The notes beneath the pieces are model-generated. The model was not told the DNA's origin. It did not search any database and worked only from the letters and a program-made list of their open reading frames with translations. A stretch of 64,000 nt of DNA, taken from NCBI GenBank assembly GCA_958296105.1, contig OY282441.1, positions 1,337,800 to 1,401,799 of the forward strand, in the 5' to 3' direction. Both the position numbers and the translations under genes were made by a program. Source of the stretch: an uncultured Dehalococcoidia bacterium. Lineage in GTDB: Bacteria > Chloroflexota > Dehalococcoidia > Lucifugimonadales > UBA1123. Of the stretch, positions 1-64,000 are shown in pieces (position 1 is the first letter of the stretch; every line of letters starts with the position of its first letter).

Positions 1-389
<389 letters not shown>

Positions 390-466
390 CCCCACCCCGC
401 AAGCTGCGCGAGACCGAGAGCCATCGCGCCGAGCTTCGGAGCGACGCTCCAGCAGGCGATGGCGTA

Positions 467-809
467 TTTCCGTCTCTGTACGAAGGTGCTGCCTACGCGC
501 TGGTGGACTCGTGATATCGCTCCCCATGCGACGAGGAGACAAATTCCGTCTCTGTGCGAAGGGGTTGTCTGCCTGCGCTGGTGGACTCGTGATATCGCCC
601 CCATGCGACGAGGAGACGCTTTCCGTCTCTGTGCGAAGGGGTTGCCTACGCGCTGGTGGACTTCGTGATGTCGCCCCCGCGCGACGAGGAGACGCTTTCA
701 ATCTCTGTACGAAGGGGTTGCCTACGGGCTGGTGGACTCGTGATATCGCCCCCCATGCGACGAGGAGACGCTTTCAATCTCTGTACGAAGGGGTTGCCTA
801 CGCGCTGGA
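467..809. repeat. Tandem array of about 4.5 units of 76-77 bp downstream of tRNA-Ala
   Basis: The motif CGTCTCTGTACGAAGG, or its variant ATCTCTGTACGAAGG, recurs near 471, 547, 624, 701 and 777, so the period is 76-77 bp. Each unit carries GCGCTGGTGGACTCGTGATATC-like sequence and a GCGACGAGGAGACG box. At early junctions GAGACG and CGTCTC can pair across a 5-base loop. In later units AATCTCT replaces this arm, so the stem is not strictly kept. The period is not a multiple of three, so the frames that run through it are not credible genes. Confidence 0.9.
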
Positions 810-1082
810 TGTCAAATCCTGCGGGCTTCCGCTGGCGGCTTCGGGATACGGAAGTGTTCCAGAAGTACGCGGTCGAGGGACAGCGATCTGTTTCGGCGCG
901 GTGTCCGTCGAAAGCGCTGCGGATATGTTCTTGGCTCTCCGCGAAAGACATGCAGGGCATTGCGTGAGCGCCCGGTTCAGGCAGGGTGCGGGAATCTGTC
1001 ACGGTCTTCTTGGAAACGGGCGGCGACGGAGGCTCTGACAGCTCTCTGAGCGCTGTCGAACGCAGGGGACAGCCTCGCGTAC
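810..1082. other. Non-coding stretch between two repeat blocks
   Basis: No frame here has both a ribosome binding site and protein-like composition. The stretch separates the 76-77 bp array from the second repeat block. No part of it resembles the start of a 23S rRNA gene, which would be expected at this place in a linked rRNA operon. Confidence 0.6.
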
Positions 1083-1240
1083 TGCTTGAAAAACGACTGC
1101 CCTAGCTTCGCGCCCTGCTGGACATCGCAGGAAGTATCGTAGGAATGCTTGAAAAACGACTGCCCTTGTTAGTCTCCCACTTCTCGCCCTGCTGGACATC
1201 GCAGGAAGTATCGCGGTACTGCTTGAAAAACGACTGCCTT
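1083..1240. repeat. Three imperfect direct repeats containing TGCTTGAAAAACGACTGCC
   Basis: The 19-base core TGCTTGAAAAACGACTGCC starts at 1083, 1146 and 1220. Between the cores, CGCCCTGCTGGACATCGC and AGGAAGTATCG occur twice. Spacing is 63 and 74 bp, so the array is irregular. It does not resemble the 76-77 bp repeat upstream. No coding function is seen. Confidence 0.8.
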
Positions 1241-1333
1241 AGTTAGTATGATACCGCTGTCCAGCAGATATGCTGCATCTGTGCCGAATCTCGACCACCT
1301 GCCCCACTGGATGGCGAATATCGAGAGACCTAC

Positions 1334-1347
1334 GGGGGGGGGGGGGG
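1334..1347. repeat. Run of 14 G
   Basis: A homopolymer of 14 guanines is followed by TAAAAAATC, immediately in front of the glycosyltransferase reading frame. Such tracts are prone to slipped-strand change and to sequencing error. The in-frame stop TAA at 1348-1350 lies after the tract, so a change in tract length cannot by itself open or close the downstream frame. It could change spacing of upstream expression signals. Confidence 0.9.
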
Positions 1348-1377
1348 TAAAAAATCAAAATCTCCATCGTAACGCCT

Positions 1378-2112
1378 GTGTTAAACGATGTTCGGGTGGG
1401 CCGCGCTTTGGAATCCATCCTGTCGCAGCGGCACAGGCACGAAATAGAGACTATCGTCGTGGACGCCGGCTCCTCGGGCAGAACTTCGGAAGTCATCGAG
1501 CAGTACCGAGACAGGATTACCAAACTCATCATAGAGTCGGACGATGGCATCTACGACGGCATGAACAAGGGCATCCGCAAAGCCACCGGCGAGGTGGTCG
1601 GAATTCTGAACGCCGATGACCAGTACATCGACCAGCTGGTCATCCGAGACGTGGCGGAGGTTTTCGCAGAGGACGAAGCTGTCGACGCCTGCTACGGAGA
1701 CCAGATATATTCCAACGAAGCCGGCCGGATAGTGCGCTATTGGAAGGCGGGAAAGAGCTCGAGGATCAAGTGGCTGCTCGGCTGGATGCCCCCTCATCCG
1801 ACTTTCTTCGCGCGGCGGCGCATATACGAACGTTACGGTGCATTCGACCTTCAGTATCCTATTGCGGCTGACTACGAGCTGATGATGCGGCTGATGTTCA
1901 AGCATGGAATCAACGTGAAATACTTGGAAAGGGTGATGCTCAACATGGCTACGGGCGGCAACTCCACCAAGAGCGTAATGAATATCCTGAAAGCCAACCT
2001 GGAGGTGGGCCGCGCCTGCCGGAATCACCGACTGCATGGGATGTTCCTGGTTCCCGTTCTGAAGCCTGCCAGGAAGATACCCCAGTTTACAAGACGCCCC
2101 ATCCACACTTAG
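1378..2112 (+). CDS. Family 2 glycosyltransferase, start unclear
   Basis: This is a GT-A type sugar transferase, probably adding a sugar to a cell-surface polysaccharide at the inner face of the membrane. Motifs include VVDAGSSGRTSEVI, then DDGIYDGMNKGI and GILNADDQY, where the DD pair would bind the metal and nucleotide-sugar. The first usable start is GTG at 1378. However, the same frame runs back to the stop at 1348 and encodes KIKISIVTPV, the first beta strand typical of this family, so the true product should begin near 1354, where the codon is ATC. An ATC start or a base error beside the G14 tract are the two readings. The epimerase follows 23 bp downstream and fits a shared role in glycan synthesis. 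Confidence 0.85.
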   Translation: MLNDVRVGRALESILSQRHRHEIETIVVDAGSSGRTSEVIEQYRDRITKLIIESDDGIYDGMNKGIRKATGEVVGILNADDQYIDQLVIRDVAEVFAEDEAVDACYGDQIYSNEAGRIVRYWKAGKSSRIKWLLGWMPPHPTFFARRRIYERYGAFDLQYPIAADYELMMRLMFKHGINVKYLERVMLNMATGGNSTKSVMNILKANLEVGRACRNHRLHGMFLVPVLKPARKIPQFTRRPIHT

Positions 2113-2135
2113 ATATCCATGAGACAGAGTCTACA

Positions 2136-3113
2136 ATGAACATCTTGGTTGCCGGGGCGGGGGGGTTCATAGGCCATCACCTAGTCGAGCGGCTGAAATC
2201 CGAAGGTCACTGGGTCCGGGGTGTGGATATCAAGCGTCCCGAATTTGGGGACAGCGTCGCCGACGAGTTCGTGATCGCCGACCTGCGAAGTTTCGAGGGC
2301 TGCCTGCAAGCCGCCTACGGCATGGACGACGTCTATCAGCTGGCGGCCGATATGGGCGGCATCGGCTACATCACCTCCAAGCACGCCGCGCTGACACGCA
2401 ACAACGTTCTCATCAACAGCCATATGCTCGAAGCTGCGCGGGTGTCTGGGGTGAACCGATACTTCTACACCAGCTCCGCCTGTGTCTATCCCAGCTTTCT
2501 CCAGAGTGTCGAGGACGTCGCGCCGCTCCGCGAGGACGAAGCCATTCCCGCCGATCCGGAGAAGGGCTATGGGTGGGAGAAGCTGTTCACGGAGCAGCTG
2601 ACCGCCTATTACAACGAAGAGTGCGGCTTGGACGTGCGTATCGTCCGATTCCACAACATCTACGGCCCTCTGGGAGCCTACGACGGGGGGAAGGAGAAGG
2701 CGCCGGCGGCGATCTGCCGAAAGGTGTACATGGCAGAGGACGGCGCGGAGATCGAGGTATGGGGCGACGGCGAGCAGACTCGCAGCTTCTGCTACATAGA
2801 CGACTGCATCGAAGGGCTGAGGCGCATTATGGAGTCGGGCTACACCAAGCCGATAAACCTAGGCACGGAGGAGCTGATCACTGTCAACCAGCTGGTGGAT
2901 GTCGTGTGCGACGTGGCGGGAAAGAGTCTGACTCGCAGCCACGATCTGACCAAGCCGCAAGGGGTGCGCGGACGCAACAGCGACAACACTATCCTGAACG
3001 AGATCATCGGGTGGCAGCCTGAAACGACCATACGGGAAGGGATCGGGCATACTTACCGCTGGATAGCCGGCGAGCTTGCCAAGCGGAATGGCTCAGTGAG
3101 GCGATTGCCATGA
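2136..3113 (+). CDS. NAD-dependent GDP-mannose 3,5-epimerase-like protein
   Basis: This is an extended short-chain dehydrogenase/epimerase acting on a nucleotide sugar. The N-terminal GAGGFIGHH loop binds NAD. DMGGIGYI, SSACVYP and YGWEK match GDP-mannose 3,5-epimerases, where Cys of SSACVYP and the Tyr/Lys of YGWEK take part in catalysis. RIVRFHNIYGP and the GGKEKAPAA segment that follows also match that subgroup well. Length (325 aa) is somewhat shorter than plant GME (about 375). The product would be GDP-L-galactose or a related sugar for surface glycan. It lies in the same direction just after a glycosyltransferase. Another GDP- or dTDP-sugar epimerase is possible. Confidence 0.9.
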   Translation: MNILVAGAGGFIGHHLVERLKSEGHWVRGVDIKRPEFGDSVADEFVIADLRSFEGCLQAAYGMDDVYQLAADMGGIGYITSKHAALTRNNVLINSHMLEAARVSGVNRYFYTSSACVYPSFLQSVEDVAPLREDEAIPADPEKGYGWEKLFTEQLTAYYNEECGLDVRIVRFHNIYGPLGAYDGGKEKAPAAICRKVYMAEDGAEIEVWGDGEQTRSFCYIDDCIEGLRRIMESGYTKPINLGTEELITVNQLVDVVCDVAGKSLTRSHDLTKPQGVRGRNSDNTILNEIIGWQPETTIREGIGHTYRWIAGELAKRNGSVRRLP

Positions 3114-3143
3114 GTTCGAGGGCGGTCGGCGCTGGGCTTTAGC

Positions 3144-3656
3144 TCAGTAGATCAACAGCGACTCGACGCGGCGGCCTGCGAGCGCGTCCCTTCCTCCGAG
3201 GGCGGACAGCTCCACGACGACAGCGCAGCCCACTACCGATCCTCCGGCGCGCTCCACGAGCTGCGCGGTGGCGGACATGGTGCCGCCGGTCGCCAGCAGA
3301 TCGTCCACTATCAGCGCCCTTTGTCCCTCGCCGATGGCGTCCACGTGGATTTCCATGGAGTCCGAGCCGTACTCCAAGGCGTAAGTCACGGAGAGGGTCT
3401 CGGACGGCAGCTTGCCCGGCTTTCGCGCGGGAACCAGTGGAACGCCGAGGCTGTACGCCATCGGCGCGCCGAATACGAATCCCCTGGACTCGATGCTGAC
3501 TATGAGATCGAAGCTGATCGCAGAGAAGCGCTGAGCCATGCGGTCGACGGCGTATCGGAACGCATCCGGGTTCTCCAGCAGGGGGGTAATGTCCCTGAAC
3601 AGTATTCCGGGCGCGGGGAAGTCGGGTATGTCTCGGATGTACCGATCGAGGTCCAC
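3144..3656 (-). CDS. apt: Adenine phosphoribosyltransferase
   Basis: This purine-salvage enzyme makes AMP from adenine and PRPP in the cytoplasm. The PRPP-binding loop is ALIVDDLLATGGTMSA. The N-terminal DIPDFPAPGILFRDITPLL and the IESRGFVFGAP segment are typical of Apt. The frame is open further upstream, but GTG at 3656 is preferred: AAAGGAG lies 8 bases before it and the resulting 170 aa equals the family length. The gene is divergent from the unknown gene at 3824 and ends facing the epimerase. Confidence 0.95.
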   Translation of the reverse strand: MDLDRYIRDIPDFPAPGILFRDITPLLENPDAFRYAVDRMAQRFSAISFDLIVSIESRGFVFGAPMAYSLGVPLVPARKPGKLPSETLSVTYALEYGSDSMEIHVDAIGEGQRALIVDDLLATGGTMSATAQLVERAGGSVVGCAVVVELSALGGRDALAGRRVESLLIY

Positions 3657-3823
3657 CTGCGACGCTCCTTTTCTATGGGTGTGGTCGATGATATGAAGTG
3701 GGGCGGCTGAGGTCAAGCGGCCGCCGTTTGGATACTCTTTTCCGAATCTGGTATTCTTCGCGGCAAAGATACGATTCGAGGTGCGCGTTGAGAGACTCAG
3801 ATCTATCATTTCAGCAGTTCGAG

Positions 3824-4120
3824 ATGGACTACGAGAACGCTCTCGCCATGCTCGCGGAGCGGAACGCGGGGGACGGCGCGATAGACGCGCTGATGTTCGC
3901 CGAGGAGGCGAGGCCGAACGCGGGGGTCGATCAGTACGCTCCCGACTGGATCCAGCCGTTCGTGGCAGTCGCCGCCAGTCTGGCGCAGGACAATTTCATG
4001 CGGCTCGCCGCAAGCTCCGGGGGGCTGGCATCGGTCATACCGCAAGCCATCGCTCCCGCTATCGTCAGGGCGGTTCAGCTTGGATACGTGGAAGGGTACT
4101 TCGCAGCCAAAGACGACTAG
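3824..4120 (+). CDS. Hypothetical protein, 98 aa
   Basis: No family is recognised. The product is mostly helical by composition and rich in Ala, with an acidic N-terminal half and a C-terminal segment VIPQAIAPAIVRAVQLGYVEG. No signal peptide or metal motif is visible. ATG at 3824 was chosen because it begins protein-like composition. A TATCAT box at 3804-3809 lies only 14 bases before it, and no strong ribosome binding site is present. The gene is followed after 24 bp by another unknown gene in the same direction. Confidence 0.6.
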   Translation: MDYENALAMLAERNAGDGAIDALMFAEEARPNAGVDQYAPDWIQPFVAVAASLAQDNFMRLAASSGGLASVIPQAIAPAIVRAVQLGYVEGYFAAKDD

Positions 4121-4144
4121 CGTTCCAAAGGCGCGGCTGAGGTC

Positions 4145-4744
4145 ATGGGGATGGTGAGCTGGTTTCTGCCCGGACGCGCTCGGCGCGAGCTTGGGCTGTC
4201 GATAGACGGCGCTGCCGAAGTCGCGCGCTCCAGAGTGGAATCGGACGGGCTGGACGAGTCGAGAGCCAGACTGTGGGCGGTTCTGTGCGACGCATCGCGC
4301 CAGACGCTTCGCCAGCTTCTGGTGAAGAACGACGACAGGCGCATGGACTGGGGCCTCAAGAAGCGCGCTCGGCGTGTGAACGACGTCAGGCTGGCGGTGC
4401 TGTTCTGGTGGATGCTTCTCTATCAGATCGTACTGTTCAGGAATCGGGGCATGAACGGGTACGCGCCGGACGAGGAGACAGGCCCGATGTACGACGTGGC
4501 GCGGCGCTTCATCGAGACGGAGTTCCTGCGGCTTGGGGTCGAATCCGAGCCGCCAGGCCCCTGGGCGGACAACTGGAGCAGGCAGTTCACGCTCGAATCC
4601 GCTATGGCGCTCTACAACCATACCTACGCGCTCTTGGGTGTGCGCGGCGATCTGACCCGGCGCATCGACCACGTCTCCCACTTCACCACCATCACCGAGC
4701 AGGCATACGACAGGCTCGCGGCGGCGGCTGACCCTCAAGCGTGA
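4145..4744 (+). CDS. Hypothetical protein, 199 aa
   Basis: No family is recognised. One hydrophobic stretch around residues 83-98 (LAVLFWWMLLYQIVLF) may be a membrane segment or a buried helix. The rest is charged and helical, with a HFTTITEQAYDRL C-terminus. It is probably co-transcribed with the 98-aa gene upstream. Its last codons and stop fall inside the first unit of the 13-bp tandem repeat at 4728, so the repeat has grown from, or invaded, the end of the gene. Confidence 0.65.
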   Translation: MGMVSWFLPGRARRELGLSIDGAAEVARSRVESDGLDESRARLWAVLCDASRQTLRQLLVKNDDRRMDWGLKKRARRVNDVRLAVLFWWMLLYQIVLFRNRGMNGYAPDEETGPMYDVARRFIETEFLRLGVESEPPGPWADNWSRQFTLESAMALYNHTYALLGVRGDLTRRIDHVSHFTTITEQAYDRLAAAADPQA

Positions 4745-4824
4745 CTCTCAAGCGTGACTCTCAAGCGTGACCCTCAAGCGTGACCCTCAAGCGTGACCCT
4801 CAAGCGTGACCCTCAAGCGTGACC
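4728..4824. repeat. Seven tandem 13-bp units between two genes
   Basis: The unit GTGACCCTCAAGC (two copies read GTGACTCTCAAGC) repeats at 4741, 4754, 4767, 4780, 4793 and 4806, with a diverged first unit at 4728 and a truncated one at 4819. The first units hold the last codons and the TGA stop of the upstream gene. The array ends 35 bp before the TATAAT box of recQ. Copy number may vary between strains. Confidence 0.95.
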
Positions 4825-4858
4825 CGTTCACGCGGGGATAGTTCGCGCGAATCTGGTC

Positions 4859-4864
4859 TATAAT
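4859..4864 (+). promoter_or_regulatory. Consensus -10 box of recQ
   Basis: A perfect TATAAT ends 6 bases before GTG 4871. With a usual 6-7 base gap the transcript would begin at that GTG, which implies a leaderless message. No clear TTGACA is found 16-18 bases upstream, and no Shine-Dalgarno sequence precedes the start. Confidence 0.6.
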
Positions 4865-4870
4865 GTCTTG

Positions 4871-6745
4871 GTGAAAGACCTTCTCAAAAGATATTTCGGG
4901 TTCGACGACTTCCGCCCCCTTCAGGCGGAGGTCATAGACGCTGTCATGGACGGGCGCGATTCGCTGGTCGTCATGCCCACAGGGGGCGGCAAGTCGCTGT
5001 GCTACCAGCTTCCGGCGCTGGCGCTGCCCGGCGTAGCTCTGGTGGTCTCGCCGCTCATCGCCTTGATGAAAGATCAGGTGGACGCGCTGAAAGGCATCGG
5101 CGCGGCAGCCGACCTGCTGAACAGCGCGACTCCGCACGCCGAGCGCACGCAGATTCAGCTTCGCGCGTACAATGGCGATCTGCGGCTGCTCTACGTCGCT
5201 CCCGAGCGCGTGGCGGAGCCGAGGTTCCAGGACTTCCTGCGAGCGCTGAATCTCAGTCTGATCGCGGTCGATGAAGCTCACTGCATCTCGGAATGGGGAC
5301 ACGAGTTCCGGCCGGACTACCGCAGCTTGGCGCGGATTCGGCAGATAGCGCCATCGACGCCAATAATCGCGCTCACCGCCACGGCTACGCAGCGAGTCAG
5401 AGAAGACATCGAGCGGCAGCTCGACCTGCGCGCGCCCAGCCGCTTTCTCGCCAGCTTCGACCGCCCCAATCTGAGCTACGCGGTCAAGCCTTCCGGCGAC
5501 AGGTACGATGAGCTGGTCGCCGCTCTCCGCGAGTGCGCGGAGGGGAGCGCGATCGTGTACCGCAGCTCCCGAAAGGGGGTGGACGAGCTGGTGGGCGACC
5601 TCGCGGAAGACGGAATCGAAGCGCTGCCGTACCACGCGGGGCTGGACGCCGACGTTCGCGCAGCCAATCAAGAGCGCTTCGTAAGAGACGAAACGCGGGT
5701 GATAGTGGCAACGGTGGCGTTCGGCATGGGCATAGACAAGCCGGACGTTCGGCTCGTGGCTCATTACGAGATGCCATCGTCCATCGAGCGGCTCTATCAG
5801 GAGTCGGGAAGAGCGGGGCGCGACGGCCTTCCGGCGCGCAGCATCGTCTATTTCGGAGCGCGAGACAGGGAGCGCCAAACGTTCTTTCTCGACAGGATGG
5901 AGGACGATACGGAGCGCGCCGCAGGGTACGAGCGGCTGAACGCCATGCTCGGCTACTGTCAGGGCGCGGAGTGCAGGCGAGCGGGGCTTCTCGCCTACTT
6001 CGGCGAGACCTTTGGCGCCGACTCATGCGATGCGTGCGACGTGTGCGAAGCGGACACGTTCGACGCCACCACGATAGCGCAGAAGATACTGTCCGCCGTA
6101 ATCCGCACGGGGGAGAGGTTCGGGGCCGCCTACGTATCCCAAGTGCTGAGAGGGGCTATGACTCGGCAGACCGAGGAGCGCGGACATCGCCAGCTGTCGG
6201 TGTTCGGAATCGTGGGCGACTACTCGGACTCCGCGCTGCGCGACGTAATGGCGATGCTCGTCAGCAGGGGCTTGCTGTCCAGAGGCGTCGAATACCCCAC
6301 GCTGGCGGTAACCGCCAGCGGACGCGCGTTCCTCAGAGATCGGGCAAGCCTCACGCTTCCCACACCTGCGGCGGCGGCAGCCAAGCCGCAAAAGGCGCGC
6401 GTCCCGGCTGCCGAAGTGGACTACGATGGAGACCTCTTCGAGAAGCTGCGCGAGCTGAGAACCGGGCTGGCGCGCGAACGCGGCGTTCCTCCATACGTCG
6501 TATTCGGGGACGTGACGCTTAGGGGGATGGCGAGCCGCTTTCCTCAGAGCGAGGCAAGCCTTCTGGATATAACCGGAGTGGGTCAGAAGAAGCTCCGAGA
6601 CTATGGAGCGGCGTTCCTCGAAGTCATCCGTCTGTACGCGAATGAGAACGGGCTGGATGATCGGACGCTCGCGCTCCGAGAGCGGGGCGAGGGGATGGAG
6701 GCGAGGATACGAAGTGACGCGCGCGCAAAGAGATATCCGAGATGA
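4871..6745 (+). CDS. recQ: ATP-dependent DNA helicase RecQ
   Basis: This is a 3'-5' DNA helicase of the repair and recombination pathways. The Walker A motif is MPTGGGKSLCYQ (about residues 36-47). The DEAH box is VDEAHCISEWGHEFRPDYR (near 135), and the second RecA lobe contains AFGMGIDKPDVR and QESGRAGRDG. The RecQ-Ct zinc module has four cysteines in CQGAECRRAG...SCDACDVC (about 363-396). A winged helix follows, and an HRDC domain with DITGVGQKKL lies at the end. The length (624 aa) is normal. TTG 4868 is an alternative start. GTG 4871 is preferred because it sits at the predicted transcription start. Confidence 0.97.
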   Translation: MKDLLKRYFGFDDFRPLQAEVIDAVMDGRDSLVVMPTGGGKSLCYQLPALALPGVALVVSPLIALMKDQVDALKGIGAAADLLNSATPHAERTQIQLRAYNGDLRLLYVAPERVAEPRFQDFLRALNLSLIAVDEAHCISEWGHEFRPDYRSLARIRQIAPSTPIIALTATATQRVREDIERQLDLRAPSRFLASFDRPNLSYAVKPSGDRYDELVAALRECAEGSAIVYRSSRKGVDELVGDLAEDGIEALPYHAGLDADVRAANQERFVRDETRVIVATVAFGMGIDKPDVRLVAHYEMPSSIERLYQESGRAGRDGLPARSIVYFGARDRERQTFFLDRMEDDTERAAGYERLNAMLGYCQGAECRRAGLLAYFGETFGADSCDACDVCEADTFDATTIAQKILSAVIRTGERFGAAYVSQVLRGAMTRQTEERGHRQLSVFGIVGDYSDSALRDVMAMLVSRGLLSRGVEYPTLAVTASGRAFLRDRASLTLPTPAAAAAKPQKARVPAAEVDYDGDLFEKLRELRTGLARERGVPPYVVFGDVTLRGMASRFPQSEASLLDITGVGQKKLRDYGAAFLEVIRLYANENGLDDRTLALRERGEGMEARIRSDARAKRYPR

Positions 6746-6775
6746 GATTTCACACGTGAGGACGGCTTGGCAAGC

Positions 6776-7840
6776 ATGAAATTCGGCAACTTCCTGTTTC
6801 CCCAATCCAGCGCGCCGGAGGACGACTTCCAAGTCGTCGACGATGCTCTGCGCGAAGCCGAGCTGAGCGAGGCGCTCGGCTTCGATGCCGTCTGGCTCGG
6901 CGAGCATCACATAGACGGCGCTTGCGCCTACGTGGATCCGGTGACGTTCGCGGCGGCGGTGGCGGCGCGAACGCGGCGCGTCAAGATCGGCTTCGCCGCC
7001 GTTCAGATGGCGCTCCACCATCCGATTCGGCTTGCCGAACAGGTGGCGCTTCTGGACAACATAAGCAGAGGTCGAATAGTCTTGGGCATCGGTCGGGGTA
7101 CTGCCTACAACTTCTACGAGTATCGCAGCTACGGCATCCCGTTCGCGGAGGCGCAGGGCAGGCTGGTCGAGTCGGAGGAGATACTGCCCAAGGCGTGGAC
7201 TACCACGAGCTACCGTCACAAGGGCGAGTTCTTCGACATAGATCTGCCAGTGCTGAGGCCGAAGGTCTATCAGCAGCCGCACCCGACCATGATCCGCGCC
7301 GTGGCGACAGAGGAGTCCATGAAGATCATGGCAGGGCAGGGCAGGCCCATAATGCTGGTGGTGCAGCCAGACGGCGAGACGGAGAGGCGGTTCGAGGTCT
7401 ATCGGCAGACGATGCGCGACGGCGGCTTCGGGGAGGAGCATATCCGACGGGTCATGGGCGATTGCTGGATCTGGCGCAACATCTACGTGGCGGAGTCGGA
7501 CGCCGAGGCGGTCTCGCTCGCGGCGCGCGTCCACGAAGCCAACCAAGACCACGTCGCGCGGGCGCGCCTGCGCCTCAACACTGCGGAGGAGACGGCTTCG
7601 GTGACGAGCGGCCTCGCCGATCCGCGCTTCGAGCTGGAGAACAGTATGATATACGGCTCTGCGGACAGCGTCGCCGAGCGCATACGCAGGCTGGAGCGGA
7701 TCGGGGCGGGCGGATTGATACTGCACTTCAGGGTTGGGCCGATGTCTTGGGAAGAGAACGAGCGCAGTCTGAGGCTGTTCGCCGATGAGGTGATGCCGCG
7801 CTTCAGAGACGGGACGGCGCGGCTCCAGGAGCTGGAATGA
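6776..7840 (+). CDS. Luciferase-like flavin-dependent monooxygenase
   Basis: This is a TIM-barrel bacterial-luciferase family enzyme that uses reduced FMN or F420 to oxidise an organic substrate. Family features are MKFGNFLFPQ at the start, ALGFDAVWLGEHH (about 38-50) and ISRGRIVLGIGRG, which binds the flavin phosphate. The substrate cannot be told from sequence. TTG 6767 is a rival start with better spacing from GAGGA at 6757. ATG 6776 begins the conserved strand. Its stop overlaps the next start (ATGA), so the enzyme and the exporter-like MFS protein are translationally coupled. This hints that the transporter handles the enzyme's substrate or product. Confidence 0.92.
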   Translation: MKFGNFLFPQSSAPEDDFQVVDDALREAELSEALGFDAVWLGEHHIDGACAYVDPVTFAAAVAARTRRVKIGFAAVQMALHHPIRLAEQVALLDNISRGRIVLGIGRGTAYNFYEYRSYGIPFAEAQGRLVESEEILPKAWTTTSYRHKGEFFDIDLPVLRPKVYQQPHPTMIRAVATEESMKIMAGQGRPIMLVVQPDGETERRFEVYRQTMRDGGFGEEHIRRVMGDCWIWRNIYVAESDAEAVSLAARVHEANQDHVARARLRLNTAEETASVTSGLADPRFELENSMIYGSADSVAERIRRLERIGAGGLILHFRVGPMSWEENERSLRLFADEVMPRFRDGTARLQELE

Positions 7841-9477
7841 ATCGCTCACGCGGACAAGACACCCCCGCTCCCTCTGCCGATCAGTCGGTGGCGAAGGACT
7901 TCGTGCAGCTGCCGCGCCGTCAGATCGTCTTGACGATGGTGGGCGTTCTTCTGGCGCTCTTCTTGGCGGCGCTGGATCAGACGGTGGTATCGACTGCCAT
8001 GCCGCGAATCATCGCCGATCTGGGCGGCTTCGACCGCTTTACGTGGGTGACGACGGCGTATCTGGTGGCGTCCACTACCGCCGTCCCGATCGTCGGGCGG
8101 CTCACGGATATCTACGGGCGCAAGATATTCTACGTGTTGGGCATAGTCGTCTTTCTCATCGGCTCCGTGCTGGCAGGCACGAGCCAGACGATGAACCAGC
8201 TGATAGCCTTCCGCGCGGTTCAGGGGCTGGGCGGGGGCGTGATCATGGCGAACAGCTTCGTTGCCATCGCAGACCTGTTCCCGCCCGAAACGCGGGGGAA
8301 GTATCAAGGGTTCGTCGGAGTGGTGTTCGGAATGTCCTCGGTGATTGGGCCTACGCTGGGCGGATTCATCACCGACAACCTGTCTTGGAACTGGGTATTC
8401 TTGGTAAACATCCCGCTGGGGATTCCGGTAGCCGTTCTCATCGCGCTGCTGTTCCCTACGATCAAGCCGGAGGTCGAAAGCCGCAAGCTGGACTACGCCG
8501 GGATGGTGACGCTGATCTTAGCCGTGGTTCCTGCGCTGCTGGCGCTGTCGTGGGGCGGCGTTCAGTACGAGTGGGCGTCGGCGCAGGTGATCGGTCTGCT
8601 CGTCTTTGGGCTGGCGATGGCGGCTGCCTTCGTCCTGATCGAATCCAGAGCCGAATCTCCAATAATGCCGCTCGAAATCTACCGCAACCCAATGGTATCG
8701 GTATCGCTCATCGCCACGTTCCTGACGGGCTTCGGCATGTTCGGGGGCATCATATTCATTCCGCTGTTCTTCCAAGGGGTCTTGGGCGCGTCCGCCACCA
8801 GCAGCGGCAGCTTCCTGACGCCGATGATGCTGGGCATCGTGTTCGGCGCGACCATCTCGGGGCAGATGCTTTCCAGAACGGGGCTGAACTATCGCGCGTT
8901 CGCGCTGCTGGGCACCGCGCTGATGACGCTGGGCCTGTTCCTGCTCACCACGATGGACGAGACTACGGGCTTCGCGCGCGCAGTGGGGTATATCGTGGTG
9001 ATGGGCGTGGGGCTGGGATGCACCTTCCCGACGTTCACGCTGGCGGTGCAGAATTCGATACCGTTCAGGCTGATGGGAACGGCGACGTCCGCGCTTCAGT
9101 TCTACCGCACGATCGGCGGAACGCTGGGGCTGGCGATGCTAGGCGCGGTTATGGCGAACAGGTTCGCGTCTCGGCTGGGCGCATCTCTGCCGGAGGAGGT
9201 CGGTCAGGCGCTTCCGCGCGAGCGCATAGACGCCATTGCGGAGAATCCGCAGGCGCTGGTGGATCCGAGCGCGCTGAGCGAGCTTCAGGCGCGGTTCGCC
9301 GAGTCTGGACCGGACGGCGCTCAGATGGCGCAGCAGCTCTTGACCACGCTCAAGGCGTCCTTGGCAGGGGCGATAGGCGACGTGTTCATGGTGAGCCTCG
9401 TCTTGGTGGCTGCCTCCGCAGTGGCGACCCTGTTCCTCAGAGCGCCGAAGGCTGCGCCCCGACAAGCTGGGGACTGA
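7837..9477 (+). CDS. MFS transporter of the DHA2 (EmrB/QacA) drug:H+ antiporter family
   Basis: This inner-membrane proton antiporter has 546 aa and about 14 hydrophobic helices, as expected for the 14-spanner family. The first helix carries LDQTVVSTAMPRI (motif D1) and the first cytoplasmic loop GRLTDIYGRK (motif A). AFRAVQGLGGG and FVGVVFGMSSVIGPTLGG correspond to motifs B and C, the latter marking exporters. The ATG overlaps the upstream stop by four bases. A thioredoxin-like gene follows after 27 bp. Substrate is unknown. Confidence 0.95.
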   Translation: MNRSRGQDTPAPSADQSVAKDFVQLPRRQIVLTMVGVLLALFLAALDQTVVSTAMPRIIADLGGFDRFTWVTTAYLVASTTAVPIVGRLTDIYGRKIFYVLGIVVFLIGSVLAGTSQTMNQLIAFRAVQGLGGGVIMANSFVAIADLFPPETRGKYQGFVGVVFGMSSVIGPTLGGFITDNLSWNWVFLVNIPLGIPVAVLIALLFPTIKPEVESRKLDYAGMVTLILAVVPALLALSWGGVQYEWASAQVIGLLVFGLAMAAAFVLIESRAESPIMPLEIYRNPMVSVSLIATFLTGFGMFGGIIFIPLFFQGVLGASATSSGSFLTPMMLGIVFGATISGQMLSRTGLNYRAFALLGTALMTLGLFLLTTMDETTGFARAVGYIVVMGVGLGCTFPTFTLAVQNSIPFRLMGTATSALQFYRTIGGTLGLAMLGAVMANRFASRLGASLPEEVGQALPRERIDAIAENPQALVDPSALSELQARFAESGPDGAQMAQQLLTTLKASLAGAIGDVFMVSLVLVAASAVATLFLRAPKAAPRQAGD

Positions 9478-9504
9478 ATCGGCAGGCGGCGGCGTGACGC
9501 TCAA

Positions 9505-10068
9505 ATGACGAACACCCGAAAGATTCTGGCGACCGTGGCGTTCTCGCTGTTCGTGCTGGCTTTCTTCGGGCTGCTCGCCTACGGTCTAGCCAACCGCTCG
9601 TCCGCGACGGGGCGGAGCGGCCTTACGCAAGTGGGCAAGCCTGCGCCGGAGTTCTCGATGCCGCTGCTGGGCGGCGGGGAGTTCAGGCTGTCGGAACACG
9701 GCGGACAGCCGCTGATCATCAACTTCTGGGCTTCGTGGTGTCCGCCATGCCGCGAGGAGTCGCCCATCTTCGAGAGGACTTGGCAGGGATACCGTGATCA
9801 GGGCATATACTTCGTGGGCGTGAATATACAGGATGCGGAGGAGGACGCGGAGGCATACGTCAGAGAGTTCGGCCTCAGCTTTGCCAACGGGCGCGACGTG
9901 GACGGGAAGATCAGTGTGGACTACGGCGTGATCGGTCTGCCCGTGACGTTCTTCGTGGGGGCGGACGGCGTGATCGAGGGCCGCTGGGTAGGCGCGATCA
10001 GCGAGGAGCGCCTAGTGGGGTGGAGCGAGGCGCTCCTCGCCGGATCCACACCCGAAAGGCTGGAGTGA
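9505..10068 (+). CDS. Membrane-anchored thioredoxin-like protein (TlpA/ResA type)
   Basis: This is a thiol-disulfide oxidoreductase facing the outside of the cytoplasmic membrane. One hydrophobic helix (residues 7-29) acts as an uncleaved anchor. The redox site is NFWASWCPPCREE (Cys79 and Cys82), followed by the AhpC/TSA-like fold with the cis-Pro loop GLPVTFF. Such proteins reduce cytochrome c haem sites or other extracytoplasmic cysteines. It is last in the luciferase-like/MFS run and is closed by a hairpin at 10072. No cytochrome maturation gene is next to it, so the partner is open. Confidence 0.93.
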   Translation: MTNTRKILATVAFSLFVLAFFGLLAYGLANRSSATGRSGLTQVGKPAPEFSMPLLGGGEFRLSEHGGQPLIINFWASWCPPCREESPIFERTWQGYRDQGIYFVGVNIQDAEEDAEAYVREFGLSFANGRDVDGKISVDYGVIGLPVTFFVGADGVIEGRWVGAISEERLVGWSEALLAGSTPERLE

Positions 10069-10071
10069 TGG

Positions 10072-10093
10072 GGGGCGGTTCGTAAACCGCCCC
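10072..10093. terminator. Bidirectional hairpin between convergent genes
   Basis: GGGGCGGTT and AACCGCCCC form a perfect 9-bp stem with loop CGTA. It lies just after the thioredoxin-like gene and before the end of the convergent ThDP enzyme. There is no long T run, so termination would depend on the stem. Confidence 0.75.
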
Positions 10094-10154
10094 TGTGCTT
10101 TGGTCGCTCCGATCTTGACAGTCCGACAGTCGTCAGCCCGTCAGGAACGGCGCG

Positions 10155-11789
10155 CTAGAAGCGCGACTTCTTGGCTTCGAAGTTGGAGTGGACGTCTATT
10201 ATTACGGTCTTGCCGTCGGCGTTGTGTCGCTGGGCGTCTATGAGCGCCTGCTTCATCTGCGCCGGGTCGGTGACGGTGATGCCCACTCCGCCGAACGAGT
10301 CCGCCACGCCCGCGTAGTCTCCGGTCATCTCCGTGACGCCGAACTGCGCGCGCGCAGTCGGGTATCCGCCCGGGTACGTCGCCATGCCGCCGTTGTTCAG
10401 AACTACGGTGGTGATGGGCGCTCCGGCTCGCTGGGCGGTCTCGGTGTCCATGCCGGACATTCCGAACGCGCCGTCTCCCATGAGATTCAGGCAGAAGTTA
10501 TCGGGGTTCGCCAGCTTGGAGCCGATCATCAGCGGGATGCCGAAGCCGAGATGCGTAGTCTTGCCCCAGCCAACGTATCCGTGCGGCGTGGTGGCATCGT
10601 AGAACGGGATTATCGAGTCTCGCGGCGCGCCTGCGTCGTGGGTGACCACGGATCTGGACTTGTCGAGGGTGGTGTTGATCTCGTGGATGACGCGGTAGGT
10701 GTTGATCGGCACCTCGTCGGACTGGAGAATGGGCGTCCACTCCTCCATCCACTTCTCGCGTTCGGCGGCGATCTTGGGGCGCACTCCGGTATCGCGCGGA
10801 GTCTCCCCGATTGCTGCCTTCACTTCGTCTATCACCATGGCGAGCGCGGCCTTGGAGTCGCCGGGAAGCCCGACGTCCACGCTTGCCTGCTTGTTGATGT
10901 CGTCGATGTTGTCGGTGTTCTGAATGAGAATCTTGCCATCGGGAACAGGCTGGCCGTATCCGGTCTGCGTAAGGCTGGAGCCTATGGCGAACACCACGTC
11001 TGACTCCGTCAGCCACTTGCGAGCGGGCCACGTGGTGGCGCCGGAGCCTGCGCCGAGAGAGAGGGGATGTGTTTCTGGGAAGGCGCTCTTGCCCTGCATA
11101 GTGGTATAGACGGGGACGTCGAGAAGCTCCGCAAGCTCCTTCAGCTCCTCTGTGGCGTCTCCGAACAGAACGCCGCCGCCAGCCCACAGGACGGGGTTCG
11201 CCGCGTTCAGCAGCAGCTTGGCGGCGTCCTTGACGTCCGAGCGGGAGGGGGACATGATGGTTCGCTTGGGCGGGCGGTAGTTGTCTATCATCGCGTCCGG
11301 AACGTCCGCGCCCATGACGTCTGCGGGCGTCTCGACCGTGACCGGGCCGCCTCTGCCGTTTCGCAGGGCGTGGAAGGCGCGGCGCATGGCGTTGCCGATC
11401 TCGGTCGGGGTCAGGATGACCTCAGTCTGCTTGGAGATGGGGGCGTATGCGCGCGCGGGCGAGAAGTTGGGTCTGATGTCCCACGCCGCCAGCCCGGTAC
11501 CGCCCGGAATGAGCAGAATGGGTGTGTTGTCTCCGAAAGCCTGCGCTATGCCGCCCATGGCGTTCTCGGCGCCGGATGCGCCCTGAGTGATGACCACCCC
11601 GAACTTCTGCCTGTTGTTTGCGCGGCTGTATCCGTCAGCCGCCATCACAGCGCCGCGCTCGTGCCTGAACATGACGGCGCGTATGCCCTCTTGGGCGACA
11701 GATTCGATCAGGTTGTTCGAGGGGTAGCACGCCACCCATTCGACGCCCTCCAGCTTGAGTATCCGTGCCAGTGCAGAGAATCCGTCCAC
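10155..11789 (-). CDS. Thiamine-diphosphate enzyme of the acetolactate synthase/decarboxylase superfamily
   Basis: This cytoplasmic enzyme would use ThDP to act on a 2-oxo acid or acyl-CoA. The N-terminal pyrimidine-binding domain has FRHERGAVMAADGYSR, where Glu activates the cofactor. A central nucleotide-binding-like domain follows (NAANPVLWAGGG). The C-terminal domain holds the metal/ThDP motif NLMGDGAFGMSGMD ending at LNNGG. GTG 11789 was chosen because GGAGAG lies just ahead and 544 aa matches the family. The open frame upstream of it is not protein-like. The gene is divergent from an HpcH/HpaI aldolase. True acetolactate synthase is unlikely without ilvN or ilvC nearby, and benzoylformate- or oxalyl-CoA-type activity cannot be excluded. 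Confidence 0.85.
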   Translation of the reverse strand: MDGFSALARILKLEGVEWVACYPSNNLIESVAQEGIRAVMFRHERGAVMAADGYSRANNRQKFGVVITQGASGAENAMGGIAQAFGDNTPILLIPGGTGLAAWDIRPNFSPARAYAPISKQTEVILTPTEIGNAMRRAFHALRNGRGGPVTVETPADVMGADVPDAMIDNYRPPKRTIMSPSRSDVKDAAKLLLNAANPVLWAGGGVLFGDATEELKELAELLDVPVYTTMQGKSAFPETHPLSLGAGSGATTWPARKWLTESDVVFAIGSSLTQTGYGQPVPDGKILIQNTDNIDDINKQASVDVGLPGDSKAALAMVIDEVKAAIGETPRDTGVRPKIAAEREKWMEEWTPILQSDEVPINTYRVIHEINTTLDKSRSVVTHDAGAPRDSIIPFYDATTPHGYVGWGKTTHLGFGIPLMIGSKLANPDNFCLNLMGDGAFGMSGMDTETAQRAGAPITTVVLNNGGMATYPGGYPTARAQFGVTEMTGDYAGVADSFGGVGITVTDPAQMKQALIDAQRHNADGKTVIIDVHSNFEAKKSRF

Positions 11790-12026
11790 CGATCTCTCCT
11801 TTCGTTTCCGACGCCCGACAGCGCGGGCGGTCTTCGCAGTCCGAAGTGCATGGCTAGGATACTCCAAAGCCCGATGGGGCGGCAACCAACCCCAATACAG
11901 GCTGAGCGCGGCGCGGTTGTCAGGGGTGAGCAAATCTGTAACGATGTGCGTGGGCCGGATTCGAGATTCGAGCGTCTGGCGATGCAGTACACTGTTAGCC
12001 AATCAAGATTGGGGAGAGAACGCACT

Positions 12027-12920
12027 ATGGCCAACCGAATCAACCGCGCGATCGAGCTGCTGGAGCAGGATCAGCCGATCTACTACGCCGGAGGACACAC
12101 GGGCGCCAACCTCAGCTTCGAGGGCGGCAAGGATATGGCAGGCACGTATGCGGACTACATCAACGTAGGGATGGAGCATGGCTCATTCGACATGCCGGGC
12201 TTGGAGCAGTTTATGAACGGGCTGGTAGCCGCCGGCCCCGCCAGAAGCGGGCATCGCACGCCGGCGGTGGTGGTGGAGGTGCCGGTGGACGGCGGCAACG
12301 GCGACATCGTCAGGGCAAACGCTTGGCAGTTCAGGCAGATCCTCGCGCGCGGGGTGCACGGCGTTCTGATGTGCCACGCGGAGACGCCGGACGCGGTGAA
12401 AGCGTTCGTGGAATCTTGCCGATATCCATTCCAGACTATAGGCGTGGGCAAGGGGCTGGACGTGGGACGGCGCGGGTCTGCGGGGCAAGGGTCGGCCGCC
12501 CCCATATGGGGCGTATCCGTGGACGAGTATCTGGACAAGGCGGACCCGTGGCCGCTGAATCCCGATGGCGAGCTGATGCTCGGGCTGAAGATCGAGAACA
12601 CGCGCGCGCTGGTGAACGTGGAGGTCACGACACGGGTGCCGGGCATCGCCTTCGCCGAGTGGGGACCCGGAGACATGAGCATGTCCATGGGCTACAAGAA
12701 CGCGCCCGGCGAGCCTTGGCCCGATGAGCTGTGGGAGGCGCGCGAGCGTGTGCGGAAGGCGTGCGCGGCGGCGGGAATCGCCTTCTTGGAAGGCGCGACT
12801 CCGGATACCATAGCCCAGAAGATCGACGAGGGCGTCAGGGTGGTGTCGTCCGGCGGGCCGCTGGGCGAGGCTACCGCCAAGGCGGGGCGGGCGCACTCGG
12901 GGCGTACAATGCCGGTGTAG
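12027..12920 (+). CDS. HpcH/HpaI-type aldolase/citrate lyase family protein
   Basis: This is a metal-dependent class II aldolase-like TIM barrel, which in the family cleaves 2-keto-3-deoxy or 4-hydroxy-2-oxo acids to pyruvate or a related keto acid plus an aldehyde. ARGVHGVLMCHAETPDAVKAF and LGLKIENTRALVNVEV correspond to the family barrel strands, with Glu in IENTRA as a likely metal ligand, and FAEWGPGDMSMSMG near the end. The ATG is preceded by GGGGAGAG at 8 bases and by TACACT at 11988. It is divergent from the ThDP enzyme, which points to one catabolic route. Confidence 0.85.
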   Translation: MANRINRAIELLEQDQPIYYAGGHTGANLSFEGGKDMAGTYADYINVGMEHGSFDMPGLEQFMNGLVAAGPARSGHRTPAVVVEVPVDGGNGDIVRANAWQFRQILARGVHGVLMCHAETPDAVKAFVESCRYPFQTIGVGKGLDVGRRGSAGQGSAAPIWGVSVDEYLDKADPWPLNPDGELMLGLKIENTRALVNVEVTTRVPGIAFAEWGPGDMSMSMGYKNAPGEPWPDELWEARERVRKACAAAGIAFLEGATPDTIAQKIDEGVRVVSSGGPLGEATAKAGRAHSGRTMPV

Positions 12921-12956
12921 CGCTGTCGGGGATGGGAATGGAACGCGCCCCAGCGC

Positions 12957-14255
12957 CTAGCGCACGTGGGGCGCGTACTCTTCTCCGATGTGGCCAGACT
13001 CGACCAGCTCTTCGTACTCGGCGTCCGACAGCCTTAGCAGCGTCTTGTAGACGTACTCGTTATCCTGTCCGAGGCGGACGGGGCCTCGGCGGATGCGAAC
13101 GTCGCTGGCGGACATCCTGAACGGGGCGCGCGGGTAGAGGTGGGTTCCCACGTCCTCCTGAGAAGCCTCCTCGAACATTCCGCGAGAGACGAGATGCGGG
13201 TCCTCGGAGGCGTGGCGCTGGTTCAGCACGGCTCCGGCTGCCACGCCGTGCGACTGAAGCAGCGTCATGGCTTGGCGATGTTCCTGCCCGCGAGTCCATG
13301 ACGAGATTCGCTCGTCCAGCTCGTCATGGCTGGCGCGCCTGGATTCGTGAGTGGCGAGCTGCTCGGAGCGCGTCCACTCCGGGGCGCCAATCGCGTGGAT
13401 GAACAGCTCCCAGTCGCGGTCGTCGAAGATGGTTATGGCGATCCAGCTGTCCTCGTCCCTGCATGGATACACCCCCTGAATCGCGGTGGGGTGGCGGTTG
13501 CCGAGCGTGGCTTGGCTGCGTCCGTTCATGGAGTAGTCCATGAACGCCTGCCCGATGAAGGGGATGGCGTTCTCAGCCTGTGAAAGCTCCACGAGCTGGC
13601 CCTCGCCCGTCTTGCGGCGATGGTTGAGCGCGCAGGCGACGGCGAACGCGCCTCCCACGCCGGCGGCGGCGTCCGCCATATAGACCTGCGTGTTGGCTGC
13701 GGGGTCGAGGTCGGTGTATCCGCGCAGCAGGCTGTGTCCGATCACCCCCTCTATGTGGATGCCCAGTGAGCGGTGGTTCTGGTACGGGCCGGAGCTGCCG
13801 TAGGCGGGCATACGCAGCATTATGAAGGCGGGGTTGATTCGCTTCAGATCCTCGTAGGATATGCCCAGCTTGGTCATGGTCTCGGTGGGGTTGTTCTCCA
13901 CCAGCACGTCGCTTATCTCGACGAGCCTGTCGAATATGCGCTTGCCTTCGGGTCTGAGCAGGTCGACGGTCATGCTCAGCTTGTTGCGCGCGTGGGCGTT
14001 GAAGAGCGGGTAGCGGTTCCAGGGGCGCTCCGCAGGGTCGCGGCCGGGCATTCCCGCCATGAATGCGGGGAGGTTTTCGATCATGAACTTCGATGGGCGC
14101 GCCATCGAGCCGCGGGAGGGAGGGCCGAATATCTGGATCGACTCGACGCGAATGACCTCCGCGCCCAAGTCCGCCAGCAGCGTGGCGCAGTACGGGCCTG
14201 CCCATACGACTGTCATATCAAGAACACGTATGCCTTCGAGTGGCAGTTTCGTCAT
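12957..14255 (-). CDS. CaiB/BaiF family (class III) CoA-transferase
   Basis: This enzyme moves CoA between carboxylic acids in the cytoplasm. Family signatures are GIRVLDMTVVWAGPYC at the N-terminus, LLADLGAEVIRVE, and the catalytic Asp in VYMADAAAGVGG, followed by KTGEGQLVELSQAE. The C-terminal part has GVAAGAVLNQ and the small domain typical of formyl-CoA, BbsF or carnitine CoA-transferases. Length is 432 aa. Acceptor and donor cannot be assigned. Co-directional Uma2 and CoA-transferase genes lie upstream of its start. Confidence 0.93.
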   Translation of the reverse strand: MTKLPLEGIRVLDMTVVWAGPYCATLLADLGAEVIRVESIQIFGPPSRGSMARPSKFMIENLPAFMAGMPGRDPAERPWNRYPLFNAHARNKLSMTVDLLRPEGKRIFDRLVEISDVLVENNPTETMTKLGISYEDLKRINPAFIMLRMPAYGSSGPYQNHRSLGIHIEGVIGHSLLRGYTDLDPAANTQVYMADAAAGVGGAFAVACALNHRRKTGEGQLVELSQAENAIPFIGQAFMDYSMNGRSQATLGNRHPTAIQGVYPCRDEDSWIAITIFDDRDWELFIHAIGAPEWTRSEQLATHESRRASHDELDERISSWTRGQEHRQAMTLLQSHGVAAGAVLNQRHASEDPHLVSRGMFEEASQEDVGTHLYPRAPFRMSASDVRIRRGPVRLGQDNEYVYKTLLRLSDAEYEELVESGHIGEEYAPHVR

Positions 14256-14291
14256 TGTGTCCGCTCCAGTCGGCGCGGTGTCCCAATCAGC

Positions 14292-14849
14292 CTACCAGCG
14301 GCTGAAGACCGCGTTTATATTAAGGGCGCAGCCGCCCAAGGTCGGAGACACCAGAGTATCCCCGCGACCGTAAACACCTGCGAGCCTGAAGTCGTCGCCA
14401 TCGAGAAGAAGAAGCTCGATGGTCTTGAGTCTGGTATCGACTATCCAATACTCTTTCACACCGTGCCGAGCGTACAGCGAGCGCTTGAACGTGCGATCGC
14501 GATTGGCTGTGCTGGGAGACAGAATCTCGACGACCAGATCAGGCGCGCCCTGAACGTTGTCCTCGGTGATGATATGAGCGCGTTCGGTCGAGACGAAGAT
14601 GATGTCTGGCTGGACTACGTCCGTGTTCGTCAGAACCACGTCGAACGGGGCGGCGAACACCTGCCCCATTCCCGTGCGGCGCATGAGCAGCTCCAAATCC
14701 ACTGCCAAGTCCAACAGGGCGTTCTGATGCGATCTCTTGGGCGCAGGAACCATGACCAGATCTCCGTCTAGAAGCTCGTATCTCCTGTCTTCGGGCGCGT
14801 TCACGTAGTCGATGTACGTGAACGCGAGGCGCGGCTTCTGAGTAACCAA
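14292..14849 (-). CDS. Uma2 family protein (PD-(D/E)XK nuclease-like fold)
   Basis: This 185-aa protein belongs to the Uma2/DUF820 family, whose fold resembles restriction endonucleases and whose role is unsettled. Family motifs are LLDGDLVMVPAP, VVQPDIIFVS with the acidic residue of the active site, and the PDLVVEILSPST pair with YARHGVKEYWIVD. The start is TTG at 14849, supported by GGGAGGGG just ahead. A TATAAT-like box lies some 45 bases upstream. It is only distantly like the two Uma2 copies at 36.5-38.1 kb. Confidence 0.9.
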   Translation of the reverse strand: MVTQKPRLAFTYIDYVNAPEDRRYELLDGDLVMVPAPKRSHQNALLDLAVDLELLMRRTGMGQVFAAPFDVVLTNTDVVQPDIIFVSTERAHIITEDNVQGAPDLVVEILSPSTANRDRTFKRSLYARHGVKEYWIVDTRLKTIELLLLDGDDFRLAGVYGRGDTLVSPTLGGCALNINAVFSRW

Positions 14850-14939
14850 CGTTCCCCTCCCGTGTCTCCGAGTCGTCTATATTCTCCGCAACTCTGATTA
14901 TATATCGGCCGCGATCTGTTCTGTCAGCGTCTGCGGCGC

Positions 14940-16154
14940 TCAGACTGCGCCGCGCTCGCGCAGCGCGGCGATCTCGTCTGCGCTCACCCCCGCCTCACGG
15001 AGAACCTCATCGGTATGCTGACCCAAGAGCGGCGCGGGACGCCTGATCGCCCATGGCGTGGCGCCCATGACGAAGGGCCTGCCCGGGTATGTCAGGCTGC
15101 CGGCCTCGGGGTGGTCGATTTCGGCGAATGCGCCGCGCTCGCGGAAGACAGGATCGCGGTCGAGGTCTTCCATAGTGTTGAGCGGTCCGCTCAAGACGCG
15201 CGAGCGCTGCGCCTGCTCCCATATCTCGTACTTGGTTCTGTCCAGCAGCCACGGGTAGAAGATTGCGTCGAACAGCCCCGCCATGTCGTCGTCCGCCTGC
15301 GCTTCGGGAGTCAGCCACTCGTCCCCCGAAAGCTCCTGCGGGTTTCCGAGCATCTCGCGCACCCTGCCGAAGTAGCCGCCGCCACCCGTCACCTGGAAGT
15401 AGCCGTCCGCGCATGGATACGTCCCCGAGGGGTATCCTCCAGAGCCTGACGTCGCGCCCAGCGGCGCGCGCCCGCTTATCTCCCCGTTGTACTGGTAGGC
15501 GAGCAGCATGCTCATGCGGCGATCTATGGAGCCTGCCTGCGTCTCCATCAGCGAGACGTCCACGCGCTGCCCCGCGCCCCCGTCTCTGGCCGCCAGCACA
15601 GCGCCGAGCGTGGCGTATGCCGCTACCGCGCCGGCTTGGTAGAGTCCAACCGCGCCTCCCATCTTCAGCGGCTCCTTCTCCATGACGCCGGTCGAATACA
15701 GCTCGCCGCCCATCCCGTAGAAGATAAGCTCGGAGCCGCGCCAGTCTCGATACGGCCCGGTCTGCCCGAAGTTGGAGATGGAGGTCATCACGAGCGCGGG
15801 GTTGGCTGCGGAAAGCGTATCGAAGCCCAGTCCAAAGCCGTCCATCGTTCCGGGACGGAAGCTCTCCACCACGACGTCGGCTCTGGAAGCGAGCATACGC
15901 GCAAGGCGCTGCCCGTCTTCGGTGTCGAGGTCTAGCGTGATCGAGCGCTTGTTGGTGTTCAGGTGAAGGAACGCGCCGCTCTTTTCCGGGTGCGGCTCGT
16001 CGTTGGGGAATGGGCCGAGCGTTCGCGCCACGTCTCCCGTTCCGGGGCGTTCGACCTTTATGACCTCCGCGCCGTAGTCAGCGAGCAGCTTGGTGCAGTA
16101 CGGGCCGGCGATGTGGTGGGTGAAATCCAGCGCCGTTATGTCGGACAGTGCCAT
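14940..16154 (-). CDS. CaiB/BaiF family CoA-transferase, catalytic Asp not evident
   Basis: The fold is clearly class III CoA-transferase: ITALDFTHHIAGPYCTKLL, ADYGAEVIKVERPGTGD, the LNTNKRSITLDL strand and GQRVDVSLMET. In most members the acyl-carrying Asp sits in a D-x-x-x-G stretch about 20 residues before GQ-V-VS. Here that place reads GGAVGLYQAGAVAAYA, with no Asp. ATG 16154 gives the normal length. TTG 16163 has better spacing from GTGAGGTG. The gene is divergent from the class III aminotransferase at 16277. Either a neighbouring acid substitutes, or it is a non-transferring paralog. Confidence 0.88.
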   Translation of the reverse strand: MALSDITALDFTHHIAGPYCTKLLADYGAEVIKVERPGTGDVARTLGPFPNDEPHPEKSGAFLHLNTNKRSITLDLDTEDGQRLARMLASRADVVVESFRPGTMDGFGLGFDTLSAANPALVMTSISNFGQTGPYRDWRGSELIFYGMGGELYSTGVMEKEPLKMGGAVGLYQAGAVAAYATLGAVLAARDGGAGQRVDVSLMETQAGSIDRRMSMLLAYQYNGEISGRAPLGATSGSGGYPSGTYPCADGYFQVTGGGGYFGRVREMLGNPQELSGDEWLTPEAQADDDMAGLFDAIFYPWLLDRTKYEIWEQAQRSRVLSGPLNTMEDLDRDPVFRERGAFAEIDHPEAGSLTYPGRPFVMGATPWAIRRPAPLLGQHTDEVLREAGVSADEIAALRERGAV

Positions 16155-16223
16155 TTGCGCCAACAGGAACACCTCACATAATAGGATACAGATGATTCCG
16201 ATTGCATATCCGAACTCGCGGGC

Positions 16224-16229
16224 TATAAT
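16224..16229 (+). promoter_or_regulatory. -10 box of the class III aminotransferase
   Basis: TATAAT lies 47 bases before ATG 16277 in the divergent gap. A weak TTGCAT at 16203 is the nearest -35-like element. The leader would contain the GAGAGG ribosome binding site. Confidence 0.5.
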
Positions 16230-16276
16230 ACACATAATGCACTTCCGAATCCACATATCCACGAGAGGCGATCTCC

Positions 16277-17608
16277 ATGACCACGTCCATCGAGCAGCGA
16301 TTCTTCGAGCTTCACCCCAAATCCGCCGAGCTGCACGACTCGGCGCGGTCTCTGTTTCCGAACGGCGTGACGCACGACGCGAGGAGGCAGGACCCGTTCC
16401 AGCTCTACTACACCCACGCTGAGGGGGCGGCGAAGTACGATGTGGACGGCAACCGCATTCTCGACTACTTCCCCGGACACGGGGCGCTCATTCTGGGACA
16501 CTCGCGCCCGGAGGTGGTTCAGGCGGTTCAGGAGCAGATGGGGATGGGTACGCACTTCTCGGGATCCACAGAGCTGGAGATAGAGTGGGGCGGCTGGGTG
16601 CGCGAGCTGATACCCAGCGCGGAGAAGGTGCGCTTCCACAGCTCCGGCACGGAGGCGGACATGATGGCGATTCGCATGGCGCGCGCCTTCACGGGCAAGT
16701 CCAAAGTCATCAAGTTCGAGGACCACTTCCACGGTTGGAGCGACTACCTCGTGGCAGGCTCGGAGGGCATCGGAGGCATACCGAAGGAGACGCTCAGCAC
16801 GATGATCGTGCTGCCTCCGAACGACATAGAGACGTTCGAGAGGACGCTTCGAGAGAACGACGATATCGCGGCGGTGATTCTCGAACCCACAGGCGCGCAC
16901 ATGGGGCTGGAGCCGATCCTCCCCGAATTCCTCAGCCAGCTGCGGGAGGTGACGGAGCGCTACGGGGTGGTTCTCATATTCGACGAGGTGGTGACCGGCT
17001 TCCGCACGTCGAGAGGGGGGGCGCAGGAGTACTTCGGCATCAGGCCAGACCTGACCACGCTTGCCAAGATTCTGGGCGGCGGTCTGCCGGGCGGCGCAGT
17101 CGCGGGCAGGGCGGAGATCGTCAACATGATCGAGGGGCGTCAGGGAGACGCGGAGTTCAATCGAAACAGCCGAATCGCGCACAACGGCACGTTCAACGCC
17201 AACCCCATATCGGCGGCGGCGGGAGTCGCGGCGCTGAAGATAGTGGCGAACGAGCCGATCAACGACACCGCCAACGCTCGCGCCGCGCAGCTCAAGGACG
17301 GACTGAACGATCTGCTCGGACGGCTGGAGATACCGGGTTGCGCGACCGGCATCACGTCTCTGATGTTCCTGCATCTGGGGATCGACTACGAAGGGGACAC
17401 CGACTACTGCATTCTGACGCCGGAGCAGCAGGCTGTATCCATGGAGCCGGAGCGACTGCGCCAGCTCTCGCTATCGCTGCTGAACCACGGGGTGCAGTCC
17501 GGCAACAGGTTCATCCTGACGGCGGCGCACACAGAGGACGACATCGCCCACACCATCGACGCCTACGAGCGGGCGCTGACTGAGATACGCGCGCTGGGGC
17601 TGGTGTGA
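16277..17608 (+). CDS. Class III (PLP) aminotransferase, glutamate-1-semialdehyde aminomutase-like
   Basis: This is a fold-type I PLP enzyme. KFEDHFHGWSDY, LIFDEVVTGFR (the Asp that contacts the pyridine nitrogen) and LAKILGGGLPGGAVAGR (Lys forms the Schiff base) are all present, and HNGTFNANPISAAAG completes the site. The GGxPGGAxxGR style and early GAHMGLEP resemble the HemL branch, but 443 aa and the absence of haem genes nearby suggest a catabolic transaminase for an amino acid or amine. GAGAGG precedes the ATG. It stands divergent from a CoA-transferase. Confidence 0.92.
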   Translation: MTTSIEQRFFELHPKSAELHDSARSLFPNGVTHDARRQDPFQLYYTHAEGAAKYDVDGNRILDYFPGHGALILGHSRPEVVQAVQEQMGMGTHFSGSTELEIEWGGWVRELIPSAEKVRFHSSGTEADMMAIRMARAFTGKSKVIKFEDHFHGWSDYLVAGSEGIGGIPKETLSTMIVLPPNDIETFERTLRENDDIAAVILEPTGAHMGLEPILPEFLSQLREVTERYGVVLIFDEVVTGFRTSRGGAQEYFGIRPDLTTLAKILGGGLPGGAVAGRAEIVNMIEGRQGDAEFNRNSRIAHNGTFNANPISAAAGVAALKIVANEPINDTANARAAQLKDGLNDLLGRLEIPGCATGITSLMFLHLGIDYEGDTDYCILTPEQQAVSMEPERLRQLSLSLLNHGVQSGNRFILTAAHTEDDIAHTIDAYERALTEIRALGLV

Positions 17609-17612
17609 GGGA

Positions 17613-17828
17613 ATGTCCGCGCAGCCCCAGCCGAGTGGAAGCCCCGAAGATGAGGATGGATGGTCCCGGGTCGATCGTGAGCGAGTGGATACTCATAATA
17701 GAGGTTCACCCTTCATTTTCGAGGCCAAAAATGGGAATCTGGTATCGTCAAAGCATCTTGTATCCGACGGGGAGCTGACCGAAGCGGTAGACGCCTGCAT
17801 GTCCGCCGTCACGCCGGTGTTTCGGTAG
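17613..17828 (+). CDS. Possible small protein, 71 aa
   Basis: This is a short open frame four bases after the aminotransferase stop, with GTGAGG directly in front of its ATG. The product is hydrophilic with no known motif (ends SDGELTEAVDACMSAVTPVFR). It fills an otherwise empty gap in front of crcB. Composition does not clearly separate it from chance. Confidence 0.3.
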   Translation: MSAQPQPSGSPEDEDGWSRVDRERVDTHNRGSPFIFEAKNGNLVSSKHLVSDGELTEAVDACMSAVTPVFR

Positions 17829-17842
17829 GGGCGCTGGCAGCT

Positions 17843-18208
17843 GTGGACTGGGTGCTGGTGGGCGTGGGCGGAGCGCTGGGCGCGCTATCGCGCTACGCGA
17901 TAGACAGCGCGCTTGCCGCCGCCATAGGGCAGACGGTTCTCGGCATCTTCCTGATAAACGTCACAGGCTCTTTTCTGCTGGGCGTGTTCGTTTCGGCTTC
18001 GGACGGAAGTAGCTTGCCATCATCGGCGAGGCTGCTGGTCGCAATCGGGTTCTTGGGTTCGTACACGACCTTTTCGACTCTGACGGTCGCCGGCGTCCAG
18101 TCCGCCGAATCGGGCGAGATCATGCGCGCCGCTCTGAACGTTGGAGGCAGTGTTGGCGCGGGTCTCATAGCCGCGTTAGCGGGAGTCGCGGTCGGACGGG
18201 CGCTCTGA
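17843..18208 (+). CDS. crcB: Fluoride channel CrcB (Fluc)
   Basis: This is a small dual-topology membrane protein that lets fluoride leave the cell. Four hydrophobic helices are visible in 121 aa. VGVGGALGALSRYAID and the INVTGSFLLG helix carry the conserved Gly/Arg/Asn residues, and IGFLGSYTTFSTL is the Fluc signature whose Phe/Thr/Ser line the pore. Start is GTG. No fluoride riboswitch was recognised ahead of it. A single copy is present, so it would form a homodimer. Confidence 0.95.
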   Translation: MDWVLVGVGGALGALSRYAIDSALAAAIGQTVLGIFLINVTGSFLLGVFVSASDGSSLPSSARLLVAIGFLGSYTTFSTLTVAGVQSAESGEIMRAALNVGGSVGAGLIAALAGVAVGRAL

Positions 18209-18214
18209 ACGCGG

Positions 18215-19036
18215 TTAGCCGACCGCGCCTCTCCACACGAGCAGCGCGCCCACTATCATCAGCGTCATTCCCATAGCCAGAATCAGGGTGTTCAGCTCGA
18301 CTCTGCCGGTCAGCCGCGCGCCGAGCCAGCTGCCGAGCATTGCCGCCACGCCCATCATTATCAGCAGCGCGTAATCGACCTGTCCCCTAGCCACGTGGCC
18401 CACCCAGCCGAGCGATCCCATGAAGAACCCGATGAACAGGTTCGAGCCTGCCGCTATTCTGGGATCGACTCGCAGAATCCGAATCATCGCGGGCAGTCGG
18501 ATGCTGCCGAGTATGAGGCCGACCGCGCCGCCGAGCACTCCAACGCCGAAGCCTATCCCCGCTTCTAGCGACATCCGCTTGGGGGTGAAGTCTCCCTGCG
18601 CGCCTTCGAGGTCCGCGCCGAACATGTGCGCCCCGCTGTCGCTTCGCCTGTTGCGAACCAGAATCAGGAACTCGACTCCCTGCCAGAATACCAGCGCGCC
18701 CGCCGCGCCGAGCAGAATGCGCTCGGAAACCAAGTCGCTTGCGAACCCGCCGAGGAACGCGCCCGCAAAGGCGGGAATGCCCATGACCAGCACGATCCTA
18801 GTGTCGACTCGCCCCTCGCGGAAGTGGCGTATCGCGCCGCTGAGAGAGGCAAGGCTGGATACGAGGATGTTCGTCCCTCCCGCTATGGGCGGGGCCATGC
18901 CCATGAGAAGCATTGCGGGAAGGCGTATGGTTCCGAGCGCGAGGCCGATGAATCCCCCCAAGATTCCGACCGCGAAGGACACGCCGGTGAGCGCGAGCAT
19001 CTGCCAGAGGGCGAGATCGGAAGCCAGAGAGATCAC
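18215..19036 (-). CDS. TauE/SafE family membrane transporter
   Basis: This is a polytopic protein of the sulfite/organosulfonate exporter family. Two similar halves start with GGFIGLALGTIRLPAML and GGAVGLILGSIRLPAMI, the duplicated family motif, each followed by several hydrophobic helices. Transported substrate is unknown and could be an anion such as sulfite or sulfoacetate. GTG 19036 overlaps the stop of the DUF4129 gene by four bases (GTGA), so it belongs to the MoxR/DUF58/DUF4129 transcript. Confidence 0.92.
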   Translation of the reverse strand: MISLASDLALWQMLALTGVSFAVGILGGFIGLALGTIRLPAMLLMGMAPPIAGGTNILVSSLASLSGAIRHFREGRVDTRIVLVMGIPAFAGAFLGGFASDLVSERILLGAAGALVFWQGVEFLILVRNRRSDSGAHMFGADLEGAQGDFTPKRMSLEAGIGFGVGVLGGAVGLILGSIRLPAMIRILRVDPRIAAGSNLFIGFFMGSLGWVGHVARGQVDYALLIMMGVAAMLGSWLGARLTGRVELNTLILAMGMTLMIVGALLVWRGAVG

Positions 19037-20433
19037 TTGGGCGACTGATCCAGCATCTCGCGCATCTCGGCGATTCGCTCCTCAGACGCTGGCCTGCGTC
19101 CGTAGCAGGCGCGGTTGAACGCCGCCGTAACCGTCCTGACGAGCTGGCGGGGAAAGACTCTGTCGAGTGTTGCCCGGTACTCGTCCGGGGTCTGATAGCC
19201 TCTGCGCGGCATCCCCTTGGACTCCGCGGCGCTCAGCATCCCGAAGTATATTCTGAAGACTTCCACGATGTTCTGGTCGTCGTCTGGCAGGCGCAGGCTG
19301 GCGTCCGCTCTGCGACGGCGGAATCTTTCGGGCAGAAGTCCGAACAGAAGGCGAGCGAGGTCCATTGCCGGATCGACTTCCCCAGATATTGCCTCGCGCT
19401 CACCCTCCTGATCGACCCTGCGCCAGCGCGTCCTGCGCAGATACGCTCTGGCGAGGAAGAACAGCAAGACCGCCACGATCACGACGATCGCCACCCAGCC
19501 GAGCGCGTCCAGCCATGCGGAGGGTTCATTGGACTCTGCCTGCTCGCGCACTCCCTGAAGGACCTCTCCGAATCCGCCGATCTGCTCGGGGCGCTCACGC
19601 GGCTCGTTGTCTATGAACCTGCTCAGCGCAGCCCACACCCCAGAAGCCAGCCAGCTGAGGATGTATACTATCGGCAGGATGATTCCGTAGAGAATCAGCC
19701 AGAGTATCCCATCCAGCAGGAACAGGAGCGGCCGCGCGACGAACGCCAGCGCGCCTTGCTGAAGCACGCTGAGAAGAAGGCCCACTGCGGTGACGCCGCC
19801 GACCGCCATCCCTATGACTCGTATCCAGGATTTCTGGGCAAGAGTCCTGCCTTCGCCCTGCAAGATGTGGCCGACGCCCAAGCCCGCCAAGCCCGCCGCG
19901 AAGAAGACGAACATGAGGCGGAAGATGTTCAGGTTGGCTGAGTGGAATATGTCTATGACAGCGGCGATGCAGAGCGTTATAAGCCCTATGCGGAAGGTGA
20001 ACGACAGGTGTTCGGCGGGGAACTCCATTGCGGCGAGCCTGCCGCCGCGCCACCAGAACAGCGTGGACGCCAAGCCCGCGAACGCAACGCCGCGAGTGTA
20101 ATCGCTCGGCATGTCGTCCCATGCCAGCGCGCCGATCCATGCGAGATCGAGCCACTGCGCCGAAGCCTGAACCTGCGAGCCGAGCATGACATAGACCACC
20201 ACCAGCCCCGCCGCCATCTGGATGATGTACGGCATCCAGCCGGGCATGATCACGATGGAGAGCGTCCGCGCCACGTAGAACGATGCCAGCATCACGGCGA
20301 GAGTCGCAATCCACGATACGGGGCTGCCGTTCAGCGCCAGAACGAGCGAGACGATGGACGCCAGCGCGTAGAGCCAGACACTCTCCACGACCACGGCGGC
20401 AAGCAGTATGAGCCTATCTTGGTCTGAACTCAA
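19033..20433 (-). CDS. Membrane protein with C-terminal DUF4129 domain
   Basis: Residues 1-280 hold a series of hydrophobic helices, and another lies near residue 310-330 (WVAIVVIVAVLLFFLARAYL). The C-terminal 110 residues are cytoplasmic or peripheral, with YFGMLSAAESKGMPRRGYQTPDEY and FNRACYGRR, which match DUF4129. This domain regularly accompanies MoxR and DUF58 genes, as here. Start TTG 20433 lies within the 3' end of DUF58 (20-bp overlap). The cluster probably works in assembly or quality control of an envelope component. The role of DUF4129 is not established. Confidence 0.88.
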   Translation of the reverse strand: MSSDQDRLILLAAVVVESVWLYALASIVSLVLALNGSPVSWIATLAVMLASFYVARTLSIVIMPGWMPYIIQMAAGLVVVYVMLGSQVQASAQWLDLAWIGALAWDDMPSDYTRGVAFAGLASTLFWWRGGRLAAMEFPAEHLSFTFRIGLITLCIAAVIDIFHSANLNIFRLMFVFFAAGLAGLGVGHILQGEGRTLAQKSWIRVIGMAVGGVTAVGLLLSVLQQGALAFVARPLLFLLDGILWLILYGIILPIVYILSWLASGVWAALSRFIDNEPRERPEQIGGFGEVLQGVREQAESNEPSAWLDALGWVAIVVIVAVLLFFLARAYLRRTRWRRVDQEGEREAISGEVDPAMDLARLLFGLLPERFRRRRADASLRLPDDDQNIVEVFRIYFGMLSAAESKGMPRRGYQTPDEYRATLDRVFPRQLVRTVTAAFNRACYGRRPASEERIAEMREMLDQSPK

Positions 20434-21658
20434 GCGTGGTCTCCATGGTCTCCATGTCCTCGAAGAACGTTCTAAGGTCGTGCATGATGACGCCCTCGGG
20501 CATCTGCGGCGGGTCGGAGTCGCCCACGAAGATGACGACCAGCCTGTATCCCTGCCGCCTGAGATTCGAGATGGTATCCACCATTTCGGCGGAGAGTATG
20601 GCGGAGATGACGACCAGAGTCGACCCCATCGGGAACTGTCTGAGGTTCTGGGCGAGCTGGGGCGGCATGGGGCCGATGGGCAGGGGGCGCACGGTAGCCA
20701 GCGCCTCTAGTATGATGGTCAGCTGCTCGGGTCTGCTGGCGGGCGCGAGCTTCATCGGTCTGTCGGACAGGATGGGCGTGCCGTTCGAGAACATGCCTAT
20801 GCTGTACTGTTGCTCCGCGGCGTAGCTGGCGACCGAAGCCGAAGCCGTTATCACGCGCTCCAAGTTGGTCGGAGAGTATCCTTCCCAAGGGCGTTCGGAC
20901 GTCTCCACGAGGACGACCATGATCACGGTGAAGGACGAGCTTGGCTCGAACGTGCGAACCTGAAGCTGGCGCATTCGCGCCGTTGCCTTCCAGTCGACTA
21001 TCTTCAGGGGGTCTCCGACGGCGTACTCGCGTATCCCCCAGGGGCGGGAAGGATCCTGGAATATGGCTATGCCTCCCCGAGTCTCTCCGAGCGGGCGCGC
21101 GGCAGGCATACCGAGATCCGGCAGCGGCACGACCTTCGGATACACCAGCAGGTAGTCGCTGCTTCTCCCCGTCTTCTCGCTGTCGAAGAAGCCGAAGAGA
21201 TCGCCGCTCTCCATCTTGACGGGGCCGAAGCGGTAGAACCCTCTTGTCGCGCATCGGATGGTGTACTCCCAGTTGATGCGCTCGTACCAAGACATGGACG
21301 TGTGATGGCGCAGCACCATGGACTTGGGGTTGGAGCTTGGGGCGACCTCCGCGCCGATCACCTCGATCTCCTCCGGGAACTCGTCCTCCGTATCCACCCT
21401 TCCGAGGGGAATGGGCTTGCGGTTGGTGAGGGACACCGCCAGAGTCGTCTCCTCGCCCATGAACACTCTGGACTGGCTCACGCTTCGCTCGTAGTGTACC
21501 TCTTCGAGGGAGAGGCGGTTCCACAGCCAAGACATCCCCGCAACGAGAAGCCCCATAGCGCCCAGTCCGATGACCAGCCCCTGCCCTGCGAAGATTCCTG
21601 TGAGGATTAGCACGACGAACATGAGGATCCATATGTCGTGCCAGAAGCGGTTGAACAC
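20414..21658 (-). CDS. DUF58 domain protein (vWA-like, MoxR-associated)
   Basis: Two hydrophobic segments at the N-terminus (DIWILMFVVLILTGIFAG and LGAMGLLVAGMSWLW) anchor the protein. A beta-rich region follows, then the DUF58 core with WGIREYAVGDPLKIVDWKATAR, the family hallmark, and a vWA-like end (STLVVISAIL, RQGYRLVVIFVGDSD). These proteins are thought to be substrates or partners of MoxR ATPases. It sits 6 bp after moxR, 414 aa long. Confidence 0.93.
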   Translation of the reverse strand: MFNRFWHDIWILMFVVLILTGIFAGQGLVIGLGAMGLLVAGMSWLWNRLSLEEVHYERSVSQSRVFMGEETTLAVSLTNRKPIPLGRVDTEDEFPEEIEVIGAEVAPSSNPKSMVLRHHTSMSWYERINWEYTIRCATRGFYRFGPVKMESGDLFGFFDSEKTGRSSDYLLVYPKVVPLPDLGMPAARPLGETRGGIAIFQDPSRPWGIREYAVGDPLKIVDWKATARMRQLQVRTFEPSSSFTVIMVVLVETSERPWEGYSPTNLERVITASASVASYAAEQQYSIGMFSNGTPILSDRPMKLAPASRPEQLTIILEALATVRPLPIGPMPPQLAQNLRQFPMGSTLVVISAILSAEMVDTISNLRRQGYRLVVIFVGDSDPPQMPEGVIMHDLRTFFEDMETMETTLEFRPR

Positions 21659-21664
21659 GGGGCG

Positions 21665-22627
21665 CTACCTCTCGATTGGCACCGGTGTGGAGTGCAGGAC
21701 TTCTGCGACGATCTGTTCGGCGGTTCGCCCGCGCAGGCGCGAGTTGGAAGTGAGGATGAGACGGTGCGCCAGAACGATCTCCGCCAGCGCCTTGACGTCG
21801 TCGGGCGTAACGTAGTCTCTGCCGTCGAGCGCGGCGCGCGCCTGCGAGGTCTTGTACAGCGCGAGCGCGGCGCGGGGAGACGCGCCCAGCGTGAGGCCGT
21901 CGTTCATTCGCGTGGCGCGAACTATGGCGACTATGTAGGCGCGGACGATGTCATCCACGCGCACGGAGGTTACGGCCTCCTGCATCTCTCTCATCTCGGA
22001 CTCGCCGGTTACGGGGTCGAGATCGGGCAGTGTGGTATCGCGCTGGAACCTGAGCAGTATGTCGGACTCCTCCTCCTCTGTGGGGTATCCCAGCTTGGCT
22101 CTGATCATAAACCTGTCCAGCTGCGCCTCCGGCAGCGGAAACGTGCCTTCCAGCTCGATGGGGTTCTGGGTCGCCAGCACCAGAAACGGCTCTCTGAGGC
22201 GGCGCGTCACTCCGTCCACTGTGGCTTGGCGCTCCTGCATGGCTTCGAGCAGGGCGGACTGAGTGCGCGGGGTGGCGCGGTTGATCTCGTCTGCCAGAAC
22301 CACCTGGCTGAAGATGGGGCCGGCGCGGAACTCGAACTCGCTGGACTGCTGGTTGAAGAAGTTTACGCCCAGAACGTCCGTGGGCATCAGATCGGGCGTG
22401 AACTGAATTCGGGTGAAGACACAGCCCAAAGACTGCGCCAGCGCCTTCGACATCGTGGTCTTGCCGATGCCCGGCACGTCTTCCACCAGAACGTGGCCCT
22501 TGCAGATAAGCGCGATGATGGCGAGGTCGATCACGTCCGACTTGCCCACCACCACCTTCTGGACACTCTCCCTGAGTCTGGTCGCAAGCTCTTGGATGCG
22601 TGTCACGTCGACGGTCTTTCGCTGCAT
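21665..22627 (-). CDS. MoxR-type AAA+ ATPase
   Basis: This chaperone-like ATPase of 320 aa has Walker A EDVPGIGKTT, Walker B VVLADEINRATPR and sensor 1 LVLATQNPIELEGTFPLPEAQLDRF. The order MoxR, DUF58, DUF4129 is a widespread cassette in which the ATPase remodels a vWA partner, although no separate vWA gene follows. A TATAAT box at 22694-22699 on the same strand would start a leader of about 60 bases, just past the end of the flavoprotein gene. The true start is ATG 22627. Confidence 0.95.
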   Translation of the reverse strand: MQRKTVDVTRIQELATRLRESVQKVVVGKSDVIDLAIIALICKGHVLVEDVPGIGKTTMSKALAQSLGCVFTRIQFTPDLMPTDVLGVNFFNQQSSEFEFRAGPIFSQVVLADEINRATPRTQSALLEAMQERQATVDGVTRRLREPFLVLATQNPIELEGTFPLPEAQLDRFMIRAKLGYPTEEEESDILLRFQRDTTLPDLDPVTGESEMREMQEAVTSVRVDDIVRAYIVAIVRATRMNDGLTLGASPRAALALYKTSQARAALDGRDYVTPDDVKALAEIVLAHRLILTSNSRLRGRTAEQIVAEVLHSTPVPIER

Positions 22628-22714
22628 ACTCGTACCTGTGTTCGCCGGCGCAACCGCGAGCGGCGCGATTCGCCGGTCAAGAATATCCAGCGAATTATAG
22701 ACGGATTCGCCCCC

Positions 22715-24190
22715 TCAGCGATACACCGCCGCGTTGGCGCCCGCTATCTTGCCGTAAACGGCGCCGTGCATGAGGCCGGCTGCTCTCAGGCTGCCATGTA
22801 CGAATATGCCGCCTGCGATGATGCCAGCGGCGTACAGCCCCGCAATTGGCTTGTCCTCGCGGTCGAGTACGCGGGCGCATGTGTCTATCTTCAGTCCGCC
22901 GTAGGTGTAGGTGATGCCTCCGGTGACGGTGTACGCGGAGTACGGGGGGCTGCCCAGCGCGATTGCCCAGTTGCTCTTGGGCGGGTCGAGGTCGGCTGTG
23001 GAGTGTCCGTCCAAGGTTCGGGGTTCGTATTGGGCGTGGTGGGCGGATGCGTTGAAATGGGCGACCGTCTTCGCCAGCGTGTGGGTGTCTATGTCCAGCT
23101 TGCGCGCCAGCTCGCGGACGGAATCGGCGTCCACGCGGCGGGCGGAGGAGTAGCGCCCTTCGAGGTGGGGCAGCGCGCGCGAGTCGAATATCTGATGGGC
23201 TACTCCGCAATCCTGCTGCAAGATGGCGCGTCCCATGTCCACGAACGTCTGCTCGGCGAATCCCGCGCCCTCGTCGAAGAACCTGCGTCCGGCGAGGTTC
23301 ACGGTGATTCCGAGCGGATACGAGCGTCTGGGCATGATGTCCGTGACTTCGAGAGCGCCTGTCTCGGGTGCGGCGACGTCTATCGGCGTTGCGTGGCAGC
23401 CGTTCCACTGGCCATATGGCTTTGCGCCGAGCGTCAGCGCCTCGCGGATTCCGTCTCCGGTGTTGTGCGCCGAGCCGCGCACTTTGGCGCGCTCCCAGCC
23501 GCTGCCGATGTGTTCGGCGCGCATCTGGGCGCTGGCCTCGAATCCGCCGCAAGCCAGTACGACGGCGTTCGAGCGGATCTCGTGGATGCCGTCTCGGTCT
23601 CGCGCTTCCACGCCTGTCAGCGCGCCGTCGTGGTTCGTCAGCAGCCTGTTCATGGCGGTCTGGTAGAGGATGACGACGCCGGCGCGGCGGCAGGCTGTGG
23701 TCAGCATCCGAACGAGGCCCGGGCCGGACTCCCACGCGCTCAGGCCGACGCTGTTGGGTATGACGGACGGCGCTCCGGCCTCTCCGCGCGCCTGAGAGGG
23801 CAGCTCCCAGCGCACGCCCTTGAGGGACATCCAATCTATGGTGGGGCGGGATTCGGCTATGACGGTCTCGACGAGCTCAGAATCTGCCTCTCCGCCGGTC
23901 GCTGCCTCGAAGTGATTTCTGAAGTCCTGGGCGGTGTACGCGGCCATGCTGACACGGCTGGCTTCCGAGTCCGTCATGTCGGGCAGCAGGGCGCGGATGT
24001 CCTCGATGCCGTCGTGCGTAAAGCGGAATCCGCCGCCGGTGTATGGGCAGTTGCCGCCCTGCTCGGCGGGCGGCGCCTTCTCCAGCATCACTACGGATGC
24101 CCCGCGCTCACGAGCCGCCAAAGCCGCGCAGAGGGCGGCGTTGCCCGCGCCTACTATGATTACATCGTAGCTGGGAGGCATATCTGTCAT
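22715..24190 (-). CDS. FAD-dependent dehydrogenase, TcuA/fumarate reductase flavoprotein family
   Basis: This is a two-domain flavoprotein. The FAD fold starts with YDVIIVGAGNAALCAALAAR, then LEKAPPAEQGGN and the TGGGFRF loop, as in tricarballylate dehydrogenase TcuA. AVVLACGGFE and GITVNLAGRRFFDEG belong to the fumarate-reductase-like capping region. GLYAAGIIAGGIFVHG at the end closes the FAD site. Substrate is probably a di- or tricarboxylate or a ring ketone. ATG 24190 shares ATGA with the HEPN gene stop, so translation is coupled to the DUF262-HEPN pair. No tcuB electron-transfer gene is adjacent. Confidence 0.9.
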   Translation of the reverse strand: MTDMPPSYDVIIVGAGNAALCAALAARERGASVVMLEKAPPAEQGGNCPYTGGGFRFTHDGIEDIRALLPDMTDSEASRVSMAAYTAQDFRNHFEAATGGEADSELVETVIAESRPTIDWMSLKGVRWELPSQARGEAGAPSVIPNSVGLSAWESGPGLVRMLTTACRRAGVVILYQTAMNRLLTNHDGALTGVEARDRDGIHEIRSNAVVLACGGFEASAQMRAEHIGSGWERAKVRGSAHNTGDGIREALTLGAKPYGQWNGCHATPIDVAAPETGALEVTDIMPRRSYPLGITVNLAGRRFFDEGAGFAEQTFVDMGRAILQQDCGVAHQIFDSRALPHLEGRYSSARRVDADSVRELARKLDIDTHTLAKTVAHFNASAHHAQYEPRTLDGHSTADLDPPKSNWAIALGSPPYSAYTVTGGITYTYGGLKIDTCARVLDREDKPIAGLYAAGIIAGGIFVHGSLRAAGLMHGAVYGKIAGANAAVYR

Positions 24191-24666
24191 CTCTGATTCA
24201 TGCACTGGTTTTCGATGAATTCCAAGACCGCGACGCTCCGTTCCAAATACTCCCGAACTCTGGCGACCGTGATTTGCGACGATTCACCATGGGCTATCCT
24301 GTTTCTCTCGCTCATTATCGAGTTGATGGCGCCCTTTGTCATATCTGGAGAGCTGTCGAAGAACTCGCGCAACTCTTCTCCCCAACGTGGATGAAAGGCG
24401 CCGGCGGTTTGTATGAATCTTTCGGCGTTTGGATTCGTGATGCGTTCGAGTTGTCTGGATACGAACCGCGCGGTATGCGGACTGGACGAACTCTCTGCGA
24501 AGTCCGAATAGATGGTTTGGAGACTGAACTCAATGAAACCAGCCGCCATTACGCAGAGGTATCTTCCCCAATGACTTTGCAGGCTGATATCTCGAGTCGC
24601 GTCGCTCGTTCTGTCTATCAGATCCTGAAGCTGGCGAAGCCTCTGATTTATCTGGGAACTACGCAT
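24187..24666 (-). CDS. HEPN-domain protein paired with DUF262
   Basis: This helical 159-aa protein carries the HEPN ribonuclease-type signature ERNRIAHGES: Arg121, Asn122 and His126 form R-x4-H. The upstream helices (HWGRYLCVMAAGFIEFSLQ) and the spacing resemble HEPN proteins of the MAE_28990/RiboL-PSP group, which are commonly encoded next to DUF262 proteins. ATG 24666 overlaps the DUF262 stop by eight bases, which fixes the start. Probable role: RNA-cutting effector or nucleic-acid binder controlled by the partner. HEPN membership is seen; activity is inferred. Confidence 0.8.
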   Translation of the reverse strand: MRSSQINQRLRQLQDLIDRTSDATRDISLQSHWGRYLCVMAAGFIEFSLQTIYSDFAESSSSPHTARFVSRQLERITNPNAERFIQTAGAFHPRWGEELREFFDSSPDMTKGAINSIMSERNRIAHGESSQITVARVREYLERSVAVLEFIENQCMNQR

Positions 24667-25780
24667 CCTCGAACGCTGTCTTCGCAAGACTCAGACGGCT
24701 GTTTACGGAACGCGCATCGGATGTCCCTGTAGTGACGGCGTCCAAGTAGTCTTCATCCGATACGAGGCGATTGTGAATATCGCGGATCGCGTCGGCTCTG
24801 GGCGTCACTCCCTCCTCAATCCGCTTCGCCAAGCCAACGGACATGGAATCGAATATTGCCGCGTTGACCACATGTCCTCTAGTGGTGACCCTCCGAAACG
24901 CTCTTGTGCCCATGGAGTCCGCAAACGCCGCGACTGTTCGTTCGAAGAGGTCAGTCGTGTGTCTCAGCCATGCGTCATCGGGGTTGCGATTGGCTTGGGT
25001 GAAGACGTTGAGAAATTCCTCCATCGGTCTAGAGTAATTGTCCCCAGCTAACAGCATCGCCATGAATCTCAGAATCATCTCGTGATCTTTGAGGCGGGGA
25101 CTCCGCTCTCCTACGATGCTGCGCCAGTGTGAATCGGCGTTCAGCTCTTCGATCTTGTCCATGAGCTTACCTTGATATACAGCGCGTCTGATCTCCTGTG
25201 GGTTGACCGCCCTGCCGCCGCTGTTGAGGCGCTTGAATATCTGATACATGCTCGTATCGTCGTTCGCGGGCGAGTCTTGGCGAACGACTGTCGCGTGGAT
25301 GAGTGAGTTGTCCAGGGCGCGTCTGGCCGAGTCTGCCAGATCGTCGTAATCCGTTCCCGCCAAGCGGGGCGTTACGCCAGTCAGCGCGAACTTGTTGCTG
25401 CCGCCTGGAAACTTCCCCTCGTAGAAGCCTCTGAGGGTGCGAAGACGCTGCTGGCCATCTACCACGTACAACTCTTGGGTCACAGGGTCTGTACCCACAA
25501 ATATCCCCGGAACAGGGAGTCCGAGAAGAAGCGACTCGATGAAGCTCGAAGCCATTCTGGGAGTCCATACGAACCCCCTCTGCCAAACCGGAATTGTTAT
25601 ATCGCCCTCTTGCAGGCGCCTAACAAGGCCTCTGACGTCGAAATCCACCCCATAACTCGTGATGCCGTATCGCGCATGGGGAACGCCCGACTCGTCTTCC
25701 TCAAGCTCGGTTTCGTCGTCGAAGATGAGGTCGTCTTCCGCATCATCGGGGCGATTGGGCAACTGAGATACGCTAACCAT
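24659..25780 (-). CDS. DUF262 domain protein (ParB/sulfiredoxin-like nuclease fold)
   Basis: The N-terminal 30 residues are very acidic. The DUF262 core begins with GDITIPVWQRGFVW (about 60-72), then the active-site motif VVDGQQRLRTL (Asp108 to Arg112) and IFKRLNSGG near 187. The family covers GmrS-type, SspE-type and other defence NTPase/nucleases. No C-terminal DUF1524 HNH domain is present, so at 373 aa the protein ends in a helical region instead. AGGGAGAG precedes ATG 25780. It is the first gene of an overlapping set with HEPN and the flavoprotein. Confidence 0.9.
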   Translation of the reverse strand: MVSVSQLPNRPDDAEDDLIFDDETELEEDESGVPHARYGITSYGVDFDVRGLVRRLQEGDITIPVWQRGFVWTPRMASSFIESLLLGLPVPGIFVGTDPVTQELYVVDGQQRLRTLRGFYEGKFPGGSNKFALTGVTPRLAGTDYDDLADSARRALDNSLIHATVVRQDSPANDDTSMYQIFKRLNSGGRAVNPQEIRRAVYQGKLMDKIEELNADSHWRSIVGERSPRLKDHEMILRFMAMLLAGDNYSRPMEEFLNVFTQANRNPDDAWLRHTTDLFERTVAAFADSMGTRAFRRVTTRGHVVNAAIFDSMSVGLAKRIEEGVTPRADAIRDIHNRLVSDEDYLDAVTTGTSDARSVNSRLSLAKTAFEDA

Positions 25781-25878
25781 TGTTTGCTCTCCCTAGGTCT
25801 CGTACAGGTCGATCTTACGCTGTGCGCAACGATAGGCGCAACTTCCCCAAACGCTAGGGTTGTTCGAACCGGACAGCC

Positions 25879-26835
25879 TTAATCCAGCAGCTGCCGCAGC
25901 CTCGGATCCAGGCGGTCTCTCAGCCAGTCGCCTGTGAAGTTGAGGGACATGACTACTAGGAAGATGGCTAGTCCCGGCAATACCGTAGGCCACCACGCGC
26001 TGGTTATGTAAGCCCTGCCCTCGGATACCATGCTGCCCCACGTGGGGGTCGGAGGCGGGACGCCCGCGCCGAGGAAGCTCAGGGCGGCTTCTGCCAAGAT
26101 CAGCGAGCCGACGCTCAAAGTCGCTATCACCACGGCGGTGTTTATCACGCCGGGCAGGATGTGGCGGGTGAGGATTCTGAACTGCGAGCAGCCAGCCACG
26201 CGCGCCAAGTCGACATATGGCTGGGTCTTCACCACCAGCGTTTGGCTGCGTATTACTCTGACGAACGGGTTCCACGCGAGCGCCACCATCAGGAACAGCA
26301 GCAGAGTCGTGCTTTGCCCGAACAGCAGCACGCACACGAGCGCCACCATCAGGAAGGGGAGCGCCTGCCATATATCGACCAGTCTAGTTATCACCTCGTC
26401 CACCCAGCCGCCGGAGTAGCCGCTTAGAATCCCCAGCGTGGTGCCGGTGATGAATCCGCTAACGATGGCTATTCCCGCCACCACCAGCGATATGCGCGCG
26501 CCGAACAGCATACGCGAGAACACGTCCCGCCCGGTGTGGTCGGTGCCTAGGAGATGCTCCGCCCTGACCTCTTCGTTGACCCTTAGGCTTTCGTGGATCA
26601 TCCCATCCGGCAGCCAAGGGGGAGGCTGATGGCGGCTGCGGAGTCCGCCGGAGTACGGGTCGTGCGTCGCCAGCACTGGCGCGAACACTCCGCAGAAGAT
26701 GAGCGTCGCCAGCACGACCATAGGAATGGCGGGCCAGCGCCGCGTGAAAAGCCACGCGCTTCTCAGCTGGCGGATTACGGGCGGGTACTCCCGAATCCCG
26801 AGCAGGTCGCGTTCTATTTCGGTCATCATCTGCAT
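25879..26835 (-). CDS. ABC transporter permease, DppC/OppC type
   Basis: This is an inner-membrane permease of the peptide/nickel importer family with an N-terminal helix (PMVVLATLIFCGVFAPVLA) and five further helices. HLLGTDHTGRDVFSRMLFGAR is the family entry motif. The EAA loop that touches the ATPase is DLARVAGCSQFRILTRHILPGV. It ends with the usual GDWLRDRLDPRLRQ. Nine bases separate it from the DppB-type gene upstream. No ATPase gene is found in this cluster. Confidence 0.95.
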   Translation of the reverse strand: MQMMTEIERDLLGIREYPPVIRQLRSAWLFTRRWPAIPMVVLATLIFCGVFAPVLATHDPYSGGLRSRHQPPPWLPDGMIHESLRVNEEVRAEHLLGTDHTGRDVFSRMLFGARISLVVAGIAIVSGFITGTTLGILSGYSGGWVDEVITRLVDIWQALPFLMVALVCVLLFGQSTTLLLFLMVALAWNPFVRVIRSQTLVVKTQPYVDLARVAGCSQFRILTRHILPGVINTAVVIATLSVGSLILAEAALSFLGAGVPPPTPTWGSMVSEGRAYITSAWWPTVLPGLAIFLVVMSLNFTGDWLRDRLDPRLRQLLD

Positions 26836-26844
26836 GGCTGCAAC

Positions 26845-27804
26845 CTATTCGTAGCGGATTCGCGGGTCTATGAGAGCGTAGAGTATATCCGCGAGGAAGG
26901 CGAAGGTGACGTAGATTCCGATGAAGCAGAACACCGTTCCCGCGAGCAGAGGCCAGTCGTTGTCGTACACTGCCTGGTTCAGCGCCACGGTTCCGATTCC
27001 CGGAAGTGAGAACACTATCTCCACGACCAGCGCGCCGTTGAGGTAGTCTGCCAGCAGAACGAAGGCGGAGGTGAGCGGCGGTATGACGGCGTTGCGAAGA
27101 GCGTGCTTCAATATGATAGTCAGCGGCGCGACTCCCTTGGCGCGCGCCAGCTTGATGTATTCGGAGTCCAGTATTTCGAGCATCGCCGAGCGCGTCAGGC
27201 GCATTATCCCCGCCGAGGCGGGCCAGCCAAGCACTATGCACGGCAGGACGTAGTATTTGACGTTTCCCCACGCCAGCGGGAAGCCGTCGTAGTTTCCGAT
27301 GGTTCCCGTAGGCATCCATCCGAGAATCACGCCGAATATGAGTATCGCCATGACCGCAGACCAGAACTGCGGTATAGCCTGTCCGAACAGGGCGAACACG
27401 CGCCCGACGTAGTCCCATAGAGTGGCGCGCCTGACCGCCGCCAGTATCCCCATGGATACGCCTACGATCACCGCGAACATCCACGCTCCGGCTGCCAGCT
27501 TCAGAGTGGTGCCGATGTGGATGCGGATTATCTCGCTGACCGGCCTCAGCGTGCCGAGCGACTGCCCCATGTCGAACCGAGCCAGATCCCACACCCAGAG
27601 CGCGTACTGTTCCGGCAGAGACCTGTCCAAGCCGAGCTCCGCGCGCATCATGGCGATGAACTCTTCGGTGACTTCCACTTGGGCGTCGCCCAAATACAAG
27701 TCTATGGGGTCTGGGCCGAGCCGCGTCAGAATGAATATGACGGCTGTCGCCCCGATGATGGAGATAAATATAGAGAGTAATCTTCTGGCTAGGAAACGCG
27801 CCAT
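26845..27804 (-). CDS. ABC transporter permease, DppB/OppB type
   Basis: This membrane protein of 319 aa has six helices. Its N-terminus FLARRLLSIFISIIGATAV and the segment ARFDMGQSLGTLRPVSEII are classical for DppB. The EAA loop is KLARAKGVAPLTIILKHALRN. The FSLPGIGTVALNQAVYDNDWP region is also conserved. It forms the channel dimer with the DppC-type gene downstream. Two strong hairpins stand between it and the binding-protein gene. Confidence 0.95.
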   Translation of the reverse strand: MARFLARRLLSIFISIIGATAVIFILTRLGPDPIDLYLGDAQVEVTEEFIAMMRAELGLDRSLPEQYALWVWDLARFDMGQSLGTLRPVSEIIRIHIGTTLKLAAGAWMFAVIVGVSMGILAAVRRATLWDYVGRVFALFGQAIPQFWSAVMAILIFGVILGWMPTGTIGNYDGFPLAWGNVKYYVLPCIVLGWPASAGIMRLTRSAMLEILDSEYIKLARAKGVAPLTIILKHALRNAVIPPLTSAFVLLADYLNGALVVEIVFSLPGIGTVALNQAVYDNDWPLLAGTVFCFIGIYVTFAFLADILYALIDPRIRYE

Positions 27805-27864
27805 GCGGGGCTACTTGCTCACACTTGCAGGGTCATAACTGTCATCGACCGTTTCTATGATTTC

Positions 27865-27901
27865 GGGACGGCGGGAGGAGTGTGTCGCATCCCGCCGTCC
27901 C
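27865..27901 (-). terminator. Hairpin 2 after the binding-protein gene
   Basis: GGGACGGCGGG and CCCGCCGTCCC form an 11-bp perfect stem with a 15-base loop. It lies between the binding-protein stop and the permease start. It probably protects or ends most binding-protein transcripts, so that permeases are made in smaller amounts. Confidence 0.75.
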
Positions 27902-27917
27902 CGATTATCCGATGTAT

Positions 27918-27943
27918 GGGGAGCGGTTCGAAGTCCGCTCCCC
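27918..27943 (-). terminator. Hairpin 1 after the binding-protein gene
   Basis: GGGGAGCGG and CCGCTCCCC form a 9-bp perfect stem with an 8-base loop, 30 bases past the binding-protein stop and next to the second hairpin. Confidence 0.75.
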
Positions 27944-27973
27944 GTGTTCGTTGGCAGGGCGTTGGCAGGGTCG

Positions 27974-30073
27974 CTACTTGGCCGGCACTATGTGCTGCGG
28001 CCTGCCCCAGAAGCCGGCGGCGGTGGAACGCGAGTTCCAAGATTCCACCGTGTCGGGGTTGGCGGCAACTCCGCGCGGCGGCTGAACCATACCGCTGTAG
28101 AGCTGCCAGTAGTAGTAGTAATCGACCATGTCGAGGTGTAGGTCTTCGCGCTTGGCTTTGTCCCTCTCGCCATTGATGTTGATGTACATGTAGTCGAGGA
28201 ACTTGCTCTCGAAGGCGCAGCCCCACGCCGGGCGGCTGAAGGTGCTGTCAGATGGCGGGGGAGGCCAGTCGAACGGGTAGTTCGCCGTCTCCACGCTGCA
28301 GTTCTTGACCACCGGGAACGCCTGCGTGCGGTCTCTCATGCGAGGAACCACGACTCCGCCGTACTCTTCGGTCAGCAGCGTCACGCGGACGCCAACCGAT
28401 TCCCAGTCCGCCGCCACCGCGTCAGCCTGCTCTAGGCAGACGTCGCCGGTCTCGCAGCGGTACTTGTTCAGGCTTATCTCGAAGCGCACGCCATCCGCCC
28501 CCCTGGGATATCCGGCGAGGTCGAGCAGGCGCTCGGCTTCGGCCTTGTCCGTGGGGATCGTCCACGGCCATTCGTAGTTAGGCTCGGCGGCGTTGTCGTA
28601 CTCGCCATACTCTATCCAGCTGGTGCCGGGGCCGAGTATGTCGCTGTCGCCGTACTTCTCGTGCGCGGACTTGATCATGGCTGCGGTGACCGTGCGGTCA
28701 GGGCGCCAGCCGGGGAACTTCGGACCCATCAGCTCGAGGTAGATGGGCGTGCCGAGTCCTGCCTGTAGAAAGTCCACGATCGCTTGGCGGTCGATGGCGT
28801 GGGACAGCGCCCAGCGAACCAAGCGCGCCTGCTCCATGTCGCTCATGCCGGGCGGGTTGTCGGTGTCTTCGTACTGGCACTTATCGCCCCAAGGGCAGCC
28901 GATCCACGGGTAATCCACCGAATAGACGGATGGATGCGTGCTGTTGGGCAGGTCTTCCCAAGGCGCGACGGTCGTCTCGCCCTCGGACAGGGGCATCTCG
29001 GTCTTGGCGTTGAAGTCTGTCCACAGGTTGCCGGGCCAGATGGCGCTCAGCGTCATCGTGTCCTTGTCGGACATGGTGGTGACGAACTTCAGCCCGGCGG
29101 CTTCCAGCTCGGTCAGGCGCGCGAAGTCGATGGCGCTGATGTCAACCTCGCCGGTCTCCATCATAGCCATGCGGCTGGTGATCTCAGGAACCTGCACGAC
29201 GACGAACTTGCCGATGTGCGGAGGCTCTATCCAGTGGTCGGGGACGGCGTGGACTTCGCCTCGGTTGTTCGGGTCCCAGTCGCCCATGGTGAACGGACCC
29301 GAGCCTACGGGGACGAGCCTGATGGCTTCGGCGCCGACGGCGTCGAAGGCGGTCTTGCTGTCCAGCCTTACTGTGGTGTCGTTGATGTCGAACTCGCTGA
29401 TGGGTATGCCCCAGAAGATGTCTGTCACCAGCGGCGCCTTGACGGTGTAGTCGTCAACGGCTGTGGCTTCGCCGAACGTGCCGCCGAGCTGCGCGCCGAT
29501 GGCCGCGCCCAGGCTGGGGTTGACCACCGCGTTCTGGCGGTTCATGTTCCAAGCCACGTCGTGGGCGTTGATGAAGCCGAAGTCCTGGCCTGCGAACACC
29601 TCCGGTGTGTTGACCTTCAGGTCGTCGCGAATGACCAGCGTCAGCTCGTCGCCGGCGTCGTTGATCTGCCACGACTTGGCGGCGAAGGGCGAGAGCGGGT
29701 CTTCGCCGTCATGCACCAGAAGCTGGTCGAAGAATCCCATCTGGATCTCTCCGGGGCTTCCGCCGTAGGTCTGCACCTGGAAGTCTCCGAACTGCTCGGA
29801 CACTTCGGGAATGGCCATCGTGATGGTGATGTCGCTCACCGTCATCGAAGGCGCGGGCGCGGGCGCGATCGTGGGCTGAGCCACAGGCGCGGCGGGCGCG
29901 GCAGTGGGCGCGGGCGCCATAGGCGCGGCAGTGGCCGCCGGAGCCGCGGGCGCAGCCGGCGCGGCGGTGGGAGCGGGCGCGGGATCCTCCGTGCTGCTGC
30001 AAGCTATGGCGACCAGCGCGACCAGCAGGGTCAGCGCTGCCGCCAACATGCCTATCTTGTTCTTAGAGCTCAT
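27974..30073 (-). CDS. ABC transporter substrate-binding lipoprotein, family 5 (peptide/nickel type)
   Basis: This extracytoplasmic binding protein delivers a peptide-like solute to the permeases downstream. The signal peptide ends in a lipobox (LVAIAC-S), giving a lipid-anchored Cys at about residue 25. An Ala/Pro linker of about 50 residues follows. The SBP_bac_5 core then carries family segments such as SFAAKSWQINDAGDELTLVI-like text near the start and VRWALSHAIDRQAIVDFL further on. GGAGAG precedes ATG 30073. Length is 699 aa, long for the family because of the linker and inserts. Promoter elements are listed at 30127. Confidence 0.93.
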   Translation of the reverse strand: MSSKNKIGMLAAALTLLVALVAIACSSTEDPAPAPTAAPAAPAAPAATAAPMAPAPTAAPAAPVAQPTIAPAPAPSMTVSDITITMAIPEVSEQFGDFQVQTYGGSPGEIQMGFFDQLLVHDGEDPLSPFAAKSWQINDAGDELTLVIRDDLKVNTPEVFAGQDFGFINAHDVAWNMNRQNAVVNPSLGAAIGAQLGGTFGEATAVDDYTVKAPLVTDIFWGIPISEFDINDTTVRLDSKTAFDAVGAEAIRLVPVGSGPFTMGDWDPNNRGEVHAVPDHWIEPPHIGKFVVVQVPEITSRMAMMETGEVDISAIDFARLTELEAAGLKFVTTMSDKDTMTLSAIWPGNLWTDFNAKTEMPLSEGETTVAPWEDLPNSTHPSVYSVDYPWIGCPWGDKCQYEDTDNPPGMSDMEQARLVRWALSHAIDRQAIVDFLQAGLGTPIYLELMGPKFPGWRPDRTVTAAMIKSAHEKYGDSDILGPGTSWIEYGEYDNAAEPNYEWPWTIPTDKAEAERLLDLAGYPRGADGVRFEISLNKYRCETGDVCLEQADAVAADWESVGVRVTLLTEEYGGVVVPRMRDRTQAFPVVKNCSVETANYPFDWPPPPSDSTFSRPAWGCAFESKFLDYMYININGERDKAKREDLHLDMVDYYYYWQLYSGMVQPPRGVAANPDTVESWNSRSTAAGFWGRPQHIVPAK

Positions 30074-30126
30074 AAACTCTCTCCTTATTAGTCGATTTAC
30101 ACGCAATGCCGCCAACTTAGCAACAC

Positions 30127-30154
30127 ATCTTAAGGATTGCGCCAGAATTGTCAA
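30127..30154 (-). promoter_or_regulatory. Sigma70-type promoter of the binding-protein gene
   Basis: On the minus strand TTGACA (30154-30149) and TAAGAT (30132-30127) are separated by 16 bases. The start would fall near 30120, giving a leader of about 46 bases that includes GGAGAG. Confidence 0.6.
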
Positions 30155-30231
30155 GGTCTTGCCGCATGTCTTGGAGAATTCACGGCATTTTCGGCGTTGG
30201 GGCGCGCTTGCGAAACGGCGAGCGCCAGAAA

Positions 30232-30261
30232 TTGACACTCGACCGCGCCGAATCCTACAAT
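30232..30261 (+). promoter_or_regulatory. Sigma70-type promoter of the nitronate-monooxygenase-like gene
   Basis: TTGACA (30232-30237) and TACAAT (30256-30261) are separated by 18 bases. The predicted start near 30268 leaves a leader of about 38 bases ending in GGGGAGGTG. A second TTGACA at 30272 has no matching -10 box. Confidence 0.65.
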
Positions 30262-30305
30262 TCAGCTGCTGTTGACACACTGCTTGCGAATGGGGAGGTG
30301 AACGC

Positions 30306-31437
30306 ATGGCTCGCCCGATTCTGAAGACATCGCTTTGCGACTTCTTGGAAGTCGAGTATCCGATCTGCCTTGCGGGGATGGGCGGGCGCTGGACTCCGCC
30401 CGAGCTCGTAGCCGCCGTCTCGAACGCGGGCGGGCTTGGCGTCATGGGCGGATCGGGGATTCAGGTGGATGAGCTTCGAGAGCGCATACGCAAGGTGCGC
30501 TCGCTCACGGACAAGCCGTTCGGGGTCGATCTGCTGCTGCCTGTCGTCACCGGCAGCGTGGAGCGTGATTCGCGGCAGGGTCAGCAGGAGTCGGAGCTGG
30601 ACGCCGTGCGAAGGCAGTATCCGCGCCACGCCGCCTTCGTGGACACGCTGATGGCGGAGTTCGGCATCGAAGAGGTCGAGCCGCCCGCGCCGCCCGCGCT
30701 CACGGGCATGGCGCTCGCGCGCGAGCAGGTGGACATGATCCTCGAAGAGGACGTGGACGTATTCGCCGCCGCGCTCGGCGATCCGGGCTGGATGGCGGCG
30801 AGGGCGCGCGAAAAGGGCGTGAAGCTGATGGGCCTGGCCGGAAGCGTTCGGAACGCGCAAAGGCAGGCGGCGGCTGGCGTGGACATCGTGGTGGCGCAGG
30901 GAACCGAGGCGGGCGGCCACACTGGACGAATCGCCACCATGCCGCTGGTTCCGCAGATAGTGGACGCGGTCGCGCCGCGTCCGGTCCGTTGCCGCAGGCG
31001 GGATCGCCAACGGGCGCGGGATCGCCGCCGCGCTCGCGCTCGGGGCCGAAGGCGTGTGGCTGGGAACGGCGTTCCTCGCCGCCAAGGAGTGCGGAATCTA
31101 CGAACCTCAGCAGCAGTCCATCATCAGAGGTCGTTCGGAGGACTTCATCATATCGCGGTCGTACACGGGCAAGACCGCGCGCCAGTACCAGGGGCCTGTA
31201 GTGCAGGCGTGGGAGTCTGCCGGACTCGACCCGCTGCCCATGCCGCTTCAGGGTGTGCTGATGTCGGCATTCAACCAGTCCGCCGAGAAAGCCGAGCGCT
31301 ACGATCTGGTGTTCAACCCCGCCGGACAGGGGGCGGGCATGGTGAGCGAGGCGCGCCCGGCGGCCGAGATCATGGAGGGGCTGATAGGCGAGACGCTCGC
31401 GGTTCTCGAAGGGATGAGGGAACGGGTGACGGTGTAA
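30306..31437 (+). pseudogene. Nitronate monooxygenase-like FMN enzyme, frame broken by one base
   Basis: This FMN-dependent TIM-barrel oxidase/enoyl-reductase-like protein is split over two frames. Frame one runs from ATG 30306 to VDAVAPRPV at 30986 and includes PICLAGMGGRWTPPELV, AAVSNAGGLGVMGG and the family signature AQGTEAGGHTG. After one extra C near 30987 the other frame continues with VAAGGIANGRGIAAALALGA and GVWLGTAFLA to the stop at 31437. Joined, the product is about 376 aa, a normal length. Promoter and ribosome binding site are intact, so either a recent mutation or a sequence error is likely. Confidence 0.88.
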
Positions 31438-31445
31438 GGGCAAGC

Positions 31446-32642
31446 CTACACGATCACCCCCCGCTGGCGCAGGGACGGCAGCTCGTCTGCGGACACGCCG
31501 AACATCGAGGTCAGTATCTCGTCCGTATGCTCGGAGTACAGCGGGGCTGCCTCGACGGTGACGGGCGACTTCTCCAGCTTCACGGGGCAGCCGATCATTC
31601 GGTAGTCGCCCCTGGATTCGTCTCGCACCGTCACCAGCATGTCGCGCGCTTCGAGATGTTCGTTCTCCAGAACTTCCAAGGGCGTGAACACCGGCCCGCA
31701 CCACACGCCGGCGCGGGCGAGCGTCTCGAACACCTCGACCTTATCGCGCTGGGTGGTCCACTCTTCTATCACGGTCTGAAGATCATCGGCGTGCGCGCCC
31801 TGCATGTCCGCAGTGGTGAAGCGCTCGTCGCCGATCAGGTCTTCCCTTCCGATGAGGACTAGCACGTTTTCGAGCATCTCGCCGCGAAGGTGGATCATCA
31901 CGTAGTCGTCTGGGCCTCCGGGAGCGCACCTGAACACCTGCGGAACGCCGCTCCACCCGCGCGCGCCCGGCCGCCCCTCCCACTCGCCCCTTGCCAGCGG
32001 ATGAATCATGCTGATTCGCATGAGATTCAGTACGCCGTCCTGCATGGAGACCTCGACCTTCTGACCCTCTCCCACGCTGTCGCGCTGGCGAAGGGCGGCT
32101 AGGATGCCGATTGCCATGTGCAGCCCGGTTCCCGAGTCGCCGGCGCCAACTCCCACGGACATGGGCGGGCCGTCCGGATACCCTGTGACGGACATCAGCC
32201 CCGCCGTGGCCTGCGCGGCTATCTCGTATGACTTGTAGTCGGAGTACGGTCCCCACGTGCCGAACCCCTTTATCGTGGCGTATATCACTCTGGGGTTGAT
32301 CTCCCTCAGCCGCTCGTAGCCGAATCCGAGCCGCTCCATGACGCCTTTGGAGAAGTTTTCGAGGACTACGTCCGCCCACGCGACCGCTTCCGCGAATATC
32401 TCGCGTCCTCTCTCGGTCTTGAGGTTCAGTGTGATGGCGCGCTTGCTGCTGTTGAATATGGTGAAGTAGACGCTGTCCTGATCGGGTCTGTGGCCGAGGT
32501 CCCACCGCGTGCTGTCTCCGCCGCTGGCGTCTTCCACCTTGATGACGTCCGCGCCGAGAAAGGCGAGCAGCTGGGCGCACGACGGCCCCGCCTGCACCCT
32601 GCTCATGTCCACTATCTTGATTCCGGCGAGCGCTTTATCCAT
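31446..32642 (-). CDS. Formyl-CoA transferase (Frc)-like class III CoA-transferase
   Basis: Among the three CoA-transferases this is the closest to formyl-CoA:oxalate CoA-transferase. GIKIVDMSRVQAGPSCAQLL, YFTIFNSSKRAITLNLKT and IYATIKGFGTWGPY follow Frc closely. The catalytic Asp lies in GVGAGDSGTGLHMAIG, and VEVSMQDGVLNL follows. Length (398 aa) is about 30 residues shorter than Frc. No oxc gene is adjacent, although a ThDP enzyme of the same superfamily is at 10.2-11.8 kb. Another dicarboxylate as acceptor is possible. It converges with the broken monooxygenase gene. Confidence 0.88.
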   Translation of the reverse strand: MDKALAGIKIVDMSRVQAGPSCAQLLAFLGADVIKVEDASGGDSTRWDLGHRPDQDSVYFTIFNSSKRAITLNLKTERGREIFAEAVAWADVVLENFSKGVMERLGFGYERLREINPRVIYATIKGFGTWGPYSDYKSYEIAAQATAGLMSVTGYPDGPPMSVGVGAGDSGTGLHMAIGILAALRQRDSVGEGQKVEVSMQDGVLNLMRISMIHPLARGEWEGRPGARGWSGVPQVFRCAPGGPDDYVMIHLRGEMLENVLVLIGREDLIGDERFTTADMQGAHADDLQTVIEEWTTQRDKVEVFETLARAGVWCGPVFTPLEVLENEHLEARDMLVTVRDESRGDYRMIGCPVKLEKSPVTVEAAPLYSEHTDEILTSMFGVSADELPSLRQRGVIV

Positions 32643-32685
32643 GATCGACTCTCCTGCGGTGGGTTCGGCCCGGGCGGTTATCCTG

Positions 32686-32973
32686 TCATGCCCCGTCGAC
32701 CACGATCAGGCTGGTGTTGGCGGACCTGAATCGCATCTCTTTGGCTGGGGCGTACTCAGGGGAGTGGTACCACTGCTTGGCTCTGGCGAGGCTGTCGAAC
32801 TCTATCACCACCGTTCGATGTGGAGTCCCATCGCCCTCTATGACCTCCGATTCGCCGCCGCGAACGATGTATCTGCCTCCGTACATCTCGACTATTGGCG
32901 ATACGAGCTTGCGGTATTCGGCGAACAGCTCGGGGTCCGTCACATCCACGTCTGCGATAACGTAAGCTGCCAT
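32686..32973 (-). CDS. DUF1330 domain protein
   Basis: This 95-aa protein has a dimeric alpha/beta-barrel (ferredoxin-like) fold. AYVIADVDVTDPELFAEYRK starts the domain, then the GGRYIVRGG strand and VVIEFDSLARAKQWYHSPEY, all typical of DUF1330. Family members are often near degradation genes, but no reaction is established. GGAGGAG ends 3 bases before ATG. It is transcribed ahead of the Frc-like gene with 43 bp between them, so they may share a message. Confidence 0.92.
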   Translation of the reverse strand: MAAYVIADVDVTDPELFAEYRKLVSPIVEMYGGRYIVRGGESEVIEGDGTPHRTVVIEFDSLARAKQWYHSPEYAPAKEMRFRSANTSLIVVDGA

Positions 32974-33152
32974 GTTCTCCTCCCGCGCCTGATTGGGCTG
33001 CGCCGTGTACAGTATAGACGCTTCTCAGCCCGATGCGCACGCCCATGACGCGCCGCAGGAGCCGGGGCTGGGCGTGGAGTCGGCATCCGACGATACAGGG
33101 TGATCGAGCAGCGGGGCTAGACGGAGGGCGGACGCGGCCGAGCGCGTTCGGC

Positions 33153-33512
33153 TCAGTCGAACAGAACCAGCGCCCACACGATCGGCACGGCTACGAGGGA
33201 TACGAATACGGCGGCGGCGGCGAGATCCTTCGCGCGCGCCGATAGGTCGTGGAACTCGGTTCCAACGCGGTCGACCACGGCTTCGATTGCGGAGTTGAGC
33301 AGCTCGACCACGAATACGTTGAGCAGCGCGCCGATCATCAGCGCCCGCTCCACGCCGCTGTCGCCTAGCCAGACGGCGAGCGGAACGAGCGGCAGCGCCA
33401 GAACGAGCTCGAATCTGAACGAGGGTTCGCCAAGGACGGCGGCGCGCAGTCCCTCATACGAATATTTGGCGGCCCGAAAGATTCGGACGATGTCAAACGC
33501 GCTGCCAGCCAT
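33153..33512 (-). CDS. dgkA: Diacylglycerol kinase, prokaryotic DgkA type
   Basis: This small integral membrane enzyme phosphorylates diacylglycerol or undecaprenol in the lipid cycle. Its 119 aa hold an amphipathic N-terminus, then three hydrophobic helices. VELLNSAIEAVVDRV carries the conserved catalytic Glu and Asp residues, and SARAKDLAAAAVFVSL is the equivalent of the AKD-GSAAV signature. Gram-positive type members phosphorylate undecaprenol; the choice here is open. It is flanked by short non-coding gaps. Confidence 0.92.
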   Translation of the reverse strand: MAGSAFDIVRIFRAAKYSYEGLRAAVLGEPSFRFELVLALPLVPLAVWLGDSGVERALMIGALLNVFVVELLNSAIEAVVDRVGTEFHDLSARAKDLAAAAVFVSLVAVPIVWALVLFD

Positions 33513-33654
33513 TCAGTCCCTCCGGCTTCCTAACGGGTTCGTCACTCTGATATCGTCTATCGTCACACCCTCCGCTGGCTCATGTCTCGCCGACAGCATA
33601 ACGGACTGACGAGATGGCTCGAAACGTCTCGGACGACTTTCGGAGTACCCCTGT

Positions 33655-33660
33655 TACAAT
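33655..33660 (+). promoter_or_regulatory. -10 box just ahead of the KDG kinase start
   Basis: TACAAT ends 9 bases before ATG 33670, so the transcript would begin about 2-3 bases before the start codon. No Shine-Dalgarno sequence is present between them. Confidence 0.5.
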
Positions 33661-33669
33661 GGCCTGTGT

Positions 33670-34707
33670 ATGCTGAAGTTCCTGACATTCGGCGAGACGC
33701 TGATTCAGCGCAACGCCGATTACATCGGCCCCTACGATCCGGAGGGCAGCTACACTCGGCACGTGGCCGGGGCGGAGTCCAACGTGGCGCTGGATATTCG
33801 CAAGCTGCTTCCGAACCGCGTCGGCGCGACGTGGGTCAGCAGGCTCGGCGCGGACGCGGACGGCGACATGATACTGGAACAGCTCAGAGGGCGCGTCGAG
33901 GTGGCTGCGCCGCAGGTGTCTGGACAGAATACGGGAATCCAGATTCTAAACCATCTGGGCGGGGGCGAAGTGGCTCGCAGATACAGACGGGCGGGCAGCG
34001 CCGCCAGCCGTCTGAGCGCCGACGAAGTGCTTCCTCATCTCGATGGCAGCGATCTGGTTCACGTCACGGGAATCACGCCCGCGCTAAGCGAGACGTGCGA
34101 ACGCGCCACTCTGTCCATCATGGGCTTGGCGCGGGAACGGGGGATCCCGGTCAGTATGGACGTCAACTACCGTGAGGCGCTGTGGAGCCCGCGCGCCGCT
34201 CGGAAGGTGTGCGAGCGGATGCTGCGATACGCCAGTCTGTTCAAGGTCGGACACGACGAGGCAGAGACGATCTGGGGCGGCGGCCTGTCTGCCGAGGAGT
34301 TCGCAAAGAAGTTCCGCAGTGGGGGAACGCTCGTCACCGTAGTGACCACAGGCGAGCGGGGAGCGGCTGCCTACGATGGCGCAAGTCTCGTCCGGCACGA
34401 CGGGTTCAGCGTGGAAGTGATCGACCCCGTGGGCGCGGGCGACGCATTCGTGGCGGGTTTTCTGGCGGGTATCTTCGAGCGACACACGATGACAGGGTTC
34501 TTCGCTATGGGGGCGGACGAGCGCGCAAGCGTGATGTGGGACGCGCTCGAACTGGGCAACGCCTGCGGCGCGCTGGTCTGCACCCGACACGGCGACACCG
34601 AACCGATGCCGAGCCTGAACGAGGCGAGAGCTTTCGCAAGGGGACGGACGGACGGCGGCCAGCAACTCAAGACGCTCGATGAATCGCCGACTGCGCCTTT
34701 ATCCTAG
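33670..34707 (+). CDS. PfkB family sugar kinase, 2-keto-3-deoxygluconate kinase-like
   Basis: This ribokinase-fold enzyme probably phosphorylates 2-keto-3-deoxygluconate with ATP, feeding KDPG aldol cleavage. [12 protein letters not shown] and [14 protein letters not shown] form the sugar site as in Kdg[12 protein letters not shown] is a KDG-kinase marker, and [16 protein letters not shown] holds the catalytic Asp258. Length is 345 aa. No aldolase is adjacent. The last 41 bases overlap the 3' end of glnS on the other strand. Confidence 0.88.
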
Positions 34708-36361
34708 CCCAAGTATCGCGCAGCGGAACCGCGCGGTTGAAGGCGGGCATCTGCGGGGTGGAATCCTTGTCTTTGGTGAAGTAGCCCACGCGCTCGAACT
34801 GTAGGCTGTCGCCTAGCTGGGCATCCGCCAATGATGGTTCGAGCTTGCAGCCCTTCAGCACGGTCAGCGAGCTGGGGTTGATGAAGTCTGTCCAAGCCAT
34901 TCCGGGCGGGGTATCGTTTGGGTTGGGAACCATGAACAGCGTCTCGTACAGCCTGACCTCGGCATCCAGCGCGTGGGCGGCCGAAACCCAGTGCAGGGTG
35001 GCGCGAACGCGCCTGCCGTCCGGGGCAGAGCCTCCGCGCGTCTCGGGGTCGTAAGTGCAGCGCAGCTCCACCACTCTGCCCGTTCGGTCTTTGACGGCCT
35101 TCTCGCACCTGATGAAGTAGCCATACCTCAGCCGCGCCTCGCGCCCGGGTGCCAGCCTGAAGTAGCGTCTCGGCGGATCCTCCATGAAGTCGTCTCGCTC
35201 AATGTACAACTCCCGCGTGAACGGAACCTTTCTGGTTCCGGCGGACTCGTCCTCCGGGTTGTTGACCGCGTCGAGACAGTCGATCTCACCTTCGGGGAAG
35301 TTCTCTATGACGACCTTGAGCGGGTCCAGCACTGCCATTCTGCGCAGGGCGCGAAGGTTGAGATCGCGGCGCAGGCTGTGTTCCAGAAGCCCGATCTCGG
35401 TCAGCGCGCTTGTGCGGTTGATTCCGACTTCGTCGCAGAACTGGCGGATAGCCTCCGGCGTGTAGCCGCGCCTGCGGAGTCCTGCCAGTGTGGGCATACG
35501 CGGGTCGTCCCAGCCGTCCACGTGTCCCTCCTCGACCAGCACGATGAGGCGGCGCTTGCTGAGGACCGTGTGGGAGAGGTTGAAGCGCGCGAACTCGATC
35601 TGCTGCGGGTGGTAGAGGTCAAGCGCGTCCAAGAACCAGTCGTACAGCGGCCTGTGGTCTTCGTACTCCATGGAGCAGAGGGAGTGGGTGATGCCCTCTA
35701 TCGAGTCTGAGATCGGGTGGGCGAAATCGTACATCGGATATATGCGCCACTCGTCGCCCGTCTGGTGGTGCGGAACGTTGCGGATGCGGTAGATCGTAGG
35801 GTCGCGCATGTTCATGTTGGGAGACGCCATATCTATCTTGGCGCGAAGAACGCAGGCGCCGGACCCGAACTCTCCGGCCTTCATTCGCCGCAGAAGATCG
35901 AGGTTCTCCTCGACCGAGCGCTCTCTGTGGGGACTGTTGCGGCCGGGCTCGGTCAGGGTGCCGCGATACTCGCGGATCTCATCGGCGCTCAGGCTGTCCA
36001 CATACGCCTTCCCGTCCAGAACGAGCTTCTCGGCGTACTCGTAGAGCTGACCGAAGTAGTCGGATGCGTACAGCTCGCGGTCTGCCCAGTCGAATCCGAG
36101 CCAGCGGGTATCCTCGATCTGCGACTCCACGTACTCCATCTCTTCCGCCGTGGGGTTGGTGTCGTCGAATCGGAAGTTGCACAGCCCATCGAAGTCGTCC
36201 GCAATGCCGAAGTTCAGGTTGATGGCGGTCGCGTGGCCGAGATGCAGGTAGCCGTTTGGCTCGGGGGGCCAGCGTGTATGCACCCTGCCGCCGAATCTGC
36301 CAGACTCGTTGTCCTCGACGATTCTGGCGCGGATGAAGTCTTTGGATGCAAGGTCCGACAT
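34667..36361 (-). CDS. glnS: Glutaminyl-tRNA synthetase
   Basis: This class I synthetase charges tRNA-Gln. The ATP-site motif is [13 protein letters not shown] (HIGH equivalent) and LSKRRL stands for [15 protein letters not shown] and [19 protein letters not shown] also match GlnRS rather than GluRS. The C-terminal anticodon-binding beta-barrels run from about residue 340. At 564 aa it has the bacterial GlnRS length, without an N-terminal YqeY-like extension. GAGG lies 8 bases before ATG. In many bacteria Gln-tRNA is made by GatCAB, so a direct enzyme is informative for lineage. Confidence 0.97.
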
Positions 36362-36381
36362 GGGTTACGCCTCATTAGGTG

Positions 36382-36400
36382 ATCGCCAGCGGCTGGCGAT
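36382..36400 (-). terminator. Hairpin between Uma2 copy 1 and glnS
   Basis: ATCGCCAG and CTGGCGAT form an 8-bp perfect stem with loop CGG. A second GC-rich inverted repeat (CGGCGG/CCGCCG) lies at 36417-36443. They may end transcripts from the Uma2 copies before glnS. Confidence 0.5.
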
Positions 36401-36454
36401 GGTGTATTGGAACTCTGGCGGCGGAGCTGCTGTCAGCCGCCGTAGGGACGGTCT

Positions 36455-37222
36455 CTAACTTCCAGCTTGCAGGCGACGCAGCCGCTCCTTCAGGAGCGCG
36501 TTTCTCCTCATAAGATCGGCGCGCTCTTCGCTCCATTCGGCGCGCTCGGATTCCCAAGCGTGGCGCTCCTCACGCCAGTTCGTCAGGTACTCGCCCGTGG
36601 ATGGGTCGTACATGCGCGGCACGCCATCCACCCAGCTCAGGCTCAAGCCGAGTACCGGGCTGTGTCCCTTGAGGATGCCGTCAGGTTCGCGGGTCAGGGG
36701 GATGGGCTGGTACACGCCGTATTCCAGAGCGTAGCCAGCCAACGGGCGACCGTGATAGTCGCCACCGGATGGGTCGAACTGCCAGTACTCCGGAGCGCCG
36801 ACGTCTCTGTATATGTCCAGCTTCCGCCCCACGTCGACGCGCCCCGTACTCTCCGAAGCCACTTCCAGAACCCAGTCCGGCGGTTTGCCCGCCTCCCAAG
36901 GCAGATATATCCTGCGCTCGATGATCGCATCGCGGTCGACTCCAAAGACGATGCACATGTCAGGGGAGACCCGAACGTTCAGGTTCGTGGGGTCGTAGCA
37001 GATTATGGCTTCGGTGTCGATGAAGATGTCTGCCCTGCTGTCGAAGTCGGTTAGCCAAGCGTCCAGCAGGGCGAAGAGTAACATTATATGTCGGCTTTGT
37101 TCCATGTGGTCAGGCGGTATCTCTCGCTGATCCGGCTTGAACTCCAGGCTGGCGTAGTCGATTTCTCCCTGCCGATTGTAAGGCAGCATCCTGTACTTGG
37201 ATGCTGTGGCCACAGTGGTCAT
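36455..37222 (-). CDS. Uma2 family protein with coiled tail, copy 1
   Basis: This 255-aa protein has an Uma2 nuclease-like core: IDTEAIICYDPTNLNVRVSPD, where the VSPD acid is a likely metal ligand, and PDWVLEVASEST followed by KLDIYRDVGAPEYWQFD. A C-terminal extension carries Trp/Glu/Arg heptads of the form EW-x-EER-x (two copies here), then a Leu/Arg helix ending LRRLQAGS. This suggests a short coiled coil for self-association. GGGGAGG precedes ATG. Its function is unknown. Confidence 0.92.
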   Translation of the reverse strand: MTTVATASKYRMLPYNRQGEIDYASLEFKPDQREIPPDHMEQSRHIMLLFALLDAWLTDFDSRADIFIDTEAIICYDPTNLNVRVSPDMCIVFGVDRDAIIERRIYLPWEAGKPPDWVLEVASESTGRVDVGRKLDIYRDVGAPEYWQFDPSGGDYHGRPLAGYALEYGVYQPIPLTREPDGILKGHSPVLGLSLSWVDGVPRMYDPSTGEYLTNWREERHAWESERAEWSEERADLMRRNALLKERLRRLQAGS

Positions 37223-37321
37223 TTCCGTCCTCCCCGCAATGGCTGGGGCGCGTTACAACTGGGGTCAATGATAGCACACCGACATATGGGATCCGACACT
37301 CAGCCGCCGTCGGGATGGTCT

Positions 37322-38131
37322 CTAACTTCCAGCTTGCAGGCGACGCAGCTGTTCCTGCAAGCGCGCGTTTCTCCTCATAAGTTCGGCGCGCTCTTCGCCC
37401 CATTCGGCGCGCTCTTCGTCCCATTCGGTACGTTCTTCGTCCCACTCGGCGCGTTCGGATTCCCAAGCGTGGCGCTCCTCACGCCAGTTCGTCAGGTACT
37501 CGCCCGTGGATGGGTCGTACATGCGCGGCACGCCATCCACCCAGCTCAGGCTCAAGCCGAGTACCGGGCTGTATCCCTTGAGGATGCCGTCAGGTTCGCG
37601 GGTCAGGGGGGTGGGCTGGTACACGCCGTATTCCAGAGCGTAGCCAGCCAACGGGCGACCGTGATAGTCGCCACCGGATGGGTCGAACTGCCAGTACTCC
37701 GGAGCGCCGACGTCTCTGTATATGTCCAGCTTACGCCCCACGTCGACGCGCCCCGTACTCTCCGAAGCCACTTCCAGAACCCAGTCCGGCGGTTTGCCCG
37801 CCTCCCAAGGCAGATATATCCTGCGCTCGATGATCGCATCGCGGTCGACTCCAAAGGCGATGCACATGTCAGGGGAGACCCGAACGTTCAGGTTCGTGGG
37901 GTCGTAGCAGATTATGGCTTCGGTGTCGATGAAGATGTCTGCCCTGCTGTCGAAGTCGGTTAGCCAAGCGTCCAGCAGGGCGAAGAGTAACATTATGTGT
38001 CGGCTTTGTTCCATGTGGTCAGGCGGTATCTCTCGCTGATCCGGCTTGAACTCCAAGCTGGCGTAGTCGATTTCTCCCTGCCGATCGTAAGGCAGCATCC
38101 TGTACTTGGATGCTGTGGCCACAGTGGTCAT
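37322..38131 (-). CDS. Uma2 family protein with coiled tail, copy 2
   Basis: It is almost identical to copy 1 through the nuclease-like core, with only a few substitutions such as Val to Ala after PDMCI. It is 269 aa because the tail has four EW-x-EER-x heptads rather than two. The same ribosome binding site and upstream region are present. The gene lies 42 bp after tal-pgi on the same strand. Very low divergence says the copying is recent or maintained by conversion. Confidence 0.92.
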   Translation of the reverse strand: MTTVATASKYRMLPYDRQGEIDYASLEFKPDQREIPPDHMEQSRHIMLLFALLDAWLTDFDSRADIFIDTEAIICYDPTNLNVRVSPDMCIAFGVDRDAIIERRIYLPWEAGKPPDWVLEVASESTGRVDVGRKLDIYRDVGAPEYWQFDPSGGDYHGRPLAGYALEYGVYQPTPLTREPDGILKGYSPVLGLSLSWVDGVPRMYDPSTGEYLTNWREERHAWESERAEWDEERTEWDEERAEWGEERAELMRRNARLQEQLRRLQAGS

Positions 38132-38173
38132 TTCCGTCCTCCCCGCAATGGCTGGGGCGCGTTACAGTTGGGG

Positions 38174-40960
38174 TCAATGATAGCACACCGACATATGGGA
38201 TCCGACACGTCGAGAGCGCATCGACTCCGACAGCGCGCGTATCGAATCTGCCGCGCTTCCTTCGAGAATCACGCTCGCGGTTCTGCGTCCTGCAAGTCTC
38301 AGCGCTTCTACATCGCTGTACGCTTGGGCATCTGCCAATGTGCCGAAGTCGAAGCGCTCACCGGGAATGTCCGCGTCCGCGTCGTGGGGCGCGGTCAGAG
38401 CCAGCGCGATGACGTTGTTCGCGCCGCCCTTGTGAAGCTGTCCGGTGGAGTGCAGATAGCGCGGTCCGTATCCCAGAGTGGATACGATGCGATGGTCGCT
38501 CAGAAGCGCCGCCCTCAGCTCGGTCAGAGCCTCGTCTGTCTCGTCCGTCTGGGGTATGTACGCGAGAATGGCGAGGTAGTCGCCGGGTTCGGCGGACTCG
38601 ACCAGATGCGGCAGCGAACCGTGAGGCGTGATCGCTGGGACGCTGCCATCCGACTCGAACCGATCTACTGCCTGCCGAGCGAGGTCTTTGGCCTGCTGAA
38701 CGTTCGGCTGGTCGAACGGGTTTACGCCCATGATCGCGCCCGCCACCGCTATGGCGAACTCCCATCGGTAGAACTCCGCTCCCAGCCCATCGGGTCCGGT
38801 CAAGCTGTCGATCTCATACCGAATTAGCGGATGTCCCGCTGCGACCAGCCTGCCGCACAGCCCATCCACATCGGAGTAGTCGCCCGACAGCTTCAGATAC
38901 ACGAACTGACGATCGTCGCCGTAGCTCTCGACGGAGGCCGGCGGCTCTCCGACCACAGGGACGATGCCGACTCCGTCTTTCCCGAGGCTCTCGGCGACCA
39001 GCTGCTCAGCCCACAGCCCGAACGCGCTCAGGGTGGGCGAGGTGAGTATGGTGAGCTTGTCGCGGCCCGACTGTGCGAGAGCGCCCACTGCCGCCCCAAG
39101 CCACGCGCCCGGGTTGGCTGACGTTTCGATCTGCGGCGCGCACGCGGCTTGCATTGCCACGCCGCCCTCCAGAAGCGCGCGAGTGTCGTATCCAGCGAGC
39201 GCGGCGGGAACCAGTCCGAAGAAGCTCAGCGCCGAGTATCTGCCGCCTATGTCCGGGGGGTTGCGAAATACCCGCCTGAAGCCTTCTGCTCGCGCCGTGT
39301 CGTCCAGCGCGGTGTCGGGGTCTGTCACGGCGACGAAGCGGCGTCCGGCGTTCTCATGTCCCACTGCGTCCGCGACAAGACGCCTGAAGAACCTGTACAG
39401 CGCGTTGGGTTCGATGGTAGCGCCGGACTTGGACGAGACTACGAAAAGCGTTCGCGCGGGGTCTATCGAGTCTGCCACGAACCTGACCTGCGCGGGAATG
39501 GTGGAGTCGAGCGTGATCAGCTCTGGCCAGCCGTCTTGCGGTCCGAAGCACTGCCTGAGCGTCTCCGGGGCGAGACTGCTGCCGCCCATGCCCAGCAGAA
39601 CCACATGCGCCACGCCGTCATCTCGCGCGTCTCGGGCGAATTCTGCCAAGCCGTCTACCTCTGCGAGCATTGTGGAAGCCACGTCCAGCCAGCCGAGCCT
39701 GTCGGCTATCTCGGTCGGGTCTTCGGACCACAGCGTGTGGTCTCTTGCCCATATGCGCGCTACGGCGTCGCGTTCGCTCAGGGACGCCACCGCCTCGTCA
39801 GCGGCGGCTCGCGCTTTTCCCAGCGACGCTCCTGCTGGAGCGGCGCTCTTGGACAGAAGGCGGTCTCTCTTGTCGGAGATGTTATCGAGCAGCTGGTCGA
39901 ACGAGTCGGCGAACGCCTTCACGCCGTCGTGCATGAGCCGAGTGGTAACGGCGTCCATGCTGATGCCTCCGGCTTCGAGGGCTGCCATCGTCTCTCGCGC
40001 CTCGTCCACGTCTTGCTCGATGGTCTCACGCGCCGAGCCATGCTCCAAGAACGCTGCCAGAGTCGCGTCCGGCATGGTGTTCACGGTGTGGGGGCCGATC
40101 AGCGTCTCCACGTAGAGAACGTCGCTGTAGGCTGGGTTCTTGGCGCTGGTGGAAGCCCATAGCGGTCTCTGGACGCGCGCTCCCATCTCGGACATGCGCG
40201 CGAACCTGTCGGCGGCGAATGTCTCCTTGAAGTCTTGGTAGGCGATCTTGGCGTTGGACACTGCCGCCCTCCCCATCAGATCGCGCATGGAGTCGTCTCC
40301 CGCCTGCTCTATCAGCCCGTCCACCGCCGTATCCACGCGGCTTACGAAGAACGAGGCGACGGAGGACACGCGGGACGGGTCCCCGCCCGACGTGATCAGG
40401 TCTTGCAGACCGGTAATGTACGCCTCGCGGACAAGGGCGTACATATCGAGGGAGAATATGAGGGTGACGTTGATGTTGATGCCGTCCGCGATGAGGCTGC
40501 GGATGGCGGGGATGCCCTCCGGCGTGGCTGGCACCTTGATCATGACGTTCGGCCTGTCGAGCGCGGCGAACAGCCTGCGCGCCGCCTCGATGGTGCCTTC
40601 GGTGTCGCGCGCCAAGTGCGGGTTCACTTCGAGCGAGGCGAAGCCGTCCGCGCCGTCCGCAGAGTCGTACACAGGGCGGAGGAGGTCTGCGGCTGCCTGA
40701 ATGTCCTCTATCGCCAGCGCCTCGAACAGGTCGGCCGGGGGCAGTCCCTCCCTCGCGTAGGCGAGAAGGGAAGAGTCGTAGTCGTCGGAAGAGGATATGG
40801 ATTTCTCGAATATGGTCGGGTTGGACGTGAGCCCGGTAACGCCGACGTCTATGAGGCGCTGAAGCTCGCCCGTGTCCATCAGCGAGCGATACATGTTGTC
40901 GTACCAGACGCTTTGGCCCAGCAGACGAAGGTCTTGGATTGGGTCTAGGTGTTCAGACAA
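38174..40960 (-). CDS. tal-pgi: Bifunctional transaldolase/glucose-6-phosphate isomerase
   Basis: This fusion of two sugar-phosphate enzymes joins the pentose-phosphate pathway to glycolysis. Residues 1-370 are transaldolase: VTGLTSNPTIFEKSI, then PNVMIKVPATPEG with Schiff-base Lys142, and SFFVSRVDTAVD. From about 400 on is phosphoglucose isomerase, with LLGMGGSSLAPE, VVSSKSGATIEPNA and a late GGANNVIALAL. Start TTG 40960 has AGGAGG at 8 bases. The last nine residues and the stop come from the copied upstream sequence of the Uma2 duplication, so the native C-terminus appears replaced. Confidence 0.95.
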   Translation of the reverse strand: MSEHLDPIQDLRLLGQSVWYDNMYRSLMDTGELQRLIDVGVTGLTSNPTIFEKSISSSDDYDSSLLAYAREGLPPADLFEALAIEDIQAAADLLRPVYDSADGADGFASLEVNPHLARDTEGTIEAARRLFAALDRPNVMIKVPATPEGIPAIRSLIADGININVTLIFSLDMYALVREAYITGLQDLITSGGDPSRVSSVASFFVSRVDTAVDGLIEQAGDDSMRDLMGRAAVSNAKIAYQDFKETFAADRFARMSEMGARVQRPLWASTSAKNPAYSDVLYVETLIGPHTVNTMPDATLAAFLEHGSARETIEQDVDEARETMAALEAGGISMDAVTTRLMHDGVKAFADSFDQLLDNISDKRDRLLSKSAAPAGASLGKARAAADEAVASLSERDAVARIWARDHTLWSEDPTEIADRLGWLDVASTMLAEVDGLAEFARDARDDGVAHVVLLGMGGSSLAPETLRQCFGPQDGWPELITLDSTIPAQVRFVADSIDPARTLFVVSSKSGATIEPNALYRFFRRLVADAVGHENAGRRFVAVTDPDTALDDTARAEGFRRVFRNPPDIGGRYSALSFFGLVPAALAGYDTRALLEGGVAMQAACAPQIETSANPGAWLGAAVGALAQSGRDKLTILTSPTLSAFGLWAEQLVAESLGKDGVGIVPVVGEPPASVESYGDDRQFVYLKLSGDYSDVDGLCGRLVAAGHPLIRYEIDSLTGPDGLGAEFYRWEFAIAVAGAIMGVNPFDQPNVQQAKDLARQAVDRFESDGSVPAITPHGSLPHLVESAEPGDYLAILAYIPQTDETDEALTELRAALLSDHRIVSTLGYGPRYLHSTGQLHKGGANNVIALALTAPHDADADIPGERFDFGTLADAQAYSDVEALRLAGRRTASVILEGSAADSIRALSESMRSRRVGSHMSVCYH

Positions 40961-41037
40961 CCGAATGCCTCCTGAAATCGTGGGTTGTTACAGTTATAGC
41001 ATATGCGCGCCCGCGCGATGTCGAGCGCGGGATCGGG

Positions 41038-42240
41038 TCAGGCGACTATCAGGGGTATCTTCATCTCCTGCGGCGAGAGGCCGGAGTGGTGAGAGTTCAG
41101 CTGAACCATCCTGCCGGGGCCGCGCCCTGTGTTGTATTCGAGGACGTTGGCGCCCGAGGAGATGGCGATAAGGTCTCCAAGCCGCTTCCCAGCCTCGTCG
41201 GTGGGCTCGTCGGGGCCGTAGAGTCCGAGCCGAAGCGCGTCATCGACGTCCACGACTATGAACCCGTCTCCGAACCTGCTCTCGAAGTATCTGCGGACGC
41301 GGTCGCGCGCCCAGTCCCAAGTGTGGAGATACATCACGCGGGCATCGCCGGAGGGGTGGAATCTCAATAGCGGATGAAGCCGTCGCGTTGGTCTAAGAGT
41401 GTAGCGGCTGGGGGCGGGCGCGTCCAGAAATCCGTGATCGGCGGTCACCACCACTCGCGCCTTCGACTCGATCGCGGTGCGCAGCCTCCCGATCTGTCTG
41501 TCGACATTGCACAGCGCGTGCCTCACCTCGGGCCTGGTTATCCCGTGCAGGTGCGCGAGGCTGTCCACGTGCGGCACGTACAGGTAGGTGAACGTCTTGT
41601 CGACGGCGGCGGATACGTGGGCGATGGCTATGTCGACGCCACTGGCTAGGGAGGCGTAGCCCTCTGTCCGCCGTCCTCCGCCGAAGTATCTCGAATACAC
41701 CGAGCCGGCTATCCTCTCAGGCACGACTGCCAGAACGTCTCTGGGTATGGATGCCCACATGGACGGGACAGGAAACGCGCGCGCGGGATCTATGCCGCGC
41801 GCGAGCAGATCCTTGTCGTCCGCGCGCGAGGTGTACGCTAGGATGGTGGACGCCGCCCCCAGATCGGGCAGGTGCGTCCACCACCCTGTCACGGCGTGGA
41901 CAGCGGGCCACTCGCCCGTAGTCAGCGAGGTCAGCGCGACCGAAGTGGTGGACGGAAATACGGTCAGCATCTCCTCATGCAGATGGCGCGTGAGGAAGGA
42001 GTGTTTGGGCATGGACTCGATCATGTTCATGCCCACACCGTCCGCCATCACCAGCACGAGATGATCGGTCTCCCCTATGGCTTCCCGTATGTCGGATGCC
42101 ACCGACGAAAGATCGAGAGCGCCGACGCCCGCAAGGCTGGCTACTGCCCTGCCGAGATCGACGAGGTTGGGGCGGTCGTGTTCGGGCGCGACGAGGCTTC
42201 CGGAATCCAGGGCCTCCAGCAGTGAATCCAGTCCGCTCAT
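41038..42240 (-). CDS. Alkaline phosphatase superfamily (type I phosphodiesterase/nucleotide pyrophosphatase) protein
   Basis: This is a two-metal hydrolase of 400 aa. LVLVMADGVGMNMI provides the first metal Asp, and FPSTTSVALTSLTTGEWP holds the Thr/Ser nucleophile. VPHVDSLAHLHG and VVTADHGFLD give the remaining Asp and His ligands. No signal peptide is visible, so it acts in the cytoplasm or is exported by another route. ATG 42240 is chosen; TTG 42249 is possible. Its start region lies inside a directly repeated 70-bp segment seen again at 42351. Confidence 0.9.
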   Translation of the reverse strand: MSGLDSLLEALDSGSLVAPEHDRPNLVDLGRAVASLAGVGALDLSSVASDIREAIGETDHLVLVMADGVGMNMIESMPKHSFLTRHLHEEMLTVFPSTTSVALTSLTTGEWPAVHAVTGWWTHLPDLGAASTILAYTSRADDKDLLARGIDPARAFPVPSMWASIPRDVLAVVPERIAGSVYSRYFGGGRRTEGYASLASGVDIAIAHVSAAVDKTFTYLYVPHVDSLAHLHGITRPEVRHALCNVDRQIGRLRTAIESKARVVVTADHGFLDAPAPSRYTLRPTRRLHPLLRFHPSGDARVMYLHTWDWARDRVRRYFESRFGDGFIVVDVDDALRLGLYGPDEPTDEAGKRLGDLIAISSGANVLEYNTGRGPGRMVQLNSHHSGLSPQEMKIPLIVA

Positions 42241-42424
42241 TCCTCGCAACCGTTCTATGTCACCCTCACCCTAACCCTCTCCCAGGGGGAGAGGGGATCT
42301 AGTGGATACCGGGTTCTCCCTAATACTCTCGCTACGGGGGAGAAGGGGATAGTCCGCTCTTCCTCGCAACCGTTCTATGTCACCCTCACCCCAACCCTCT
42401 CCCAGAGGGAGAGGGGATCCAGTG
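42233..42424. repeat. Direct repeat of about 72 bp with embedded C-rich hairpin element
   Basis: Segments 42233-42305 and 42351-42424 both read AGTCCGCTC-TTCCTCGCAACC, CGTTCTATGTCACCCTCACC and then ACCCTCTCCCA with GGGAGAGGGGATC. CCCTCTCCC pairs with GGGAGAGGG. A decayed version lies between them at about 42318-42350. The first copy includes the start codon of the phosphodiesterase gene. Confidence 0.85.
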
Positions 42425-42502
42425 GTCACACTCTATCTATCAATCTAACTCGATGTTCACACTATCTGTTCCATGTGCGGCTCTTGTTTCAATCTACCAT
42501 GC

Positions 42503-42508
42503 TATCAT
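42503..42508 (+). promoter_or_regulatory. -10-like box at the start of the ACT/GlnE-like gene
   Basis: TATCAT ends 6 bases before ATG 42515. Transcription would start at the ATG itself, and no Shine-Dalgarno sequence is seen. A TTGTTT at 42484 is too close to be a normal -35 box. Confidence 0.4.
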
Positions 42509-42514
42509 GTCTCT

Positions 42515-44857
42515 ATGGGGGCGCGCCTGCTGCCTATCTCTCATCACAGTCTCCGCCGAGTGACGCGAATGGTCCATCGCAGCGAACAAATTCAGACTGA
42601 ACCGGATGCTCTCCGCGCAACGGAGGGGGAACGGGAGGCTCTTCACGTCTTCCAGTCCGAATGGCCTGACGTCAGCGCCTCGCTCGAATCCGAGGACGGC
42701 GCGCTGATTGCGCGGATGCTGAGTGACCTCGAATACGTAGACGACGTGAGGGTTCACGTTTCGGGCGATGCCAAATCTGGCTGGCGCGTCGGCGTGTGCC
42801 TCGCGGATCGGGTGGGAACGCTGTCGCTGGTATCGGGGCTGTGCACTTCAGCAGGGCTGGACATCGTTCGAGCGGACACTTTCAGCGTGGTCATGGACGC
42901 GCAGGCCGCTCGACCATCTCCCAATCGTCTCCAGACGCGCGGGCAGCGCGGCAGCAGCCGCGCACGACTGCGGCAGCCACTGGGCGCGAGGCAAAGCCCA
43001 AGAGAGTGCGCCATCATGCTGTTCGACCTCGTCGCGCGCGCAGGGAGTCAGCCGGACTTGCAGGCGTTCGAGGCGGAGCTGAGGCTGCTGACGAAGCAGG
43101 TCTGGAGCGGGCGGCGCGAAGACGCGCGCTCGTTCGTCATAGACCGGTTCGCGGACGCGCTGCGGGATTCCGAGCAGAATGCCGAAGCGCACATGCCCGT
43201 AAGCATATCCACCGAGACGACGGCGCACGAGAGCCACACGCTCTTGACCATCAACTCCATAGACACGCCCGGCTTCCTGTTCGCATTCTCGAACGCGCTG
43301 TCCAGCCTTCGCGTGAACGTGGCGCGCTCGATGGTGAGAACCGAGGGCAGACATGTTCGAGACGTCTTCTGGCTGGCGCAGCCGTCGGGAGGGAAGATCG
43401 AATCCGAGAGCCAGCTTCGACAGGTGAGGGCGGCGGCGGCGCTCATCAAGCGGTTCATCCACCTTCTGCCGTCCACGCCCGACCCCGGCCAGGCGCTGCG
43501 ACAGTTCAACTCGCTGACGTCTCAGATTCTGGGCAGGCCCGGCTGGGCAGCGGATCTGCGCGGACTGGAGTCGCCGGGCGTTCTGGAGACGCTGGCGGAG
43601 ATGATGGGCGCAAGCCGCTTCCTGTGGGAAGACTTTCTCAAGGTTCAGCGCGAAAATCTCTTTCCGCTTCTGCTGGATGCGGGCGCGCTCGATTACTGTC
43701 CATCCAAGTCCGAGATTCGCGCGGTCGCGCCTTCTGGGATGGGCGACGGCAAGCCATACGGCGAGCGCGTGAGGGCGCTCAACGAGCTGAAAGACCGCGA
43801 GATGTTCAGAGCCGACCTGCGATACATAACGGGCAGGAGCGATCTTCGGAGCTTCGGCGCGGAGCTTACCACGCTTGCCGAAGTGTTGGTGGAAGAGGCG
43901 TTCGCGCTGGGTATGGAATCGGCGCGGGAGAGGTTCGGGGCGGCGCGGCGCGCCGACGGCGCGGAGTGTGGATGGGCAATCTTCGCGCTGGGCAAGTTCG
44001 GCGGCAGGGACATGGGCTTCGGCTCGGACATCGAGCTTCTGTTCGTCTATGAGTCGGAGGGGGAGACGGACGGACGCCAGCGGGCGCAGACGTCCACGTG
44101 GTTCGAGGTGGCGATCAGGGAGTTCCTGCGCGCGCTCGAAACGCGGCAGCAGGGGATATTCGAGGTGGACATGCGCCTGCGCCCCTACGGGAGCAATGGG
44201 CCTCTGGCGTCTTCGCTCGCCGCCTTCGAGCATTACTATGGGGCCAACGGCGACGCGCGGCAGTTCGAGCGGCTGGCGCTGGTTCGAGCGCGCGCCGTCG
44301 CCGGAGACGAGCGCATCGCCGCGCGCGTGATGCGCGTCCAAGAGTCTTTCGTCTACTCAGCCGCTCCGCTCGATCTTGGAAACATCCGCCATCTGCGCGG
44401 GCGTCAGGCGGACGAGCTGGTTGGGCGGGGCGCGCTCAACGCGAAGCTGAGCGCCGGCGGCCTGGTGGATATAGAGTACTGCATTCAAGCGTGGCAGATA
44501 GCACGTGGGCGAGACGACCCAAGCCTGCGCCTAGCCAACACGCTGGACGCGGTGGACGCGCTGCGCCGCGCTGGGCATCTCTCGGAGGACGTGGCTGCGG
44601 GTATAAGCGAGTCTTACGTATTCCTGCGCGAGCTGATAGACGCTCTGCGGGTGGTGCGAGGCAGCGCCAAAGACTTGGACATTCCCCCAGCGGGGTCAAG
44701 GGAGTTCCGCTATCTGGCGCACCGAATGGGGGTCTCGCCTCCGTCTCGTCTGCAAGAGTCGATCTCTGCCCACATGGAGCGGTCGCGCCGAGTGTGGGAT
44801 CGGCTGCCGGCGGGGCGCGGCGTCACGAGGATGGATGACGATAGCGGTCGCGGATAG
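42515..44857 (+). CDS. ACT-ACT-GlnE-like nucleotidyltransferase fusion
   Basis: This 780-aa protein looks like a glutamine-synthetase-adenylyltransferase relative with added sensors. An ACT-like repeat lies near 75-130 (GVCLADRVGTLSLVSGL), and a second near 240-300 (INSIDTPGFLFAFSNAL), similar in style to the GlnD C-terminus. The nucleotidyltransferase domain begins WAIFALGKFGGRDMGFGSD, where GSDIELLFVY has Asp-x-Glu instead of Asp-x-Asp. VDMRLRPYGSNG supplies the third acid and GGLVDIEYCIQAWQ the GlnE helical motif. Only one catalytic half is present, whereas GlnE has two. It probably modifies a nitrogen-control protein in response to amino acids; target unknown. Confidence 0.82.
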   Translation: MGARLLPISHHSLRRVTRMVHRSEQIQTEPDALRATEGEREALHVFQSEWPDVSASLESEDGALIARMLSDLEYVDDVRVHVSGDAKSGWRVGVCLADRVGTLSLVSGLCTSAGLDIVRADTFSVVMDAQAARPSPNRLQTRGQRGSSRARLRQPLGARQSPRECAIMLFDLVARAGSQPDLQAFEAELRLLTKQVWSGRREDARSFVIDRFADALRDSEQNAEAHMPVSISTETTAHESHTLLTINSIDTPGFLFAFSNALSSLRVNVARSMVRTEGRHVRDVFWLAQPSGGKIESESQLRQVRAAAALIKRFIHLLPSTPDPGQALRQFNSLTSQILGRPGWAADLRGLESPGVLETLAEMMGASRFLWEDFLKVQRENLFPLLLDAGALDYCPSKSEIRAVAPSGMGDGKPYGERVRALNELKDREMFRADLRYITGRSDLRSFGAELTTLAEVLVEEAFALGMESARERFGAARRADGAECGWAIFALGKFGGRDMGFGSDIELLFVYESEGETDGRQRAQTSTWFEVAIREFLRALETRQQGIFEVDMRLRPYGSNGPLASSLAAFEHYYGANGDARQFERLALVRARAVAGDERIAARVMRVQESFVYSAAPLDLGNIRHLRGRQADELVGRGALNAKLSAGGLVDIEYCIQAWQIARGRDDPSLRLANTLDAVDALRRAGHLSEDVAAGISESYVFLRELIDALRVVRGSAKDLDIPPAGSREFRYLAHRMGVSPPSRLQESISAHMERSRRVWDRLPAGRGVTRMDDDSGRG

Positions 44858-45302
44858 ACGGCGGCACGGATTCAGGACGTCGGCGGCCGCGGATGATGGT
44901 GACGATGTTCAGTATGACCGGAACGGCGTTGGCTGCGATCATTGCGCCCGTGACGATACCGCGCAGCTCCGGGATGCCGGGCATACCTGACATGATGTAT
45001 ACCGTCTTTCCGTACTGAAGCCCTAGCCAGCTGCCGATGAAAGTGACTGCCAACGCGATTAGGAATCGCGTCCAGAGAGAGCGGGCGGGCAGCTCCAGCA
45101 TGAAGTTGCCCACCGAGCCGCCGAATCCAGCCCCCAAGCTGATGGCGATTATCGCCATTATCCTGTCTGTCGTGGGCGTGGGGATGAAGAACGAGAGCAG
45201 CACGAGCCGCCCGAAAGCCCAGCAGACCAGCCCCAGCGTACCGGAGAAGAACAGGTTCACGCATATTCGGAAGATGAATGCGGCAACGCCTACCGATGGC
45301 AA
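44823..45302 (-). CDS. Hypothetical membrane protein, 159 aa
   Basis: No family is recognised. Four hydrophobic helices are seen, including FFSGTLGLVCWAFGRLVLL, IMAIIAISLGAGFGG and FLIALAVTFIGSWLG, with a short basic tail. TTG 45302 is the longest start; an internal ATG at MAIIAISLG is possible. It follows the DppC-type permease by 18 bp once that gene's frameshift is corrected, and its end overlaps the convergent ACT/GlnE-like gene by 35 bp. Confidence 0.65.
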   Translation of the reverse strand: MPSVGVAAFIFRICVNLFFSGTLGLVCWAFGRLVLLSFFIPTPTTDRIMAIIAISLGAGFGGSVGNFMLELPARSLWTRFLIALAVTFIGSWLGLQYGKTVYIMSGMPGIPELRGIVTGAMIAANAVPVILNIVTIIRGRRRPESVPPSIRDRYRHPSS

Positions 45303-45320
45303 CGTACTGTTCTGGCCGTT

Positions 45321-46248
45321 CTACGTCTGGCGCAGTCTGGGGTCCCAACGGTCCGCGCAGCCAGTCTCCGAAGAAGTTTAGGGACATGACCGTTAGGAAG
45401 ATCGCCAATCCGGGCCAGAAGGAGAGCCACCAAGCGACTCTCAAGTCGCCCTGCCCCTCGCCGACCATCAGGCCCCACGCGGGGATGTTGGAAGGCAGGC
45501 CGGCACCCAGGAACGTGAGCGTCGCCTCCGCTAGGATCAGGCCGCCAACGCTCAGGGTAGCAATGACCACTATGGTGTTGAACACGCCGGGCAGGATGTG
45601 CTTGTACATGATGTAGAACGGGTTGGCGCCCGCCACTCTTGCCAGAGCGACGTAGTCTCTGGTCTTTAGCGACAGCACCTCAGCGCGAACGTTGCGCACG
45701 AACTGGCTCCAAGCTGTCAGGAAGAGAATGAACATCATCACCTGAAGCGACTGTCCCAGCACGATGACGATGACGAGCGCGACCAGCAGGAACGGCAAGG
45801 CGTACCAGATATCCACTATGCGCGCGATGATCTCATCGGCGATCCCTCCGTACCATCCCGCGATCAGTCCCAGCGTAGTGCCTATTAGGATTCCGCTGGT
45901 GAGCGCAACCGCCGCGACCATGAGGGATATGCGCGCGCCGTAGATGATGCGGCTGAATATGTCTCGTCCGAGGTTGTCGGAGCCAAGTATGTACTCGGTG
46001 GGAGTGATGTTGGCGTCCTTGGCGATTCTCGCATCTGTTGCCCACACGGGCGGGACGTACTGATGTCTCAGCGACTGTTTGATGGGGTCTTTCGGAGCCA
46101 GCCAAGGCGCGAATATAGCGAAGATGGCCATTACGGTCAGAATGGCGACGGGAACGATCGGCCAGCGCCGGATGATGCCCCACGTGCGATGCAGCGGGCT
46201 GCTCCGCCGCTGCGCCAGACCGACCTCGAATGCTGCGCCTTCGTTCAT
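45321..46248 (-). pseudogene. ABC permease DppC type, frameshifted at the last codons
   Basis: The protein is a full DppC-type permease: helix PVAILTVMAIFAIFAPWLA, YILGSDNLGRDIFSRIIYGAR, EAA loop ALARVAGANPFYIMYKHILPG, and ending FLTVMSLNFFGDWLR. After that the frame reads on for 140 low-complexity Arg/His-rich residues. Removing one G of a GG pair at 45353-45354 restores DRWDPRLRQT and a stop at 45321, the standard family ending. The fault affects only the last 12 residues, so it may be a sequence error or a tolerated mutation that adds a long tail. Confidence 0.88.
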
Positions 46249-46267
46249 TGCTGGCCTCTATGACTTG

Positions 46268-47203
46268 CTATGAGTATCTGATTCGCGGGTCAGCCCATGC
46301 GTACAGCACGTCTGCCACGAAGTTCATTATCAGGTAGATTATGGTGAAGATGAACACGGCGCCGGTGAGCAGGGGGAAATCGTTGTTGTTGACGGCTTCC
46401 ACCAGCGCGACTCTGCCAAGCCCGGGCCAAGCGAACACGACCTCGGCGACCACCGCGCCGTTCATCAGCCCCGCCAGCAGCAGCGCGGAGAGTGTAAGCG
46501 GCGGTATGAGCGCGTTCTTGAATGCGTGCTTCCAGATGACGCCACTCGATCCCACGCCCTTGGCGCGCGCCAGCTTGACGAACTCGGAGTCGAGAACTTC
46601 GAGCATCGCCGAGCGCGTGATTCGCAGGTAGCCCGCAGCCGCGCCCCAGCCGATGGTGATGGTGGGAAGGACGAAGTGCTTTATGCTGAATCCCTCCCCC
46701 TTGAACGCCGCGGGGAATATCTGCCAGTACACTGCGAACACCAGCACCAGCATGACGCCCACCCAGAACGCGGGCAGGGCTTGGCCAAACAGCGCGATGC
46801 TCCTGCCTATGTAGTCCCAGAAGGTGCCGCGTTTCACCGCGGACAGCACCCCCAGCGGAACGCCCAATATGGTGGCGAAGAACCACCCGGCGAACGCCAG
46901 CTGGAAGGTGTTCCAAATCTTCTCTTGGATGACATCGATTACGGGGCGCTCAGCGAGCAGCGTGCGGCCCAAGTCGCCCTGAATGAGCTGCCCCACCCAC
47001 CTGAAATACTGGACGACGAGCGGCCTGTCCGTTCCCAGCTTCTTGCGGAGGTTGTCGAGATAGTCTTCTGAGCCGTAGCCCGAGGGCTTGGCATAGAGCA
47101 GAACGGGGTCTCCCGCCATTCTTGACAGGGAGAACACCACCGCCGTCGCGCCCAGCAGCGCAATGATCACAAACGCAATTCTGCGTATCAGGAATGAATA
47201 CAT
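46268..47203 (-). CDS. ABC transporter permease, DppB/OppB type
   Basis: This 311-aa channel subunit has six helices. FLIRRIAFVIIALLGATAVVFSLSRM forms the first helix. IQGDLGRTLLAERPVIDVI is the DppB periplasmic signature, KLARAKGVGSSGVIWKHAFKN the EAA loop, and FAWPGLGRVALVEAVNNNDFP the final conserved part. It pairs with the DppC-type gene 19 bp downstream. As in the first cluster, no ATP-binding gene is present. Confidence 0.95.
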   Translation of the reverse strand: MYSFLIRRIAFVIIALLGATAVVFSLSRMAGDPVLLYAKPSGYGSEDYLDNLRKKLGTDRPLVVQYFRWVGQLIQGDLGRTLLAERPVIDVIQEKIWNTFQLAFAGWFFATILGVPLGVLSAVKRGTFWDYIGRSIALFGQALPAFWVGVMLVLVFAVYWQIFPAAFKGEGFSIKHFVLPTITIGWGAAAGYLRITRSAMLEVLDSEFVKLARAKGVGSSGVIWKHAFKNALIPPLTLSALLLAGLMNGAVVAEVVFAWPGLGRVALVEAVNNNDFPLLTGAVFIFTIIYLIMNFVADVLYAWADPRIRYS

Positions 47204-47310
47204 TTTGCCGTTCTTTTCCTGCCTGAGTGCGGGTGTGTAAAGCAGTCTCTATACAAGAAGCGTTTCTATATCAAAAGCTAGAGCGAGGGCGAGATTTATA
47301 TATTTGGAGT

Positions 47311-47350
47311 GCGGCTCGTCCCGTCCTGTGTGTGGATCGGGTCGAGCCGC
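47311..47350 (-). terminator. Hairpin between the second binding-protein gene and its permeases
   Basis: GCGGCTCG and CGAGCCGC form an 8-bp stem, with a weaker inner CCCG/CGGG pairing. It sits 69 bases past the binding-protein stop, the same position as the hairpins of the first cluster, and probably limits read-through into the permeases. Confidence 0.65.
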
Positions 47351-47418
47351 TTGTCTGTGTGTTCAGGAGGGGGCGACCCCGGGCGCTGAAGCCCAAGGAC
47401 GCCTCACTTCGAGAGAAC

Positions 47419-49497
47419 CTAGCGGCCTGCCGGCACTATGTCCTCGGGGTTGTTCCACGTGGAGAACAGAGCGGGGTCCATTGGCCACGAGGCGATCTTG
47501 TTCGGGTTGTACGTGATCGGAGCAGGTACGCCCACGATGCCGAAGCTGACGGCCTGGTCGAACAGGTACTGAGCAAGGTCGTTGTTCATCTGCATCTGCT
47601 TCTCTATGTCGGTCTCTCCGGCGACTGCGATCCAGGTGTCGGCGACCTCCTTGATCTCGAGGCCGCAGCCGAAGCCGCCGCGCGTGAGTGAGGTGTGGTC
47701 CTGAGACTTCGGCCATTCCCAAGGCCAGGTGCTCTTGCCGTCGTCGCAGCCGGTGACCCATGGCAGAGTCGTCGAGCGCGCTACGATGGTCGGGCGGTAC
47801 ACCGAGTAGGCGTACTTCTGAACGGCGGTGGATACGCCGATCTCTTCCCAGAATCCGGCGACGGCGTCAGCGATCTCCTGGTATCCGCCCGGATTGGGCG
47901 CGTACAGAGGAATGTCGAAGCGATTGCCGTTGCTGTTCTTGGTCCAGCCCGCCTCGTCCAGAAGCCTTTCAGACTCGGCAGGGTCGTATGGGTAGTTCCA
48001 CTTGTCCTGCCAGTTGGGGTTGGTCGAGCTGAACTGGTTGAGGTAGTTGGGGAAGCCCAGTCCATTCAGCAGGGCTGTGTTGATGAGATCTCTGTCGATT
48101 GCCCTAGCCAGCGCGTTGCGAACCAGTCTCGCCTCTTCGAGGTCGGTGAGGTCTTTGTTCTTGTCGCCTCTGTTGTCGGGGCTGGGGTCGCCGATCCAAG
48201 GGAGGTCTCTCATGTAGACCGCTGCGGTGTCGAGCGGCTCGTTGCTGACTACGTGATTGGTCTCCCACAGGTTGCCGGAGAACACCACGGAGGCGAGGCC
48301 TGCGAGTCCATTGTCCGCAGTCTGGAATCCGCCATCGAGCATTCGAGGCAGGTTCTTGAGCTCGATGGGCGCGGCGTCGATTTCACCCGTCTCCATGAGG
48401 GCGACCTGGGTGTTCTGTTCGCCTACTTCCCTGAACACGATCCGATCCACCTTGGGGTTGGCGTTCCAGTGAGTGTAGGGAACGGCTTCGAGGGTCGCGC
48501 GGTCGTCCTGAATCCACTCTACGATTTGGAGCGGGCCTGTGCCGATGAAGTTGGTGTCCTGCATCTCCTGCTTGCCGACCGTCTCGAATCGGTTCAGGCT
48601 CTGGACGCTGAACGCCTGGGCGGCGTCGTTCATCAGGTTGGCGCTCCAGCGCGGGTCGTACAGAGGCTCGCCCATCGCGTCCACGTTGAACGTCAGATCC
48701 ACCGTGGAGTCGTCCATTGCCACTGCCTCGTTGGAGCCGAACATGGCGGCGAAGTCGCCTGCCTGCCAGTGGATGCTGGCGTTGTTGACGGCGTTGTTGC
48801 CGTCGTTGATGGTGAACGCGACGTCCTTGGCGGACATCGGTCCCCAGCTGCCGCCGTTGTTGCTGCGGTCGCCGAGACCTTCGCCGTGGAAGATCACGTC
48901 GTCTCGGACCGTCAGCGTGGCTCCGTATGGCTTGCCGGCGTCGTTGATCTTCAGCTCCCACGCGGTAGCCAGCATGGGCGCCACCACTCCGGGGGAGACG
49001 AACTTCATCGTGACCTCGCCGACGCCCCAGTAGTGCATGGCGTCAGTCAGCTGCGTGGAGCCGAGTCCGACTCCTGGCGCAACGTCTGCGATGGCAATGT
49101 TGATGACGCCAGCGTCGCCGCTGGGCTGCGGAGCGTTGATCGCTCCGGGAGCCGCCATGACGACCGGCGTCGGCGTCACGATCAGCGTCACGGTCTCGGT
49201 GATGGTGACGGGCTTTTCGACCTCGACCGTCTTGATGACCTCTTTGATCACCTCGACGGGCTTTTCGACCTCGACCGTCTTGATGACCTCTTTTTCGACT
49301 ACTACGTCTCTGGGTACCTCTTTGATCACCTCCTGGGTGACCACCTTCTCCACAGGGACTTCCTTGATCACCTCTTGGGTGACCACCCTCTCGACCTCGA
49401 CTATCTGCGGATCGCTGCCGCAAGCGAGCGCAACCGCCACTGCAACGGCAGCGGCGAAGATGACGAGCGCCTTACCTCTACTCGCGATGTTGAGCAT
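47419..49497 (-). CDS. ABC transporter substrate-binding lipoprotein, family 5, with Val/Glu/Lys repeats
   Basis: This extracytoplasmic binding protein of 692 aa has a lipoprotein signal ending AVAVALAC-G. After the Cys comes about 80 residues of repeated VTQEVIKEVP, VEKEVIKTVEVEKP and similar blocks, ending TVTLIVTPTPVV. Such charged stalks are frequent on Chloroflexota binding proteins and probably span the cell wall. The SBP_bac_5 domain follows, with WSANLMNDAAQAF and NALARAIDRDLINTALLNG. GGGAGGTG precedes ATG 49497. It leads the second importer cluster. Confidence 0.93.
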   Translation of the reverse strand: MLNIASRGKALVIFAAAVAVAVALACGSDPQIVEVERVVTQEVIKEVPVEKVVTQEVIKEVPRDVVVEKEVIKTVEVEKPVEVIKEVIKTVEVEKPVTITETVTLIVTPTPVVMAAPGAINAPQPSGDAGVINIAIADVAPGVGLGSTQLTDAMHYWGVGEVTMKFVSPGVVAPMLATAWELKINDAGKPYGATLTVRDDVIFHGEGLGDRSNNGGSWGPMSAKDVAFTINDGNNAVNNASIHWQAGDFAAMFGSNEAVAMDDSTVDLTFNVDAMGEPLYDPRWSANLMNDAAQAFSVQSLNRFETVGKQEMQDTNFIGTGPLQIVEWIQDDRATLEAVPYTHWNANPKVDRIVFREVGEQNTQVALMETGEIDAAPIELKNLPRMLDGGFQTADNGLAGLASVVFSGNLWETNHVVSNEPLDTAAVYMRDLPWIGDPSPDNRGDKNKDLTDLEEARLVRNALARAIDRDLINTALLNGLGFPNYLNQFSSTNPNWQDKWNYPYDPAESERLLDEAGWTKNSNGNRFDIPLYAPNPGGYQEIADAVAGFWEEIGVSTAVQKYAYSVYRPTIVARSTTLPWVTGCDDGKSTWPWEWPKSQDHTSLTRGGFGCGLEIKEVADTWIAVAGETDIEKQMQMNNDLAQYLFDQAVSFGIVGVPAPITYNPNKIASWPMDPALFSTWNNPEDIVPAGR

Positions 49498-49702
49498 ATT
49501 CACCTCCCACGAGTCTGATTGTCCTACGTTTCCGACTAATCGAGCGCGGAGACCGCGCAACGGGCATCACGCAGGGCGACGCCCCGCGATTCGACTTTGC
49601 GCCGCAGTTCGCAGAACGCTCGCGCCGCAACACCGCAAGGTTAAAGCTAGAGACAGCCGTTGTCAACTCCAACCTGCCTGTTTCGGTTTTGCGGGCGGGC
49701 TT

Positions 49703-49742
49703 CACCCTCACCCTAACCCTCTCCCATCGAGGGAGAGGGGAT
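49703..49742. repeat. C-rich hairpin element (CACCCTCACCCTAACCCTCTCCC type)
   Basis: The element reads CACCCTCACCCTAACCCTC, then TCCC, a TCGA linker and GGGAGAGGGGATT. CCCTCTCCC and GGGAGAGGG pair perfectly around ATCGA. It matches the elements at 42261, 42381 and 49831. Confidence 0.8.
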
Positions 49743-49830
49743 TTTGGGGAGAATGCCGATGAGGGCTTGTAGAGGCACGTATCCCTTCACCCCTTATGGG
49801 GAAGGTTAGGATGGGGGCAAGGGCGCCGAC

Positions 49831-49870
49831 ACCCTCTCCCTAACCCTCTCCCTTCAAGGGAGAGGGGATT
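49831..49870. repeat. C-rich hairpin element, further copy
   Basis: ACCCTCTCCCTAACCCTCTC then CC, TTCAA and GGGAGAGGGGATT repeat the same stem CCCTCTCCC/GGGAGAGGG with a TTCAA loop. It lies 89 bases after the previous copy, ahead of the NHL gene. Confidence 0.8.
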
Positions 49871-49941
49871 TCCGTGTTTGACACTCTTCCAGCCCTGCAA
49901 TACCATCCCCACACACCATATCAGGATCAGGGAGGATGGAC

Positions 49942-50892
49942 ATGGGCGCGATTCTCGGCGAGGGCGACTTCAGGTACGAACACATCATAGACTGGCACAA
50001 GATGCCGGAGGGCGCGCGGCTGATAGAGACGCCCGGCGTCGCCGTAGACTCGCAGGACGAGGTTTACGCATTCAGCCGAAACCCGGACTTCCCCGTCATG
50101 GTATTCGACCAAGCCGGCGAGTTCGTTCGCGGATTCGGCAAGGGCATCTTCGGCAACCGCACGCACGGCATCTACGTAGGCCCGGAGGATACCATCTACT
50201 GCGTGGACGACGGCATCCACACCATCACGAAGTTCACCCGCGAGGGTGAGCTGCTGATGACGATTGGCGTGTCCGGCGTCTCGTCCGAGATATGGGGCGG
50301 CAAGCCGTTCAACAGGCCCACGCACGCCGCCGTCTCGCGCAAGACCGGCCACATATATATCTCGGACGGCTACGGCAACTTCAACGTCCACAAGTACACG
50401 GGAGACGGCGAGCTAGTGAAGAGCTGGGGCGGGCCGGGCATAGATCCGGGCGAGTTCCTGCGACCGCACAACATCGCGGTGGACGACGATGACCGCGTCA
50501 TAGTAGCCGACCGCGAGGCGCACCGCATACAGGTGTTCGACGGCGACGGCGGCGTTCTCGACGTCTGGAACAACATCCACATGCCCAACGGCATGACCAT
50601 CGGGCCGGACGGCAACATCTACGTGGGCGAGCTGCCGGGGGCGACGCAGGCCGATCCCACGCCTCCGCGACACGGCCACCGAGTCAGCGTCTACGACCCC
50701 AACGGCAAGCGTCTGGCTCTGCTCGGCGCGGATCACGAAGGACAGGGCGAGGGCGAGTTCATCGCGCCGCACGGCATGGGCGTCGACAGCCACGGCAACA
50801 TCTACGTGGGCGAGGTATCCTTCACCATCCGCGGCAGCCGCATGGACCCGCCCCAAGAGCTGAGGAGCTTCACGAAGCTGGCCAAGATATAA
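49942..50892 (+). CDS. NHL-repeat beta-propeller protein
   Basis: This protein of 316 aa forms a probable six-bladed propeller. Repeats of the type PHNIAVDDDDRVIVADREAH-RIQVF, with THGIYVGPEDTIYCVDD and PNGMTIGPDGNIYVGE, recur every 45-50 residues. It resembles the lyase domain of peptidyl-alpha-hydroxyglycine alpha-amidating lyase and related NHL proteins. No signal peptide is seen. The start is ATG 49942: GGGAGG lies 6 bases ahead, whereas it touches the upstream ATG 49936. It leads an SDR and amidohydrolase operon and has a close paralog at 63387. Confidence 0.9.
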   Translation: MGAILGEGDFRYEHIIDWHKMPEGARLIETPGVAVDSQDEVYAFSRNPDFPVMVFDQAGEFVRGFGKGIFGNRTHGIYVGPEDTIYCVDDGIHTITKFTREGELLMTIGVSGVSSEIWGGKPFNRPTHAAVSRKTGHIYISDGYGNFNVHKYTGDGELVKSWGGPGIDPGEFLRPHNIAVDDDDRVIVADREAHRIQVFDGDGGVLDVWNNIHMPNGMTIGPDGNIYVGELPGATQADPTPPRHGHRVSVYDPNGKRLALLGADHEGQGEGEFIAPHGMGVDSHGNIYVGEVSFTIRGSRMDPPQELRSFTKLAKI

Positions 50893-50900
50893 GGGTTCAC

Positions 50901-51698
50901 ATGGCAAACGCAGAGACTCAAAGACGTCCCAGGCTGTTCGGCAAGGTGGCGATCGTCACGGGGGCCGGCTCACGCGGAGACGTCATCGGCAACGGACAGG
51001 CGACAGCCATCCTGTTCGCCCGCGAAGGCGCTGAAGTCCTGCTGGTGGACGAGAGCGAGGAGCGCGTTGGAAGGACGCTGGACGCGATAGAATCAAGCGG
51101 CGGCAGCGCGTCCGCATTCATAGGCGACGTGACATCGGCGGAGAGCTGCCAATCCATGGTGGAGACGGCGGCGCAGAGGTACGGACGTCTGGACATCCTC
51201 CACAACAACGTGGGCATCGGCGGCGGCGGAAACGTGGTCGACGTGGATCCTGCGGTGTGGGACAGGGTGATGGAGGTCAACGTCAAGTCTATGATGCTGA
51301 CCAGCAAGTACGCCATTCCGACTATGGCGGCGACGGGCGGGGGAGCAATCGTCAACATATCCTCGATTTCGGCGATAAGGCCGCGCGGGCTGACGGCCTA
51401 CACGGTCTCCAAGGGCGGGGTGATGGCGCTGACTCAGGCTATGGCGATAGACCACGCGGCGGACGGCATTCGCGTCAACTGCATACTGCCGGGGCCTGTG
51501 TACTCGTCCATGGTTGCCCCGAACATGTCCGCCGAGCGCCGCGAGATTCGGCGGTCGTCATCGCCGCTCGGCGCGGAGGGGACTCCCTGGGACATCGGCT
51601 GGGCCGCCGTGTATCTGGCGAGCGACGAATCGAAGTGGGTAACCGGCGTGTGCATTCCCATAGACGGGGGCGTAACACTGGTCAGCCCCAGCAGGTAG
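50901..51698 (+). CDS. Short-chain dehydrogenase/reductase
   Basis: This classical SDR of 265 aa has the Rossmann nucleotide loop VTGAGSRGDVIGNGQA, which carries an insertion relative to TGxxxGxG. HNNVGIG stands for NNAG, and the catalytic Ser lies in VNISSISAI with Tyr and Lys in YTVSKGG. The C-terminal end IPIDGGVTLV is usual. DESEE after strand two suggests preference for NAD. Only 8 bp separate it from the NHL gene, and the amidohydrolase follows after 11 bp. The alcohol or ketone substrate is unknown. Confidence 0.95.
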   Translation: MANAETQRRPRLFGKVAIVTGAGSRGDVIGNGQATAILFAREGAEVLLVDESEERVGRTLDAIESSGGSASAFIGDVTSAESCQSMVETAAQRYGRLDILHNNVGIGGGGNVVDVDPAVWDRVMEVNVKSMMLTSKYAIPTMAATGGGAIVNISSISAIRPRGLTAYTVSKGGVMALTQAMAIDHAADGIRVNCILPGPVYSSMVAPNMSAERREIRRSSSPLGAEGTPWDIGWAAVYLASDESKWVTGVCIPIDGGVTLVSPSR

Positions 51699-51709
51699 AA
51701 GGTCACACC

Positions 51710-52672
51710 ATGCGCACCATAGACATACACGCTCACATATCGCCGCAGGCTTTTATCGAGGCGATGGAAGCGGGGGAGGACTGGCACGGCATCAGCGCGG
51801 AGGCGGCGCCTGCCCACCGACACAATCCGCGCACCACGTGGACGCCGGAGGAGCGTCTGGCGGACATGGACTCGCTGGGCGTGGACGTGCAGGTTCTTTC
51901 GACCAACGCCGTCCTGTACGGCTACGACAAAGACCCCGCCGCCACGACTCGAATGGCGCGCGACTGCAACGACTACGTGGCGCAGCTGGCGACAGACCGA
52001 CCGGACAGGTTCGCGGGCCTCGCCACGCTGCCGATGCAGGATGTCCCCGCCGCCATCGAGGAGCTGGAGCGCGGCGTGTCGCAGCTGGGGCTGAAAGGGG
52101 CGATGATCGGCGACCACGTGAACGGGCGGACGTTCGACGAGCCGGAGTTCATGCCGTTCTGGAAGGCCGCCGAGCAGATGGGGGCGCTCATCCTGATACA
52201 TCAGGGCGGCCCGACTGTCGTGTCGCCACGCTCTGCACGATACCATCTGCCGAACACAATCGGCAATTTGGCGGAGCGCGCGGTGACATTCGCCGCGTTC
52301 GTCTATGGCGGGGTGATGGACGCCTGCCCAGACTTGCGAATATGCCTGTCGCACGGCGGCGGCTACACGTGCTTCGGCATCGGCAGGATGGATCGCGGAT
52401 GGCAGGTTCGGCCCGAAGCGCGCGTGAACATAAGCCAGCCGCCAAGCGCGTACCTGAACCGGTTCTACTACGACACCATAACGCACAGCGAATCCGCGCT
52501 GCGGTACATCATAAACTGCGTCGGCGCGGAGCGAGTCGTGTTCGGCACGGACTGGCCCTATGACATGTGCCTCGACTGGCCCGTCTCGTGGATACTGGGC
52601 ATGGAAAGCCTGACGCAGCGCGAGAAGGAGCTCATCCTCTGGAAGAACCTCGAAGGGCTGCTGGGGATATAG
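51710..52672 (+). CDS. Amidohydrolase-related protein, ACMSD-like family
   Basis: This metal-dependent TIM barrel of 320 aa has the paired His of IDIHAHIS (7 and 9). LILIHQGGP gives the third His, CLSHGGGY the fourth, and FGTDWPYD the catalytic Asp. This set matches the amidohydrolase-2 family that includes ACMSD decarboxylase, gamma-resorcylate decarboxylase and related lactonases. WTPEERLADMDSLGVDVQVLS is typical of that branch. It is last in the NHL-SDR-amidohydrolase operon, so a ring-degradation or decarboxylation step is plausible. Confidence 0.93.
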   Translation: MRTIDIHAHISPQAFIEAMEAGEDWHGISAEAAPAHRHNPRTTWTPEERLADMDSLGVDVQVLSTNAVLYGYDKDPAATTRMARDCNDYVAQLATDRPDRFAGLATLPMQDVPAAIEELERGVSQLGLKGAMIGDHVNGRTFDEPEFMPFWKAAEQMGALILIHQGGPTVVSPRSARYHLPNTIGNLAERAVTFAAFVYGGVMDACPDLRICLSHGGGYTCFGIGRMDRGWQVRPEARVNISQPPSAYLNRFYYDTITHSESALRYIINCVGAERVVFGTDWPYDMCLDWPVSWILGMESLTQREKELILWKNLEGLLGI

Positions 52673-52906
52673 GCCGTCGGCTGGCTGTCGAATGACGAAG
52701 GGCTGTTAGGGCGTGGCTGATCGCATGTCGGCCCGAGATGCGTGGCGGTGGAGCTGCATCACTGGCCAGAGGCCTCTGGTATGGGCGCTGGCGTATCACA
52801 TTTCCATAGTGGGGCAAACGGAACGGGCGAGCAGCTCGACGCTGGGGCGCGTTCCCAAATGCGGCGTCGACAGTCGCGCTCGTCTGCGCAGGGTGGTCTT
52901 CGGATA

Positions 52907-52933
52907 GAGTAGGGGCGCATAACGCCCCTACTC
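52907..52933. terminator. Strong bidirectional terminator hairpin
   Basis: GAGTAGGGGCG and CGCCCCTACTC form an 11-bp perfect stem with loop CATAA. It stands between the convergent amidohydrolase operon and the NHL gene. Its right arm includes the stop codon of the NHL gene. Confidence 0.85.
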
Positions 52934-53971
52934 CGCCGCGCATTGATACACCTGTATCCGCTGGCGGTTGGACTCCGTGACGTAGAGGCGGCCGGCGGCG
53001 TCCAGCTTTATGGAGACGGGCGACCAGAACAGCTTCTCAATGTGCGATGACTCCTCATGTGGGTCGTCCGGGTCGAACAGGTCTATCTGGGGTTCGAGGT
53101 TGGCGCGCTTTCTGGCTTCGGCCTCCTCTTTGTTGACGTCCAAGAATATCTTCGCCCATTCGGACTCGGTGGCCTGGCCTCGCAGCTTCTGGAGGAAACG
53201 TCCGTCTTCGTCCAGAACCTGCACTCGCTCGTTGCCCCAGTCTGCTACGTACATGCGCCCGCGCTCGTCGACAGCCACGCCGGAGGGTCGCTTCAGCTCG
53301 CCGTCTCCGGCGCCGGAAGTCCCATACGCGGCGATGAACTCGCCGTTCGGAGAAAAGCGCTGAACGCGGTCGTTGCCCCAGTCCGCCACGTATATATCGC
53401 CGTTCGGCGCGACCGTCAGCCCCCAGGGGAGGTCGAACTGGCCCTTGCCCGATCCGGCTTCTCCAAACCCGTCCAAGAACACGCCGCTGGGCGTGAACTT
53501 CTGGATGCGGTGGTTGTGTGTATCGGATACGAAGACGGTATCGTTCGCCCCGATCGCCAAGCCGGAAGGCCCGTCCAGCTCGCCCGCGCCGGCGCCGCGC
53601 AAGCCCCACTTCCGCAGGAAACCGCCGTCCAGATCGAACACGGACACGCGGCTGGCGTACTCGTCGCTGATGTAGATGCGCTTCCGAGAGTCCTCGGCTA
53701 GGGCCGAAAGATAGACGAACTGGCCGTCGCCGTGTCCGAACGATCCGAACGTGCCGTAGTATTCGCTGTCGATGTCGCACACGGTTACGCGGACTCCGCG
53801 GTCCACGCCGTCGACCGAGCGGTTTCCCACGTACATGCGACCGTTGGAGGCGATCACCATGTCGGTCGGATAGTAGAAGCCGCGCCCCTCCATGGTCGAC
53901 AGGCCTATGGTCAGGATGTATCGCAGCGCCTCTGCGCCTTTCCGTGCAGCTGTTCTTGTTTGGGCAGCCAT
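52928..53971 (-). CDS. NHL-repeat beta-propeller protein, DUF1800-linked
   Basis: This 347-aa protein has five to six NHL blades, for example PSGLAIGANDTVFVSDTHNH-RIQKF, LPWGLTVAPNGDIYVADWGN and PSGVAVDERGRMYVADWGN. An acidic insert (near 285-310) comes before the last blade VSIKLDAAGRLYVTES. ATG 53971 was chosen because GAGGGAG precedes it and the upstream open frame is Arg-rich shadow. It follows the DUF1800 gene by 59 bp in the same direction. Likely a scaffold or binding protein; no catalytic site is evident. Confidence 0.9.
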   Translation of the reverse strand: MAAQTRTAARKGAEALRYILTIGLSTMEGRGFYYPTDMVIASNGRMYVGNRSVDGVDRGVRVTVCDIDSEYYGTFGSFGHGDGQFVYLSALAEDSRKRIYISDEYASRVSVFDLDGGFLRKWGLRGAGAGELDGPSGLAIGANDTVFVSDTHNHRIQKFTPSGVFLDGFGEAGSGKGQFDLPWGLTVAPNGDIYVADWGNDRVQRFSPNGEFIAAYGTSGAGDGELKRPSGVAVDERGRMYVADWGNERVQVLDEDGRFLQKLRGQATESEWAKIFLDVNKEEAEARKRANLEPQIDLFDPDDPHEESSHIEKLFWSPVSIKLDAAGRLYVTESNRQRIQVYQCAAE

Positions 53972-54030
53972 GCTGCTCGTCTCCCTCAGCGCTCCGCGCG
54001 GAGCTTTGGCTCTCGCGCCCGTAGAAAAGT

Positions 54031-55440
54031 CTATGCCCGCTGGAATTCGTGCGTAGATGCTATCAGTCTGAGAAGGTGAGTAACCCTGTCCGCCAAGCTC
54101 TCGACGCTCGACGATACGCGCATGAGCGCTTCCCTCGTCTCTTGCGATACCGATATGGCTCCCATCTGGTCGAGGCAGGCATCCAGCAGCGCCTGCGGCG
54201 AGGCGGCGTTCTGCGCCAGTATGTTTTCGATCATCGCGGAGACGCCGGGCTTGTCGGCGTCTCCGAGCTGCTCGGACGCGAAGTTGATTCGCTCGATCAG
54301 GGATCCGGTGTCGATCCATTCGACTCCCTGATGCCAGCCCTCTACGCTCGGCGGGTTGGTGAGCATCTGCCCCATGAAGTTGGTCTGTAAGTACCTGTCG
54401 AGAATCTCGCGGCGCGGTCTGTCGAACTCCCCCGTGAGGCGAAGGATGCCAGTCACCAGCTCAGCCGGGCTCTTGACCTTCTGGTAGCGGATGTCCTCCG
54501 CCTTGAAGAAGTCGGAGTTGAACAGCGTCGTGAGCATCGCTCCGATGTCGTGGTCGCTGTCGAAGTACGCCTGAGCGAGCGTGTCTATCGCTTCGGGGTC
54601 GCGCGGCGGGGTGTAGGGCCAGGACGGCACGGGCGGCTCGTCTGCGACGAAGAAGTGGTACATGTGGCGCGCGATGAACCGCGCCGTTGCCTCCTGCTCG
54701 GCGATGATTCGTATGATGTCCTCGCCATCGAGGCTGCCCGTGTGTCCGAGAAACGTCTTTTCGCCCTCGTCGTGGTCTTCGGCGTTGTATTCGAAGTGCC
54801 ACGAAATCCTTCCGTAGGGCCAGTCGGAGTCGCGCATCGAGCGCAAGATCATGTACTCGGTGTTTCCGAGCGTCCATCCGGTAAAGGCGCGCGCGCACTC
54901 CTTGATGTCTTCTTCGGAGTAGCTGCCCACGCCCATGGAGAACAGCTCCAGCAGCTCGCGCCCCCAGTTCTCGTTGATCGCGCCCTTGTGGTTATCTTGG
55001 TTGTCGAGCCATACGATCATGGCGGGGTCTTTGGCAAGCTCCAACAGGAGGGCGTCGAACCTGCCCGTGCCGTATCGCCTGAACATTCTTATCTGGTCGG
55101 AGAGCGCCTTGCCGTGTATGACCTTCGGATAGCCGGTGGCGAATATGCCGTGCCAGAACAGAGCCATCTTCTCGCGCAGGGGCGCGCTGGTGGTGATCAT
55201 CCGATACAGCCAGTGGGCCGGGCCGCCCTGCGGGGTGAGCATTCCGGACTGCTCGTAGTGGAAGCGCCGCGCCAGATAGGTCTCTGGCCATCCCTCGTCT
55301 GGCGGGTTCATCAGCCGTTCGAGCGCGGCATCGTAGCCCTGTTCGGCTAACTCGTGGATTTCGTCTCGGCTGGCTCCAAAAGCGGCGCGCCGCATCAGGT
55401 GAGCTATCAGCCCTACGTCGGCTCTCGTCCCAACAGCCAT
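54031..55440 (-). CDS. DUF1800 domain protein
   Basis: This 469-aa protein belongs to DUF1800. ADVGLIAHLMRRAAFGASRDE starts the domain, REKMALFWHGIFATG follows, and ENWGRELLELFSMGVGSYSEEDI with ARAFTGWTL are the best-known signatures. Family members usually stand beside DUF1501 genes; none is here. ATG 55440 follows GAGGTG by 6 bases. No signal peptide is visible at this start. Function is unknown. Confidence 0.92.
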   Translation of the reverse strand: MAVGTRADVGLIAHLMRRAAFGASRDEIHELAEQGYDAALERLMNPPDEGWPETYLARRFHYEQSGMLTPQGGPAHWLYRMITTSAPLREKMALFWHGIFATGYPKVIHGKALSDQIRMFRRYGTGRFDALLLELAKDPAMIVWLDNQDNHKGAINENWGRELLELFSMGVGSYSEEDIKECARAFTGWTLGNTEYMILRSMRDSDWPYGRISWHFEYNAEDHDEGEKTFLGHTGSLDGEDIIRIIAEQEATARFIARHMYHFFVADEPPVPSWPYTPPRDPEAIDTLAQAYFDSDHDIGAMLTTLFNSDFFKAEDIRYQKVKSPAELVTGILRLTGEFDRPRREILDRYLQTNFMGQMLTNPPSVEGWHQGVEWIDTGSLIERINFASEQLGDADKPGVSAMIENILAQNAASPQALLDACLDQMGAISVSQETREALMRVSSSVESLADRVTHLLRLIASTHEFQRA

Positions 55441-55629
55441 CTCGTCACCTCGCGCAGTTGTCAGTAAGCGGCATCTCTCCAATTCGATGAGGAAATGGTT
55501 TCACACAGCAGCCGAGTAGTCAAATATCAGCCTGATTTCCCAAGACGATGTTTCAATTTTGCGGGTGGATGTGTCACCCTAGCCATATCCGCTCGACTCA
55601 GAGGGAGAGAAGATTGGAGAGGGGATGAA
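55441..55629. other. Gap with decayed C-rich element
   Basis: There is no credible gene between the divergent DUF1800 and cupin genes. The segment 55576-55615 (TCACCCTAGCC...AGGGAGAGAAG) looks like a decayed copy of the C-rich hairpin element. Confidence 0.45.
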
Positions 55630-55989
55630 ATGGACTGGAAGCAGAACGAATCCGCAGATGTCATAGACACTCCCGCTCTGCACGAAGGGGATGGGGTGGT
55701 AACGCGGCGCAGGTTCTTCCGCGATGCCGCGCGGCTGCCTGTCAACATCGAGGTGTGGGAGCTTGCGCCCGGATCCAGTGAGGGCGCTCACGTCCACGAA
55801 GGGGATGATGCCCTAGAGGAGTTCTACTACTTCATAGCCGGCGAAGGTGTCATGTGGATGGGCGGCGAAGATATCCCGGTTCGGGCTGGGGACGCGGTCA
55901 TGGCGCCTCCTGGGGTGGATCATGGGTTCCGCTGCATCGGGGAAGAGACGCTGAAGCTGCTCATCGTATGGGGCGCGCCGGCTCCGTGA
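55630..55989 (+). CDS. Small cupin-fold protein
   Basis: This 119-aa single cupin barrel has the first motif GAHVHEGDDALEEFYYFIAG, which gives two His and a Glu, and the second motif GDAVMAPPGVDHGFRC with the third His. A metal-binding oxygenase, isomerase or sensor role is possible. ATG 55630 is fixed by GGAGAGGGG seven bases ahead. Its stop is 5 bp from the end of the convergent GH32-like gene. Confidence 0.9.
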   Translation: MDWKQNESADVIDTPALHEGDGVVTRRRFFRDAARLPVNIEVWELAPGSSEGAHVHEGDDALEEFYYFIAGEGVMWMGGEDIPVRAGDAVMAPPGVDHGFRCIGEETLKLLIVWGAPAP

Positions 55990-55994
55990 GAGGG

Positions 55995-57572
55995 TCAGCT
56001 GCCTTGCAGCGCGGTCAGCTCGGGCCATATGGAGCGCATCTGCCAGCAGTCCAGCGACAGCAGCCGCGCTTCGCCTCCTCTGGCGAATGCCGATACTCCA
56101 ACGCTGTCTTCGCGCTGTGGATAGACTCGGAGCGTCAGACACTGGCGATCGTTGGCGAACACCTCGATGATGCTGCGGTCTATGAACACGCGCAGATCGA
56201 GAGCTTCGCCTTCGGGCAGGTGCAGCGGTCCGATCTCCGCCGAGCGCGCCCACACCTCTCTTCCCAGTGAAGACTCGGAGACGTCTATCTGAAGCGAGCT
56301 GGTGCCGAAGCGTCTGTGGTCGTTAGGGTAGAGTGAGATTCGTGTCCGCTCCGCCCCGTCGGGTGAGCGCAGCGCGTATAGTCCGACCTCGCGCGCGGAG
56401 CGCGGGTCTATGGACGCGCGCAGCTCCACCGCCTTGCCGCCGATGCCGTCCAGAGCCACTTCGCGGTTCGCGGGAATGTCCATCGGAGCGGCAGACCGAT
56501 GCCCGAATCTCAGCGAATCCAACTCGCTCACCGGCGACATGCGAAGGGAGCCGTCTTCGCCGAGCCAGTAGTGGCGTGGCAGCGTCATCGTCTCGTCGGT
56601 GTCGTCCGCGTCTCTGCCGGTGTGCGTGTTGAAGATTCCGAGATAGCGGCCCGAGTCGTCTACGGTGGCGGATGGCGCGTGCAGGCTGCCGACCACCCAG
56701 GGGCCGTAGTTCATGCGGCCGTGCGACTCCGGACGGAAGCGGTGTGTCCGCGTATCGTACTCGCCGATGTAGTACCTGCCCGCGCGCTTGTGGCTGAACA
56801 GCAGGAGCATATGCTTGCCGCCGCCTATGGGCCAGAAGTTGGGTACGGCGGCATCCTCGCCCGGTTCGGCGAAGAAGGAGTCCTCCATCAGCGGGCCGAG
56901 GTACTCCCACTCTGCCAGGTCTTTCGACCTGAAGAGGTGATCGACTCCGACGGCGTCCGCGCCGCGCTCGCCGTCCTGATAGGTGCCGGATACGGAGTAG
57001 TAGAGTCCGTCATCCTCTTTCCAGATGCACGGATCGAAAACGCGGTAGCGCGCGCCGTCCTCGCCCGCGACGCTCTGGTTGGTGCCGGGGATGACGGGGT
57101 TGCTGGGGTGTTTGCGCCAGTTCAGCAGCAGGGGATCGGTCGCCGTGGCGATGGCGTTGCCCGCCTGCGTGCCGTGGTATATGGCGATGACGCGGTCGGA
57201 TTCCACGAGGGTCTGGCCGCTGAAGCAGTCGCGCTCCACGTCCGGGTACAGGGCTATGGGCAGGTCGCGCCAGTGTACGAGGTCTTCGCTGACGGTGTGG
57301 CCCCAGTGGACTCGGTCCTCGCCCGCGGGCCTGAACTGGTAGAACATGTGGTAGCGTCCGCGCCACTGGCACAGGCCGTTGGGATCGTTCATGTAGCTTT
57401 CGGGCGAGGAGAAGTGATACAGCGGACGGTGGGGGTCTGCCTGCGCCAGCCGCCGCCTGGACTCAGCGAAGCGCCGAACCCAGTCGTCCGATTCGAGCGC
57501 GCGCAGCTGCTCGTCGAGAGTGTCGGGATACGTCTTGCCGCCGAGCGGCTCGCCTGAGAATCGCAGTGTCAT
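55995..57572 (-). CDS. Glycoside hydrolase family 32-like protein, acid/base residue not evident
   Basis: This 525-aa protein has the five-bladed GH32 catalytic domain and a C-terminal beta-sandwich. The nucleophile motif is ESYMNDPNGLCQW (Asp63), and FYQFRPAGEDRVHWGH follows. The RDP region reads VFDPCIW. Where GH32 invertases have WECPD, with Glu as acid/base, this protein has AAVPNFWP, so Glu seems replaced by Ala. The late segment IDRSIIEVFANDRQCLTLRVYP is the sandwich signature. It may act on fructosides, or be a non-hydrolytic sugar binder. No signal peptide or PTS partner is seen. Confidence 0.85.
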   Translation of the reverse strand: MTLRFSGEPLGGKTYPDTLDEQLRALESDDWVRRFAESRRRLAQADPHRPLYHFSSPESYMNDPNGLCQWRGRYHMFYQFRPAGEDRVHWGHTVSEDLVHWRDLPIALYPDVERDCFSGQTLVESDRVIAIYHGTQAGNAIATATDPLLLNWRKHPSNPVIPGTNQSVAGEDGARYRVFDPCIWKEDDGLYYSVSGTYQDGERGADAVGVDHLFRSKDLAEWEYLGPLMEDSFFAEPGEDAAVPNFWPIGGGKHMLLLFSHKRAGRYYIGEYDTRTHRFRPESHGRMNYGPWVVGSLHAPSATVDDSGRYLGIFNTHTGRDADDTDETMTLPRHYWLGEDGSLRMSPVSELDSLRFGHRSAAPMDIPANREVALDGIGGKAVELRASIDPRSAREVGLYALRSPDGAERTRISLYPNDHRRFGTSSLQIDVSESSLGREVWARSAEIGPLHLPEGEALDLRVFIDRSIIEVFANDRQCLTLRVYPQREDSVGVSAFARGGEARLLSLDCWQMRSIWPELTALQGS

Positions 57573-57622
57573 TGGCTCGATCTATCCTTTCGACATGGCT
57601 GCGGCGTGGCAGTCATCGCGTC

Positions 57623-57979
57623 TCATATCATCAGGCCCGGCACCGGGATCAGTCGCTGCGCAACCGGGTCGACGCGCATGTATGCGCCTTCGAGCGCGAG
57701 CGCGCCGAGCAGCGCAGGCGTACCTTCATCGTTGAAGAGTACCTGCGTCACGATCTCCTCTCCTCCGAATCGCACCCACGTATGCCCGATATCCATTGCC
57801 CTGATCTCGCCCTGGGCGAATTGGAAGCGCTTTCTCATGGTGGGAGCTACGCCCAATTCGTGAAGAACCGACGCAGGCGCGGCGGTCATCGTGGCTCCGG
57901 TATCCACCAGAGCGTCCATCGGCACCCACCGATTCCGTTCGAAGTCGCCTATCTCGATCTCGACGCTGAACGTTCCCAA
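57623..57979 (-). CDS. Clan AA (retropepsin-like) aspartic protease, copy 1
   Basis: This 118-aa single-lobe aspartic protease contains MDALVDTGATMTAAP with the catalytic DTG (in place of the usual DTGS, here DTGA). The second conserved strand is TQVLFNDEGTPALLGALAL, ahead of a short hydrophobic end. It would need to dimerise, as retroviral proteases do. It is 366 bp offset from an almost identical gene. No target is known. Confidence 0.87.
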   Translation of the reverse strand: MGTFSVEIEIGDFERNRWVPMDALVDTGATMTAAPASVLHELGVAPTMRKRFQFAQGEIRAMDIGHTWVRFGGEEIVTQVLFNDEGTPALLGALALEGAYMRVDPVAQRLIPVPGLMI

Positions 57980-57988
57980 TTTTTCACC

Positions 57989-58345
57989 TCACATCATCAG
58001 GCCCGGCACCGGGATCAGTCGCTGCGCAACCGGGTCGACGCCCATGTATGCGTTTTCGAGCGCGAGCGCGCCAAGCAGCGCAGGCGTACCTTCGTCATTG
58101 AAGAGTACCTGCGTCATAACCTCAGATCCCGCGAATCTCACCCAAGTGTATCCAATCTCCATCAGCCTAGTTTCACCTTGCGCGAATTGGAAAAGTTGGC
58201 TGGCTTCTGGCTCTACTCCCAGCTCCCGAAGAATCGACGACGGCGCAGACGTGATGGACGCTCCGGTATCCACCAGAGCGTGCATGGATACCCACCGGTT
58301 CCGTTCGGAGTCGCCTATCTCGATCTCGACGCTGAACGTTCCCAA
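57989..58345 (-). CDS. Clan AA (retropepsin-like) aspartic protease, copy 2
   Basis: This paralog has the same length as copy 1 and the same ends. The active site is MHALVDTGASITSAP, so the motif is the standard DTGAS. Differences gather in residues 27-80, while the C-terminal third is almost unchanged. The gene comes first on the strand, 9 bp before copy 1, so both may be translated from one message and could form a heterodimer. Confidence 0.87.
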   Translation of the reverse strand: MGTFSVEIEIGDSERNRWVSMHALVDTGASITSAPSSILRELGVEPEASQLFQFAQGETRLMEIGYTWVRFAGSEVMTQVLFNDEGTPALLGALALENAYMGVDPVAQRLIPVPGLMM

Positions 58346-58435
58346 CTTTTCACCTCGCTGTGGCAGTGTACCGAGTATAACAGGTGGGCATATCTGATAC
58401 AGTTATTCTCGCAAGATCAGATCGAGAGGCCGACC

Positions 58436-59308
58436 ATGCCCATTTCAGCGCTAGACGAGCATCCGCGCAAGAGTATCGCCGCGCTCGACGTCGAAATGTC
58501 ATACGTGGATACCGGGCAGGGGATGCCGATGGTGATGCTGCACGGCAACCCAACGAGCGCCTACCTGTGGCGCAACGTCATTCCTCACGCGCGCGACTCT
58601 GTCAGGTGCCTCGCGCCCGATCTCGTGGGCATGGGGCGTTCGGGCGCGTCGCCGTCGGGGTCGTACAGATTCGTAGATCACGTCCGATATCTGGACGCAT
58701 GGCTGGATGCGCTCGATCTTGGGGACGATATCGTTCTGGTGGGTCACGACTGGGGTTCTGCGCTGGCGTTCCACTGGGCATACAGGCATCAGGATCGGCT
58801 GCGCGGCTTGGTCTACATGGAGGCGATAGTGCAGTCGCTGAGGTGGGATCAGTGGCCGCAGGCGGCGCGGCGCATCTTCGAGGGCTTCAGGTCGGACTCC
58901 GGCGAGGGTATGATCCTCGAAAACAACCTGTTCGTAGAGCGCGTCTTGCCGGGGAGCGTCATCCGCGCCCTGAGCGAAGAAGAGATGTCCGTATATCGCG
59001 CGCCATACGTCGAACGGGGGGAGTCGCGGCGGCCGACCCTCACGTGGCCGCGCGAGATACCGCTGGACGGCCAGCCTGCGGACGTCGTGGAGATAGTGGA
59101 TGACTACTCGGCTTGGCTGGCGGAATCGGACGTTCCCAAGCTGTTCGTGAACGCGCGGCCGGGGGCGATACTGACTGGAAGCCAGCGCGAGTTCTGCCGC
59201 TCGTGGCCGAATCAGGAGGAGGTCACCGTGAAGGGCGTCCACTTCGTTCAGGAGGACTCGCCTGACGAGATAGGCAGCGCGATCGCGGACTGGCTGCGGC
59301 GTGTCTGA
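58436..59308 (+). CDS. Haloalkane dehalogenase, subfamily II (DhaA/LinB-like)
   Basis: This alpha/beta hydrolase of 290 aa replaces a halogen on an alkane with hydroxyl. The full active site is seen: HGNPTSAYLWRN gives halide-binding Asn38, LVGHDWGSALAFHW gives nucleophile Asp105 and halide-binding Trp106, VYMEAIV gives Glu129, and GVHFVQEDSPDEIG gives His269. This pentad is the HLD-II set. GAGAGG precedes the ATG. It stands alone with the cyclic phosphodiesterase-like gene downstream, so a haloacid or alcohol pathway is not next door. Other haloalkane-like hydrolases are less likely. Confidence 0.92.
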   Translation: MPISALDEHPRKSIAALDVEMSYVDTGQGMPMVMLHGNPTSAYLWRNVIPHARDSVRCLAPDLVGMGRSGASPSGSYRFVDHVRYLDAWLDALDLGDDIVLVGHDWGSALAFHWAYRHQDRLRGLVYMEAIVQSLRWDQWPQAARRIFEGFRSDSGEGMILENNLFVERVLPGSVIRALSEEEMSVYRAPYVERGESRRPTLTWPREIPLDGQPADVVEIVDDYSAWLAESDVPKLFVNARPGAILTGSQREFCRSWPNQEEVTVKGVHFVQEDSPDEIGSAIADWLRRV

Positions 59309-59324
59309 AGGGGCAGGGCGAGAA

Positions 59325-59918
59325 GTGAGCGGGAGCAGGGCGCGAGTCTTCGTTTCGGTGGATCTTCCGGATGCGGTGAGGGCAGAGATGGGCCGCCTCA
59401 CTCGGAGCATCGCCGCGCTCGAAATTCGCGGAGCGCGAGCGGTCAGGCCCGAAGGCGCTCATCTGACCCTGAAGTTTCTTGGCGACGTGGGCGGCGATGC
59501 CGTACCGCGCATCGCGGCGGCGATGCGCCGCGCCGCGTCTCGCTCTACGCCATTCCGCATCGCCCTGAGTCAGCCCGGGGCGTTCCCCAATCCGGGCGCG
59601 GCGCGAGTCGTGTGGGTGGGCGTGGATGGGGACACCGGCTCGCTGAGGCGGCTTCAGCGCAATGTCGAGGACGAGATGGAGGCGCTGGGGTTCGGGCGCG
59701 AGCGGCGTGGGTTCGATCCCCATATCACAGCGGCTCGCGTTCGGGATGGAGTGCGGGCGTCAGACAGGCGGCGCATACTCGATACAGCCCTCTCGATAGA
59801 GCTTGCATGCTTCCCCATCACGGTCGAATCCATAAGCCTGATGCGGAGCGATCTCCGCCCCGGCGGAGCGATCTACTCTAGGCTTCATTCGGCTGCGCTG
59901 GATGGCTCAGGTTGTTAA
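59325..59918 (+). CDS. thpR: RNA 2',3'-cyclic phosphodiesterase (ThpR/LigT family)
   Basis: This 2H phosphoesterase of 197 aa opens 2',3'-cyclic phosphates on RNA ends; older names include 2'-5' RNA ligase. RVFVSVDLPD begins the fold. The two catalytic motifs are AHLTLKFLGDV and DPHITAARV (H-x-T each). GTG 59301 overlaps the dehalogenase stop and would add eight residues. GTG 59325 is preferred since it lies closer to RVFV and has AAGGGG ahead. Confidence 0.9.
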   Translation: MSGSRARVFVSVDLPDAVRAEMGRLTRSIAALEIRGARAVRPEGAHLTLKFLGDVGGDAVPRIAAAMRRAASRSTPFRIALSQPGAFPNPGAARVVWVGVDGDTGSLRRLQRNVEDEMEALGFGRERRGFDPHITAARVRDGVRASDRRRILDTALSIELACFPITVESISLMRSDLRPGGAIYSRLHSAALDGSGC

Positions 59919-60007
59919 CTCCGATGGGTGGATGCTATACTCTTGCGCGCCCGATAGACGGGTATCATCGGGCATCATAAAAGAGGTGGCACACAGAGGA
60001 GGGCCTC

Positions 60008-60223
60008 GTGGAGGGTAAAGATTTTCCCAACTGCTTGAGTTGTACAGGCGGCGGCAGCCTGCTGCCGCTCTCGGACTTCGGGAGCCAGGGCGCGCCTATA
60101 CACTATAAGGCGTGGGTTTGCAGCAACCCAGACTGTGGGTACAACATCAAGATCCGCAACGGAGACGTCTACCTGAACGAGCCTATTGCGAACGGGGCCA
60201 CCCATTCGCCTAGATTCAGATAG
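60008..60223 (+). CDS. Small zinc-ribbon-like protein, 71 aa
   Basis: A GTG start stands behind GAGGAGG. The first pair CLSCTGGGS (Cys-x2-Cys) and the second CSNPDCGYN (Cys-x4-Cys) would hold one zinc. In between lies LLPLSDFGSQG, and KAWVCSNPDCGYNIKIRNGD ends the ribbon. This resembles the C-terminal ribbon type found in many small unknown proteins. It is an independent unit with a TATACT box at about 59937 and a terminator at 60249. It could bind nucleic acid. Confidence 0.75.
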   Translation: MEGKDFPNCLSCTGGGSLLPLSDFGSQGAPIHYKAWVCSNPDCGYNIKIRNGDVYLNEPIANGATHSPRFR

Positions 60224-60248
60224 CATCGGACTACAGCCCATCCGAGAG

Positions 60249-60278
60249 CAGCCCGTTTCCAGCGGGCTGTTCTTCGTT
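60249..60278 (+). terminator. Rho-independent terminator of the zinc-ribbon gene
   Basis: CAGCCCG and CGGGCTG pair around TTTCCAG, and TTCTTCGTT follows. It is 25 bases after the stop codon. Confidence 0.8.
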
Positions 60279-60340
60279 ACCCATCCGCCGCCCATCGGCG
60301 CGTGACCAGAATCCGCAGTGCGGATCCCATCGCGGAATGG

Positions 60341-60346
60341 TACAAT
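60341..60346 (+). promoter_or_regulatory. -10 box of the sortase gene
   Basis: TACAAT ends 10 bases before ATG 60357, so the leader would be about 3-4 bases. No Shine-Dalgarno sequence is present. Confidence 0.5.
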
Positions 60347-60356
60347 TCTAACTGCC

Positions 60357-61445
60357 ATGACTGCCGTACCTCCGACAGACCACAATGCCCAACCCTGGCG
60401 GCGCAGCGCGCGCTTCATGGCGGGCGCATTTCTGATATCATCGGGAGCGGTGATCCTAGCCGCAGTCTGCTTCTACTACGGCCTTCGGATGTACCACGCT
60501 TCTCAACTGGACGAGATGGCGGTCGAGATCGCCGCGCCCGCCGCGCTGCCCCCGACTCCCAAGGGGCAGACGGAGATTCACGGCGCGCTGATGCCGGACG
60601 GCAGCTTCAAGCCCATAACCACAGTGGTAAAGAGCGCCAAGCCGTCCGCCGTCGACCGCCCCCCGACGGAGCCGAGCGCTCCCCCGCGCGGGGCGCTGTC
60701 CCCGTCTCCTCTCCCCGCTGAGCCGAGCTTGTCGGTGGCAGTCTTCGAGTCTCCCATCCCCGCGCCCATAGACCAGCCGGTGGCGGAGGCCGTCTCTGCC
60801 GATGCGCCGCTCGACGGCGGCGCGCTGGTCGGAGCTTACAACTCGATCTACCCCGCTCTGGCTATGCACCCCAAATACTGGGAGCGGCCGACGCTCGCGG
60901 GCGCGGATCCGTACACCTACGGGGTGGTGAAGCGTCCGGACGGCTTCATGAGCATATCGGCGTCCGAAGGGCTGCCGAGGGGAATGTCGTCAGACGCGGC
61001 GCGCATACGGATTCCGAGCATAGACGTTGATTCGGAGGTCGCCAATCTCGCCATCTTGGATATTGGAGACAGCCGCCAGTACGAGACCCCCGCTCACGTG
61101 GTGGGACGGATACCCCAGACATCGAACCCGGGCGAGATGGGAAACACCTGGCTGTTCGGACATCTGGAGAGCCTTATCAGGGGTGAGGGAAACGTCTTTC
61201 ACAGACTGCCCGAGATCCCGAATCTGCTCAACAGCGGCGATCCTGTCTACGTCAGCCTAGAGAACCAAGACGGCGATGAGTTCCTCTACCAGATCACCGC
61301 CACCCGCGTTGTGCGCCAAGAGGATCTGGCGCTGTACGACACGGACGACTCGACGATTACGCTGGTGGCGTGCGTTCCCAGACTGATATACGACCACCGA
61401 ATCGTGGTCACCGGCAAGCTGGTCGGGGTCAAGAGAGCCGCCTAG
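60357..61445 (+). CDS. Sortase family transpeptidase
   Basis: This membrane-anchored cysteine transpeptidase has 362 aa. One hydrophobic helix at residues 20-43 (MAGAFLISSGAVILAAVCFYYG) anchors it. A long Pro/Ala/Ser-rich stalk (to about 170) lifts the catalytic domain away. The sortase triad is complete: NTWLFGH (His269), ITLVACVP (Cys339) and DHRIVVTG (Arg348). No LPxTG substrate or second sortase is seen nearby, so class and target remain open. The end overlaps the convergent LysR gene by four bases. Confidence 0.9.
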   Translation: MTAVPPTDHNAQPWRRSARFMAGAFLISSGAVILAAVCFYYGLRMYHASQLDEMAVEIAAPAALPPTPKGQTEIHGALMPDGSFKPITTVVKSAKPSAVDRPPTEPSAPPRGALSPSPLPAEPSLSVAVFESPIPAPIDQPVAEAVSADAPLDGGALVGAYNSIYPALAMHPKYWERPTLAGADPYTYGVVKRPDGFMSISASEGLPRGMSSDAARIRIPSIDVDSEVANLAILDIGDSRQYETPAHVVGRIPQTSNPGEMGNTWLFGHLESLIRGEGNVFHRLPEIPNLLNSGDPVYVSLENQDGDEFLYQITATRVVRQEDLALYDTDDSTITLVACVPRLIYDHRIVVTGKLVGVKRAA

Positions 61446-62335
61446 CTCCGCCTGCCTGCGGGGATCAGCACGTCTCGCATGACGGACATGAATCGCTCTG
61501 CCGGAGTCGACATCCGCTTGCCCTTGAGCGTGATCGTTCCGCCCTGCTCCACCGGCAATATATGCGCCAAGCTGATGACGCCGAGGGTCTCATGGTCATC
61601 GGGGTCGATTGCGAGGCGAGGGCCGACCGATATCCCCATGCCGAGCGCGACGTAGCGCTTGATTATATCCATGCTGTCCAGGTCCACCACTATCTCGTAG
61701 CTCACGCTTCGCCGCTTCAGCTCCGACTCCAGCAGGTCGCGCGTGTGCGTTCCCTCTCCCATGAGTATCAGCGGGTAGCGCGCGATCTGTTCCAGCGACT
61801 CCACCGGCTGCTGAGACAGCGGATGTTCGCGCGGCGTTATCAGCACCCGTTCGTAGACGAACATCCCCTCGAACTGGAACGCCTCGTTTCGGTCGTAGTG
61901 CTGCACGATGCCTATGTCCGCGTCGCCGTCGGAGACTATCTGAGACACTTCCGATCTGGTTGCGGACTTTATGGTGAGGTGGATGTGGGGATGGCGCGCA
62001 AGGAACACGCGAACGACCCTGAGAAGGGTGTGCGGGATGATGTCCGGAGTCGCCGCCAGCACCACGGGGCCGCGCGATTCGGCCTGCGACGCGGTCTCCG
62101 CGAGGCTGTCTATGCCCTCCACGAGCGGCGAAGCAAGCTCGGACAGCCGCCTCCCCGCCAAGGTCAGCTGTATGGGCCGCCGAACGCGGTCGAACAGCAC
62201 CGTGTCCATCTCCGACTCCAGCTTCTTGATGTGGGTCGTCACGGTCGGCTGTCCGATTCCAAGCTCCGCCGCCGCCTGTGAGATGCTCTTGAGCCGAGCC
62301 GCAGTGCAGAAGCTGCGAAGTTCTCTGATCTCCAC
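61442..62335 (-). CDS. LysR family transcriptional regulator
   Basis: This 297-aa regulator has an N-terminal winged helix-turn-helix, IRELRSFCTAARLKSISQAA and AELGIGQPTVTTHIKKLE (residues 1-60). A periplasmic-binding-like effector domain follows, with DADIGIVQHYD and GMGISVGPR as inner strands. GTG 62335 is chosen: GGAGG lies 7 bases before it, and it begins the helix right at the family position. The divergent small gene at 62488 and the inverted repeats at 62355 are likely its target. The style resembles CysB/CbbR-like members; effector unknown. Confidence 0.93.
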   Translation of the reverse strand: MEIRELRSFCTAARLKSISQAAAELGIGQPTVTTHIKKLESEMDTVLFDRVRRPIQLTLAGRRLSELASPLVEGIDSLAETASQAESRGPVVLAATPDIIPHTLLRVVRVFLARHPHIHLTIKSATRSEVSQIVSDGDADIGIVQHYDRNEAFQFEGMFVYERVLITPREHPLSQQPVESLEQIARYPLILMGEGTHTRDLLESELKRRSVSYEIVVDLDSMDIIKRYVALGMGISVGPRLAIDPDDHETLGVISLAHILPVEQGGTITLKGKRMSTPAERFMSVMRDVLIPAGRRS

Positions 62336-62354
62336 CTGTCGCCTCCACCTCAGA

Positions 62355-62396
62355 ACTATCATCTTCATTAATGATAGTGGATATTTATAAATATCC
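62355..62396. promoter_or_regulatory. Two adjacent AT-rich inverted repeats upstream of lysR
   Basis: ACTATCAT (62355-62362) and ATGATAGT (62371-62378) flank 8 bases. The perfect 18-bp palindrome GGATATTTATAAATATCC (62379-62396) follows at once. The region is far more AT-rich than its neighbours. It lies just 20 bases from the lysR start and about 90 before the small gene, as expected for a LysR autoregulatory operator. Confidence 0.65.
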
Positions 62397-62487
62397 CTAT
62401 TCAAGATGTTGTGTTCGCAGGATAATGTATCGAGTAGAACACATTATACACTATTCAGATTGAAAGACATGCCGAAGGAGGCATAGC

Positions 62488-62655
62488 ATGATAAACAGAG
62501 TGAAGCGGATGCTGGTCAGAGCCGGTGCGTCGTCCGCGATGGACGCCTACTTCAGGAACGTGAGCAAGCACGCCGACCACTACGGCCCGACCTTCGCGGA
62601 GGCGCAGAGAGACTTCCGGGACATGTCCCGCAGGTACTCCAAGTTCCCCAACTAG
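62488..62655 (+). CDS. Small basic protein, 55 aa, divergent from lysR
   Basis: This is a short gene with a strong GAAGGAGG site 6 bases before ATG, and a TTATACACT promoter-like box about 40 bases ahead. The translation begins MINRVKRMLVRAGASSAMDA and ends RDMSRRYSKFPN. It is helical and basic with aromatic residues in the middle (YFRNVSKHADHYGPTF). No known family was recognised. A strong terminator follows at 62691, so it forms a complete unit, opposite a LysR regulator. Confidence 0.7.
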   Translation: MINRVKRMLVRAGASSAMDAYFRNVSKHADHYGPTFAEAQRDFRDMSRRYSKFPN

Positions 62656-62690
62656 CCCGAGGCCTGTCACGGCCTCCCAACCCTTCTCAA

Positions 62691-62725
62691 GACGCCGAGG
62701 AGTTCTGAAAAGAGCCCTCGGCGTC
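62691..62725 (+). terminator. Terminator hairpin after the 55-aa gene
   Basis: GACGCCGAGG and CCTCGGCGTC form a 10-bp perfect stem with a 15-base loop. It also faces the MOSC gene end on the other strand, so it may serve both. Confidence 0.8.
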
Positions 62726-62790
62726 TCTACGAACGAGCCAGCCGCAAGCCACCCCCATCCCATCGAGGGAGGGGGACTCCAAGCGCGCGC

Positions 62791-63249
62791 CTAGACTGCG
62801 GCGGCCTCGACCGCGCTCACTGCGTCTCCCACGCTGATCGAGCCGCTGGCGACCACCGTAGCCAGCATACCGCGCTGATCCACCAGCGCGCCCTGAAGCC
62901 CATCGCGTATCTCGTCCATTCTGGAACACGGGTCACAGAAGCCCGTTATCTCCACGACGGCGTCTTCGCCCACGGCGAGCCGCGTTCCAGCCTCCAGCGA
63001 GTGAAGGTCTATGCCGGACGTGGTGATGTTCTCGCGCACCTGGCCGCGCTCCAGATCGAACCTGCCGAGCGTCTCCTCGTCCATCAGCAGCACTTGGCGC
63101 GCGGTTCGGAGACCCTCGGATACGGCGTGGCGGTCTCCCTCGATGCCGTATCCTCGCGTCATGTCTGCGGACTCGACTATCTTCATCGGCTCCCTGTGGC
63201 CTACGCACAACTGAATCGAGACGATGGAACCATGCGTCTCACTGTTCAT
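62791..63249 (-). CDS. MOSC domain protein
   Basis: This 152-aa protein has the MOSC fold of molybdenum cofactor sulfurase C-termini, which carries sulfur or metal-sulfur clusters. ADMTRGYGIEGDRHA begins the domain, LERGQVRENITTSGIDLHSL gives the R-N-T motif, and EITGFCDPCSRMDEI holds the conserved Cys. AGGAGG lies ahead of ATG 63249. No moco gene is adjacent. It faces away from the NHL gene at 63387. Confidence 0.92.
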   Translation of the reverse strand: MNSETHGSIVSIQLCVGHREPMKIVESADMTRGYGIEGDRHAVSEGLRTARQVLLMDEETLGRFDLERGQVRENITTSGIDLHSLEAGTRLAVGEDAVVEITGFCDPCSRMDEIRDGLQGALVDQRGMLATVVASGSISVGDAVSAVEAAAV

Positions 63250-63386
63250 AACATCCTCCTCAGCCTTGATCCTGCGCTCATTGTACACGTTCCGATGAGG
63301 GATGGCGGCGGCGACCAAGCTGATGCGGCAGCGCGCCGAAAGTTGTACACTGGCAGGCGGAAACCATACGACAGGAGGCGCGGAAA

Positions 63387-64000
63387 ATGGCTGGCGCAGT
63401 GAGGCTCGGCAGCGGACAGTTCGAATACGAGGCAGCCGCAGGCTGGGAGAATCTGCCGCCCGGCATCGGCTGGCGCGAGGTGGCAGGGGTCATAACGGAC
63501 GCGGACGACAACGTCTACGCATTCAGCCGCGGAGACCATCCGATGGTGGTGTTCGACAAGGACGGCAACTTCATCAAGAGCTGGGGAGAGGGGCTGTTCA
63601 CCCGCGCGCACGGCATAAGTCTAGGCCCGGATGACACCCTCTACTGCACGGACGACGGAGATCACACGGTCAGGCAGTGTACGCTGGACGGTGAGGTGCT
63701 GATGACCATTGGCGTTCCAAACGAACCCGCCGGCCTGTTCAGCGGAGAGCCGTTCAACCGCTGCACCCACGTAGCCACCGACCCGGCGAATGGCGATCTG
63801 TTCATTTCGGACGGCTACGGCAACAGCCGAGTCCACAAGTACAGCGCGGACGGGGAGCATATCATGTCCTGGGGCAGCCCGGGAACCGACCCGGGCCAGT
63901 TCAACATATCTCACAACATCGCCACCGACCGAGACGGCTACGTCTACGTGTGCGACCGCGAGAACCACCGCATACAGGTATTCGACCGAGACGGCAAGAT
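63387..64000 (+). CDS. NHL-repeat beta-propeller protein, cut off by the window end
   Basis: This is the paralog of the NHL gene at 49942, with the same blade text: VYAFSRGDHPMVVFDKDGNF, AHGISLGPDDTLYCTDDGDH and NIATDRDGYVYVCDRENHRI. The first 204 residues are present without a stop. ACAGGAGG lies 8 bases before ATG 63387. By analogy, about 110 residues are missing to the right. Whether SDR and amidohydrolase genes follow here too cannot be seen. Confidence 0.9.
   Translation, partial: MAGAVRLGSGQFEYEAAAGWENLPPGIGWREVAGVITDADDNVYAFSRGDHPMVVFDKDGNFIKSWGEGLFTRAHGISLGPDDTLYCTDDGDHTVRQCTLDGEVLMTIGVPNEPAGLFSGEPFNRCTHVATDPANGDLFISDGYGNSRVHKYSADGEHIMSWGSPGTDPGQFNISHNIATDRDGYVYVCDRENHRIQVFDRDGK

Follow-up and report, generated by a model that had tools for sequence, protein, structure and literature searches.

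The window, the 64,000-nucleotide stretch of DNA analysed here, encodes a protein in which two ACT domains precede a single catalytic half of the GlnE type. We think it probable that the product is a one-half, glutamine-sensing glutamine synthetase (GS) adenylyltransferase, equipped with its own tandem ACT sensor and independent of PII uridylylation. The layout is not private to the source genome and makes up the C-terminal part of a longer protein with the order GlnE half-ACT-ACT-GlnE half. A limited literature search found no paper on GlnE joined to an ACT domain, and the full-length ACT-GlnE apparently is a GlnE variant that is not unique and, within the reach of that search, undescribed.

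The reading frame (42473-44857, plus strand) is open from ATG 42473, and ATG 42515 is an alternative start. A leaderless start at 42515, suggested in the preliminary description, is possible but not favoured, since the same-genus homologs begin about 54 nt further 3'. From the -10-like element listed in Table 1, transcripts would instead begin around 42515 and carry some 54 nt of leader ahead of ATG 42569; a consensus promoter scan of the shared intergenic region found no full sigma-70 site. Relatives of the product share 51-54% identity with it within the genus and 45-46% in other families. At the other end of the gene, a small membrane-protein gene (44823-45302, minus strand) overlaps the GlnE gene 3' end to 3' end and has peptide ABC permease genes on its other side; a similar downstream gene occurs in L008 and L009.

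Table 1. Features of the ACT-GlnE locus, in window coordinates (residues counted from ATG 42569).
Feature	Position	Strand	Remarks
PF01663 type I phosphodiesterase/nucleotide pyrophosphatase, candidate eraser	41038..42249	-	PF01663 E=1.3e-19, 71.4 bits vs 23
Intergenic region common to the divergent GlnE and PF01663 genes	42250..42568	.	-10-like TGCTATCAT at 42500-42508
ACT-ACT-GlnE half protein CDS	42569..44857	+	Likeliest start ATG 42569, 762 aa; same-genus homologs start there
ACT domain 1	42749..43105	+	Residues 61-179; beta-alpha-beta-beta-alpha topology
Arg-rich insert splitting ACT domain 1	42902-42994	+	Residues 112-142; low-confidence, disordered in model
ACT domain 2	43196..43474	+	About residues 210-302; Pfam ACT 2e-7, AF2 models
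Helical N-terminal part of GlnE catalytic half	43484..43936	+	Residues 306-456
Nucleotidyltransferase core	43937..44368	+	Pfam, AlphaFold, fold match to E. coli GlnE
C-terminal helical module (GlnD_UR_UTase)	44375..44800	+	Residues 603-744; PF08335 E=4e-11, AF2

Profiles, structure prediction and fold comparison all bear out the earlier claim that the N-terminal third holds two GlnD-like ACT segments. Pfam ACT (PF01842) matches the ORF product in two stretches (E=2e-7), and NCBIfam GlnD models span the pair (TIGR01693 at residues 35-316, 1e-12; PRK05092 at residues 224-321, 9e-18). The AlphaFold model, built from 14 aligned sequences (pLDDT 81, pTM 0.74), contains two ACT folds and one GlnE half. 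The ACT folds occupy residues 61-179 and about 212-302 from ATG 42569 (79-197 and 230-320 when counted from 42515), overlapping the positions at which they had been expected (75-130 and 240-300 in the latter numbering); modelling the ACT region by itself gave the same folds. The N-terminal third is closest to aspartate kinase, the threonine dehydratase regulatory domain and plant ACT-like domains. ACT domain 1, split by an Arg-rich insert whose length differs between relatives, superimposes on the ACT-like 9c7n with a Z of 8.2 (rmsd 1.4 over 76 residues), and the pair aligns with aspartate kinase 3l76 at Z 11.5-12.1. ACT domain 2 matches the ACT folds of PGDH, aspartokinase and Rel, and by hhalign it aligns with residues 811-873 of E. 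coli GlnD (E=5e-5, probability 66%). The beta-alpha-beta-beta-alpha fold and the sequence kinship with the GlnD ACTs thus identify a tandem of the GlnD type; that VIA-align listed no GlnD structure carries no weight. Like GlnD, the protein combines tandem ACTs of this type with a pol-beta type nucleotidyltransferase. Unlike GlnD, it has the ACTs N-terminal to a GlnE-type catalytic half, and neither Pfam nor NCBIfam matched an HD domain in it, so the layout is not that of GlnD. HMM matches to HTH_OrfB and beta-lactamase were weak and were discounted.

The remainder of the protein is, as first described, one catalytic half of GlnE plus the helical module, and PF03710 (E=5e-43; 147.7 bits against a curated cut-off of 24), PF08335 and the model agree on this. 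Its closest solved folds by VIA-align are the halves of E. coli GlnE (1v4a, Z 39.6; 3k7d, Z 37.7), with which it shares the nucleotidyltransferase half and helical module, and the source genome also has a GS with the target Tyr. It differs from E. coli GlnE in having one half and not two, a tandem ACT in front, and SDxEL in place of SDxDL. We therefore file it as a GlnE variant, outside bifunctional GlnE: it has one PF03710 stretch, whereas bifunctional GlnE has two (the N-terminal removing and the C-terminal transferring AMP), and it scores far under the cut-offs of the NCBIfam bifunctional-GlnE equivalogs that match this part (PRK11072, 210.6 bits vs 487; PRK14109, 184.5 vs 625).

The second catalytic acid in the GKFGG..SDIEL motif (43991-44038) is indeed Glu, as had been pointed out, but the changed activity that had been read from it does not follow. 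The catalytic acids Asp487, Glu489 and Asp534 are invariant in the 14 aligned sequences and form a D-x-E variant of the three-acid nucleotidyltransferase site. Asp-x-Glu is the natural motif of active enzymes among the ANT(4')/kanamycin nucleotidyltransferases, and PDB titles among our fold matches read 'E52D mutant of ANT-4', so that the wild type has Glu. Because Glu is invariant in the lineage, Asp534 is retained and Asp-x-Glu occurs naturally in ANT(4'), SDIEL is no argument for lost activity. SDxEL marks the lineage as a whole and is not a lesion.

Full-length ACT-GlnE proteins of about 1,150-1,260 aa occur in some Chloroflexota and Planctomycetota. Judging by gene content, the host may be a member of Chloroflexota, probably of the class Dehalococcoidia (SAR202-like), and Chloroflexota is used here for the phylum of the window. 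Relatives of the window gene were found in 8 of 251 genomes sampled across its phylum, its own included. The long form, present in four of the eight Chloroflexota carriers and about 1,180-1,260 aa in length there, consists of an N-half with GKLGGxELNYSSDIDL (GKHGAEELNYSSDIDL in the protein of G282), two ACTs and a C-half with SDIEL; a Planctomycetaceae genome encodes the same full-length layout. These proteins (L012, L016-L019, L153, L154 and L157) share the ACT-ACT-GlnE(C) segment, including SDIEL, with the window protein at 32-41% identity and retain at the N-terminus the SDIDL-bearing GlnE half that is missing from the window protein. Several are encoded beside glnA. In Chloroflexota, glnA adjoins the full-length gene in three of four genomes, on the same strand in G194 and divergently in G274 and G282, and in G282 an ammonium transporter gene (amt) comes after it. 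Among 99 Planctomycetota genomes, eight have relatives covering the ACT region at least in part, among them one half-size form, and in 28 further genomes GlnE was matched essentially outside that region.

The eight half-size proteins (window, G001-G003, G025, G035, G195 and G211) form one clade (support 100/98) that joins the C-halves of full-length ACT-GlnE at 100/100, and both together fall on the side of the C-terminal domain (AT-C) of E. coli GlnE (90/91). E. coli GlnE adenylylates with its C-terminal domain and deadenylylates with its N-terminal domain (PMC12409994). From these relationships, the half-size form appears to have arisen by loss of the N-terminal, deadenylylating half from a longer parent. 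The source genome has only this one GlnE-type gene, which means that no N-half is encoded at another place in the assembly. The AU test speaks against a recent internal duplication as the source of both halves in the ACT lineage (p-AU 0.034). Two other half-size ACT-GlnE forms, L020 in G072, a remote member of the window's phylum, and L159 in a planctomycete (G385), may belong together, to judge from their motifs and not from a tree.

When compared with E. coli GlnE domain by domain, the window half is closer to the N-terminal one (Z 39.6 vs 37.7; phmmer 5e-39 vs 5e-24; hhalign aligned it to N), and its grouping with that half was not rejected (p-AU 0.109). Both observations favour an enzyme that is a deadenylylase, or that works reversibly by phosphorolysis, with the ACT pair switching AMP removal. 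We consider this unlikely. By position and phylogeny the half corresponds to the C-half of full-length ACT-GlnE, the SDIDL signature is common to E. coli N and the N-half of the full-length proteins, and a deadenylylase with no adenylylating enzyme to go with it would make little sense; the genome encodes no other GlnE.

The other nitrogen control genes of the genome bear on what the enzyme acts upon and what it senses. There are three glutamine synthetases, and only one of them, a GSI-beta (2289349-2290770), has the adenylylation Tyr loop (DLYDLSPEEA, matching NLYDLPPEEA of E. coli); this loop, encoded in the same genome, indirectly suggests GSI-beta as the AMP target. GSI-beta is present in 12 of 13 carriers of the gene against 7 of 20 non-carriers (Fisher test without correction for kinship, p=0.0014), the sole carrier without it being G001, a 100-contig assembly. 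The Tyr loop was also considered as a marker of GlnE carriage and rejected, as none of the GSI-beta enzymes read to the C-terminus has lost it, whether the genome carries GlnE or not. The window gene is not adjacent to glnA in the source genome.

A PF08335 profile search that covered the source genome and a set of Chloroflexota carriers detected no GlnD. The single PII gene of the source genome adjoins amt, and its T-loop (GRGAQRGVVHTGRSGQ) lacks a Tyr at the position of E. coli Tyr51, as do those of G001-G003; no PII match was obtained in the carriers G147, G282 and G072. Tyr51-less T-loops are general in the lineage (L005 and L134-L136 in G000-G003; L138-L141 in G025, G039, G007 and G005); in the last four genomes the PII is of a different type, which carries the motif GVEVFTGRGG. 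Since GlnD is missing, PII lacks Tyr51 and some carriers have no PII match, uridylylation signalling of the E. coli type, with a GlnD and a uridylylatable PII, is unlikely in the source genome as far as profile searches tell. The PII that is present could act without uridylylation. The GlnD ACT pair is held to sense glutamine, and we infer that the ACT pair of the window protein would be the simplest remaining sensor. The earlier suggestion that amino-acid sensing is joined directly to adenylylation, bypassing PII, is thus supported in part, and is probable, by the missing GlnD, the Tyr51-less PII and the one GS with a Tyr loop.

A GlnD-type tandem ACT pair in a genome that has no GlnD could also point to a functional replacement of GlnD, the target being PII or another protein and not GS. 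We regard this as quite improbable, because the PII of the genus has no T-loop Tyr, some carriers show no PII match at all, the catalytic half is GlnE-like and not GlnD-like, and the full-length relatives lie beside glnA. A further reading, that the solitary half is what remains of a decaying bifunctional GlnE and has lost any sharp regulatory function, seems very improbable: the protein is half-size, apparently through loss of the N-half, and its distribution is patchy (absent from each of the four further genomes searched in the window's family, one of which has an in-frame stop in its PF01663 gene), but the catalytic acids and core are intact at 45-55% identity across several families, and the ACT pair and the divergent neighbour are kept.

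For a GS adenylyltransferase speak the GlnE fold and family, the grouping with the C-halves, glnA beside the full-length relatives and the association with GSI-beta; against it stand the closer likeness to the E. coli N domain, the Tyr loop in relatives that do not have the gene, the presence of a PII, and a position away from glnA. Under this preferred reading, plentiful glutamine would be bound by the ACT pair, which would then stimulate AMP transfer from ATP to the loop Tyr of GSI-beta and so lower GS activity. AMP might be removed by the same catalytic site working in reverse or, more speculatively, by hydrolysis, with the PF01663 phosphodiesterase of the divergent gene standing in for the missing deadenylylating half. 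We infer this function, the ligand and the eraser role, with glutamine suggested by GlnD homology alone.

The predicted metal ligands of the PF01663 protein (D70, D229, H233, D271, H272 and H388) are invariant in the alignment and conserved as in the family, and reading of its sequence revealed no obvious signal peptide. Every one of the eight genomes of the half-size clade, which span several families, has the gene for this protein close to its half GlnE: in seven the two are divergent neighbours, and in the remaining one a single gene separates them. Since the half GlnE has a single origin on the tree, this neighbourhood represents one event long kept and not eight independent ones. PF01663 genes do not lie beside the full-length genes of Chloroflexota, and none was found beside the half-size form of G072. 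Elsewhere in the order, PF01663 relatives occur without GlnE, beside purE/purB or amt-glnK, so the role of this protein is not exclusive to the half GlnE; an exclusive phylogenetic pairing of the two genes was likewise rejected, as several genomes of the order have a related gene without GlnE. Most GlnE-less relatives separate on the PF01663 tree (89/99), while those of G005 and G006, which belong to the window's family and retain the gene without GlnE, fall among the GlnE-adjacent ones. The G005 copy (L060, 3488-4687) has an in-frame TGA and is either a pseudogene or affected by a sequencing error. After the phosphodiesterase gene comes an ORF of 928 aa (38174-40960, minus strand) that looks like a transaldolase fused to glucose-6-phosphate isomerase; G005 and G006 have a similar gene near theirs.

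Snake venom phosphodiesterase belongs to the same superfamily as the PF01663 enzymes. It was with the venom enzyme that AMP was first released from GS, in vitro (PMC12409994), and RNase Z has recently been reported as a stand-alone deAMPylase (PMC12663964). Given these two precedents, the PF01663 phosphodiesterase as a hydrolytic eraser of GS-AMP is a reasonable but unproven idea. A complete GS loop free of PII uridylylation, in which the ACT half senses glutamine and writes AMP and a dedicated PF01663 phosphodiesterase erases it hydrolytically and not by phosphorolysis, is a tentative and somewhat doubtful extension of it.

In the textbook bicyclic cascade, glutamine is read by GlnD and the signal passes through PII to GlnE and on to GS adenylylation. 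With a GlnD-type ACT pair fused to an adenylyltransferase, no GlnD and a PII without Tyr51, this cascade appears to be condensed in a single protein. Should the phosphodiesterase encoded next to it indeed erase AMP, GS would be served by a hydrolytic eraser that is a separate protein, and stand-alone deAMPylases are only now gaining recognition (PMC12663964).

Follow-up and report, generated by a model that had tools for sequence, protein, structure and literature searches.

A GH32-fold clade without the acid/base glutamate and with a candidate Asp/His unit in its place

The gene at 55995 to 57572 on the minus strand of the window (the whole stretch of 64,000 nucleotides that was analysed) encodes a protein of the glycoside hydrolase family 32 (GH32) fold from which both the acid/base Glu of invertases and the Arg of the RDP motif have been lost. 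Both Asp residues of the active site are kept, and the protein belongs to a clade that is under purifying selection and carries, clade-wide, an Asp and a His at positions 240 and 261. Working from alignments and predicted structures, we read the product, with moderate confidence, as a glycosidase that is still active and whose acid/base unit has been rebuilt, so that the acid step would take place at the predicted Asp240/His261 site. The gene and the residues concerned are as follows.

55995 to 57572, minus strand: Glu-less GH32-like protein of 525 residues (Pfam N- and C-terminal GH32 domains, AlphaFold2 model, structural match to 7vco)
57375 to 57392, minus strand: MNDPNG, residues 61 to 66, the nucleophile motif with D63 (sequence)
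57033 to 57038, minus strand: F179-D180, an aromatic residue for the Arg of RDP, with the Asp retained (alignment columns)
56856 to 56858, minus strand: E239 of PGEDAAVP, an acid candidate at first pass, variable as Glu
56853 to 56855, minus strand: D240, two residues ahead of the Glu position, candidate acid or partner of H261 (conservation)
56829 to 56852, minus strand: AAVPNFWP, residues 241 to 248, at the site of WECPDFFP (alignment to 7vco and profile alignment)
56847 to 56849, minus strand: A242, the position of the lost acid/base Glu (alignment)
56790 to 56792, minus strand: H261 of FSH, candidate catalytic His (conservation and model)
56679 to 56681, minus strand: H298, at the Tyr of YASK (Tyr pairing read from the profile-PDB alignment)
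56628 to 56630, minus strand: N315, at the site of a Trp (alignment columns)

The reading frame runs from an ATG at 57572 to a stop ending at 55995, and its 525-residue product is a full-length GH32-fold protein with both Pfam domains, the N-terminal one (PF00251, 1.9e-42) spanning positions 1-307 of a 307-position profile and the C-terminal one (PF08244, 1.2e-24) positions 2-158 of 158. Its best sequence match in the PDB is 7vco (phmmer, E 1.3e-42), and it scores below the NCBI cut-offs for both ScrB (150.9 bits, cut-off 356.4) and BfrA (133.2, cut-off 900). It is the only gene with a GH32 N-terminal domain in the window's genome, a single contig that is 97% complete, and any GH32-based claim that this organism uses sucrose or fructan therefore rests on it. 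Glu-less proteins pass the Pfam cut-offs for GH32 and would probably be named GH32 or fructan-degrading enzymes.

Homologues were found in 26 of 98 related genomes and in 85 of 400 genomes of the phylum, with ordinary GH32 proteins counted in both, and were also drawn from a collection of named genomes in which at least 591 loci were confirmed and the best 80 of these were used. The resulting alignment has 145 rows, of which 120 are Glu-less (113 core and seven early-branching rows) and 25 carry the Glu or, once, Asp; as sampling was by the query and its Glu-less profile, the split of 120 in 145 is not a prevalence. The first-pass annotation had suggested a search for a subgroup with the same motif, and the Glu-less state is indeed a clade trait, shared by 120 of the 145 aligned rows with the query included. 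A frameshift or base error is thereby excluded as the cause of the missing Glu, and decay to a pseudogene was likewise rejected, dN/dS being low.

The nucleophile motif MNDPNG was described as intact at first pass, and so it is: D63 is found in 119 of the 120 Glu-less rows (the remaining row has a gap) and in all 25 others. The same annotation held that the acid/base Glu of WECPD is absent and that AAVPNFWP stands in its place, which is borne out by the phmmer alignment, where the Glu of ECPDFFP in 7vco falls on A242, and by a profile of 24 relatives (alignment A1) searched against the PDB, which reproduces the pairing. Position 242 is Ala, Ser or Gly in 119 Glu-less rows and Met in one, and in the other 25 rows it is Glu in 24 and Asp in one. 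The change goes further than was first claimed, since the Arg of RDP aligns to F179 and its Asp to D180: Arg at position 179 occurs in none of the 120 Glu-less rows as against 25/25 of the Glu-bearing ones, with Phe, Tyr or Trp there in 114/120, while D180 is retained in 119/120. In the available text of PMC3360783 this Arg is described as completely conserved across clan GH-J and as a modulator of the pKa of the catalytic Glu, and on that account the joint loss of Glu and Arg is coherent. At the Tyr of YASK, a His (H298) is present in 107 of the 113 core rows and in none of the seven early-branching ones, with Tyr in 22 of the 25 Glu-bearing rows; N315 is Asn in 112/113 core rows (one gap), where 7/7 early-branching and 19/25 Glu-bearing rows have Trp. 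Of the defining features of GH32, then, the fold, a five-bladed propeller joined to a C-terminal beta-sandwich, and the NDPNG nucleophile are present and the RDP Arg and acid/base Glu are absent; judged from its sequence, the protein is a GH32 relative by homology and, by the defining residues tested, no standard GH32 enzyme.

Two ionisable residues set the Glu-less rows apart from the rest. D240 is found in 118 of the 120 and H261 in all of them, and neither occurs in any of the 25 Glu-bearing rows. Only these two were returned when residues 40-359 were scanned for ionisable residues shared by no fewer than 90% of the core rows and by all seven early-branching ones but absent from every Glu-bearing row. 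H298, E113, E124 and R127 are mainly residues of the core rows. Beyond the scanned range, 111 of 119 Glu-less rows share E446 of the C-terminal domain, a residue that is rarer in Glu-bearing ones; as it too marks the clade, clade-specific conservation alone is no proof of a role in the active site. The first-pass annotation offered three options, another acid, another reaction or a binding role, and it is the first of these that the conservation of D240 and H261 supports best, although the acid it singled out, E239 of PGEDAAVP, was the wrong neighbour: position 239 is Asp in 83 Glu-less rows, Glu in 33, Ser in three and Thr in one, and E239 is rejected as the replacement acid.

A few relatives depart from the common pattern. 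Two (L102:2082-3575 and L103:7959-9455) have a GDS motif and, separately, lack D240 but keep H261, a third (L105:3542-5116) has SAP for RDP and so no D180, and a fourth (L111:4598-6208) has a GDA motif; such altered motifs are possibly a step toward loss of catalysis. Among Glu-bearing GH32 proteins, those of haloarchaea (L127, L128 and L131-L133) have RDH in place of RDP.

In trees built without the trait columns the Glu-less rows form one side of a branch, with an SH-aLRT value of 98 for 79 rows and bootstrap and SH-aLRT values of 100 and 99 for 47 rows; in the 47-row tree the early-branching Glu-less rows group only weakly on their own (81/23). A single origin therefore suffices, and the correlation between lost and gained residues may represent one event rather than many, in which case D240 and H261 could be its passengers. 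By record title the Glu-less rows come from Chloroflexota, Poribacteria, Planctomycetota, Lentisphaerota, Kiritimatiellota, Verrucomicrobiota, Latescibacterota, Armatimonadota, Bacteroidota and Pseudomonadota, with single assemblies titled Gemmatimonadota, Actinomycetota and Bacillota. Most are metagenome assemblies; the named strains are Larkinella punicea, Pontiella sulfatireligans and Candidatus Lucifugimonas marina, a member of SAR202 whose copy, in the named collection, lies at CP046147.1 from 1040345. A genome from the order of the window's organism (G089) carries its homologue at identical coordinates (C1 from 1040345), and the window's organism is therefore probably of the SAR202 kind. 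One Anaerolineaceae stretch (L059:3629-15081) holds four tandem Glu-less copies together with one Glu-bearing GH32-like gene. A search of plasmids returned 306 records, all below 60% identity and several of them titled glycoside hydrolase family 32 protein.

In the mechanism we propose, D63 would keep its role as nucleophile, or serve as base in the case of an inverting reaction, and the -1 sugar would still be held by D180. D240 and H261, placed at the two ends of the former Glu hairpin, would act as a candidate Asp/His dyad and take over the acid step that in invertases is performed by Glu with the help of the RDP Arg. Space for this arrangement would come from the small side chain at 242 and the aromatic one at 179, which would also alter the shape of the -1/+1 site, so that the substrate would probably be neither sucrose nor ordinary fructan. 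Signal-peptide-like starts were seen in three of the 113 core rows by a crude hydrophobicity test, with N-terminal starts picked by rule and therefore uncertain; members of the clade thus look mostly intracellular and would act on small, probably imported sugars. It had been argued at first pass that an invertase without its Glu should be nearly inactive. This is fair for an invertase, but here the acid/base network has changed as well, the RDP Arg being mostly replaced by an aromatic residue and the Tyr of YASK by His in most core members, which points to a site that was rebuilt rather than broken.

The AlphaFold2 model of the query was built on alignment A2 of 87 sequences and has a mean pLDDT of 93.4 and a pTM of 0.93. 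It superposes on 7vco with Z 39.0 (452 residues aligned, rmsd 2.8), and its top eight structural matches are invertases (Z 37-39, 410-452 residues, 27-28% identity). In this model a strand of residues 242-250 begins at A242 and is followed by a turn at 251-252, a second strand at 253-260 and then H261. A model of the Pontiella relative (L116; alignment A3, 58 sequences, pLDDT 91.9) has the corresponding strands at 252-259 and 262-269, its GDDGACP motif, counted from 248, giving A252 and its His being residue 270. Under a naive register H261 of the query faces A242 (242+261 = 250+253), and in the relative it is Ser269, not His270, that faces A252 (252+269 = 259+262). In both models, then, the His is no more than one residue away from the position that naive pairing places across from the Glu site, and as their registers differ by one we have downgraded the hairpin argument for the direction in which the His side chain points.

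The models also bear on the possibility that the acid is the carboxylate of D240 alone, shifted by two residues along the strand, with H261 merely shaping the +1 subsite. Residues i and i-2 of an extended strand normally lie on the same face, D240 is present in 118 of the 120 Glu-less rows, and a carboxylic acid would preserve the usual retaining chemistry. However, D240 and its counterpart in the Pontiella relative both lie two residues ahead of the strand and outside it, Asp is shorter than Glu, and H261 is conserved even in the two relatives without D240 (L102 and L103); we regard this explanation as unlikely, though the best placed of the alternatives to the Asp240/His261 unit. The two residues could also bind a charge on the substrate, or a metal, instead.

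That the clade kept the GH32 fold for binding or regulation and lost the ability to cut appears less probable again. The case for it lies in the Glu to Ala change, which is the same as in the E203A mutant of AtcwINV1 crystallised with sucrose (2qqv, the first Foldseek match of the query model), and in the relative that lacks D180 as well (L105). The comparison with the mutant has its bounds: E203A is a laboratory change and the Glu-less state a natural, clade-wide one, and according to the accessible text of PMC3360783 the mutant keeps Arg148 and Tyr279, whereas the query has lost the RDP Arg. Against a binding role, all but one of the 120 Glu-less rows retain D63 and all but one retain D180; instead of drifting, the site has acquired conserved residues. 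Selection tells the same way, with Nei-Gojobori dN/dS values of 0.09-0.14 between the query and four relatives and of 0.06 for L003/L004, the pair in which saturation is lowest (dS 0.59); values could be computed for nine of ten pairs of close relatives, and as dS exceeds 1 in all but L003/L004 they are rough. A pseudoenzyme would be expected to combine several catalytic losses with relaxed constraint, and what we find is D63 and D180 kept and dN/dS at 0.06-0.14, a combination that, on sequence grounds, argues against a dead protein.

We give little credence to a reaction that needs no acid from the protein, whether through a leaving group that requires no protonation, substrate-assisted catalysis, phosphorolysis or transfer. 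Such a reaction would explain why the Glu and the Arg that modulates it are both gone, and sulfatase-like genes, found as a BLAST cluster at 12 of the 80 named loci (the best 80 of at least 591), hint at acidic substrates; a sulfatase gene directly adjoins the Glu-less gene in L059, L116 and L118. The sulfatase link is weak, however, as the six genomes examined hold from 17 to at least 118 sulfatases each (L059 31, L118 27, L060 17, L116 at least 118 among 509 candidates, L106 38 and L097 25, the last, unlike the other five, with none in the locus cluster), and the window's genome has seven, the nearest about 23.5 kb away. With sulfatases this abundant in the genomes examined, those at the loci do not fix the substrate, and their partnership is retained as a lead only. 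The Pfam match of the L059 sulfatase (15118-16518) begins at residue 5, and this enzyme may therefore be cytoplasmic. Substitution of the Glu by some other residue such as E113 or H298 is very improbable, because, although both residues are conserved in the core rows (111/113 and 107/113), E113 occurs in only 1/7 and H298 in 0/7 of the early-branching Glu-less rows, so that neither explains the whole clade.

The Asp240/His261 unit that we favour would place these proteins at some distance from known GH32 enzymes. With the beta-fructofuranosidases and sucrose-6-phosphate hydrolases of that family (7vco, 1uyp and AtcwINV1, 2ac1) they share the fold, the C-terminal domain, NDPNG and the Asp of RDP; they differ in having no acid/base Glu, no RDP Arg, mostly His for the YASK Tyr, and D240 and H261 as new residues. 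A His acid beside an Asp, as proposed here for the candidate dyad, has been described elsewhere. In the GH117 3,6-anhydro-L-galactosidases a His general acid is backed by an Asp, with support from simulation (PMC11574756), and in the GH156 sialidases a His acid with an Asp base has been proposed (PMC6811678), a His-Asp pair that is also noted in PMC11574756; GH117 is likewise a beta-propeller (PMC6811678), these points being taken from the available portions of both papers. No GH117 or GH156 entry was among the PDB sequence-search matches (41 and 49 matched sequences) or among the 50 structural matches listed for the query model, the latter absence carrying no weight as evidence. An altered RDP is also seen in the beta-galactosidase Lac161_ORF10 (DUF377), a GH_J-like propeller with KDP for RDP that released no glucose from sucrose (PMC5342196); it resembles the Glu-less clade in this respect, its Pfam family is a different one (PF04041), and the accessible part of that paper describes no exchange of Glu for Asp/His.

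A bolder reading, which we put forward tentatively and with some doubt, is that GH32 annotations conceal a separate family of glycosidases, spread over about a dozen bacterial phyla. Its Glu and Arg would have been swapped once for an Asp240/His261 dyad, GH117-type chemistry being thereby invented separately, and a new substrate would have been taken on. Among the papers listed in a literature search, none was seen to describe a Glu-less GH32 clade. In a study of sponge Chloroflexi, GH32 and GH33 were counted as sialidase-annotated families in one Caldilineae bin, as far as its available text goes (PMC6306507). Members of the clade should not be annotated as ordinary invertases, since both the sugar they cut and the way they cut it are probably different. 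If the Asp/His unit is real, the clade shows, on a single branch, how a glycosidase fold exchanged one acid/base apparatus for another, and Glu-bearing relatives are at hand for side-by-side mutants. It would also imply that SAR202-type Chloroflexota, Poribacteria, Planctomycetota and other groups handle an unrecognised sugar.

The genes around the GH32-like gene in the window include the following.

57623 to 57979 and 57989 to 58345, minus strand: two tandem ORFs of 118 residues that start at TTG and have weak matches to aspartyl protease families of the retroviral type
52928 to 55482, minus strand: a DUF1800 gene and an NHL-repeat gene, adjoining the GH32-like gene

The tandem aspartyl-protease-like ORFs lie just upstream on the same strand, and a genome of the same genus (G002, stretch L140) has a copy of the second that is 74% identical. 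An overlapping ORF on the plus strand (57566-59308) is probably genuine in its abhydrolase part only. In four of 12 stretches (L138, L145, L148 and L149, from genomes G001, G014, G022 and G050) the DUF1800/NHL pair and the homologue are no more than about 10 kb apart, and in G022 the pair includes the sole DUF1800 gene found; as the window's genome holds 13 DUF1800 copies, this proximity is not conclusive as a partnership. Other neighbours of Glu-less homologues are ABC-transporter permeases and Gfo/Idh/MocA oxidoreductases. In the Larkinella locus (L097:5-16219) a SusD gene and genes for BNR-repeat proteins and for a protein of the dihydrodipicolinate-synthase family (DHDPS) are found close to the Glu-less one, and the first gene of the locus, which clusters with genes of L089 and L079, is SusC-like by size and place only. 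One guess for the substrate there would be a keto-sugar such as a sialic acid.
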